Below are positions 1-37,477 of a DNA stretch of 37,477 nt, piece by piece (the first letter of the stretch is position 1; each line of letters begins with the position of its first letter). A program made the position numbers and the translations under genes. The notes beneath the pieces were generated by a model, which searched no databases, was not told where the DNA came from, and was given only the letters and a program-made list of their open reading frames with translations. The stretch covers positions 1 through 37,477 of the forward strand of contig JAUIJD010000045.1 in NCBI GenBank assembly GCA_030431475.1, in the 5' to 3' direction. The DNA comes from Verrucomicrobiia bacterium (GTDB lineage Bacteria; Verrucomicrobiota; Verrucomicrobiia; Verrucomicrobiales; Akkermansiaceae).

Positions 1-188
1 GCACCACGCCGTGGCGCAGTGGCCACTGCCCCGGCTTTCCGGGCTACGTGCTGATCGAGGAGATCGACGGCGAGCTCGTCGTCAAATCGCCCGATCTGAA
101 CGACTTTGACCTTCAACCCCAGCGGAACCCGACCTCTCCCGTCCGGCCGCTGGCCGGCGACGAGCGCGCGGTGGCGAAGAACCTCTGA
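1..188 (+). CDS. C-terminal end of an unknown protein
   Basis: An open frame enters the window at base 3 and runs 61 codons to TGA at 186-188, followed directly by a strong terminator. The visible part contains PWRSGHCPGFPGYV and IEEIDGELVVKSPDL and ends in AVAKNL. I do not recognise the family, and no domain can be named from this piece. GC and third-position bias match the flanking genes, so it is probably a real coding end rather than a chance frame. The start lies outside the window. Confidence 0.55.
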   Translation, partial: TTPWRSGHCPGFPGYVLIEEIDGELVVKSPDLNDFDLQPQRNPTSPVRPLAGDERAVAKNL

Positions 189-212
189 GCCCAAGACCTG
201 TCTCGCGTTCGT

Positions 213-244
213 GAACGCCCTTCCCGAAACCGGGGAGGGCGTTC
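213..244 (+). terminator. Intrinsic terminator hairpin
   Basis: A 14-bp stem (one T-G pair) closes an AAAC tetraloop: GAACGCCCTTCCCG pairs with CGGGGAGGGCGTTC. It is followed by a short T tract within GGCGTTTTCGG. It lies 25 bases after the stop of the partial gene. The left arm can also pair with the preceding GCGTTC (205-210), giving a competing small hairpin. Confidence 0.75.
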
Positions 245-297
245 GGCGTTTTCGGATGACAGATGCTCGTCACAAAAGCGGTAAAGACGGCCCGAAC

Positions 298-3200
298 ATG
301 ACTCGTCTTGTCCTCACCCTGCTCGGTCTCGCCCTTCCGCTGAGTGCCGCCACCCCGCCCCAGTCCGGCGAACGCATCGCCCTGATCGGCAACGGCCTCG
401 GCGAACGATTCCTCGATCACCCGTGGCTGGAGACCGAGCTGCAGCTCCGCTACCCCGGCCAGAAGCTCGTCGTCCGCAACCTCTGCCGCCCGGGGAACAC
501 GCCCGGCTTCCGTCCCCACCCCTCGCGGAAATCGCAGTGGGCCTTTCCCGGTGCCGACAAGTTTCATCCGCAGCACAAGACCCACCACGGCACCGGCCAC
601 CACCCGACGCCCGACCAGTGGCTGACCACTGTCGGCGCCGACACCATCCTCGCCTTCTTCGGCTACAACGAGTCCTTCGACGGCGAGGCGGGCCTCGAGA
701 ACTTCAGGGGCGAGCTCGACGCCTTCATCGCCCACACCCGCGCCCAGAAGTACAACGGCGAGAGCGCTCCCCGCCTGATCCTCGTCTCCCCGATCGCCTA
801 CGAGGACCTCTCCGCCGCACGCGACCTTCCCGACGGCACCGCCGAGAACGAACGGCTCGCGCGCTACACCGCCGTGATGAAGGACGTCGCCGCCGCCCGG
901 GACGTCGAGTTCATCGACCTTTTCCACGCCACCGCCCGCCTCTACCCGACCTTCGACGGCCCCTTCACCCGCAACGGATTCCTCCCGAACGATGCCGGAT
1001 ACCGACAACTCGGCCCGGCCCTCGCCGATCTTGCCTTCGGCCAGACCGAACGCGTCTCGAAGGCCGACCCGGACAAGCTCGCCGACGCCATTCGCGACAA
1101 GAACTGGTTCTGGTTCCAGGACTACCGGATGCTCAACGGCGTCCACGTCGACGGCCGGCGCTACAAGCCCTTCGGCCCGGACAACTACCCGGCCGAAACC
1201 GAGAAGATGCGCGCGCTGACCGAAGCGCGCGACCGCTTCATCCACGAGGCCATCAACGGCCGCCGCTTCGATCTCGCGGCCGCCGATCGGACCACGCCCG
1301 CCCTGCCGGAGGTGAAGACAAACTACAAGCAGAGCCGGAAGAACGGATCCTCGGACTACGTCGATCCCGCCAAGGCCGTCGAGTCCCTGACGGTGCCCGA
1401 GGGCTACCAGGTCGAGCTCTTCGCCTCCGAGTCGGACTTCCCCAACCTCGCCAACCCCGTCCAGCTCTCGTTCGACGACCGCGGCCGCCTGTGGGTCGCC
1501 ACCATGCCCAGCTACCCGCACTACCGCCCGGGCGACGAGCGCCCCGACGACAAGCTGCTCATCTACGAGGACACCGATGGCGACGGCCGTGCCGACAAGG
1601 AGACCGTGTTCGCCGACGGCCTTCACCTGCCGACCGGCTTCGAGTTCGCCCCCGAGGGCGTCTATGTCGCGCAAAACCCCCACCTCGTCCTGCTGCGGGA
1701 CACCGACGGCAACGACCGCGCCGACTCGAGCGAGATCGTGCTGACCGGCTTCGACACCCACGACACCCACCACGCCGCCGGCGCCTTCTGCGCGGATCCC
1801 TCCGGTGCGATCATGATGGCCGAGGGCGTCTTCCTCCACTCCAACGTCGAGACGCCCTACGGCCCGGTGCGCGGGGTCGACGGCGGCTTCTATCGTTTCT
1901 CCCCCCAGCGCACCCATCTCGAGCGCACCGCCCAGCTCCAGATCCCCAACCCCTGGGGAATCGCCTTCGACGACTGGGGCCAGTGCTTCTTCCTCCACAC
2001 CTCGGGCCCGCGGATCAACTGGATGCTCCCGGTCTCGCTCAAGACGCCGTACGGCGCGAAGAACCCCGCCACCATCGACCTCGCCCCGAAGGGCAACGCC
2101 GTCCGCCCGACCTCGGGGCTCGAGATCGTGTCGTCATCCCACTTTCCCGACGAGGTCCAGGGCGACCTGCTCGTCTGCAACAACATCGGCTTCCTCGGCA
2201 TCAAGCAGCACAAGATCGAGGACGACGGCACCGGCTACCGGACGACCCACCGCCACGACCTGCTGAAGTCCTCGGACGGCAACTTCCGCCCCGTCGATCT
2301 TGAGTTCGCCCCCGATGGGTCGCTCTACGTCGCCGACTGGCACAACGCCCTCATCGGCCACATGCAGCACAACGCCCGCGACCCGCTGCGCGACCACTCC
2401 CACGGTCGGCTCTACCGCATCACCCACACCGCCCGCCCGCTGGTGAAGGCGCCGGCCGTCGAAAAGGCCGGCATCGGCAGCCTCCTCGAAAACCTCGAGC
2501 ATCCCGACAGCCGGGTCCGCTACCGCACCCGTCGCGAGCTCCGCTCGCACCCCGCCGACAAGGTGGCACCGGCCCTCCGCTCCTGGGTCGCGGAACTCGA
2601 CGCCGACGACCCGCGACGCGAACACCACCGGCTCGAAGCCCTCTGGGCGTCGTGGGGAATGAACCGGATCGACACCACCCTGCTCCGCGAACTACTAGGC
2701 TCGTCGGATTTCCGCGTGCGTGCCGCCGCGGTCCACGCGCTGCGCTACAACATCCGGGACTTCGACGACCACGTCGCGCTGCTCATGGCCGCCGCCACGG
2801 ACGACCACGGCCGGGTGCGCCTCGAAGCCGTGGCCGCCGCCTCGTGGCTCGACAACAGCGCGGCACGGAAAATCGTCGCCGCGGCCGCCGCCAAGCCCCT
2901 CGACAAGTGGTCGAAGAACGCCACCGACACCGCCGCCGCCCGACTCGCCGGCAAGGAAGCCCCCGAGATCGAGGAGAACCCGGCGCCCAAGCCGCCGGCG
3001 CGCCTCTCCAAGGCCGAGCGCGCCCGCTTCCTCAAGGGCCACGAGATCTACCACCGCGAAGGCCACTGCGTGACCTGCCACCAGGCCGATGGCAAGGGCC
3101 TGCCCTCGACCGGATTTCCGCCCATCGCCGGAACCTTCTGGTCGCAGGGACACGAGGAACGGCTGATCAAGCTCACCCTCCACGGCCTGATGGGCCCGCT

Positions 3201-3423
3201 CGAGGTCGACGGCGTGAAGTATCCGGGCCAGGTCCCGATGACCCCCTTCGGCGGCATGCTCAACGACGAGGACATCGCCTCGGTGCTCACCTACGTCCGC
3301 AACCACTTCGGCAACGAATCCTCCGCCATCACGCCGGAGAAGGTCGCCGAGGTCCGGAAGTCGACCGGTGCCCGCAGCTTTTACTCGCCGGAAGAGCTGC
3401 TCAAGGAGCACCCGGAGGAGTAG
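298..3423 (+). CDS. Secreted PVC-type dehydrogenase: SGNH-like domain, beta-propeller, HEAT-like repeats, cytochrome c
   Basis: 1041 aa. The ATG at 298 is chosen because a signal peptide (MTRLVLTLLGLALPLSAA) begins there; the frame is open further upstream but overlaps the terminator. Residues about 24-260 resemble an SGNH/GDSL hydrolase (GNGLGER, FGYNES, PNDAGY) with a poor nucleophile block. From about residue 366 (VPEGYQVELF) comes the Planctomycetes/Verrucomicrobia 'putative membrane-bound dehydrogenase' propeller, with two calcium-loop-like stretches (DTDGDGRADKE, DTDGNDRADSSE). Alpha-helical HEAT-like repeats occupy about 730-885. The C-terminus is a class I cytochrome c domain with the haem motif CVTCH at 924-928 and a candidate distal Met in MTPFGGM. 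It is probably a periplasmic oxidoreductase passing electrons to its own haem; such proteins are often linked to sugar or polysaccharide use. The substrate is unknown. Confidence 0.9.
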   Translation: MTRLVLTLLGLALPLSAATPPQSGERIALIGNGLGERFLDHPWLETELQLRYPGQKLVVRNLCRPGNTPGFRPHPSRKSQWAFPGADKFHPQHKTHHGTGHHPTPDQWLTTVGADTILAFFGYNESFDGEAGLENFRGELDAFIAHTRAQKYNGESAPRLILVSPIAYEDLSAARDLPDGTAENERLARYTAVMKDVAAARDVEFIDLFHATARLYPTFDGPFTRNGFLPNDAGYRQLGPALADLAFGQTERVSKADPDKLADAIRDKNWFWFQDYRMLNGVHVDGRRYKPFGPDNYPAETEKMRALTEARDRFIHEAINGRRFDLAAADRTTPALPEVKTNYKQSRKNGSSDYVDPAKAVESLTVPEGYQVELFASESDFPNLANPVQLSFDDRGRLWVATMPSYPHYRPGDERPDDKLLIYEDTDGDGRADKETVFADGLHLPTGFEFAPEGVYVAQNPHLVLLRDTDGNDRADSSEIVLTGFDTHDTHHAAGAFCADPSGAIMMAEGVFLHSNVETPYGPVRGVDGGFYRFSPQRTHLERTAQLQIPNPWGIAFDDWGQCFFLHTSGPRINWMLPVSLKTPYGAKNPATIDLAPKGNAVRPTSGLEIVSSSHFPDEVQGDLLVCNNIGFLGIKQHKIEDDGTGYRTTHRHDLLKSSDGNFRPVDLEFAPDGSLYVADWHNALIGHMQHNARDPLRDHSHGRLYRITHTARPLVKAPAVEKAGIGSLLENLEHPDSRVRYRTRRELRSHPADKVAPALRSWVAELDADDPRREHHRLEALWASWGMNRIDTTLLRELLGSSDFRVRAAAVHALRYNIRDFDDHVALLMAAATDDHGRVRLEAVAAASWLDNSAARKIVAAAAAKPLDKWSKNATDTAAARLAGKEAPEIEENPAPKPPARLSKAERARFLKGHEIYHREGHCVTCHQADGKGLPSTGFPPIAGTFWSQGHEERLIKLTLHGLMGPLEVDGVKYPGQVPMTPFGGMLNDEDIASVLTYVRNHFGNESSAITPEKVAEVRKSTGARSFYSPEELLKEHPEE

Positions 3424-3536
3424 GAGTGGCTCCTTTCAAGGAGCCATGCGCCGGGTGGCAGGCTTCCGAGCCGGCCGACGCGCCGGGCGACCGGAGGTCG
3501 CATCCCCGGCTCATGGCGCCTGAAAAGCGCCACTCC
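3423..3536. repeat. Paired REP-like palindromes (family 1, inverted pair)
   Basis: The element starts on the last base of the preceding stop codon and has ends GGAGTGGC and GCCACTCC. Each end is itself a hairpin: TGGCTCCTT/AAGGAGCCA at 3427-3446 on the left, and TGGCGC/GCGCCA on the right. The right arm read in reverse is a second copy of the left arm, with the stem bases changed on both sides so pairing is kept. Further copies lie at 24188 and 25038. Confidence 0.7.
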
Positions 3537-3554
3537 GATTCCCGCAAACGGCGA

Positions 3555-3584
3555 GTGACAGCCCCGCACCCGCGCCACTAGGCT
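3555..3584 (+). promoter_or_regulatory. Candidate promoter of cdaA
   Basis: GTGACA at 3555-3560 and TAGGCT at 3579-3584 are separated by 18 bases. Transcription would start about 4 bases before the ATG at 3595, giving an almost leaderless mRNA. The match is modest, but the TAG-type -10 resembles the ones before rpmH and the gene at 19946. Confidence 0.35.
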
Positions 3585-3594
3585 GCGGCGACGC

Positions 3595-4482
3595 ATGATC
3601 TGGGAGTTCATCCAGAAGAACTGGCGCTACGGCATTGAGATCCTGATCCTGAGCATCGGGATCTATCAGATCTATCGTGCCTTCAAGGCGACCCGCGGCG
3701 CCCGCATCCTGGTGGGCCTGATGGTCATCCTGCTGGTGCTCACCGCCCTGCTGCAGCTCTTCAAGTTCCAGGTCATCAGCTTCATCGTCACCCGCGGTCT
3801 GCTGGTGCTCCTCATCGCGCTCCCGGTCATCTTCCAGCCGGAGATCCGTACCGCGCTGGCCCGCGTCGGCAGCAGCCGCTGGCTCGATTGGTTGCTGCGC
3901 AACGACCGCCGCCAGATCGTCTTCCTTGAAAGCCTCGAGCAGGCCGTCATGGCCCTCTCGAAGAAACGCATCGGCGCGCTCTTCGCCATCGAGCGGAACA
4001 TCGCGCTCAAGGCCCAGCAGGAAACCGGCGTCACCCTCAGCGCCGACTTCACGCCCGAGCTGGCGATGTCGATCTTCTTTCCCAAGTCCCCGCTCCACGA
4101 CGGCGCGGTGATCCTCGCCGACGAGAAACTGATCGCCGCGGCCTGCGTGCTGCCGGTCAGCCAGAAGGAACTCAGCGACCGGTCGATCGGCCTGCGCCAC
4201 CGCGCCGCGATCGGGCTGACCGAGGAGACCGACGCGGTCTGCGTGGTCGTCAGCGAGGAGACCGGCTCGATCTCCCTGTGCTCCGACGGCCACATCGAGC
4301 GCAACCTGAGCAGCGAGGACTTCAGCGAGCGAATGGAGGACATCTTCCTCAACAACAACAGCAACGATGAGAAAAGCGTTTCGGAAGAACTGGGGGCCGA
4401 AGATGATGTCGCTGATGCTGGCGACGGCGATCTGGATGCTGATTCAGAAGTATCTGGAGACGAACGGAATGTGGGAGGTTGA
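3595..4482 (+). CDS. cdaA: Diadenylate cyclase (c-di-AMP synthase), CdaA/DacA type
   Basis: 295 aa. It joins two ATP molecules into cyclic di-AMP, a second messenger that controls potassium and osmotic balance and cell-wall functions. Three N-terminal membrane segments lie at about residues 13-30, 37-53 and 58-80. They are followed by the DAC domain with the catalytic motifs DGA (169-171, in PLHDGAVIL) and RHR (201-203, in GLRHRAAIG). Both motifs are intact, so activity is expected. The family usually ends near residue 250-275. Here an acidic, low-complexity tail (about 256-295) overlaps the next gene in another frame for 116 bases and looks overprinted. There is no SD before the ATG. The next gene encodes a CdaR-like anchor, as expected for a cdaA operon. 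Confidence 0.95.
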   Translation: MIWEFIQKNWRYGIEILILSIGIYQIYRAFKATRGARILVGLMVILLVLTALLQLFKFQVISFIVTRGLLVLLIALPVIFQPEIRTALARVGSSRWLDWLLRNDRRQIVFLESLEQAVMALSKKRIGALFAIERNIALKAQQETGVTLSADFTPELAMSIFFPKSPLHDGAVILADEKLIAAACVLPVSQKELSDRSIGLRHRAAIGLTEETDAVCVVVSEETGSISLCSDGHIERNLSSEDFSERMEDIFLNNNSNDEKSVSEELGAEDDVADAGDGDLDADSEVSGDERNVGG

Positions 4483-4699
4483 GGAACCGCCCCGCGCCCA
4501 GCCCGCCCCGCAGGACGAACAGCTCCGCGATCTCGAGTCGCAGATCGAGGAGCTGAAGGGGCAGGTCGTGACCCTCGAAGATCAACGGCGCCTGCTCGAG
4601 GAACAGCGGCGGCGGGAAGCCGAGGCGCGCCCGGAACCCGAGCCCGCCCCGGAGCCGGCGGACCAGCCCGAAAACTCCGAGAACCCCGAAGCACCATGA
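4367..4699 (+). CDS. CdaR-like membrane anchor without YbbR domains, coiled coil
   Basis: 110 aa. The N-terminus (RKNWGPKMMSLMLATAIWML, one membrane helix at about 12-28) resembles the first segment of CdaR/YbbR proteins, the partners that modulate CdaA. Instead of the usual YbbR repeats, it continues into a charged coiled coil (about 50-87, many Glu/Arg/Gln) and a Pro/Glu-rich tail. The gene starts inside cdaA, overlaps it by 116 bases in a different frame, and ends in an ATGA overlap with bioD, so translation is probably coupled on both sides. The inferred role is a minimal CdaA partner or membrane tether. The link rests on the short N-terminal similarity and the position, not on a recognised domain. 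Confidence 0.7.
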   Translation: MRKAFRKNWGPKMMSLMLATAIWMLIQKYLETNGMWEVEEPPRAQPAPQDEQLRDLESQIEELKGQVVTLEDQRRLLEEQRRREAEARPEPEPAPEPADQPENSENPEAP

Positions 4700-5319
4700 G
4701 CTGGTTCGTCACGGGCACCGACACCGGCGTCGGCAAGACCTACTTCTGCAGCCTGCTCGTCCGCGCGTTGCGCGAGGCGCGCGTCGATGCCGTCGCCTAC
4801 AAGCCGGTCTGCTGCGGCGAGCGCGACGACGCGGTCCGGCTCGCCGAGGCCTCGGGCGGCCTCGACCTCGACACGGTCAACCCGCTGTGGCTGCAGGCAC
4901 CCGTTGCGCCCCAGGTCGCGGCGATGCTTTCCAATGCCGAGATCAACCCGGGCTCGCTCGTCGCCACCGGCAAGATGCTGGAGAAGGATCACCAGAAGAT
5001 GGTCGTCGAGGGCGCCGGCGGCTGGAGGGTGCCGCTGGCCAAGGGCTACGACATGGCCGACCTCGCCACCGACCTCGCCCTGCCGGTGATCGTGGTCGTC
5101 GCCAACCGTCTCGGCGCGCTCAACCACACCATTCTCACCGTCGAGGACATCCGCGCCAGCGGGCTTGAAGTCGCCGGCCTCGTTCTCAACAACCTCCAGG
5201 AGGAGCAGGACACCGCCGCCGTGACCAATCGCGGTGTGATCGAGGAACTCACCGGCGCCCCGATTCTCACCGAGATCATCCACGGCCAGGATTTCGTGGA
5301 CGTCGAGGCGTTCCTCTGA
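4696..5319 (+). CDS. bioD: Dethiobiotin synthetase
   Basis: 207 aa, slightly shorter than the usual 220-240. It closes the ureido ring of dethiobiotin from 7,8-diaminopelargonate, CO2 and ATP, the second-last step of biotin synthesis. The P-loop GTDTGVGKT is at residues 7-15, the conserved KPV follows in AYKPVCCG, and EGAGGWRVPL is the glycine-rich loop typical of BioD. The start overlaps the preceding stop (ATGA), giving coupling to the cdaA operon. No other biotin genes are in the window. The gene ends 4 bases from the convergent gene at 5324. Confidence 0.93.
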   Translation: MSWFVTGTDTGVGKTYFCSLLVRALREARVDAVAYKPVCCGERDDAVRLAEASGGLDLDTVNPLWLQAPVAPQVAAMLSNAEINPGSLVATGKMLEKDHQKMVVEGAGGWRVPLAKGYDMADLATDLALPVIVVVANRLGALNHTILTVEDIRASGLEVAGLVLNNLQEEQDTAAVTNRGVIEELTGAPILTEIIHGQDFVDVEAFL

Positions 5320-5323
5320 GCCT

Positions 5324-6445
5324 TCAGGGATCCAGGTGCCGCTCGACGAGGTGCGCCACCGCCCGGTCGCAGGCCTTCGCTCCCTCGTCGCCGCCGAGGT
5401 TGCACGCCGCCACCGCCGCGAAGTCCTTTTCCGGGGCCAGCCACATCACCGCGTAGAACATGGTGTTGGTCCCGTGGTGGGTCAGTACCCGCCCCCCGGC
5501 CCAGTCCCGCTCGGTCACCACCCAACCCATCGCGTAGTCCCGTCCTTCGGGAGCGCGGTGCAGGCGTTCCATCGAGGCTCGCGACAACAACGGCTTGCCA
5601 TCGCCAGCGAGGTGGAAACGGACATAGCGGGCGAAGTCGGTCACCGTGCCGTGCACCCGCCCGGCCGGGGAGATGGCGGGCGGATTGTCGCCCGCGGGAA
5701 GCGGGTCGATCGGCTTCGGCGCCCCATCGGAAAAGACATGCCCGTACGGCTGGTCGACCTTTCCCCGACTCGCCGGCGCACCAAATCCCGCCGACACCAT
5801 CCCGAGCGGCTCGAAGAGTTTCTCCTCCATCAACACCTCGAAGGGTCGGCCGGCGCGCTGCTCAAGCATCGCCCCGGCGATCGAGAAGCCGGCATTCGAG
5901 TAGACCTGGTCGCTTCCCGGCGGATAGGCGGCCGGCTCCGACAGCACTCCGCGCAGCAGTTGCCGACGTTGATCGCGCCCGCTGCCCCGCGCCTCCCACA
6001 GGGCCGCCCACAGCCGCGGCTCGATGTCCGCCGCCGCTCCCCCGCGGTTCGTCAGCCACTGCTCGAGCGTCGCCGCGCGGAAGGAGCGGTGGATTTTCAG
6101 TTCGGGAAACACCTCCGGCCCCGTGGTCCCCCAGCCGATCGCCTCCTCCTCGACACCGATCGCCGCCAGCGTGGCGGTCATCGACTTGGTGCAGGAGCCG
6201 AGATGAAAACGGTCATCGAGGGTGACCGGCGTCGGATCCCCGTGCTTCCGCATGCCGGTGACGCCCGCGGAAACAATCTGCCCCTTGTGAACCGCCGCCG
6301 CCGCGAGAGCCGGCGCCGCCCCACGCAGCTTCGATAGCGCCGCCGACACGTCGACCGGTGCCGCCGCGAGCGCACCCGACGCCGCCAACCCACCCAGCCC
6401 GCATAAGACCGGGCACCGGAACCTCATGACAAGCGACCGTCGCAT
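5324..6445 (-). CDS. Exported serine beta-lactamase-fold hydrolase (class C/esterase family)
   Basis: 373 aa with an N-terminal export signal ending near ALAAA (residue about 29). The family's catalytic motifs are present: SxxK as SCTK at 84-87, YxN as YSN at 182-184, and HxG as HHGTN at 323-327 in place of KTG. This set fits the broad 'beta-lactamase' family (penicillin-binding proteins, D-aminopeptidases, esterases). HxG in place of KTG favours an esterase or peptidase over a true resistance enzyme. An alternative start is the Met at residue 7. It stands alone between convergent bioD and divergent trpB. The substrate cannot be read from the sequence. Confidence 0.85.
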
Positions 6446-6543
6446 GCTCCGGAAACGTCGGTGTCGCCCGAATCTTGCAGGACACCCCGCCGCCGGTTTT
6501 TTCGGCTGTCCCGCGCCGCCGCCTGTGCTTTCTTTCCCCGCCC

Positions 6544-7742
<1,199 letters not shown>

Positions 7743-7746
<4 letters not shown>

Positions 7747-8987
7747 TTTGCGGTATGGCGAATCGTCCGCTGGCCTGTCGCATGCTTCGTGAATCCGGAA
7801 TATTCGCTACGTTTGGATGCCTCTTTCTCCTGGTGGGATTGGCTCCCTGCACGCGGGGGTCCGACGGGGATCTCTTCCGGCGTGTCGATACCCCGGCTCA
7901 CACGCTCCAACGTCGTTGCTCCACATGCCAGGGTGGCGGCAGCGAGAGTGCCGCATTCAATTTAGCCCCCACGGGGGGGACCGCCGCCCCGTCCTCACTC
8001 ACGGTTGCGCCCTCAAGCGGCGCCTTCGACATCATCCTCAATCCCAACGCCACCCTCGCCGGCAACGCGTCGGCTCTGGCGGCCTTCGAACGTGCCGCCG
8101 CCTCGTGGGAGGGCCTCATCTCCGACCCGATCACGGTCAATATCGATGTCGGCCTCCAGTCTCTCGATCCCGGCGTACTCGCCTCGGCGGGTTCGGTCCT
8201 GCTCTCCGCAGGCTACGACGTGATCCGGAACCAGATGGTTGTCGATGCCTCGTTCGACGGTGACGACGCCATCGTCGCCGCACTCCCCACCTTCGCCGAG
8301 TCGAGCTTCTCCACCCCGACCGGTTTCGTCGCCTCGGGAAACCTCACCGCCAACAAGGCCAGCCTCAAGGCCATGGGTTTCAGCGGGTTGGACTCCACCT
8401 TCGGAGCGAACGACGCCACCATCAACTTCAGCACGAATTTCAGCTTCGACTACGACAATTCCGACGGCGTCGGCAGCGGCCTGATCGACTTCGAAACCGT
8501 CGCCCTTCACGAGATCGGACATGCCCTCGGCTTCACCTCCAGCGTCGACGAAGTCGACTTCCTCGCCCAGACGCCTCCCGGAGCCGGGGATCCGGACATC
8601 AACGTGGATCCCCGGGTGCTGGATCTGTTCCGTTTCGCCGCCGGCTCCGAGCCGGGCGACGAAACCGCCTTCACCAACGCCGCCCGATCGCTGGAACCGA
8701 ACGTCGCGGCGGTCTTCTCCGATACGGAGCTTGAGGGCGGGATGTCGACGGGTGCGTTCACCGGCGACGGCCGTCAGGCAAGCCACTGGCAGGACAACGA
8801 TCTCACGGGCACCCTGCTCGGCATCATGGATCCCACCCTGGCAACCCAGCAAGTGGTCGATCTCGATGTCCTCGATCTCCGTTCTCTGGACCTGATCGGC
8901 TATGACATCAGCTTTGTGCCGGAGCCGTCCACCCTCTGGCTCGCCTTCGGTGGCTTGATGCTCTGCCATCGGCGCCGGCGGGGATGA
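7743..8987 (+). CDS. Secreted PEP-CTERM zinc metalloprotease-like protein
   Basis: 414 aa. The N-terminus has a hydrophobic export segment ([16 protein letters not shown], about residues 18-35). The metal-binding motif HEIGHALGF is at 256-264 (His256, Glu257, His260), as in metzincin-like proteases. The C-terminus has a PEP-CTERM sorting signal: VPEPST at 392-397, a hydrophobic stretch, then HRRRRG. It resembles the PEP-CTERM-associated 'NF038122 family' metalloproteases (family name from memory). Such proteins are exported and processed by an exosortase, often near exopolysaccharide. The start overlaps the trpB stop, with GGGGAG five bases upstream. Other possible starts are the Mets at 7755 and 7782. 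No exosortase gene is in the window. Confidence 0.85.
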
Positions 8988-9793
8988 AGGATGACGGGAA
9001 TCTTGAGTTCGAGAGCGAGGCGTCGGCCCGGACGCGGCCACATCTTGTCGGCATGCTGCTGGGGCTCGCGGCGACGTTGAGCCTCTGGGCCGTGGTCATT
9101 GGCTGGCTCGTCATCCCCGACACCGAGAGAAGCCGGGGCACGAATCCGGCTCCGCCCCCGCCGGCTCCGACCGGCCCGCAAGCGGTTCTCGAGGCAGGTC
9201 TTGTCTGGGACCGCTACGTCGAGGCGACCGACTTTGCCGGAAGGGCGGAGCTCGTGCTCGACACGGAAAGGGTCCGCGACCTGATGGAGGATTTTCACCG
9301 GGTCCGGGGACACCCGTGGCCGTCCATGAGTTCCCGTACGGACGGTCGGGAGATCCGTCGCAACGGCCAGACGGTGGTCGTCTTCCAGGTCGAGGGCTTC
9401 GACCGACAACGCTACCCGGTCGCACTGGCCTGGGACGGTGAGCGGTTTGCGGTCGATTGGGAAAGCCTCACCGCCTACGGCACCATGGATTGGTCCCGAC
9501 TTCTTGAGACGCGCCCCCACGAGACGCAGACCCTCCGCATCTACCTCGCTCGACTTCCTGAAGAACTGCAACCGCCGGCAAGCCGTGCCGCCGGGCGCAC
9601 CTTCTTCCGGATGGAGCATCGCGACCACCCGACGACCGCCGTGCTCGCCGTCCGTCCGGAACTCGCCCCCGAGGTCTTCCGCCTGACGGAAGGCTTGCGG
9701 GTTCCCTGCACCGCCGAAGTGGCCTGGAATTCCTCCATCAGCGCGTTCGAACTGAAAAACCTCCTCTGCCAAGGCTGGAACGCACCCCATTGA
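8984..9793 (+). CDS. Single-pass membrane protein of unknown function
   Basis: 269 aa; not recognised. It has a short acidic cytoplasmic N-terminus, one membrane helix at about 21-44, a Pro-rich linker (NPAPPPPAPTG), and a mixed alpha/beta extracytoplasmic domain of about 200 residues. That domain contains VDWESLTAYGTMDW, reminiscent of a conserved block in verrucomicrobial hypothetical proteins. The start overlaps the stop of the protease gene (ATGA), so the two are probably translated together and may work at the envelope. No catalytic motif is visible. Confidence 0.75.
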   Translation: MKDDGNLEFESEASARTRPHLVGMLLGLAATLSLWAVVIGWLVIPDTERSRGTNPAPPPPAPTGPQAVLEAGLVWDRYVEATDFAGRAELVLDTERVRDLMEDFHRVRGHPWPSMSSRTDGREIRRNGQTVVVFQVEGFDRQRYPVALAWDGERFAVDWESLTAYGTMDWSRLLETRPHETQTLRIYLARLPEELQPPASRAAGRTFFRMEHRDHPTTAVLAVRPELAPEVFRLTEGLRVPCTAEVAWNSSISAFELKNLLCQGWNAPH

Positions 9794-9838
9794 GACGGCA
9801 GTTCGAGATCGTCCGGCTGGGGCTCGGGGATGGGGTCT

Positions 9839-10093
9839 CTAGCCCTTCCGCCACCAGTCCGCCTCGCGCTCCCAGGCCTCGGGTTTCGGCTCGTCGCCGG
9901 AGCTTCCGGCGGTTTCCGGCGTGCGCGCCTCGTCCTCGCCGACCTCGTCGATGAGCTTCTGCACCTCGCACTCCGCCGCCTTCCCGCGGCGGTAGATGGC
10001 CACCAGCAGCAGCAACACGCAGCCGAAGGAGAGCGCCAGCACCGCCAGCATGGCGAGGGCCAGGGCATCCGACTGCGTGATCGCGGCGCTCAT
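9839..10093 (-). CDS. Small single-pass membrane protein
   Basis: 84 aa; not recognised. One strong membrane helix (residues about 9-34) is followed by a charged, acidic tail (ECEVQKLIDEVGEDE) ending in WEREADWWRKG. The start codon overlaps the stop of the upstream acetyltransferase gene (ATGA), so it is the second gene of a two-gene operon. The overlap and codon use support a real gene. The function is unknown. Confidence 0.65.
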   Translation of the reverse strand: MSAAITQSDALALAMLAVLALSFGCVLLLLVAIYRRGKAAECEVQKLIDEVGEDEARTPETAGSSGDEPKPEAWEREADWWRKG

Positions 10094-10596
10094 GCGGACA
10101 GATCGATCACCCGGCGCATCGGGATCATGTTCGAGTACTCGAAGCCGAACTTGCGGAAGAAGTTCTGCGACTCGGCGGAGATCTTGTCGGTGAGGATGGT
10201 GATCCGCAGGAAGTCCTTCTGGCGGGCGAAATCGACCACATGCTCGAGCAGTTTTCCCCCGAAGCCCTGACCGCGGTGGTCCGGGTGGATGATCACGTCC
10301 TCCATCTGGATCACGAAGCCCCCCATCGCGGTCGAAATCGTGAAGAGCAGGTTGACCATGCCGATGATGCGGTGGCCGTTCCGCAGCACGAAGATGCGCC
10401 CCCGCGACGGCTGCTCGAGGATCAGCGCCAGCCCGCGCTCCTGGGCCGCCGGGTCCGGCTGGTATTCGCCCTGCAGGCGGAACAGATCCATCACCAGCTC
10501 CACGAGTTCCGGCAGATCCTCGATCGTCGCCGGTTCCACTCTCGGCACATCGCTGACGGCGGATTTCCGAAGGGCGGCGGCGGCGGAGTCGGTCAT
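10090..10596 (-). CDS. GNAT-family N-acetyltransferase
   Basis: 168 aa. It shows the GNAT fold: the acetyl-CoA pyrophosphate loop HPDHRGQGFGGKLLEH at about 104-119, preceded by beta strands VIQMEDVIIHP, and the C-terminal FFRKFGFEYSNM typical of the last strand. It transfers an acetyl group from acetyl-CoA to an amine; the substrate is unknown. The ATG at 10596 is used because the family homology begins about 20 residues later and the frame upstream runs antisense through the rpmH promoter region. It is divergent from rpmH and coupled to the small membrane protein downstream. Confidence 0.88.
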   Translation of the reverse strand: MTDSAAAALRKSAVSDVPRVEPATIEDLPELVELVMDLFRLQGEYQPDPAAQERGLALILEQPSRGRIFVLRNGHRIIGMVNLLFTISTAMGGFVIQMEDVIIHPDHRGQGFGGKLLEHVVDFARQKDFLRITILTDKISAESQNFFRKFGFEYSNMIPMRRVIDLSA

Positions 10597-10606
10597 GACC
10601 TGCAGG

Positions 10607-10632
10607 GTGCCACGCCACCTCCGGGGTGGCAC
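10607..10632. other. Stem-loop upstream of the GNAT gene
   Basis: GTGCCAC and GTGGCAC form a 7-bp stem around a 12-base loop that can itself fold (CCACC/GGTGG). It lies between the divergent GNAT and rpmH genes, so it could be an operator or a leader structure. No binding protein can be named. Confidence 0.3.
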
Positions 10633-10687
10633 GTCCTTTTCGATCGGACGGGGCGAGATTTTTTGTAATTCCGGGTCGATTGGTGGA

Positions 10688-10715
10688 TTGACAAGGTCCG
10701 GCCGATCCCTAGAGT
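10688..10715 (+). promoter_or_regulatory. Promoter of the rpmH-rnpA-yidD-yidC cluster
   Basis: A perfect -35 TTGACA (10688-10693) and the -10 TAGAGT (10710-10715) are separated by 16 bases. The predicted start is near 10722, giving a leader of about 37 bases before rpmH. It is the best sigma-70 match in this part of the window and fits a strongly expressed ribosomal gene. Confidence 0.6.
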
Positions 10716-10758
10716 GCCCGCCCGCTCCGCTGCGGCGCGGCAACATTTCCATCCCGCC

Positions 10759-10944
10759 ATGAGTAAACGCACCTACCAGCCCTCCAAGCGTGTTCGCAAG
10801 CGTCAGCACGGATTCCGCGCCCGCATGGCGACCAAGGCCGGCCGCTCCATCCTGCGCAAGCGCCGCCAGAAAGGCCGCAAGCGCCTCCTGCCCAAGGGTG
10901 CCGAGCTGAAATACGAGCGGCACACCACGCAGCACGGCCGCTGA
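10759..10944 (+). CDS. rpmH: 50S ribosomal protein L34, with C-terminal extension
   Basis: 61 aa. The core ([20 protein letters not shown]...[16 protein letters not shown]) is classic L34, very basic, binding 23S rRNA. L34 is usually 44-47 residues. Here about 15 extra residues follow the core ([17 protein letters not shown]). The ATG at 10759 follows the C-rich leader TTTCCATCCCGCC with no SD; upstream in-frame codons give no L34-like sequence. It is the first gene of the conserved rpmH-rnpA-yidD-yidC group. Confidence 0.96.
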
Positions 10945-10964
10945 CCGGCCGCCGCTTCCGGGCC

Positions 10965-11327
10965 ATGCGCCTCTCGCGGAAGCACAGCATGACCCGGAGG
11001 GACGAGTTCCTCAGGGTCCGCAGGAACGGCCGGGCGAAAGCCGGCCGTTTTGTCGTGTTGAGCACCCTCGAGGACCCCGATCTCGACCGCTTGATGGTCG
11101 GCATCATCACCACCCGCAAGATCGGCAAGGCCCACGACCGCAACCGGATCCGCCGCCGGATCCGGGCCATCATCAGCCGCCACGGCGACGCGCTGGTGGA
11201 TTCGCACCGGTTTCTCGTCACCATCCCCCGCCACGGCTGCGCCGGGGCGTCCTACGCCGAGCTCGAAAAAGACTGGCTCAAGCAGGCGCGCCGGCTGGCC
11301 CTGCTGCCGAAACCCGGCGACCCGTGA
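10965..11327 (+). CDS. rnpA: Ribonuclease P protein component
   Basis: 120 aa. It is the protein subunit that helps RNase P RNA bind and cleave pre-tRNA 5' leaders. The family signature is intact: [25 protein letters not shown], with the RNR block at about 59-67. The N-terminus ([18 protein letters not shown]) is a good match to the RnpA start. It begins 20 bases after rpmH and ends in a GTGA overlap with yidD. Confidence 0.95.
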
Positions 11328-11587
11328 CCTTCCTCATCCGCCTCGTGATCCGCTTCTACCAGCGGTTCCTCAATCCGGTGCTCCACGCGCTGGCCGGACC
11401 GCTCGCCGGATGCCGCTACCAGCCGAGTTGCTCGAACTACTTTCTTCAGGCGGTCGAGATCCACGGCCCGTGGAAAGGCTCGTGGCTCGGGATCCGCCGG
11501 ATTTTCCGCTGTCATCCGTGGGGCGGCCATGGTTATGACCCCGTGCCGCCGCGCCGGGGGGAGGAGACGCCACCCGCCGAAGACTGA
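11324..11587 (+). CDS. yidD: Membrane protein insertion efficiency factor YidD
   Basis: 87 aa. It is a small membrane-associated protein that assists YidC-dependent insertion. The motif [19 protein letters not shown] and the following [20 protein letters not shown] are the DUF37/YidD hallmarks, with all conserved Cys present. The start is GTG at 11324, overlapping the rnpA stop (GTGA), which fixes the start. Position between rnpA and yidC is the standard arrangement. Confidence 0.96.
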
Positions 11588-11611
11588 GCGCGACCCCGAT
11601 TTTTCCCCATC

Positions 11612-13480
11612 ATGTACGACCGCAAGACCTGGATCGTCGTCGGCATCTGTGCCGTCCTGCTGGCCCTCAACCTGCACTTCGGCAAAAAGAACGCCGAAGC
11701 CGAGCGCACCCGGCTCGAGCAGGAGCGCCGGACCAACATCGAGCAGACACCGGCGACCGGCGACGGGGAGGCCCCCGTCGAACCCGGCATCCTCGAGGAG
11801 ATCGACCCGGAGCCCGAGCAGGTCGTCGAGGCCCGCCGGATCACGCTCGAGACCGACGAGGTCGTCTTCACCCTGACCAGCCTCGGTGGCGGCGTGGAAA
11901 CGGCCGAGCTGAAGCACGAGAAGGCGGTCATCGACAAGAACCGCAACGTCATCCTGAACCGCGGCGATTCGTCCGCGATCGGCGCCCTGTCGCAGGGGCC
12001 CGACGGCCTCGAGCGGGTCAACTACACCTACCTCGAGGACGAGTCGGAAGCGGGCCGCAAGGTCGTCTTCGCCGCCCGCCATCCCTCCGGCCTGATCGTC
12101 AAGAAAACCTGGTCGCTGGTCCCGTCCGAGAACCCCGGCGCCCCCTACCTGCTCGACTTCCAGCTCGACATCGCCAACGCCAAGGACGCCGGCGAACAGG
12201 TCCCGCTCGACCGCTTCAGCCTCTACCTCGGCCGGGCCCAGCCGCTTCACCGCGGAGAGACCCGCCTCACCCCCTCCAGCTTCTTCTGGCGCGCCGACGG
12301 CGACTTCGAGTTGATGAAGTCGAGCAAGTTCAAGGGCGGTTGGTTCTCCGACGACAAGTCGCTGATCGTCGAGTCCGTCGAAGGCCTCGAGTTCGCCGGC
12401 GTCTCGAACCAGTTCTTCGCCACCGTCCTCCGCCCGTCCGATCCGGCCAACGGCGGCGTCTGGGCGAAGCCGGTCGAGGTTGCGGTCGAGGACAGCGACG
12501 ACAAGGGCGTGGCGGTCCGCTCGGGATCGCTGCTGCCGGCGATCACCCTTTCGCCCGGTTCCGACCAGTCGCTGCGCTACCAGCTCTTCATGGGGCCCAA
12601 GGAGAACCGCATGCTCCGGGAGATGGGCGACGGCTGGGGCGACATCATCAACTACGGCTGGGCCATCATCGGCGTCTTCAGCTGGATCCTCAACTGGGGC
12701 CTCGTCCACATCCACGACCTCGTCGAGAAGATCTCGGGACCCTGGTCCTGGGGCATCGCCATCGTCGTCGTCACCCTCGTCGTCCGGACCCTGATGTGGC
12801 CGCTCTACGCCCGCTCGAACCGGACGATGAAGCGGATGTCGAAGCTCAAGCCGGAGATGGACCGGCTGAAGGAGAAATACCCCGACGATCCCGCCAAGAT
12901 GCAGCAGGAGGTGATGGGCCTGTACCGGAAGTACGGCATCAACCCCGTCGGCGGCTGCCTGCCGATGTTCGCGCAAATGCCCATCTTCTTCGGCTTCTAC
13001 CGCATGCTGCAGTACGCGGTGGAGTTGCGCGGCCACGGCTTCCTGTGGGTCGAGGACCTCTCGATGCCCGACACCGTCGCCACCATCGCCGGATTCCCGA
13101 TCAACATCCTGCCCATCATCATGGGCGTCTCGAGCTTCGCCCAGATGGCGATGATGCCGAACACCTCGGCCGACAAGACGCAGATGACCATCATGAAGCT
13201 GATGCCCATCATGTTCCTGGTCTTCTGCTACAACTTCGCCGCGGCGCTCGCGCTCTACTGGACCACCTCGAACCTGTTCTCCATCTTCCAGACTTGGCTG
13301 ACCAAGCGCATGCCCGAGCCGGAACTGAAGGAGAAGCAGGGCCCGCCGAAGAAGAGCTTCATGGAACGGATGGCCGAGGCCGCCGAGCAACAGCAGAAGA
13401 TGAAGCAGGCCCGCGGCCGGGTGGTCGAGGACGACCAACCCAAGCCGAAGAAACCGCGCGGCCCCCGCACCGGCGGCTGA
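11612..13480 (+). CDS. yidC: Membrane protein insertase YidC
   Basis: 622 aa, the long Gram-negative-type form. A first membrane helix (about 6-24) is followed by a large periplasmic domain (about 55-340). The conserved insertase core follows: WGIAIVVVTLVVRTLMWPL with the groove arginine R392, a cytoplasmic helical hairpin (MKRMSKLKPEMDRLKEKYP), and further membrane helices through NLFSIFQTW. It inserts inner-membrane proteins alone or with SecYEG. The tail is basic and Lys/Pro-rich (KPKKPRGPRTGG), as in family members that touch the ribosome. It starts 24 bases after yidD with leader TTTTTCCCCATC and no SD. Confidence 0.97.
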   Translation: MYDRKTWIVVGICAVLLALNLHFGKKNAEAERTRLEQERRTNIEQTPATGDGEAPVEPGILEEIDPEPEQVVEARRITLETDEVVFTLTSLGGGVETAELKHEKAVIDKNRNVILNRGDSSAIGALSQGPDGLERVNYTYLEDESEAGRKVVFAARHPSGLIVKKTWSLVPSENPGAPYLLDFQLDIANAKDAGEQVPLDRFSLYLGRAQPLHRGETRLTPSSFFWRADGDFELMKSSKFKGGWFSDDKSLIVESVEGLEFAGVSNQFFATVLRPSDPANGGVWAKPVEVAVEDSDDKGVAVRSGSLLPAITLSPGSDQSLRYQLFMGPKENRMLREMGDGWGDIINYGWAIIGVFSWILNWGLVHIHDLVEKISGPWSWGIAIVVVTLVVRTLMWPLYARSNRTMKRMSKLKPEMDRLKEKYPDDPAKMQQEVMGLYRKYGINPVGGCLPMFAQMPIFFGFYRMLQYAVELRGHGFLWVEDLSMPDTVATIAGFPINILPIIMGVSSFAQMAMMPNTSADKTQMTIMKLMPIMFLVFCYNFAAALALYWTTSNLFSIFQTWLTKRMPEPELKEKQGPPKKSFMERMAEAAEQQQKMKQARGRVVEDDQPKPKKPRGPRTGG

Positions 13481-13491
13481 CTTGACCCGCC

Positions 13492-14325
13492 ATGGCACAA
13501 CTCGGTGATTGGGCGGCCCTGCGGGTCATTCGGGAAAAGCCGCCCGGTCTGTTCCTCGACTCCGAAGGTGACGAGGGCGAGGTCCTGCTGCCGCGCCGCG
13601 AGATGCCGGACCGCTGGGAAGTCGGCGGCGCGATCGAGGTCTTCCTCTACACCGATTCGGAGGACCGCCCCGTCGCCACCACCCGGCGGCCGCACGTCAT
13701 GCCCGGCGAATTCGGCCCGCTGGAAGCCGTCGCTTCCACCCGCGTCGGCACCTTCCTCGACTGGGGTCTGCCCAAGGACCTGTTGCTGCCCTTCGGCGAG
13801 CAGCGCGACCGCTGCGAGGTCGGTCGGCGCTACGTCGTGCACGTTCACGTCGATCCGGAAAGCGAACGCATCGTCGCCAGCCGCCGGCTGTCCCGGCACT
13901 TCAGCCGCGAGGCGCCCGACTACCAACCCGGCGACAAGGTCGATCTGCTCATCTACGGCAAGACCGAGCTCGGCTACAAGGCCATCGTCGACGGCCGTCA
14001 CGGCGGCCTGCTCTTCGCCAACGAGACCTTCCGCCGCCTGCGCCACGGCGAGCGCACCGAGGGCTACATCAAGGAGGTCCGCTCCGACGGAAAGATCGAC
14101 CTTTCCCTCGAAGCCCCGGGACGTCGCCGCATCGACGAACTCGAGGCCCGGATCGAGAAAGAACTCCGGCAGCGGGGCGGCTTCTGGGAACTCTGCGACT
14201 CCAGCCCCGCCGACCTCATCCACCACGAACTCGGCGTGAGCAAAAAGGCCTTCAAGCAGGCCACCGGCGCCCTCTTCCGCAAGCGCCGGATCGTCATCGA
14301 GGACGACGGCATCCGGCTGGCGTAG
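13492..14325 (+). CDS. cvfB: CvfB-like S1 RNA-binding protein
   Basis: 277 aa. It is built of S1-type OB folds in tandem (about 1-65, 70-135 and 145-210; the second has GTFLDWGLPKDLLLPF, the third YKAIVDGRHGGLLFANE) and a C-terminal winged-helix domain (ELCDSSPADLIHHELGVSKKAFKQATGALFRKRRI). This is the YitL/CvfB order. Family members bind RNA and affect expression of many genes. It begins 11 bases after yidC, so it is probably co-transcribed, and it is convergent with the next gene. Confidence 0.9.
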   Translation: MAQLGDWAALRVIREKPPGLFLDSEGDEGEVLLPRREMPDRWEVGGAIEVFLYTDSEDRPVATTRRPHVMPGEFGPLEAVASTRVGTFLDWGLPKDLLLPFGEQRDRCEVGRRYVVHVHVDPESERIVASRRLSRHFSREAPDYQPGDKVDLLIYGKTELGYKAIVDGRHGGLLFANETFRRLRHGERTEGYIKEVRSDGKIDLSLEAPGRRRIDELEARIEKELRQRGGFWELCDSSPADLIHHELGVSKKAFKQATGALFRKRRIVIEDDGIRLA

Positions 14326-14332
14326 TCGCCGC

Positions 14333-15148
14333 TCAGTAGGAAGCCGCCGGCACCTCCTCCGGCCCGTGGGGTCGTGACTCCCGCCGAGGGGACTTCCACC
14401 CCCAGAGCAGCCCGCCCAGCAGCGCACCCACCACCCGGCCGATGTCCCGCCGGCGGTCGAGGTCGGGGGAAACGGGGACCATCGCTTCCACCGGAGCTAC
14501 GACCACCGTTCTCGCCGGTGCCGGCGCCGCCGCATCGTGCACCGCCAGCTCCCTCTCGATCTCCGCGATCTCCCCCTCGACGCGTTCCCACTCGCCCTCC
14601 CACTCGGCGAGCGATCGGCGGAGTTCCCCGGGGCGCGCCGCATAGGCCTCAAGTTCGGAAACCGAGGCCGTTGGGCCGGGAACCGAAAGGTCACGCAGCG
14701 CCTCGCGAACGCTCGAGATCTCGCCCTTGATCATGTCGCGGGCACGGGCGAGCTGCCGCGACTTGCGAACCAAAGTCACCGGGGCCGACTCCACCTCGGC
14801 TTCGGCGAGCGCTTCGGCGATCCGAAAGGCATCCCAGCCCGACGGCGCGCGAACTTCGATCACGTAGTGCTCCGGCCGATCCCCGGGCAACGCCCGGTAG
14901 GAGCCCATCACGCGCTGGACGGCCGCCGACTCCTCGGCATCCCAGAGAGTGGCGAGGTCGAGGTGCTCGACGACCCACTCCGCCGATTCCTTGCGAAGCT
15001 CCGGCAAGGCGTTCGGCACCCCGGCCTCCATGACCACTCGCGAGGCATACCGCTTCGGCGCCCAGTAGGCGCTCACAATGCCCAGAAATCCCACGACAAA
15101 GCTCCCCACCACGGCATAGAGCGGTAGCAACCAGAAAACCCGTTTCAC
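14333..15148 (-). CDS. Wzz-like membrane protein with coiled coil
   Basis: 271 aa with a GTG start. The layout resembles polysaccharide chain-length determinants (Wzz): an N-terminal membrane helix at about 5-28, a periplasmic region with long charged helices (RRSLAEWEGEWERVEGEIAEIERELAV), and a second hydrophobic segment near the C-terminus (RVVGALLGGLLWGW). The early block ASRVVMEAG fits the Wzz N-terminal strand. No kinase domain follows and no polysaccharide genes are adjacent, so a role in polymer length control is only a suggestion. It ends 7 bases from convergent cvfB. Confidence 0.65.
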   Translation of the reverse strand: MKRVFWLLPLYAVVGSFVVGFLGIVSAYWAPKRYASRVVMEAGVPNALPELRKESAEWVVEHLDLATLWDAEESAAVQRVMGSYRALPGDRPEHYVIEVRAPSGWDAFRIAEALAEAEVESAPVTLVRKSRQLARARDMIKGEISSVREALRDLSVPGPTASVSELEAYAARPGELRRSLAEWEGEWERVEGEIAEIERELAVHDAAAPAPARTVVVAPVEAMVPVSPDLDRRRDIGRVVGALLGGLLWGWKSPRRESRPHGPEEVPAASY

Positions 15149-15191
15149 ACCTTAGCGTGTCGGATCTCCTTGCCCGCGGCAATCCCGGAAC

Positions 15192-16187
15192 TCAGCCCGC
15201 CGTCCAGCTGTTCAGCACCATCGCGTAGTTGCCGCGTTCGATCGCCTCCGGGTCGGGGGCGTTCTGGTGGCTCATGCACCCGCGCAGTTGGGCGAGGTCG
15301 CTGTATTCGTGCTCGGAAAGCCACTCGCGCACGCCGTCGAGCAGCTCGCGCAGGTGATGCGGCCCGTGCTGCAGCAGCCCCGAGACGGTCTGCACGGTCG
15401 TCGCGCCGGCCATCAGGCCCTTGATCACGTCGGTGGCCGAATGCACGCCGCCGCTCAGCGACATCTCGAGATTGGTGCGACCGTGCAGGATGGCGAGCCA
15501 GCGCAGGCGGAGATTGAGCTCCGAGGCATCGGAAAGTCTCAGCGTGGGCTCGGCCCGCAGCTCCTCGATGTCGATGTCGGGCTGATAGAAGCGGTTGAAA
15601 AGCACCACCGCCTGCACGCCGATCGCCTCGAGCTGGCTGACAAAATGGGGGATCGAGGTGAAGAACGGCGGCAGCTTGACCGACACCGGAATGTCGACTT
15701 CGTCGTGGGCGGTGCGGACCGAGGCCAGCAGGCGCTCCTCGACCTCGCCGGCACTCATCTGCGGGTCGGAGGCGAGATGGTAGAGGTTGATCTCGAGCGC
15801 GTCGGCGCCGGCCGCCGCGATCAGCTTCGGATACTCGCGCCAGCCATCGGGACTGATGCCGTTGACCGAGGCGATCACCGGGATGTCGACCGCCGCCTTG
15901 AGGTGGGTCACGCGGGACAGGTAGTCGTCGGGCCCGAGGCGATAGTCCTCCGGCTCCGGCAGGTAGCTCAAGGCCTCGGCAAAGCTGTCCTCGGCCTCAT
16001 CGATCGCGGCGAAGGCGGCCCGCTGCTCCCTCACGATCTGCTCTTCGAAGAGCGAGTTCATGATCAGGCAGGGAGCCCCCGAGTCCTCGAGTTGGCGGGC
16101 CTGCGGGACTTCGCCGGTGAGCGGGCCGGCTCCGGGAATGATCGGATGGGCAAGCTCGAGCCCGAGGTAGTTGGTTTGCAGATTCAT
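15192..16187 (-). CDS. Dihydroorotate dehydrogenase-like flavoprotein paired with PFOR
   Basis: 331 aa. It is a TIM-barrel FMN protein related to dihydroorotate dehydrogenase. Visible family parts are the N-terminus LGLELAHPIIPGAGPLTG, PVIASVNGISPDGW, IPVSVKLPPFF, and the C-terminal phosphate-binding SGGVHSATDVIKGLMAGATTVQ. The PyrD signature around the catalytic loop (NxSCPN) is replaced by INLYHL, so it is probably not the pyrimidine enzyme. It lies 17 bases downstream of nifJ in the same direction; this pairing recurs in other bacteria and suggests a redox role linked to pyruvate oxidation. AAGGAA lies upstream but is too far for a good SD. Confidence 0.85.
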   Translation of the reverse strand: MNLQTNYLGLELAHPIIPGAGPLTGEVPQARQLEDSGAPCLIMNSLFEEQIVREQRAAFAAIDEAEDSFAEALSYLPEPEDYRLGPDDYLSRVTHLKAAVDIPVIASVNGISPDGWREYPKLIAAAGADALEINLYHLASDPQMSAGEVEERLLASVRTAHDEVDIPVSVKLPPFFTSIPHFVSQLEAIGVQAVVLFNRFYQPDIDIEELRAEPTLRLSDASELNLRLRWLAILHGRTNLEMSLSGGVHSATDVIKGLMAGATTVQTVSGLLQHGPHHLRELLDGVREWLSEHEYSDLAQLRGCMSHQNAPDPEAIERGNYAMVLNSWTAG

Positions 16188-16204
16188 GGCGGGATGCGTT
16201 CCTT

Positions 16205-19200
16205 TCAGTCTTCGGAGGAGGTGGTGGCGGCGGCGTCCGCCGGGAAATGGATCGAAGCCATCTGCTCGAGCAGCTTCCAGCGGTGGGTCGCGCTTTCCTG
16301 CGCCTCCTCGGCGAGCACCTTGAAGCGCTCGGGATTCATCTTCTCGATCATCCGGAAGCGCGTCTCGTTGCGCATGAAGTCGGCCGTCTTCACCTTCGGC
16401 TCCTTCGAGTCGAGGATGAGCGGCGGCTGGCCCTCGTCGACCCGGCGCGGGTCGTAGCGGAACAGCGTCCACAGGCCGGAGTTCACCAGCAGCTTCTGCT
16501 GCTCCATGCCGAGCGACAGGTCGAAGCCGTGCGCGATGCAGTGGCTGTAGGCGATGACCAGCGACGGCCCCGGCCAGCTCTCGGCCTCGCGCAGGGCCTT
16601 GACCACCTGGCTGTCCTTCGCACCCATCGCCACGCGGGCGACGTAGACGTTGCCATACTGCATGGCCATCAGCCCGAGTTCCTTCGGCGCGCTGCCCTTG
16701 CCGCTCGCCGCGAACTTCGCCGCGGCGCCGATCGGCGTGGCCTTCGAGGCCTGGCCGCCGGTGTTGGAATAGACCTGGGTGTCGAGCACCAGCACGTTGA
16801 CGTCGCGGCCCTGCGCCAGCACGTGGTCGAGACCGCCGTAGCCGATGTCGTAGGCCCAGCCGTCACCGCCGACGATCCACACCGACTTCTTCACCAGGTA
16901 GTCGGCGAGTTCCTTCAGCGTGACCGCCTCCTTGCCGGAGCAGTGGGCGAGCTTTTCGCGAAGCGCGACGACCCGGGCGCGTTGCGACTCGATGCCGGCT
17001 TCGTCCGATTGGTCGGCGTCGAGGATCTCGCCGACGAGATTTTCGCCGATCTCCGGCGCGAGCTTGGCCAGCAGAACCTGGGCGAACTCCGTCTTCTGAT
17101 CGACCGCGAAGCGCATGCCGAAGCCGAACTCCGCATTGTCCTCGAACAACGAGTTGGCCCAGGCCGGGCCGCGGCCGTCGCCGTTCTGCGCGTAGGGTGT
17201 GGTCGGCAGGTTGCCGCCGTAGATGGACGAGCAGCCGGTCGCGTTGGCGATCATCGCGCGATCGCCGAAGAGCTGGCTGACCAGCTTGACGTAGGGCGTT
17301 TCGCCGCAGCCGGCGCAGGCGCCGGAGTACTCGAAGAGCGGCCGCAGGAACTGCGAGGACTTCACCTCGCCGTGGTTGAGCTTCGAGCGGTCGGGATCGG
17401 GGATGGTGTTGAGGAAGAAGTCGTAGTTCTCCCTTTCCGCGGCGCGGAGATCCTCGAGCGGCGTCATGTTGATCGCCTTGAGCTTGGGCTCGGCGCGGTT
17501 CTTCGCCGGGCAGACCGTCACGCACAGCTTGCAGCCGGTGCAGTCCTCGGGGGCGACCTGGATGGTGTAGCCCGAGCCCTTGAAATCACGCATCTTGAAG
17601 TCGGCCGACTTGAAGGTCGGCGGGGCGCTCTCGAGCACGTCCTTGTCGTAGAACTTCGCGCGGATCGCGGCGTGCGGACAGACCATCACGCACTTGTTGC
17701 ACTGGATGCAGACGTCCGGATCCCAGGCCGGGATCTCGCGGGCGATGGCGCGCTTCTCCCACTTGGTGGTGTCGGTCGGCCACACGCCGTCGACGGGGAA
17801 AGCCGACACCGGCAGCAGGTCGCCCTTGCCCTCCATCATCACGGCGGTCACCCGCTTGATGAAATCGGGCGCGTCTTCCGGCACGGTCGCGGCCCGCGGC
17901 TCGCCCTCGAGCGTGCCGGGAATCGGCACCTCGTGCATGTGCTGCAGGGCCATGTCGACCGCCGCGAAGTTGCGGCGCACGATCTCGTCGCCCTTCTTCG
18001 AGTAGGTCTTCTTGATCGCCTCCTGGATCTTGGCGATGGCCTCGTCGCGAGGGAGCACGCCGGAAAGCGCGAAGAAGCAGGTCTGCATCACGGTGTTGAT
18101 CCGGCCGCCCATGCCGGCCTCGCGGGCCACCGAGAAGGCGTCGATGGTGTGGACCTTGAGCTTCTTCTCGACGATCGCCTGGCGCGCTTCGAGCGGCAGC
18201 TTGTCCCACAGCTTGTCCGGCGCGTAGGCGGCGTTGAGCAGGACGGTCGCGCCCTCCATCGCCGATTCGAGGACGTCGAATTTCTCCAGGAACCCGAACT
18301 GGTGGCAGGCGACGAAGCTGGCGCTGCTCACCAGGTAGGGCGCGCGGATCCGGTCGGGGCCGAAGCGCAGGTGCGAAACGGTCACGCCGCCGGACTTCTT
18401 CGAGTCGAAGACGAAGTAGCCCTGCGCGTAGTTGTCGGTCCCCTCGCCGATGATCTTGATCGAGTTGCGGTTGGCGCCGACGGTGCCGTCCGAGCCGAGG
18501 CCCCAGAAGACGGCGCGCACGACCGTGTCGGGCTCGATCGAGAACGCCGGATCGTAGTCGAGCGAGAGGTGGGTGATGTCGTCCTCGATGCCGACGGTGA
18601 AGCGGCGCTTCGGCTCGGGCTTGCCGAGCTCGTCGACCACCGCCTTGACCATCGCGGGCGCGAATTCCTTCGAGGAAATCCCGTAGCGGCCGCCGATCAC
18701 GCGCGGCATGTCGAAGGGCAGGCGTCCGGTGTCGCGGGCCTCGTTGAGCGCGGCGACGATGTCGAGATACAGCGGCTCGGCCGGCGCGCCGGGCTCCTTG
18801 GTGCGGTCGAGCACGGCGATGGATTTCACCGTCTGCGGCAGCGCGGCGAGCAGCGCGGCTTCGTCGAAGGGACGGTAGAGCCGCACGCGGATCACGCCGA
18901 CCTTCTCGCCCTGGGCGGCGAGGTATTTCACGGTCTCATCGACCGTTTCCCCACCCGAGGCCATCACGATGAGCACCTTCTCCGCCTCGGGATCGCCGGT
19001 GTAGTCGAAGAGCGAGTATTTGCGGCCGGTGAGCTCGGCGAACTTGTCGAAGGCCGCCTGCACCTGGCCGGGCACGGCAGTGTAGAAGTTGTTCGAGGCT
19101 TCGCGCGCCTGGAAATGCCCGTCGGGATTCATCGCCGTACCGCGCACGCTGGGTGCGTCGGGCGTCAGCGCGCGCCGGTAGAAGGCGTGGCGAGCCTCGT

Positions 19201-19786
19201 CATCGACCAACTCCCGCAGCACCTCGTCGTCGATCGTCTCGATCTTCTGCACCTCGTGCGAGGTCCGGAAGCCGTCGAAGAAGTGGAGGAAGGGGACGCG
19301 GCTGGTCAGCGTGACCGCGTGGGAGATGGCGGCGAAGTCGTGGGCTTCCTGCACCGAGGCCGAGGCCAGCATCGCGAAGCCGGTCTGGCGCACGGCCATC
19401 ACGTCGGAGTGGTCGCCGAAGATCGACAGCGCGTGGGTCGCCAGCGAGCGCGCGGCGACATGCATGACGAAGGGCGTCAGCTCGCCGGCGATCTTGTACA
19501 TCGCCGGGATCATCAGCAGCAGACCCTGCGAAGAGGTGAAGGTCGTCGAAAGGCAGCCGCTCTGCAGCGTGCCGTGGCAGACCGCGCTGGCCCCGCCCTC
19601 GCTCTGCATCTCCACCACCCGAGGCGTCGCACCCCAGAGATTCTTCTGGCCGCGCGTCTCGAACACGTCGGCGAACTCCGACATCGGCGAGGACGGCGTG
19701 ATCGGGTAGATCGCGATCGTTTCGCTCAGCCGGCAGGCGACGGACGACACGGCCTCGTTGGCCTCCAGGGTCGCGTGTTGTTTCAT
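16205..19786 (-). CDS. nifJ: Pyruvate:ferredoxin (flavodoxin) oxidoreductase
   Basis: 1193 aa, the full-length single-chain form. It oxidises pyruvate and CoA to acetyl-CoA and CO2, reducing ferredoxin or flavodoxin. The N-terminal domain carries the pyruvate-binding region (AIYPITPSSPMSE). A ferredoxin-like domain binds two 4Fe-4S clusters: CIQCNKC from C693 and CTGCKLC from C749. The proximal cluster ligand CAGCGE follows, then the thiamine pyrophosphate domain with GDGWAYDIGYGG (about 974-985) and YSNTGG (N1008). All key motifs are present. It forms an operon with the dihydroorotate-dehydrogenase-like gene and diverges from the gene at 19946. Confidence 0.96.
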   Translation of the reverse strand: MKQHATLEANEAVSSVACRLSETIAIYPITPSSPMSEFADVFETRGQKNLWGATPRVVEMQSEGGASAVCHGTLQSGCLSTTFTSSQGLLLMIPAMYKIAGELTPFVMHVAARSLATHALSIFGDHSDVMAVRQTGFAMLASASVQEAHDFAAISHAVTLTSRVPFLHFFDGFRTSHEVQKIETIDDEVLRELVDDEARHAFYRRALTPDAPSVRGTAMNPDGHFQAREASNNFYTAVPGQVQAAFDKFAELTGRKYSLFDYTGDPEAEKVLIVMASGGETVDETVKYLAAQGEKVGVIRVRLYRPFDEAALLAALPQTVKSIAVLDRTKEPGAPAEPLYLDIVAALNEARDTGRLPFDMPRVIGGRYGISSKEFAPAMVKAVVDELGKPEPKRRFTVGIEDDITHLSLDYDPAFSIEPDTVVRAVFWGLGSDGTVGANRNSIKIIGEGTDNYAQGYFVFDSKKSGGVTVSHLRFGPDRIRAPYLVSSASFVACHQFGFLEKFDVLESAMEGATVLLNAAYAPDKLWDKLPLEARQAIVEKKLKVHTIDAFSVAREAGMGGRINTVMQTCFFALSGVLPRDEAIAKIQEAIKKTYSKKGDEIVRRNFAAVDMALQHMHEVPIPGTLEGEPRAATVPEDAPDFIKRVTAVMMEGKGDLLPVSAFPVDGVWPTDTTKWEKRAIAREIPAWDPDVCIQCNKCVMVCPHAAIRAKFYDKDVLESAPPTFKSADFKMRDFKGSGYTIQVAPEDCTGCKLCVTVCPAKNRAEPKLKAINMTPLEDLRAAERENYDFFLNTIPDPDRSKLNHGEVKSSQFLRPLFEYSGACAGCGETPYVKLVSQLFGDRAMIANATGCSSIYGGNLPTTPYAQNGDGRGPAWANSLFEDNAEFGFGMRFAVDQKTEFAQVLLAKLAPEIGENLVGEILDADQSDEAGIESQRARVVALREKLAHCSGKEAVTLKELADYLVKKSVWIVGGDGWAYDIGYGGLDHVLAQGRDVNVLVLDTQVYSNTGGQASKATPIGAAAKFAASGKGSAPKELGLMAMQYGNVYVARVAMGAKDSQVVKALREAESWPGPSLVIAYSHCIAHGFDLSLGMEQQKLLVNSGLWTLFRYDPRRVDEGQPPLILDSKEPKVKTADFMRNETRFRMIEKMNPERFKVLAEEAQESATHRWKLLEQMASIHFPADAAATTSSED

Positions 19787-19880
19787 CGTCTGATTGAAAG
19801 CGAGCCGGCCCCGTTGGCGCTTCGCGTGGATGCCGATTCGCGGCGCGGGAATTGCTCGCGCGGGGCACGGGCGGGCCGCG

Positions 19881-19909
19881 TTGACGCCGTGCAGGCTTTC
19901 CGCTAGATA
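19881..19909 (+). promoter_or_regulatory. Promoter of the zinc-ribbon protein gene
   Basis: TTGACG (19881-19886) and TAGATA (19904-19909) have a 17-base spacer. Transcription would start near 19916, about 30 bases before the ATG at 19946. Confidence 0.5.
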
Positions 19910-19945
19910 TCGCCAACCCTCTCACCGGGTCATCCGGTGCCCTCG

Positions 19946-21304
19946 ATGCCCGACGACGTCCTCCAGTTCACCTGCCAAGCCTGCCAGACGAACCTCACCG
20001 TTCCACTGCAGCTCGCCGGAATCGAAGGGCCCTGCCCGAAATGTGGAGCCGTCATCAAGGCACCCGAGGCCGCCCCGGCACCGGAGGCCGACCCCGGCTG
20101 CCGCCCGGCCGGGACGCTCCCCGAAAAGCGCAACCCGCCTCCCGCGCGCCCGGCCGAGCAGGCGAGCATCCGCCCCCAACCCCGCGATCTTCCGGACCGC
20201 CCCGAGCGTCCATCGGTCAGCCCCCGGCACAGCACCGCCGACGTCGCCAAGCGCCCCGAGCCCAAGGCCGAGCGCAGCGATCGCCCCGAGAGCGGCTCGC
20301 CGGGCGTGACCCGGTTCCTCATCCCGGTCGCGTTCCTCCTCGTCGGCGGGGCGCTCACCTTCTTCCTCCTCGATTCCTTCATGGGGAATGCCGAACCGCC
20401 GCCGCCCCAACCCACTCCCCCGCCCGCCGTCACCCCGGACGGCCCCACCGCCGCCCCGGTCGACCCCGCCCCTCCCGGCGGGACGGCGGGCGCACCCACC
20501 CCCTCCCCCGAAACCGCGCCCGCCGAACCCACGGGCGATCCCGGCGCCCAGAACGACAGCCTCGAGGTCCAGGACGTGCTCCGGGACTTCCTTCGTGCCT
20601 CCTCCATCGGCGCCCGCCTGCCCCTCATCGAGCCGCCCTACGAACGGGACGCCCTCGAGGGATCGGTGATCGACACGCCCCTGCTTTCCGCCAGCCGCAT
20701 CACCCCGGACGCCCCGACGCGCAACTCGCTGGAGAACTACGTCGATCACCCCTTCAACGTCCGCTTCGAGCGCGACGGCGAGTCCTCCATCGACATCCTG
20801 GTCGTCGTCCGCAAACGGGCCGAACAGAAGCCGAAGATCCTCATCGACCCGCTGCTCGACCTGCTCGGAGGCCGCCTCGAGGCCTTTGCCGCCGAACCGA
20901 GCGAGGAAACCCGGACCTTCCGGGCGGTGATCGAACCGATGCCCCGCTGCTTCGAGGAGGGCATCCCGAATCCCGACGACAAATTCACCTACAAGCTCTC
21001 GGCCAACCACCACGGCGGCGAGATCGCCCGCGCCTACGCGTCCAAGCTCTCGCCCCTCGCCGAGATGCTCTACGCGCCCGACTCGGCGCTGCGCTGGGGC
21101 AAACGCCTGCCGGCGACGATCACCGTGAAGTGGACCACCGAGGCGGAGAAGGCGCCCGCCGAAGAAGCGGAGGGAGGGGACGACGGCGACGCTGCGGATG
21201 ACGCCACGGCGGACCCCGAAAACGCCCCGGCGGAAACACGGGAAGGTCCCGCCACGCCCTATCTCGAGGTGATCGAAATCAAGAGCCTGGACTGGAGTCC
21301 TTGA
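19946..21304 (+). CDS. Zinc-ribbon (MJ0042-like) membrane protein of unknown function
   Basis: 452 aa. The N-terminus is a zinc ribbon: CQAC at 10-13 and CPKC at 30-33 in the MJ0042/GYF-like style common in PVC bacteria. A long proline-rich linker leads to one membrane helix at about 124-144 (LIPVAFLLVGGALTFFLL). A second Pro/Ala-rich linker precedes an extracytoplasmic domain of about 250 residues (from DVLRDFLRASS), which ends in an acidic stretch and YLEVIEIKSLDW. A GTG three codons upstream (19937) is an alternative start; the ATG fits the predicted leader. The last 26 bases overlap the convergent rhodanese gene. The function is unknown. Confidence 0.75.
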   Translation: MPDDVLQFTCQACQTNLTVPLQLAGIEGPCPKCGAVIKAPEAAPAPEADPGCRPAGTLPEKRNPPPARPAEQASIRPQPRDLPDRPERPSVSPRHSTADVAKRPEPKAERSDRPESGSPGVTRFLIPVAFLLVGGALTFFLLDSFMGNAEPPPPQPTPPPAVTPDGPTAAPVDPAPPGGTAGAPTPSPETAPAEPTGDPGAQNDSLEVQDVLRDFLRASSIGARLPLIEPPYERDALEGSVIDTPLLSASRITPDAPTRNSLENYVDHPFNVRFERDGESSIDILVVVRKRAEQKPKILIDPLLDLLGGRLEAFAAEPSEETRTFRAVIEPMPRCFEEGIPNPDDKFTYKLSANHHGGEIARAYASKLSPLAEMLYAPDSALRWGKRLPATITVKWTTEAEKAPAEEAEGGDDGDAADDATADPENAPAETREGPATPYLEVIEIKSLDWSP

Positions 21305-21755
21305 GCAGGCCGGCCTCGCGCAGCTTGGTCATCCCGCCCTGCAACACGAGGATCTCCCCGGGCACCAGCTCCAGCGCCCGCAGCGCCGTCGCCAGGTCGT
21401 GGCTCAGCGAGCAATGCAGGTCATCACAGTAGACCACCACCCGGCCCGCCATGGCGAGACGCTCGAGGTTCCGCTCCACCTGCGCGCCCAGGCTTTCGTC
21501 GGACTGGATGGTCAGGTGGATCGATCCCGGGAGCCCGTCGCTCTGCCACGCCGATGCCTTGCGGGCGTCCACCCACAGGATGCCGTCGAGCCCTTTCTCC
21601 TGAAGCATCTCCAGCCGCACTTCGCCGGGCCGCAGCGGCGTGGCATCGGCCTCCGCCGCCGGATACGCCGGCGGGCGTCCGTTGGCCACCCAGGTGCCCA
21701 CGCCCGCCGCCACGGCGACGACGACGATCACGGCCACTTCGTAGGAGCTCTTCAT
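21279..21755 (-). CDS. Membrane-anchored rhodanese-like protein
   Basis: 158 aa. An N-terminal membrane helix or signal anchor (about 6-25) precedes a rhodanese domain: WVDARKASAW, the substrate loop beginning at C110 (VVVYCDDLHCS), and LVLQGGMTKLREAGL. The active-site Cys is present, so sulfur transfer on the periplasmic face is possible. The start overlaps the DUF1573 stop (ATGA), making it the last gene of the sigma-factor operon. Its end overlaps the convergent zinc-ribbon gene by 26 bases. Confidence 0.85.
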   Translation of the reverse strand: MKSSYEVAVIVVVAVAAGVGTWVANGRPPAYPAAEADATPLRPGEVRLEMLQEKGLDGILWVDARKASAWQSDGLPGSIHLTIQSDESLGAQVERNLERLAMAGRVVVYCDDLHCSLSHDLATALRALELVPGEILVLQGGMTKLREAGLLKDSSPGS

Positions 21756-22438
21756 GGCTTCCCGGCACCGACCGGCTGACGCACGAGGGCAAAGGCACGC
21801 TGGATCCCGTGGCGCGCGCTTTTCGCATCGGTGCGGATCTGGATCACCCCGAGCGCCGGGCTCGCCACCGTGCCGGGTGTCACCCGGATCTCATACTTCT
21901 TGCCCTTCTCGATTTCCTTCAGTTCCGCGGTGAAGCTCGGGTTCCCCGAATCCACCGAGACCACGTGGATGGGCTCGTCGTGATTCATCGTGATCGCGAT
22001 CGTCTTCGTCTCCGGCTTGCCGTTCGCGTCGACCTCCCAGCGCAGCGTCTTCGGCTCGATCTCGACCAGCACCGGGATGTGAACGCGGGTGGTCAGCGTG
22101 ATCGACGGCGCGTTGCGCGGGTCGTCCTTGAGCCAGAGGCGCACCGACTTGTCGATGTCACCGGAAAAGTTCCCCATGTCGAAGATCGCGCGCACCGTGC
22201 CCCGTTCCCCGGGCTGATAGACCAGCTTGCCGTCCTTCACCTTCACGCTCATGCACGAGCAGGTCGACTCGTAGCGGGCGATGGTGACCGGTTCGTCGGT
22301 CTTGTTGGTGAACTCGAAGTCGCAGGTCACCTCGCGCTGCTCGACCCCGGCATGCACCTCCTTGAGCGACTTGTCGAAGGTCAGCCCCGCCCATGACGGA
22401 CACGACAGCAGGAGCAGGAAGAGGGCGAGCGTTCTCAT
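21752..22438 (-). CDS. Exported DUF1573-family protein
   Basis: 228 aa with a signal peptide (MRTLALFLLLLSCPSWA, cleavage about residue 17). The mature part has Ig-like beta sandwiches of the DUF1573 type: FEFTNKTDEPVTI, then the conserved STCSCM block, then PGERGTVRAIFDMGNFSGDIDKSV. DUF1573 proteins are abundant in Bacteroidetes and PVC bacteria and are envelope-located; their job is unsettled. It sits between the secreted protein gene (8-base gap) and the rhodanese gene (ATGA overlap). Confidence 0.85.
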   Translation of the reverse strand: MRTLALFLLLLSCPSWAGLTFDKSLKEVHAGVEQREVTCDFEFTNKTDEPVTIARYESTCSCMSVKVKDGKLVYQPGERGTVRAIFDMGNFSGDIDKSVRLWLKDDPRNAPSITLTTRVHIPVLVEIEPKTLRWEVDANGKPETKTIAITMNHDEPIHVVSVDSGNPSFTAELKEIEKGKKYEIRVTPGTVASPALGVIQIRTDAKSARHGIQRAFALVRQPVGAGKP

Positions 22439-22446
22439 CGCCGGCA

Positions 22447-22944
22447 CTATGAGCCCCGTTTCGGCGGAGGCGCAAGTTCGACCGAGACGATCAGGCGCCC
22501 GCCGCGCCACTCCGGCCCGAGCACCAGCACCGGCTTGCCGTGCGCCAGCACGATGCCCGACTTGAGGATCTTCTTGCGGCTGAGCCAGAGCTCCAGATCC
22601 AGCCGCATGCGGTGCTTCGACAGCCGGCTCTCGGTCTCGAAGCGGCACAGGATTTCATCGCTCCCGGCGATCGGCTGGGCCCAGTTCTCGTAGCTGCGGT
22701 AGAGTTCCTTCCGATCCGATCCGAGACGCCGGTAGTGGGCGAAGCGAAGCGGCTTCTGCCCGCGGAGTCGCTCGGCGGTCTTGTCGTCGACCTCGGCCGA
22801 CCGGTCTCCGGCCGCCGCGGGGTCGCCGTCGGTGCCGAAATACACCACCACCTCGACCTCGCCGATCGTCTCCTTGCCGGGGTCCGCCGCCTCCGCGGCC
22901 AGCGGCAGCATCCACAAGGTCAGAAGCCAGAGCACCGATCTCAT
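22447..22944 (-). CDS. Secreted protein of unknown function in the sigma-factor operon
   Basis: 165 aa with a signal peptide (MRSVLWLLTLWMLPLAAEA). The mature protein is not recognised. It begins with TIGEVEVVVYFGTDGDP, has a basic middle (LRGQKPLRFAHYRRLGSDRKELY) and ends in beta-strand sequence (RGGRLIVSVELAPPPKRGS). The start overlaps the anti-sigma gene stop (ATGA). It may be an envelope component controlled by the sigma factor; this is inference from position. Confidence 0.75.
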   Translation of the reverse strand: MRSVLWLLTLWMLPLAAEAADPGKETIGEVEVVVYFGTDGDPAAAGDRSAEVDDKTAERLRGQKPLRFAHYRRLGSDRKELYRSYENWAQPIAGSDEILCRFETESRLSKHRMRLDLELWLSRKKILKSGIVLAHGKPVLVLGPEWRGGRLIVSVELAPPPKRGS

Positions 22945-23519
22945 CGCACCTCCGTTTCCTCGTCGTCCTCGCCGTACTCGACCATCCGGCTCGGCTCGGG
23001 CTCGAGCATCACCGTCTCCGGAATCTCCCACTCGTCGGGGATCGCCTCGACGCCGGCGAGCACGATCACCGTCGCTTCCTCGCCGATCACATATTCGGCC
23101 TCGACCCCCTTCTCCGGCGTGTAGAGCACCGGGGCGAGTTCGGCCGCCACCGCGGGAGCCGCGGGCGGGGTGCCCTCCGGGCCGTGACCGAGAAAAAAGC
23201 CGAGCGCGACCCCGGCCGCCGCCGTCGCCGGCATCAGCCACATCCACGGACCCCGGCTGACCGTCTCGCGGACCGGCGCTTTCGACTCCGTCGCCACCGC
23301 GATCTCGCGGCGCACGCGGGCGTTGAAGAATTCGGCATGCGGCACGTCGCCCCCGCCGAGCGCCGAACCCAGCAGCTCGCGGCTCCAGCGGGCCTGTTCG
23401 CGACGCTCGACCCATTCGGCCTGACCCGAGGCCCACGTCTCGACCTCGACCGACGTCTCGGCGTCCAGCTCGTCCTCGACCCACAGGGCGAGGAGTTCGT
23501 CATCGGGCTTCGTATTCAT
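22941..23519 (-). CDS. Transmembrane anti-sigma factor-like protein
   Basis: 192 aa. A cytoplasmic N-terminal helical part (DDELLALWVEDELDAETSVEVETW, about 6-60) is followed by one membrane helix at about 91-111 and an acidic periplasmic tail (YGEDDEETEVR). The location directly after an ECF sigma factor, with a 20-base overlap, is the classic place for its anti-sigma. The HxxxCxxC zinc motif of ZAS anti-sigmas is absent (there is no Cys), so it would be a non-zinc type. The identity rests on context and topology. Confidence 0.7.
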   Translation of the reverse strand: MNTKPDDELLALWVEDELDAETSVEVETWASGQAEWVERREQARWSRELLGSALGGGDVPHAEFFNARVRREIAVATESKAPVRETVSRGPWMWLMPATAAAGVALGFFLGHGPEGTPPAAPAVAAELAPVLYTPEKGVEAEYVIGEEATVIVLAGVEAIPDEWEIPETVMLEPEPSRMVEYGEDDEETEVR

Positions 23520-24135
23520 CTTTCAACAGCGATTGCAGTTTCTGGCGGGCGTAGTGCAGGCGGCTCATCACCGTGCCGATGGAGCAATCCATCACCTCGG
23601 CGATCTCTTTATACGCGAGTCCCTGGACATCCTTCAAAATCACCGCCTCGCGGTGCTGGGGCGAAAGCTTGTCGAGCGCGGCCTCGATCTTCACCCGCAG
23701 CTCGTCGTCGCGCAGCGCCTCGTCGGGCCGGCGCGGCTTGCCGGGCGTCGTCTTCGAAGCCGGGTCGATCGAGCCGCTGCGGAAGATCTCCTCGTTCAGC
23801 TCGCCGTTGCCCGACTCCGGCCGTTTGCGCCGGGCCCAGTCGTAGACCGTGTTGTGCGCGATGCGGTACAGCCACGTCGAGAATTTCGCCTTCACTTCGA
23901 AGCGCGGCAGTGCCTTCCACGCCTTGATGAAGGCCTCTTGGGCGAGGTCCCAGGCGTCGGCGTCGTTTTTGACCATCTGGCGGATCATGGCGAAAATTCG
24001 GCCCCGGTGACGCGTCACCAGCTCGTCGTACGCCGCGGAGTCACCCGCCTGCGCCTGCAGAACCAGCTCCTCGTCGGCCGGCTCTTCGCCAGCCTCCGGG
24101 GATTCCTTGGACGCGGGTGGGTCGGGATTATTCAT
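23500..24135 (-). CDS. ECF RNA polymerase sigma factor (sigma-E type)
   Basis: 211 aa. Region 2 is clear (RHRGRIFAMIRQMVKNDADAWDLAQEAF and STWLYRIAHNTVYDWARRKR, about 43-104). Region 4 is LSPQHREAVILKDVQGLAYKEIAEVMDCSIGTVMSRLHYAR. Between them is a longer than usual linker (about 105-150). It heads an operon with the anti-sigma gene, a secreted protein, a DUF1573 protein and a rhodanese, so it probably controls an envelope response. The ATG at 24135 is chosen; another Met lies upstream. Confidence 0.92.
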   Translation of the reverse strand: MNNPDPPASKESPEAGEEPADEELVLQAQAGDSAAYDELVTRHRGRIFAMIRQMVKNDADAWDLAQEAFIKAWKALPRFEVKAKFSTWLYRIAHNTVYDWARRKRPESGNGELNEEIFRSGSIDPASKTTPGKPRRPDEALRDDELRVKIEAALDKLSPQHREAVILKDVQGLAYKEIAEVMDCSIGTVMSRLHYARQKLQSLLKDEYEAR

Positions 24136-24187
24136 CGCACTTCGCGGCCGCAACATGCCCGCTCCCACCCCGACTGCCAAGGTCGGA

Positions 24188-24247
24188 GGAGTGGCGCTTC
24201 TCCAAGCGCCATGAGCCGGGAGGGCGGCTTTCCTGCCGCCCGGCGAA
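24188..24247. repeat. REP-like palindrome (family 1, single copy)
   Basis: GGAGTGGCGC starts the element. Stem 1 is TGGCGCTT/AAGCGCCA (24192-24211, loop CTCC). A second hairpin is GGGCGGC/GCCGCCC (24222-24241). It matches the arm of the repeat at 3423, with compensatory stem changes. It lies between the sigma gene and the toxin gene. Confidence 0.65.
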
Positions 24248-24266
24248 CGGAAGATCGCCAGCCCCC

Positions 24267-24701
24267 TCATCCATCACGCAGCGGATGCTTCCAGCTGAGC
24301 CCCGGAAATCGCGCGAATCCGGAATCCGCGCTGAACCACGTCGATCCCGTCTCGATCGCCAGCGCCGCATGATAGGCATCCGGAATGAGATTCCCCTTCG
24401 CTCCCACCCCCTCACAAAGGGACGTGAAGATCTCCCAGTGCCGCCGACCGGGAACGGGAGTCAAAACGTGGGGATGCCCCCGGAGCTGCTCGCAGAAAGC
24501 CAGCGCCTCGCGGAGTGGCGACGGATCCCTGAAAGCCCGCGGATGGGTCACCACGCGAAGAAATCCGGACAGCACCAGCTCCGACACCGCACACGGTTCC
24601 GGCCCGACGAGCTGCGCCTCAAGCCAGTCACGAAACGCCGCATGGTCCGGCGCGTCTTCCCGATGCGCATAGACCAGCAGATTGACATCCAGCAACTTCA
24701 C
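24267..24701 (-). CDS. vapC: PIN-domain toxin, VapC family
   Basis: 144 aa. It is a PIN-domain ribonuclease toxin. Acidic residues in the expected places are D5 (MKLLDVNLLVYAH), E41 (VSELVLSGFLRV), D108 (NLIPDAYHAALA) and D126 (STWFSADSGFARF), enough for Mg2+-dependent RNA cleavage. This is the VapC subgroup with RVVTHPRAF and GARGNLIPD-like blocks (here AKGNLIPDAY), often found as bacterial pairs with ribbon-helix-helix antitoxins. The start overlaps the antitoxin stop (ATGA). The target RNA is unknown. Confidence 0.9.
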   Translation of the reverse strand: MKLLDVNLLVYAHREDAPDHAAFRDWLEAQLVGPEPCAVSELVLSGFLRVVTHPRAFRDPSPLREALAFCEQLRGHPHVLTPVPGRRHWEIFTSLCEGVGAKGNLIPDAYHAALAIETGSTWFSADSGFARFPGLSWKHPLRDG

Positions 24702-24937
24702 CGGCCTTCCAACAGATCAAGCATCGCGGCGTTGTTGTCCAGATCCACCCCGTCCTGAAGCCCGCGCCCGCCAAATGTTCGAAGCGGTTCATCGGGAACC
24801 CGGGCACCCGTCGAATCCGGACTCAAGACCATCCGCAGCCCCTCGGACACCAGCTCACCAAGCGTCCGGCCTTCCGCCAGCGACCGCTCACGCGCCTCCT
24901 TGAGCAGAGAGTCGGGAATGTTTACCGTGGTTCTCAT
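24698..24937 (-). CDS. vapB: Ribbon-helix-helix antitoxin, VapB-like
   Basis: 79 aa. The N-terminal RHH DNA-binding domain (MRTTVNIPDSLLKEARERSL...TLGELVSEGLRMVL, residues 1-38) is followed by a C-terminal tail that would wrap the toxin (FGGRGLQDGVDLDNNAAML). It represses its own operon and neutralises VapC. The ATG at 24937 is the only reasonable start: an in-frame TGA lies just upstream, there is no SD, and the promoter places the mRNA 5' end at about this codon. Confidence 0.88.
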   Translation of the reverse strand: MRTTVNIPDSLLKEARERSLAEGRTLGELVSEGLRMVLSPDSTGARVPDEPLRTFGGRGLQDGVDLDNNAAMLDLLEGR

Positions 24938-24973
24938 GCATCATGATGTATCACTTGTGCATCATGATGTCAA
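24937..24973 (-). promoter_or_regulatory. vapBC promoter with two palindromic operator boxes
   Basis: On the minus strand, TTGACA (24973-24968) and TACATC (24950-24945) are 17 bases apart. Two identical boxes containing the perfect palindrome CATCATGATG lie 21 bp apart (about two DNA turns) at 24939-24948 and 24960-24969. One box overlaps the -35, the other covers the -10 and reaches the start codon. This fits cooperative binding of RHH dimers and autorepression. The predicted transcript starts at about the ATG, so it would be leaderless. Confidence 0.75.
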
Positions 24974-25035
24974 AACGGGACGCAACCGACCCCGCGGACC
25001 TGAATCCCGCGACCCGGCGGCCGCCCCGCCCCCGC

Positions 25036-26223
25036 TTATGGCTCCTGCAAGGAGCCACTCCCCGCCGCCAGCCGCCCCGCCGCCTCGCCGGTGGCGAAGC
25101 AGGTGCCCATGACCCGGATCGAGGCCTGGGCCTCGTGGTCGCAGGAAAGGCACCGACCGGCCACGAAAAGGCGCTCGAATCCCTTCGCCCGCAACGACCC
25201 GGCGGGGATGCCCGCCGCGCGTCCGTTCTCCGGGTAGCGCAGCTTCGGTCCGCGGTTCGTTTCCCGCAATTCGAGCGGCCACGAGGCGAAGGCCACGTCG
25301 TCGTCGTGCGTCGCGCCCGCGAGGACCTCGTCGCCCGTCAGGGTCGCCTCGCCGATCCAGCGTCGGCTCTCGCGCACGCCGGCCCGCGCCGGCCAGTGGG
25401 CGATGTAGGCCTGCTCCCATCCCGGCTGCCGCTCGCGGAAGTAATCTACGACGGCCCGCGCGACCTCGCGGCCGGTCGACTCGATCGCCGACAGGCAGGC
25501 GGGGTCGGTGGGATCGTAGGCGCCGGTTTCCTCGCCGCTGAGGTCGAGCGTGCCGAAGACCTCGCCCGGCCGGCCGCTGGTGCGGAAATGCATGCCCATG
25601 GCCGCCTTCGGCAGGACGCCGGCGCGGATGCCCTCGACGATGCGCCCGCCGAGTTCGAGACCCGAAAGTTCGCCGGTCACGCCCTGCAGACCGCAGACAT
25701 AGGCCGGGCGCTGCAGCCGCTCGGCAGGCGCCCGCTCGTCCGGCACGCCCAGCAACGCCGCCGCGACGGCATCGCCGCTGGCATCGACCACCGCACCGGC
25801 CTCGATCTCCAGCGTTTCGCCGCGGCACGCGATGCGTGCCCGCCAGCCGGGCTCGAGCGCCACCAGTTCGCTGTGGAAAAGCCGTTCCACCCCCGCCTCG
25901 CGGATGAGCTCGTCGGCGATCGCCGCGAAGGCCACCGGATGCTGCGGCAGCACCCACACCCGACCCATTTTCACCGGACTGCCCCCCGTCGCCGCCGCCA
26001 TCCGCTCGGCCACCTCGACCGGAATCCCTTCGTTCGCAAACTCGGGCCGCTCGCCGTCGATCCGGTAAAGCCCGCAGAAGGTATGCACCAGCGAGGCCGT
26101 GCCCATGCCGCCGAGCATGCCGTGGCGCTCGACCATGACGGTCCGCGCTCCGTGGCGCGCCGCGCTCACCGCAGCCGCCAGACCGGCGCTGCCGCCGCCG
26201 ATGACCAGCACGTCGGCCTTCAT
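25036..26223 (-). CDS. FAD-dependent oxidoreductase (FAD_oxidored family)
   Basis: 395 aa. The dinucleotide-binding motif is at the N-terminus (VLVIGGGSAGLAAA, residues 5-18). The FAD-contact blocks are MLGGMGTASLVHTF (36-49) and, near the C-terminus, AGRCLSCDHEAQASIRVMGTC...TGEAAG, typical of the FAD_oxidored (PF12831) family. It oxidises or reduces an unknown substrate. The start overlaps the acyl carrier protein gene (ATGA), suggesting work on a carrier-bound acyl or aminoacyl group. The last codons (GSGSLQEP and stop) lie inside a REP-like repeat, so the native C-terminus may have been replaced. Confidence 0.88.
   Translation of the reverse strand: MKADVLVIGGGSAGLAAAVSAARHGARTVMVERHGMLGGMGTASLVHTFCGLYRIDGERPEFANEGIPVEVAERMAAATGGSPVKMGRVWVLPQHPVAFAAIADELIREAGVERLFHSELVALEPGWRARIACRGETLEIEAGAVVDASGDAVAAALLGVPDERAPAERLQRPAYVCGLQGVTGELSGLELGGRIVEGIRAGVLPKAAMGMHFRTSGRPGEVFGTLDLSGEETGAYDPTDPACLSAIESTGREVARAVVDYFRERQPGWEQAYIAHWPARAGVRESRRWIGEATLTGDEVLAGATHDDDVAFASWPLELRETNRGPKLRYPENGRAAGIPAGSLRAKGFERLFVAGRCLSCDHEAQASIRVMGTCFATGEAAGRLAAGSGSLQEP
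25038..25062. repeat. REP-like palindrome (family 1, inverted copy)
   Basis: ATGGCTCCT-GCA-AGGAGCCACTCC has a perfect 8-bp stem (25039-25057). On the minus strand it reads GGAGTGGCTCC, as in the repeats at 3423 and 24188. It encodes the final residues of the FAD oxidoreductase. Confidence 0.65.
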
Positions 26224-26462
26224 CGGCGCGCGTTGATCGTCGCCGCCATCCGCTCCGGGGTGCCGAGCGTGTCGCGCCCGACATCCGCCGCCCCCAGCAC
26301 CACGCCCCAGCGCTCCTCGATGACCACGATGAGCTGCATCACCGCCATCGAGTCCAGCCCGGCGTCGAACAGATCGGTCTCCGCCCCGGCATCGACCGGC
26401 AGCTCGACGAGCTGCTCCTCGCCCAGCATCACCAACACATCCTGAACCGCACAACTGACCAT
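26220..26462 (-). CDS. Acyl/peptidyl carrier protein-like
   Basis: 80 aa, the normal carrier length. The phosphopantetheine attachment site is S38 in DLFDAGLDSMAVMQLI, a good DSM-type motif. Helix 3 follows (VIEERWGVVL), then GTPERMAATI. It would carry an acyl or aminoacyl group on a 4'-phosphopantetheine arm. It is probably not the fatty-acid ACP, because no fab genes are near; instead it is coupled to an FAD oxidoreductase. No ligase, transferase or phosphopantetheinyl transferase is visible nearby. Confidence 0.85.
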   Translation of the reverse strand: MVSCAVQDVLVMLGEEQLVELPVDAGAETDLFDAGLDSMAVMQLIVVIEERWGVVLGAADVGRDTLGTPERMAATINARR

Positions 26463-26580
26463 GGCACCGCGGCGATGATCCGGCGAAGCGGGTGCCGGAT
26501 CAAGCGCGCATCACGACGGCGACGCCGACTCATCCACCCCCTGGGAACCGACCTGACGATGGCAGATGACAGCAAACAGA

Positions 26581-26671
26581 ACCGCCAAGGCACCAAGGCA
26601 GGGAACTCGAGAACTCCACCCTTCGAGCTTGGCGTTCTTGGCGTTCTTGGCGTTCTTGGCGTCTTGGCGGT
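26581..26671. repeat. Inverted-ended tandem repeat, CTTGGCGTT units
   Basis: The element begins ACCGCCAAG and ends CTTGGCGGT, its reverse complement. The right half is four near-perfect copies of a 9-base unit CTTGGCGTT (one shortened by a base) plus CTTGGCGGT (26628-26671). It lies in the 246-base gap before the ACP gene. I see nothing else supportable in that gap. Confidence 0.65.
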
Positions 26672-26708
26672 GAATCCACCCTCGTCAGAACACTTCGACG
26701 AACGGGTA

Positions 26709-27977
26709 TCAGATCTCGATCTTCCAGGGACCGCGCATCGGCTGGTGGATCAGCGCGTTGCACTCCGGATCGTCGATCGTCAGCGTCTTCGGGTCGAACT
26801 TGAAGCTCTTGTTGGTGCGGTGCGCGATCTTGCCGAGGTTGATCAAGGTGCAGCTCCAGAAGCCGTTCTCCTCGTTGAGGGCGAACTTCTTCCGCGTCCG
26901 CACGCTCTCGTGGAAGTCGGTGATCTGCGGCTCGGGGTCGGGCATCTCGGCGACCTTCCGCCGGAGGTCGGGGATGTCGCTCTTGAAGCCCTTGTAGAGC
27001 TTCCCTTTCGGACCCTCGATGTAGGCGGCGTCCTTGTCCTTGTTCTCGCCGTCGAGCACGATCTGGCAGCCGTCTTCGTAGGTGAAGGTGATCCGCCGCC
27101 AGGTGCCGACCGCATCGTCGTCCTGCGGGTCGGCGTCGATCTCGACCGAGACCGGCCCGGTGTTGTCCTTCTCGAGGATGTACTGCACCGGGTCGAGGTA
27201 GTGCTGGCCCATGTCGCCGAGGCCGCCGCCGTCGTAGTCCCAGTAGCCGCGGAAAGTGCCGTGGGTGCGGTGCTTGCTGTAAGGTTTCTTCGGCGCCGGC
27301 CCGAGCCAGAAGTCGTAGTCGAAATGCTTCGGCACCGGCTGCACCGGCAGGTCGGTCTTGCCGACCCAGTTGAACTTCCAGTTGAAGCCGGTGACGCCCG
27401 AGACGGTGACCTTCAGCGGCCAGCCGAGCACCCGGTGCATGGCCACCTTCTTGAGCTCCTTGACCTGCACGCGCATGCCATAGAAGCCGCTCTGGAAACG
27501 GAACCAGGTGTTGATGCGGAACATGCGCTCGTACTTGCGCGTCGCCTTCACCATATCAACGCCCTCGCCGATCGTCCGGCTCATCGGCTTCTCGCCCCAC
27601 ACGTCCTTGCCCGCCTTCATCGCCTCGATCGCCTGGATCGCATGCCAGTGCGGCGGGGTGGCGACGTGGACGATGTCGATGTCGTCGCGGGCGATCAGCT
27701 CGCGGAAATCGTGGTAGCCGGTGATGCCCTTCGACTCGCCGCCGGTCTGCTTCATCCGGTTGGCGAGGTGGTTCTCATCGACGTCGCACAGCGCCAGCAG
27801 GCGGCCGGGCATGGTCAGGTGCGAGGCGGAAATGCCACCGCAGCCGATGATGCCCCGGGTGAGTTCCTCGGAGGGCGGCGTCTGGCCGTTGAGCCCGAGC
27901 ACGCGGCTGGGCACGATCTGCACGGTGGCCAGGGCGGCAAGCCCCTTCAGTGTCTGGCGGCGGGTCAGTGATCTCAT
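26709..27977 (-). CDS. Tat-exported Gfo/Idh/MocA-family oxidoreductase
   Basis: 422 aa. The N-terminus has a twin-arginine signal (TRRQTLKGLAALATVQIVP). The NAD(P)-binding Rossmann part starts at GIIGCGGIS (42-50), and the family EKP motif is at 129-131 (WGEKPMS). The C-terminal alpha/beta domain contains YDGGGLGDMGQHYLDP. Members act on sugars, inositols and related polyols; export by Tat with cofactor is common in PVC bacteria. It lies 19 bases downstream of the transporter gene in the same direction, so transport and oxidation are probably linked. The substrate is unknown. Confidence 0.9.
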   Translation of the reverse strand: MRSLTRRQTLKGLAALATVQIVPSRVLGLNGQTPPSEELTRGIIGCGGISASHLTMPGRLLALCDVDENHLANRMKQTGGESKGITGYHDFRELIARDDIDIVHVATPPHWHAIQAIEAMKAGKDVWGEKPMSRTIGEGVDMVKATRKYERMFRINTWFRFQSGFYGMRVQVKELKKVAMHRVLGWPLKVTVSGVTGFNWKFNWVGKTDLPVQPVPKHFDYDFWLGPAPKKPYSKHRTHGTFRGYWDYDGGGLGDMGQHYLDPVQYILEKDNTGPVSVEIDADPQDDDAVGTWRRITFTYEDGCQIVLDGENKDKDAAYIEGPKGKLYKGFKSDIPDLRRKVAEMPDPEPQITDFHESVRTRKKFALNEENGFWSCTLINLGKIAHRTNKSFKFDPKTLTIDDPECNALIHQPMRGPWKIEI

Positions 27978-27996
27978 GATTTCTCGGGATACGTGA

Positions 27997-29379
27997 TCAA
28001 ACAGCCGAACTTTCTTCCGGCGCGGCCGCTTCGGCCACCTCCTCGGCATCGGCTTCGCCCTTGGTGCGGTCCCAGAAGGCGAGGAAGAAGAGCACGCCGA
28101 TCCCGGCCGCCATCAGCGCCGGCAGGGTCCAGTAGGTCTTCCACAGGCCGGCGGCGGTCGAGAGCGTCTCCGCACCGACGGCGTCGGGCATGTTCACCGA
28201 GAACATTTTCCCGAGCTGCTGGGCGAACGTGAGCGTCTGCTCACCCCGGGCGGTCGTGATCTCGTCGCTCAGCACGCCGGACGCTTCGACCACCGGCTCG
28301 AGCTTCCACGCGGCGAACTTGAAGCCGAGGAACATCCCGATGCCCTGGGTGAAGAACACCAGCATGCTCTGCGCTTGGCCGCGGATCGCCTTCGGCGCGG
28401 CGCGGTCGGTGTACATGAAGCCGGTGACGAAGAAGAAGTCGTAGCAGATCCCGTGGAGCGCGATCCCGGCGAAGAGCATCCAGACGACCTGGTTCGGCGC
28501 GCCCCAGGCGAAGAGCAGGTAGCGCAGGACCCAGGCGGCCATCCCGATCAGGATCATCCACTTCACCCCGAGACGGCGAAAGAAGAACGGGATCAGCAGC
28601 ATGAAGATGATCTCCGACATCTGCCCGATCGTCATCGCCGAGGCCGGCTGCTCGAAGCCCATGTCCGCCAGAAAGCCCGAGGTGTTCGAGTAGTAGTAGG
28701 CCAGCGGAATGCAGATCAGCGTCGAGCACAGCATGAAGACGAAGAAGGCCGGACGGCCCAGCATCTTGAAGGCGTCGAGCATCAGGATCGCGCGGATGTC
28801 GATCGGTTGACCGGCCGCCGGCGGCGGCGTGTGCGGCAGGGTGAAGCAGTAGGCGCCGAGCACCAGCGAGGAGATGCCGGCCATGGTGAAGAGGTTCACG
28901 CTGCCCGACCACCCGAGGAACCCGGCGACCAGGCCGGCGACGATCCACCCGATCGTCCCCCACACCCGCACCTTCGGGAAGACCTCGCGCGGCAGGTTGG
29001 TGAAGGCGATCGTGTTGCCGAGGCCGAGCGTCGGCATGTAGCAGAGCATGTGGCCGATGAAGAGCCAGACGACCTTGCCGCCGTCGCCGGCCGCGACCGC
29101 CGAGGGCACCATCAGCATCAGGCCGCCGCCGATCAGCAGCAGCACCGCCATGACCTTCTCGGAGGAGAAGAACCGGTCAGCCACCAGCCCGAGGAACAGC
29201 GGCGCCACGATCGCCGCGATCGGCGCGCTGTTGTAGGAATCCCCGATGATGTCGGCCAGGCCGTTGCCGCCCAGCACCAGGAAAAGGGTCACGAACCACG
29301 CCCCCCAGACGTAGAACTGAAGGAACATCATCACCGACAGCCTCGTCGCCAGCAGACCCTGGCCTTGTTTCGATTCCAT
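27997..29379 (-). CDS. MFS transporter, nucleoside:H+ symporter (NupG-like)
   Basis: 460 aa with about 12 membrane helices. The N-terminal blocks LSVMMFLQFYVWGAWFVTL and FGLVADRFF-like APLFLGLVADRFFSSEKV fit the NHS/NupG subfamily. So does YDFFFVTGFMYTDRAAPKAIRGQAQSML-like sequence in the second half. In PVC bacteria such genes often stand next to Gfo/Idh/MocA oxidoreductases and may move sugars rather than nucleosides. It ends in an acidic cytoplasmic tail. It is the first gene of the operon with the downstream oxidoreductase and diverges from the gene at 29542. Confidence 0.85.
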   Translation of the reverse strand: MESKQGQGLLATRLSVMMFLQFYVWGAWFVTLFLVLGGNGLADIIGDSYNSAPIAAIVAPLFLGLVADRFFSSEKVMAVLLLIGGGLMLMVPSAVAAGDGGKVVWLFIGHMLCYMPTLGLGNTIAFTNLPREVFPKVRVWGTIGWIVAGLVAGFLGWSGSVNLFTMAGISSLVLGAYCFTLPHTPPPAAGQPIDIRAILMLDAFKMLGRPAFFVFMLCSTLICIPLAYYYSNTSGFLADMGFEQPASAMTIGQMSEIIFMLLIPFFFRRLGVKWMILIGMAAWVLRYLLFAWGAPNQVVWMLFAGIALHGICYDFFFVTGFMYTDRAAPKAIRGQAQSMLVFFTQGIGMFLGFKFAAWKLEPVVEASGVLSDEITTARGEQTLTFAQQLGKMFSVNMPDAVGAETLSTAAGLWKTYWTLPALMAAGIGVLFFLAFWDRTKGEADAEEVAEAAAPEESSAV

Positions 29380-29449
29380 GGCCGCGAGTCTGCCGTGATC
29401 CTCCCCCCGCTCGGCAAGCGGATATGATGAAATTCAGTCCCCATAGCTC

Positions 29450-29467
29450 GGTTTTCGTCGGAAAACC
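29450..29467. promoter_or_regulatory. Inverted repeat in a divergent intergenic region
   Basis: GGTTTTC-GTCG-GAAAACC is a perfect 7-bp dyad midway between the divergent transporter and oxidoreductase genes. It could be an operator for a shared regulator. No regulator gene is present nearby. Confidence 0.35.
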
Positions 29468-29541
29468 CCTCGATCCGGGACAATTCCACCCCGTGCCGGT
29501 GAAAGCCAGGCCCGGTCCTCCCACGTAGGAGGCTCCGCTTT

Positions 29542-30834
29542 ATGAACGTCGACACCTTCAACCGCCGCCGTTTCCTTGGCGCTTCCGCCGCCACCACCGC
29601 CGCCTTCGCTTTTCCCTCGGTCGTCCGTGCGGCCGGGAAGAACGCACCGCTCAAGATCGGCCTGATCGGCTGCGGCGGGCGCGGCACCGGCGCCGCCGGC
29701 CAGGCGCTGGAGGCCGACCCGGACGTGACGCTCACCGCCCTCGGCGACGCCTTTCCCAAGGCCATCACCAACTCGCTGCGGGGCCTCAAGAAGTACGGCG
29801 AACGCGTCGATGTGCCCGAAGAGCGCCGCTTCACCGGCCTCGACGCCTTCCAGAAGGTGATCGACTCCGGCGTCGATGTCGTCCTGCTCGGCGCCCCTCC
29901 CGGATTCCGGCCGCAGCACCTCCGCGCGGCCGTCGAGGCCGGGGTCCACGTCTTCGCCGAAAAGCCGATGGCCGTCGATGTCGCGGGCGTGAAGTCGGTG
30001 ATGGAGTCGGCCAAGCTGGCGAAACGGAAGAACGTCGCGATCCAGCACGGCTTCTGCTGGCGCTTCGCCCCCGGCGTGCGCGAGCTCTACGCGAAGATCC
30101 TCGGCGGGGACCTCGGCCGCGTGACGTCGGTCTATGGCACCTTCATGGTGTCCCCGCCGAAGCCGCTCCAGCCCGGCATGACCCGGCCCGACGGCATGAG
30201 CGACGTCGAGTGGCAGATCCGCTGGTGGACGAACTTCGAGTGGACCTCCGGCGGCCCGCTGCTCGAGCAGGCGGTCCACACCGTCGACAAGGTCGCGTGG
30301 GCCATGGGCGACATCGCACCCGTCGCCGCCGTCGCCAACGGAGGGCGCGCCACCCGCACCGACGCCGGCAACGTCTACGACCACTACAACATCGCCTACG
30401 AATACCCCGGCAACGTCTTCTGCCACATGGGCCAGCGCCAGTTCCCGGGCTGCCACTCCGAGGTCAACGACCGCATTTTCTGCGAGAACGGCATGGCCCT
30501 CGCCCCGGGCCGCCCGACGATCTTCGCGCCCGACGGCAGGAAGCGCACCTGGGTTTACCGCCCCACCCCCGGCCAGCCGCAGAACATGTACCAGGTCTGC
30601 CACAACGAACTCTTCGCCGCCCTGCGCCAGGGCGAGATCATCAACACCGGCGAGTACATGGCGAACTCGACCATGCTCGGCCTGATGGGCCGCGAGGCCG
30701 CCCACACCGGCCAGCGCATCACCTGGGACCAGATGTGGAAGGCCTCCCAGGACCTCGCCCCCGACACCCTCGCGATGGACGACGCCTTCCCCGTCCCCGC
30801 CGCACCGGTCCCCGGAAAGCACAAGCTTGTCTGA
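29542..30834 (+). CDS. Tat-exported Gfo/Idh/MocA-family oxidoreductase (second copy)
   Basis: 430 aa. The Tat signal is FNRRRFLGASAATTAAFAFP (start at residue 6). The Rossmann motif is GLIGCGGRGTG (40-50) and EKP is at 140-142 (FAEKPMAVD). The substrate domain has GGPLLEQAVHTVD, with the His commonly used in catalysis. It differs clearly from the minus-strand copy at 26709, so the two are unlikely to be a recent duplication. An AGGAGG lies 9 bases before the ATG, one of the few good SDs in the window. It probably oxidises a sugar or polyol in the periplasm. Confidence 0.9.
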   Translation: MNVDTFNRRRFLGASAATTAAFAFPSVVRAAGKNAPLKIGLIGCGGRGTGAAGQALEADPDVTLTALGDAFPKAITNSLRGLKKYGERVDVPEERRFTGLDAFQKVIDSGVDVVLLGAPPGFRPQHLRAAVEAGVHVFAEKPMAVDVAGVKSVMESAKLAKRKNVAIQHGFCWRFAPGVRELYAKILGGDLGRVTSVYGTFMVSPPKPLQPGMTRPDGMSDVEWQIRWWTNFEWTSGGPLLEQAVHTVDKVAWAMGDIAPVAAVANGGRATRTDAGNVYDHYNIAYEYPGNVFCHMGQRQFPGCHSEVNDRIFCENGMALAPGRPTIFAPDGRKRTWVYRPTPGQPQNMYQVCHNELFAALRQGEIINTGEYMANSTMLGLMGREAAHTGQRITWDQMWKASQDLAPDTLAMDDAFPVPAAPVPGKHKLV

Positions 30835-30837
30835 GCC

Positions 30838-31028
30838 TTGGAGTGCGGAGGCTCTTGTCCATCGAAGCTTCAGCGAAGTCGGATGCCTCCGCTTTTGAAC
30901 GACCTTCGGAAATGGCTTCTCCACAAGTCGCGCATGGGGACGCGAGCGCTTCTCCGGCCTCTCGGGCCCGCTGAAGTCGCCGAGGTCACCCGTCGCTCGC
31001 AAGAGGCGGCAAGCCACCCGCACTCCAA
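30838..31028. repeat. Miniature element with 11-bp perfect terminal inverted repeats
   Basis: The ends are TTGGAGTGCGG and CCGCACTCCAA, 191 bp apart. Inside the left end, GCGGAGGC (30845-30852) pairs with GCCTCCGC (30885-30892). It carries no credible gene, and it fills nearly all of the 234-base gap between the oxidoreductase and the FGE-like gene. It looks like a MITE or REP-type element. Confidence 0.65.
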
Positions 31029-31068
31029 AACCTCGACGCCCACCGACATCCTTCCTACCACTCCCACC

Positions 31069-32175
31069 ATGAACCGCACCCTGCTGCTGCTCGCCAGTCC
31101 GCTCCTCGCCGCCGGCGACGAACTCCCCCAACCCGAGTTCCTCCCGGTCACCAAGCAGATCCACGCCGTGGTCACCGAAAAAGGCGGTCCCGATTCCGCC
31201 GAGGCGATGAAGCCCTACACCGAGGCCGTGCCGCGCGTCGAGGAAGGCACCATCGACATGGTCCCCATCCCCGGCGGCACCTTCACCATCGGCACCCCCG
31301 AGGGCGAGGAGGGCCGCAACGACGACGAGGGCCCGCAGCGCAAGCTCGAGATCGCCCCCTTCTGGATGGGCAAGCACGAGATCACCTGGGACGTCTACCG
31401 CGCGTTCATGGAAAACAACATGTCGCGCAACAAGGACGGCACCCTGAACCGCGACTCCGACCTCATGACCTCCGAGGCGCCCGAGGCGAAAGGCGACGAA
31501 ACGCTCGTCGACATCGTCTCCCAGCCGACCCCGCCCTACCAGCCGATGCACTTCGAGATGGGCGAGGGCTACGACGCCGGCTGGCCGGCCATCGCCATGA
31601 CCCAGCACGCCGCCTCGAAATTCTGCGAATGGCTCAGCGCCCAGACCGGCCACTACTACCGCCTGCCCACCGAGGCCGAGTGGGAATACGCCTGCCGCGC
31701 CGGCACCACCACCCCCTGGTCCTTCGGCGACGACCCGTCGCAGATCGACGACTACGCCTGGACCATGGACAACTCCGATTTCACCTACCAGCAGATCGGC
31801 AAGAAGAAGCCGAACCCGTGGGGGCTCCACGACATGCACGGCAACGTCGCCGAGTGGTGCCTCGACGCCTACCTGCCCGACGCCTACGCCAAGTGGGAGG
31901 ACGGCGCGAAGAACCCCTGGCACCGCGCCACCAGCCGCTACCCCCGCGTCGCCCGCGGCGGCCATTATTTCGACGGCGGCCCGGAAAGCATGCGTTCGGG
32001 CATCCGCATCGCCTCGGACATCGAATGGAAGAACCTCGACCCGCAGAACCCGAAGTCGATCTGGTACCACACCAGCAACATGTGGATCGGCTTCCGCATC
32101 GTCCGCCCGCTCGAGACCCCCGAGGTGGAAACCATGCACACCCTGTGGAACACCGGCCCCGGCACCCTCGAGTAA
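31069..32175 (+). CDS. Secreted formylglycine-generating-enzyme-like (SUMF1 fold) protein
   Basis: 368 aa with a short signal peptide (MNRTLLLLASPLLAAG). The FGE-sulfatase fold is clear: MVPIPGGTFTIGTPEGE (64-80), MGKHEITWDVYRAF (100-113), YYRLPTEAEWEYACRAGT (196-213), WGLHDMHGNVAEWCLD (251-266) and VARGGHYFDGG (294-304). True FGE has cysteines in this last region; here GHYFDGG has none, so it is probably not a sulfatase-activating enzyme. Many bacterial FGE-like proteins have other or binding roles. It is the first gene after the TIR element, with no SD (leader CTACCACTCCCACC). Confidence 0.85.
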   Translation: MNRTLLLLASPLLAAGDELPQPEFLPVTKQIHAVVTEKGGPDSAEAMKPYTEAVPRVEEGTIDMVPIPGGTFTIGTPEGEEGRNDDEGPQRKLEIAPFWMGKHEITWDVYRAFMENNMSRNKDGTLNRDSDLMTSEAPEAKGDETLVDIVSQPTPPYQPMHFEMGEGYDAGWPAIAMTQHAASKFCEWLSAQTGHYYRLPTEAEWEYACRAGTTTPWSFGDDPSQIDDYAWTMDNSDFTYQQIGKKKPNPWGLHDMHGNVAEWCLDAYLPDAYAKWEDGAKNPWHRATSRYPRVARGGHYFDGGPESMRSGIRIASDIEWKNLDPQNPKSIWYHTSNMWIGFRIVRPLETPEVETMHTLWNTGPGTLE

Positions 32176-32190
32176 CGGCGCACCGGGCGT

Positions 32191-32219
32191 GAAGGAGCGC
32201 CGGTCTTCCGACCGGCATC
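32191..32219. repeat. GAAGGAGCGCCGG hairpin repeat (family 2)
   Basis: GAAGGAGC leads into a perfect 7-bp hairpin GCCGGTC-TTCC-GACCGGC (32199-32216). It lies between the FGE-like gene and the MFS gene and may also help end transcription. A related copy lies at 34513. Confidence 0.55.
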
Positions 32220-32249
32220 CCCCATCCCCGGTCCGCCCCCTCCTCACCC

Positions 32250-33479
32250 ATGACTCTCCCGCCGCCCGGACAGTTCGATTTCTCCCAGCAGCGGCGGACC
32301 TTCCGGCTCGAGCTCCTGCGCTCCTTTCCGCAGGGCTTCGTCGAGACCGCGATGGCGACCTTCGCGGTCTTCGTCGCCATCCGCATCTTCGAGCTCCCGG
32401 CGTGGATGAAGAGCGCCATCCTTGCCTCCGGCAGCGTCGGCCTCCTGCTCAGCCTCTTCGTCGTCCAGTTCATCCGCCGCCGCGGCTGGACCGTGAACAA
32501 CGTCGCCGCCGGATTCTGGTGCCTTTCGGCCGCCGGCTTCGGCCTCGCCGCCGCCTCGCCGGAGCACCCCCACCGCTACTTCACCGGGATCTGCCTCGCC
32601 TTCGTCTTCCTCGCCTCGGCCTCGCCGCTGATGGCGCAGATCTACCGCAAGCACTACGCCGACGAAAACCGCGGCCGGCTCTTTTCCTACGCCTCCCTCA
32701 CCCGCGCCTGCACCGTCGCCCTCGGCGGATGGGTCCTCGGCCTGTGGGTCGAGAAACAGGGCTTCTCCCCGCTCTTCGCCGCCTACGCCGGCGGCACGCT
32801 GCTCATGGCCCTCTGCGTCCGCGCCATGGCCCCGGTGCGCCTCCGCGCCTCCCACCGCATCCGCTGGTTCGACGCCTTCTCCCACGTCGGCGAAAACAAG
32901 CCCTTCGCCAAGCTGCTGGTGATGTGGATGCTGGTCGGCCTCGGCAACCTCATCTCGTGGGCCCTGTTCGTCGAGTTCATCGGCAACCCGGCCTACGGCT
33001 TCGGCTTCGATGCCGACCGCTCCGGTTTCATCACCAGCACCGTGCCGATGCTAGCCTTCATCGTCACCGTCGTCCCGTGGGGAACGGTCTTCGACAAGCT
33101 CCCCTTCTACCGCGTCCGCGGGATGGTGAACCTGTTCTTCCTCGCCGGCATCCTCATCTACTACCTCGGTAGTAGCCTCACCACCCTGTGCCTCGGCATC
33201 GCGCTGCACGGCATCGCCCGCTCCGGCGGCAACATCCTGTGGATGCTCTGGACCACCCGCTTCGCCGACGAGGAACGCCTCAGCGAGTACCAGAGCGTCC
33301 ACTCCTTCCTCACCGGCGCCCGCGGCGTCATCGCCCCCTTCATCGCCTTCGCCTGCGTCGAGCACCTCGGCCCCACCGCCGTCGCCGTCTTCGCCTCCGC
33401 CCTGCTCATCGCCGGCACCCTGATGATCATCCCGGAAATCCGCGCCGAGTTCCGACAAAAGCCGGCCACTTCTCCATAG
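32250..33479 (+). CDS. MFS-type transporter
   Basis: 409 aa with about 11-12 membrane helices. The central basic loop (RKHYADENRGRLFSYASLTRACT) and the second-half loop (DKLPFYRVRGMVNLFFLAG) fit the major facilitator superfamily. The first part (PQGFVETAMATFAVFVAIRIF) resembles transporters of unknown substrate common in PVC genomes. The stop codon lies inside a 9-base tandem repeat that also fills the gap to apbE. The substrate cannot be deduced. Confidence 0.82.
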   Translation: MTLPPPGQFDFSQQRRTFRLELLRSFPQGFVETAMATFAVFVAIRIFELPAWMKSAILASGSVGLLLSLFVVQFIRRRGWTVNNVAAGFWCLSAAGFGLAAASPEHPHRYFTGICLAFVFLASASPLMAQIYRKHYADENRGRLFSYASLTRACTVALGGWVLGLWVEKQGFSPLFAAYAGGTLLMALCVRAMAPVRLRASHRIRWFDAFSHVGENKPFAKLLVMWMLVGLGNLISWALFVEFIGNPAYGFGFDADRSGFITSTVPMLAFIVTVVPWGTVFDKLPFYRVRGMVNLFFLAGILIYYLGSSLTTLCLGIALHGIARSGGNILWMLWTTRFADEERLSEYQSVHSFLTGARGVIAPFIAFACVEHLGPTAVAVFASALLIAGTLMIIPEIRAEFRQKPATSP

Positions 33480-33507
33480 GTCCCATGAGTCCCATAGGGC
33501 CCATCCC
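33472..33507. repeat. 9-base tandem repeat (TCCCATAGG type)
   Basis: Four units occur in a row: CTCCATAGG, TCCCATGAG, TCCCATAGG, GCCCATCCC. The first unit contains the stop codon of the MFS gene, and the array ends 15 bases before the apbE start. Confidence 0.6.
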
Positions 33508-33522
33508 CACCAGCCCCGCCCC

Positions 33523-34449
33523 ATGAAACTCCTCGCCCTGCTCCTGCTCGCCGCCCCGCTCGCCACGGCCGACACCCGGCACCAGTTCTCGCGGCCGCTG
33601 ATGGGGACCACCTTCTCCATCACCTGCGATCACCCCGATCCCGCCCTCGCGGAAAAGGCCGCCGACGAGGCCTTCGCCGCCGCCGCGGAGATCAACGCCG
33701 TCGCCTCCGACTACGACCCCGACTCGGAGCTCTCCCGGCTCTCCGCCGTCCCCGTCGGCCGCCCCGTCGAGCTCTCGCCCACCCTCTACGAACTCCTCGA
33801 CACCGCCCGCCGCACCGCCGAGCTCACCGACGGCCGCTACGACCCCACGCTCGGGACGCTCACGCGCCTGTGGCGCGAGACCCGCCGCACCCGCACGCTT
33901 CCCGACGCCGAAACCCTCGCCGCCGCCCGGGCCGCCACCGGCTGGCGCCACTACACGCTGGATCCGGACCAGCGCACCCTCACCCTCGCGGTGCCTGGCA
34001 TGCGCTTCGACCTCGGCGGCATCGCCAAGGGCTACGCCGCCGACCGCATGCTCGCGGTCATGCGAAAACACGGCATCCCCCGCACCTCCATCGTCGCCGG
34101 GGGCGACATCGCCGCCGGCGACGCCCCGACCGGCCGCGACGCCTGGAAGGTCGGCCTCAAGACCTTCGACAAGGAGAAGCCCGACGAGGTCATCGATCTC
34201 GAAAACGCCGCCGTCTCGACCTCCGGCGACCTTCACCAGTTCGTCGAGATCGACGGCGTCCGCTATTCCCACATCCTCGATCCCGAAACCGGCCTCGGAC
34301 TCACCGAACCGATCGCCGTCAGCGTCATCGCCCCCCGCGCCACCCTCACCGACCCGCTCGCCACCGCCGCCTGCGTCGCGGGCGGGGACAAGGCGAAGAA
34401 GCTCCTCGAATCCTGGGGCGCCACCGACGTCCGGATCCGAAAGCGGTGA
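33523..34449 (+). CDS. apbE: FAD:protein FMN transferase (ApbE/Ftp)
   Basis: 308 aa with a signal peptide (MKLLALLLLAAPLATA). It covalently attaches FMN to Thr/Ser of redox proteins, typically subunits of Rnf or Nqr, outside the cytoplasm. Family motifs: RPLMGTTFSITC (24-35), FDLGGIAKGYAADRM, AGGDIAAGD, AAVSTSGDLHQF and YSHILDPETGLG. Mg2+/FAD-binding residues in these blocks are all present. No Nqr/Rnf genes are in the window, so the target lies elsewhere. There is no SD (GCCCCGCCCC before ATG). Confidence 0.95.
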   Translation: MKLLALLLLAAPLATADTRHQFSRPLMGTTFSITCDHPDPALAEKAADEAFAAAAEINAVASDYDPDSELSRLSAVPVGRPVELSPTLYELLDTARRTAELTDGRYDPTLGTLTRLWRETRRTRTLPDAETLAAARAATGWRHYTLDPDQRTLTLAVPGMRFDLGGIAKGYAADRMLAVMRKHGIPRTSIVAGGDIAAGDAPTGRDAWKVGLKTFDKEKPDEVIDLENAAVSTSGDLHQFVEIDGVRYSHILDPETGLGLTEPIAVSVIAPRATLTDPLATAACVAGGDKAKKLLESWGATDVRIRKR

Positions 34450-34512
34450 TCCTCGCACCCACCGCCGACGCCATGCCCCCGATCGCTTCGCCAATCTTGA
34501 ATTGAGGGATCC

Positions 34513-34566
34513 GTGCGAAGGAGCGCCGGGTTTACCCCGGCTGGAGCCCGAGCGCCACCTCCGCAC
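34513..34566. repeat. GAAGGAGCGCCGG hairpin repeat with inverted ends (family 2)
   Basis: It shares GAAGGAGCGCCGG with the copy at 32191. The core hairpin is GCCGGG-TTTAC-CCCGGC (34525-34541). The ends GTGCGAAGG and CCTCCGCAC are an imperfect inverted repeat. Confidence 0.5.
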
Positions 34567-34666
34567 GAAGGGCTCAACCCTTGCGTCCCTTGTCTTCGTC
34601 GGCACAGACCGGCTGATGAAAAGATCCTGAACACCGCATCACCACCCCCGGAGCGCAACCCCGGCC

Positions 34667-34926
34667 CTACCCGCCGCCGAAGAGGATTCCGAGAATGACG
34701 GCAACCAAGCCGAGTTGAAGCACCAGGAACAGGCGGCACAGCGCCAGCATCCCACCGTCCTTCCGCTTCCTGGCGAGCTCCGTCGCCTGCTGCCGGTCGA
34801 CCCCATCGCCCGCCCGAAATCCGCGCCGGTGATGCGGCCCTGCCGATGACGCAGGCAGTACGGCCGAATCGCCCCCAGCCAAAGCACCACGAGCAATACC
34901 GGAATGATGACCAGGAGCACCCCCAT
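34667..34926 (-). pseudogene. Frameshifted gene for a small two-helix membrane protein
   Basis: Two overlapping frames make one sensible protein. From ATG 34926 comes MGVLLVIIPVLLVVLWLGA...GADFGRAMG, then the frame must change at the G run (CCCC on the plus strand, 34801-34804). It continues as VDRQQATELARKRKDGGM...LVLQLGLVAVILGILFGGG to TAG at 34667. One extra G would restore an 86-aa protein with a membrane helix at each end and a charged middle. This is either a real one-base deletion or a homopolymer error. It lies on the same strand as the cassette genes to its right and may be an old cassette. Confidence 0.6.
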
Positions 34927-34980
34927 CAGATCAGCTTCGACTTCCCCGGATGCATCGGTCTCCCCCCGCACTCGCCGATC

Positions 34981-35063
34981 TTGAAACCGGCGACCTCCCG
35001 GTTCTGGAATCTCCCGGGGAGGTCAAAGGCCGCTGTCAGGGGACGTCCTGATCCGGCTTTCAT
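34981..35063 (-). other. Degenerate attC-like site (attC5)
   Basis: On the minus strand it begins ATGAAAGCCGG, passes through CAGCGGCCTTTGACC and ends CGGTTTCAA. The first half aligns with the intact attC at 36915 (AAGCCGG then CAGCGGCCTT at the same spacing). Its R'-like end GTTTCAA equals that of the next site (35698). It encloses the hairpin GACCTCCC/GGGAGGTC. It is shorter (83 bp) and has lost the AAC core. It starts 10 bases after the stop of the gene at 35074. Confidence 0.45.
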
Positions 35064-35073
35064 TGAAAATTCC

Positions 35074-35670
35074 CTATTCTTCCAGCCCATATCGTTCTCG
35101 ATAGGCGCGGATCCCCTTGTCGTAGCGCTCAAACACCTCTCGATCCCACTCCAGCATGCTGGTGGTCCACGGATCGTCCGAATCGTAGTTGACCGTCAGA
35201 TTGCGGTGGTAGCGGTCGAGAGCCTCCTCCCGAAAGTGAAGCGCCTGTGCGTAGCAATAGTGGCGGAGGTGAAGATTCAGGCATGAAAATCCGATGGCGA
35301 ACCCGATGAAGAGAGACACCACGAACACCCGTTTCCAAAGCCGCGGAACTCTCCGGGTCCCGCCCAGCACCGCACACAGGGCGAACACCGACAAGGCGAT
35401 CGAGAATGCAAGAAAGCCCTCCGGGATACTCAGCTGGAAGGGGTCGGAGCTCGTGGTGTAGAACCAAAGATTGGAGCCATCATACGCGAAACACGCGAGT
35501 GTCGTCACGAACTGCAGCCAAGTCAGGCTCCAAAGCGAATAGGCGTTCAAAGCCGTAAGCATCGTGGCTTGCCAAGGCCAACGAGCGAGGACAGGGCGCC
35601 TGAGACCGAACGTCACCCGCCTGGCACTCGCCTCGTCGCTCAATGGAGGGAAAAGCAAACGAGCAGGCAC
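35074..35670 (-). CDS. Three-helix membrane protein, possible cassette gene
   Basis: 198 aa with a GTG start; an internal ATG 36 codons later is an alternative. It is not recognised. Membrane helices lie at about 38-62, 84-103 and 113-132, and the last third is a soluble charged tail (HLRHYCYAQALHFREEALDRYHRN...WDREVFERYDKGIRAYRERYG). It lies 33 bases inside the boundary of the attC at 35698 and ends just before a degenerate attC, so it may be an integron cassette gene (717 bp cassette). Base composition is lower in GC than the core genes. Confidence 0.6.
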   Translation of the reverse strand: MPARLLFPPLSDEASARRVTFGLRRPVLARWPWQATMLTALNAYSLWSLTWLQFVTTLACFAYDGSNLWFYTTSSDPFQLSIPEGFLAFSIALSVFALCAVLGGTRRVPRLWKRVFVVSLFIGFAIGFSCLNLHLRHYCYAQALHFREEALDRYHRNLTVNYDSDDPWTTSMLEWDREVFERYDKGIRAYRERYGLEE

Positions 35671-35697
35671 GGCATCGGATTCTTACTTGGCACAAGG

Positions 35698-35815
35698 TTG
35701 AAACGCAACTGACCCGACCCTCGTGGCGCCCAGCGCGATTCGTTGGGCGGATTCTAGTCGCCAAAACCGTCTGCGAAAAGGGCGCTGTAAGGGATCCCCC
35801 AGTGGTTTGTTCTGC
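35698..35815 (-). other. Integron attC-like site (attC4)
   Basis: On the minus strand R'' is GCAGAAC (35815-35809) and R' is GTTTCAA (35704-35698). The interior has CGCC and GGCGCC arms and shares GGCGCCACGAGGGTCGG with the other sites. The box GCAGAAC is complementary to GTTCTGC at the start of cassette C. Just outside it a near-identical copy of the end (ACCTAAC then AAACCACTGGGG) is duplicated and carries the stop codon of the cassette gene. Confidence 0.6.
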
Positions 35816-35827
35816 CCCAGTGGTTTG

Positions 35828-36253
35828 TTAGGTGTCGTAGTAGCCATCCCAGGGGTCGAAGAATGCCATGTAGTTGCCAGGCTGAAGCTCGATTCCTCCA
35901 GTCTCTTCCTCGGGAATGAAGCCAAACTCAGTTCCGTTGTGATCGGTCGAGAATGGTGCTACCCGGATGTCGCAGAATGTGGCTCCTTCCAGTTCACTCA
36001 TTCGGCGATCGAGCAGGGTTCGTGCTGAATCCTTATCCATCTCCGCTCGCGAGCCTAGATCATCGATTCGTGCTCCTCGGAATTTCCCGTCCGGATCGAA
36101 AAGGAATACGGCAAGAAACTCAGCACCGGGATCGTCGCCTCTTGCGGGTCGGAACGGGGTAGTTACGAAAAACTGCGTTCCATCGGGCAGCTTGCCAATT
36201 CGATCAGCGTGGTAGTCGTCATGCTTGATTGGAAACGTTTCGGGGAAGCCCAT
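35828..36253 (-). CDS. Cassette C gene, unknown protein
   Basis: 141 aa; not recognised. It starts MGFPETFPIKHDDYHADRIG 15 bases inside the cassette and ends PWDGYYDT. It is acidic, soluble, with no signal or membrane helix. Predicted beta strands (TQFFVTTPF, AEFLAVFLFDPDG) and a helix (DKDSARTLLDRRMSELEG) suggest a small alpha/beta domain. The TAA stop lies in a duplicated R''-like box. GC is clearly lower than in the chromosomal genes to the left. The function is unknown; acidic small cassette proteins are sometimes immunity or antitoxin-like, but nothing here shows it. Confidence 0.75.
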   Translation of the reverse strand: MGFPETFPIKHDDYHADRIGKLPDGTQFFVTTPFRPARGDDPGAEFLAVFLFDPDGKFRGARIDDLGSRAEMDKDSARTLLDRRMSELEGATFCDIRVAPFSTDHNGTEFGFIPEEETGGIELQPGNYMAFFDPWDGYYDT

Positions 36254-36262
36254 GGTTTCTTG

Positions 36263-36392
36263 GCAGAACGTCGAAGGCTAGGCGACCCGGGTCTCCATGG
36301 CGGCCAGTCCTAGTTTCGGTGGAATCTCTACCAGCCCGATCCCTGCGTAACAAGGCCGCTGATCAGGGTCGCTCTACGCCGGCTTGTTCGCC
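36263..36392 (-). other. Integron attC-like site (attC1)
   Basis: 130 bp. On the minus strand R'' is GGCGAAC (36392-36386) followed by AAGCCGGCG, and R' is GTTCTGC (36269-36263) preceded by CTTCGAC. It shares CAGCGGCCTTGTT and CCGCCATGG with the other sites. It separates the genes of cassettes B and C. Confidence 0.75.
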
Positions 36393-36410
36393 TTTAGTCG
36401 ATTCTGGCGG

Positions 36411-36782
36411 TCACTCGACACCTTCAAATCGATCCCGATCCTTCCAGAATGGGCAGTGTGGACAACTCTCTCCCTCAGGATAATCAACGCCCTCCTCATG
36501 TGGGCATCCAAAGACCTTCTCAACCATGATGAGCGATCGAACCTCATGTTCGCGAAGTCGTGCGAGGATCGACTCCTGGGTTGGGACATCGAACCGGATA
36601 TCCTTGTCCTCCTGAAAGTAGCGGTGGATCATCGCCTCTTCCTCGTCGTCGGTCAGAAAAATTCCCAGAACCGCTTTGGTCGCACGTTTGTCGTCGGGAC
36701 CATAAAACGCGAGTGAGGCCCGAGGCAGGCCTTGGTCCCCAGCCTTCGCTTTCTTCCGGAGGTTCGTGATTGGTTTGGCCAT
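36411..36782 (-). CDS. Cassette B gene, unknown protein with Cys/His cluster
   Basis: 123 aa from ATG 36782, 15 bases after the cassette boundary; the frame continues upstream only through attC2. It is not recognised. It begins basic (MAKPITNLRKKAKAG), contains ASLAFYGPDDKRATKAVLGIF, and ends with a possible metal site: CPH, then CPHC (FGCPHEEGVDYPEGESCPHC). There are no membrane segments. The stop lies 18 bases before the R'' of attC1. GC is low relative to the core genes. Confidence 0.75.
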   Translation of the reverse strand: MAKPITNLRKKAKAGDQGLPRASLAFYGPDDKRATKAVLGIFLTDDEEEAMIHRYFQEDKDIRFDVPTQESILARLREHEVRSLIMVEKVFGCPHEEGVDYPEGESCPHCPFWKDRDRFEGVE

Positions 36783-36791
36783 CTGATCTGT

Positions 36792-36921
36792 GGCGAACGT
36801 CTGAGGCATGGCGCGACGCCCCCAATGGCGGCGCTCCCGTGACCTCTTGAGAGGAGAAAAGCACCAAAACGGATTTTCAACAAGGCCGCTGGTAGGCGTC
36901 GCCATCGCCGGCTTGTTCTGC
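36792..36921 (-). other. Integron attC-like site (attC2)
   Basis: 130 bp. On the minus strand R'' is GCAGAAC (36921-36915) followed by AAGCCGGCG, and R' is GTTCGCC (36798-36792). Inner arms pair: GCGACGCC (36813-36820) with GGCGTCGC (36895-36902), and GCGGC with GCCGC next to them. This gives the long imperfect hairpin expected of attC. It contains the end of cassette A's gene. Confidence 0.78.
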
Positions 36922-37227
36922 TTCTTTGAGATTCTTGAGGGTCCGAGGTCTGGGGCCAATTACTGCATCAAGTTCATCGAGCAACAGGGCAATATCGAAC
37001 ATCGATCGCGAGCGATAAAAATCGACCTCACCCGCATCGGTCTGCAACCAAAGATGAATCAGCCTGCGGAACCAGTGGCGCTTCGCCTCTAGAGTGATCC
37101 CGGTGACTGCCGATGAGGGAATAGTCCTCTGAGGTCTAGCAAGTTCACACACAAGAGAATCTGGTGTGACCGCCACCTGGACATTCCGCCTCGGTCCACC
37201 GTCAATTGAGATCAACTTGCCGATCAT
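36877..37227 (-). CDS. Cassette A gene, unknown protein ending inside attC
   Basis: 116 aa; not recognised. The ATG lies 11 bases inside the cassette boundary. It starts MIGKLISIDGGPRRNVQVAV and contains EAKRHWFRRLIHLWLQ and FDIALLLDELDAVIG. It looks like a small soluble alpha/beta protein. The last 15 or so codons (KEAEQAGDGDAYQRPC) are encoded by attC2 itself, with the stop inside the site, a known habit of cassette genes. GC is lower than in core genes. Confidence 0.72.
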   Translation of the reverse strand: MIGKLISIDGGPRRNVQVAVTPDSLVCELARPQRTIPSSAVTGITLEAKRHWFRRLIHLWLQTDAGEVDFYRSRSMFDIALLLDELDAVIGPRPRTLKNLKEAEQAGDGDAYQRPC

Positions 37228-37232
37228 TTCCA

Positions 37233-37355
37233 GCAGAACGTCAAAGGAATGGCGCGCCGACCCTCATGGCGGCGCTCCGACTCCAGTTGCCGGAGTGAAC
37301 CACCAAACACGATCTCCGACAAGGCCGCTGTAAGGTGTCGCCATCTCCGACTTGT
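37233..37355 (-). other. Integron attC-like site interrupted by an intron (attC3)
   Basis: R' is GTTCTGC on the minus strand (37239-37233). The site carries GGCGCGCCGACCC, CATGGCGGCGCTCCG, ACAAGGCCGCTG and TCGCCATCTCCGACTTGT in the same order as attC2. At TTGT (37352-37355) the expected TCTGC is missing and intron-like sequence begins. Without the insertion the site would be about 128 bp. Confidence 0.75.
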
Positions 37356-37477
37356 GTATGCCCATCATGGGCGTGAACCAAAGGGGGTTCAAGTCCCCCG
37401 TGCGATGGAACGATGAAAGAAGAAAGCACTACCAGAAGCCAACTGCGGAAGGGCGACCGACCGTGGGAAAGCAGGCT
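37356..37477 (+). mobile_element. 5' end of a group IIC intron inserted in attC
   Basis: The first 122 bases are present. They begin GTATGCCCATCATGGGCG, then a stem GGGGG-TTCAAGT-CCCCC (37383-37399), then GTGCGATGGAACGATGAAAG, and CAGAAGCCAACTGCGGAAGG. The order of elements follows the start of the Oceanobacillus iheyensis group IIC intron as I remember it (GUGUGCCC, AUGGGUG, AGGG...GUCCC, AGCC, AAGGGUG). Insertion is at TTGT within the attC R'' core, opposite in direction to the cassette genes, as reported for IIC-attC introns. The rest, including any reverse transcriptase, lies outside the window. Confidence 0.78.

Follow-up and report, generated by a model that had tools for sequence, protein, structure and literature searches.

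The right end of the window, by which we mean the whole stretch of 37,477 nucleotides analysed here (contig C88 of a fragmented assembly with a 4.73 Mb genome in 109 contigs), carries an array (35698–37355) of four related sites of 118–130 bp with three minus-strand cassettes between them, much as the original prediction of three minus-strand genes separated by related sites had it. All four sites are written on the plus strand and belong to the building set of the covariance model R1 described below: site C (37233–37355; 120.3 bits), which as written is the bottom strand of the attC and has its 1L box split by an intron; site B (36792–36921; 115.2 bits); site A (36263–36392; 95.5 bits); and the more diverged site D (35698–35815; 67.1 bits). 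Sites B, A and D also follow the box rule set out below. The cassette array predicted at the window end is there, but its extent has to be corrected: site C stops at 37355, and what follows is a group II intron, which had been missed, rather than an R″ box.

Cassette 1 (36877–37227) holds an open reading frame (ORF) of 116 amino acids, and cassette 2 (36411–36782) one of about 123 amino acids with a presumed ATG start, the listed ORF beginning at a TTG at 36959, past site B. Cassette 3 (35828–36253; 141 amino acids) encodes a conserved hypothetical protein with 184 relatives in a protein search; four organism names occur among the 120 relatives listed (Terriglobales, Phycisphaerales, Pyrinomonadaceae and Limnocylindria). 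A further minus-strand ORF, of 198 amino acids, left of site D (35074–35670) is probably the gene of a fourth cassette. No Pfam match was obtained for the genes of cassettes 1, 2 and 4, nor at E 0.01 for any of the five window ORFs searched; PADLOC returned one weak match (E 0.036) among four window ORFs, which was not used, and an Rfam scan of 30000–37477 gave zero matches of any kind. Integrase and attI are both absent from the window itself. A 15-bp direct repeat (CCCCAGTGGTTTGTT) at 35797–35811 and 35815–35829 duplicates the 1L end of site D and creates a second GTT core (GTTAGGT), overlapping the end of the gene at 35828–36253.

Farther left, a plus-strand stretch at 34975–35040 was considered as a possible decayed attC remnant of the fourth cassette. 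R1, run with filters off, scores it at 5.8 bits (E 0.11 over 1 kb), which is not significant; its likeness to the other sites was otherwise judged by eye, and it was rejected as a fifth window site. The last host gene in the order common to relatives, identified by synteny with the genomes G048 and G093, lies on the plus strand at 33523–34449 and presumably resembles ApbE. Synteny with these two genomes ends at 34434–34439, and neither their matching stretches nor the surroundings of that gene in G101 and G064 contain any site. Gene order is therefore not fixed in all relatives; a fixed order had been named in advance as speaking against a cassette array. As the array is absent at the matching place in relatives, either this lineage gained it or the others lost it.

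The strongest regularity of the array lies in its boxes. On the plus strand, site C starts GCAGAAC, site B reads GGCGAAC…GTTCTGC, site A GCAGAAC…GTTCGCC and site D TTGAAAC…GTTCTGC. The box at the start of each cassette is the complement of the 1L box of that cassette's own site (C to B, GTTCTGC; B to A, GTTCGCC; A to D, GTTCTGC), exactly so in 3/3 window cassettes, and in A, B and D the two boxes within a site differ; both observations had been made in the original prediction. Random box pairs match at all four variable bases in about 11% of cases, so that 3/3 would arise by chance with a probability of ∼0.0014 if the pairs are independent. Over 131 sites from five genomes (the genome of the window, G030, G048, G085 and G093), the same-cassette pair matches exactly in 102 of 107 cases, and three of the five cassettes that break the rule still match at three of the four bases. 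As controls, boxes within the same site match in 12/122 and wrong-neighbour pairs in 9/106; where the candidate boxes differ, 91/95 obey the cassette rule and 0/95 the same-site rule. The input was 131 of the 137 model matches. Six were left out: L040, L164, L165 and L166, each the sole site on its contig stretch; L152:723, which duplicates the entry L151:15223; and the truncated L152:10445. One or both boxes are missing from nine of the 131 sites used, in two cases owing to an intron. Boxes were anchored on the TTGTT nearest the model end; using the final TTGT of the padded tail as anchor (74/108 same-cassette matches, 132 sites) misplaced many boxes and was dropped. Excision and insertion between G and TT, the integron mechanism, leave behind a box rule of this kind.

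The sites also share a fold. R1 was built here from 12 sites of the window's own genome; it yields 19 sites in that genome, 12 of which are the building set, and 137 matches over the fetched arrays of the five genomes. The consensus stem of the 12 sites comprises 23 pairs, 13 of them with change on both sides. Paired cells make up 88.1% in these sites; shuffles give 72.5%, and sliding the partner by one to three columns leaves no more than 50.6% (at most 42.4% for one column). The covariation score of 0.406, versus 0.162 in shuffles, was reached by 0 of 500 shuffles. In the alignment of all 137 matches, which is itself fitted to the structure, paired cells stand at 84.0% and the covariation score at 0.515; two of five measures are not above shuffles there, with pairs changed on both sides equally high in 488/500 shuffles and further pair types in 405/500. 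AAC is in place in 134 of the 137 aligned matches, a count in which only the three misses are informative because the anchor demands AACG. Like attC, the sites are imperfect palindromes with conserved GTT/AAC cores, and the folding proposed as a check alongside the original prediction revealed a fold conserved with compensatory change. A lone, decayed attC-like site on C42 (L040 6420–6555; 70.5 bits), with no other site in 13 kb, is excluded as support.

The R′ boxes mostly consist of GTT, then C or G, then K, S and Y, with C at position 4 in 85 of 134 boxes. Unlike those of usual integrons, they do not conform to GTTRRRY, which fits 10/134, whereas GTTNNNY fits 127/134; the suspicion that this is an unusual site family, departing from the consensus beyond GTT, is supported by these counts.

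The group II intron enters site C at TTGT/T, and its 5′ end occupies 37356–37477 on the plus strand, where the contig stops inside it. The same 5′ sequence (122–125 bases) also terminates contigs C76 and C81, and a group II intron's 3′ part lies at the ends of C22, C47 and C103. Each of these three 3′ ends matches RF00029 (47.9 bits; gathering score 40) as far as the junction, a match to domain V/VI in a family that does not tell intron class. The 5′ pieces (C88, C76 and C81) and the 3′ pieces (C22, C47 and C103) are probably those of one intron, and the former would pair with the latter. Within attC, the 5′ exons (C88 and C76) end in TTGT, and the 3′ exons start TCTGC (C22) and TCGAC (C47), completing the box predicted from the start of the same cassette; the 3′ exons of a second, seemingly 5′-truncated intron, TCGGC on C76 and TGGCG on C65, likewise complete the box, giving 4/4 attC 3′ junctions that fit. 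C81 (L042 8620–8757) and C103 (L054 5190–5316) carry the same intron outside attC; on C81, the 60 bases preceding it have a folding energy of −24.0 kcal/mol, a value obtained without a shuffle control. C81 and C103 may be neighbours and, if C81 joins C103, C88 would join C22 or C47.

According to PMC7923331, group IIC-attC introns insert into R″ on the bottom strand of attC, at TTGT/T and against the direction in which cassettes are transcribed, and are also found at putative terminators; the same paper gives a Verrucomicrobia reverse transcriptase as the best match (80%) of one such intron. The attC insertions here lie in R″ at TTGT/T, on the bottom strand and opposite to the cassettes, and they resemble this group in the TTGT/T position at C88, C76, C22 and C47 and in the insertion outside attC at C81/C103. 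Judged by its target and ends, the window-end intron would be of the group IIC-attC type. The assembly yielded neither the body nor a reverse transcriptase of this intron; a single TIGR04416 match (C65), below cut-off, seems by eye to be part of the second, 5′-truncated intron. Upstream of the truncated second intron on C76 lies an Rfam match to Acido-Lenti-1 RNA (L041 6993–7038; 43 bits, gathering score 37).

The genome encodes an integron integrase. An apparently complete intI, a 325-amino-acid ORF, lies at C75:43429–44367 and matches TIGR02249 at 387 bits (cut-off 265); absence of any IntI-type recombinase from the genome, which had been named as evidence against an integron, is thus not what we observe. 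The protein aligns over 309 residues (E 5.8e-73) with 2a3v, the Vibrio cholerae integrase deposited as IntI4; in this alignment R, K, H-x-x-R, H and Y are retained where the catalytic residues should lie. Among the 120 matches listed, its nearest named relative is “integron integrase [Luteolibacter sp. AS25]” (71%), the next named ones being Verrucomicrobiota and Akkermansiaceae records; a 66% relative was found in a Verrucomicrobiia metagenome-assembled genome. These relatives point to a verrucomicrobial host, probably one of the Akkermansiaceae in GTDB terms. Upstream of this intI is an attI-like ACTGTT and then the contig end, which leaves the C75 array unplaced. A second intI, on C60, is broken (3744–4919 of L036, which is C60:1–9000). 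It is in pieces: an N-terminal-like ORF (3744–4013; no Pfam match), a GIY-YIG ORF (4087–4362; PF01541, 49 bits) and the catalytic part (4359–4919); short repeats observed by eye on either side of the insert hint at a mobile element. By eye also, C60 and C70 have in common a ∼120 bp repeat with a palindromic end (CCGAGGTTTTCCGACAG) just left of the cassettes (L036 1–120 and L039 about 228–355), which may explain the break in C60.

Of the 195 genomes of the family that were searched, 72 match TIGR02249 at E 1e-40 or better, and 64 of these exceed the cut-off. The ten genomes of the genus with intI contain 19, 32, 61, 70, 17, 20, 6, 17, 8 and 5 sites and the eight without it 4, 0, 1, 4, 0, 0, 0 and 0, where at most 150 candidates were scored per genome, so that large counts may be minimum values. 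Over these 18 genomes, the number of sites follows the presence of intI (one-sided Mann-Whitney p 1.9e-4), the genome from which the model was built being itself one of the ten with intI. Up to three intI matches occur per genome in the genus. In G048, which is a single contig, arrays adjoin all three intI genes in the canonical divergent layout.

Besides that of C75, at least six arrays of the window's genome have an attI-like head, one beside the broken intI (C60) and five with none found. These heads are of two types, type I on C60, C47 and C93 and type II on C22, C65 and C70; type II was sought in the whole genome and type I in the fetched loci. A type II element lies ∼0.9 kb from an intI in G093 (C182), which marks it as a true attI; a leader of ∼280 bp is common to C22, C65 and this intI-adjacent attI (C22 at 69%). 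The attI box equals the 1L box of the first attC in nine of ten heads; in the tenth (C93) the four variable bases are kept and GTT is changed to GTA. A −10 TACAAT scored best in 4/6 type II heads, with poor −35 matches, in a check too loose to lean on. In G048, a lone type II attI (position 9681 of L205, G048:2335000–2352000) has no attC or intI in the surrounding 17 kb. On C22 and C47 an attI-like site (ACTGTT) is reached within two or three cassettes, and an intI match is absent from both (one search of the whole genome and a second of C22 in full and the terminal 18 kb of C47). The window array would then start at the attI on C22 or C47, with its integrase not in cis. Since the likely continuations reach attI without a detected intI, it is probably served, if at all, in trans.

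Considered together, these data make it very probable that a chromosomal integron has its cassette array here, as first proposed, and that the window end is the distal part of it; the box rule, the folding sites, a working covariance model and the genomic intI all support this. Each unit would comprise one small minus-strand gene and one attC of 118–130 bp. The plus strand, the bottom strand of each attC, would fold into a hairpin, which an integron integrase would recombine between G and TT of R′, such that cassettes could be excised in circular form and reinserted at attI or at a different attC. The C75 IntI, or a past integrase, may be what moves the window cassettes in trans, and a group IIC-attC intron appears to have entered site C. 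Counted against this model are the five of 107 cassettes that break the box rule, the diverged site D, R′ boxes off the published consensus and a window without integrase or attI.

That the sites are a dispersed family of palindromic repeats between small genes, and not an integron, would suit their being repeated, palindromic and intergenic, but would leave unexplained why 102/107 cassettes follow the box rule when the same-site alternative has 0/95, and also the association with intI and the attI-headed layout; we give this reading hardly any credence. A full integron in cis, with the integrase gene slightly further right, past the intron, is what the orientation of the array leads one to expect, since it places attI and intI on the right, and it is also the layout seen in G048; the run of intI, attI-like ACTGTT and contig end on C75, with its array unplaced, is compatible with it. 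It is nevertheless unlikely, because three 5′ intron ends (C88, C76 and C81) face three 3′ ends (C22, C47 and C103), and because C22 and C47, which continue in the attC box, reach attI without a detected intI, an argument that intron copies missing from the assembly would weaken. With the contig breaking in the intron and the likely continuations on C22 or C47 lacking a detected intI, the placement of the integrase to the right in the original prediction is probably wrong.

Within the preferred reading of a distal cassette array, the sites could be true attC descendants that became immobile after local loss of the integrase and are now decaying. The lack of an intI match on C22 and C47, the broken intI of C60, the divergence of site D, a next site that is not significantly recognisable and the intron within site C are all in keeping with such decay, whereas the conserved stem and box rule retained by sites A, B and C, and an apparently complete intI in trans, speak against it; on balance we lean somewhat away from this reading. 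With equal reserve, we suggest as a tentative extension of the cassette-array reading an integron distributed over the genome, in which at least six attI-headed arrays lie apart, most without a cis integrase, and all depend on the single intact C75 IntI, which has its own differently built attI, and in which the R-box rule of the genus has become approximately GTTSKSY instead of GTTRRRY, same-cassette complementarity being all that is retained.

The superintegron of Vibrio cholerae consists of small attC-bounded cassettes in one orientation, with attC sites that are long imperfect palindromes and a cassette box rule. The system described here is like it in having an IntI above the TIGR02249 cut-off and close to 2a3v. 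In contrast, it comprises several small separate arrays, and most of the attI-headed ones are without a detected intI. It also resembles a CALIN in being an attC cluster with no intI detected on its contig, nor on C22 or C47, one of which the window would be joined to. CALINs are attributed to off-target insertion, intI loss or rearrangement in PMC8618304. Unlike CALINs, several arrays here retain attI, and this retention, with the leader common to the intI-adjacent attI of G093, would fit intI loss or separation better than off-target insertion. Knowledge of integrons rests mostly on Proteobacteria. PMC8618304 describes integrons as particularly prevalent in that phylum, includes Verrucomicrobiota among integron phyla and describes integrase-less clusters; PMC10500605 gives the same phylum list. 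No paper on these verrucomicrobial arrays was among the literature matches listed, in a search with most subscription journals outside it. The array belongs to a genuine integron, of a kind already known in Verrucomicrobiota, with an apparently distributed layout. Its relevance lies in a verrucomicrobial genus in which one genome can have as many as 70 attC-like sites, intI matches number up to three per genome, near-identical cassettes sit in distant arrays of one complete chromosome, and attI-headed arrays occur without a detected integrase. The genus offers a natural test set for whether a single integrase can act in trans on several attI platforms, and for how freely R-box sequences can vary while 1L and the cassette start stay complementary.

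Cassettes are also shared between arrays. In G048, blocks of 0.6–1.3 kb are 99–100% identical between arrays 0.2 to 2.5 Mb apart, and the edges of these blocks coincide with attC sites in the pairs inspected. Two cassettes of the window's own genome have DNA matches in the arrays compared, the remaining ones having zero: one cassette of C60 has a counterpart in G030 with 87% identity over 436 bp, and the third cassette of C22 (L038 8241–8850) matches a G030 array (L160 81–645) at 70% over 567 bp.
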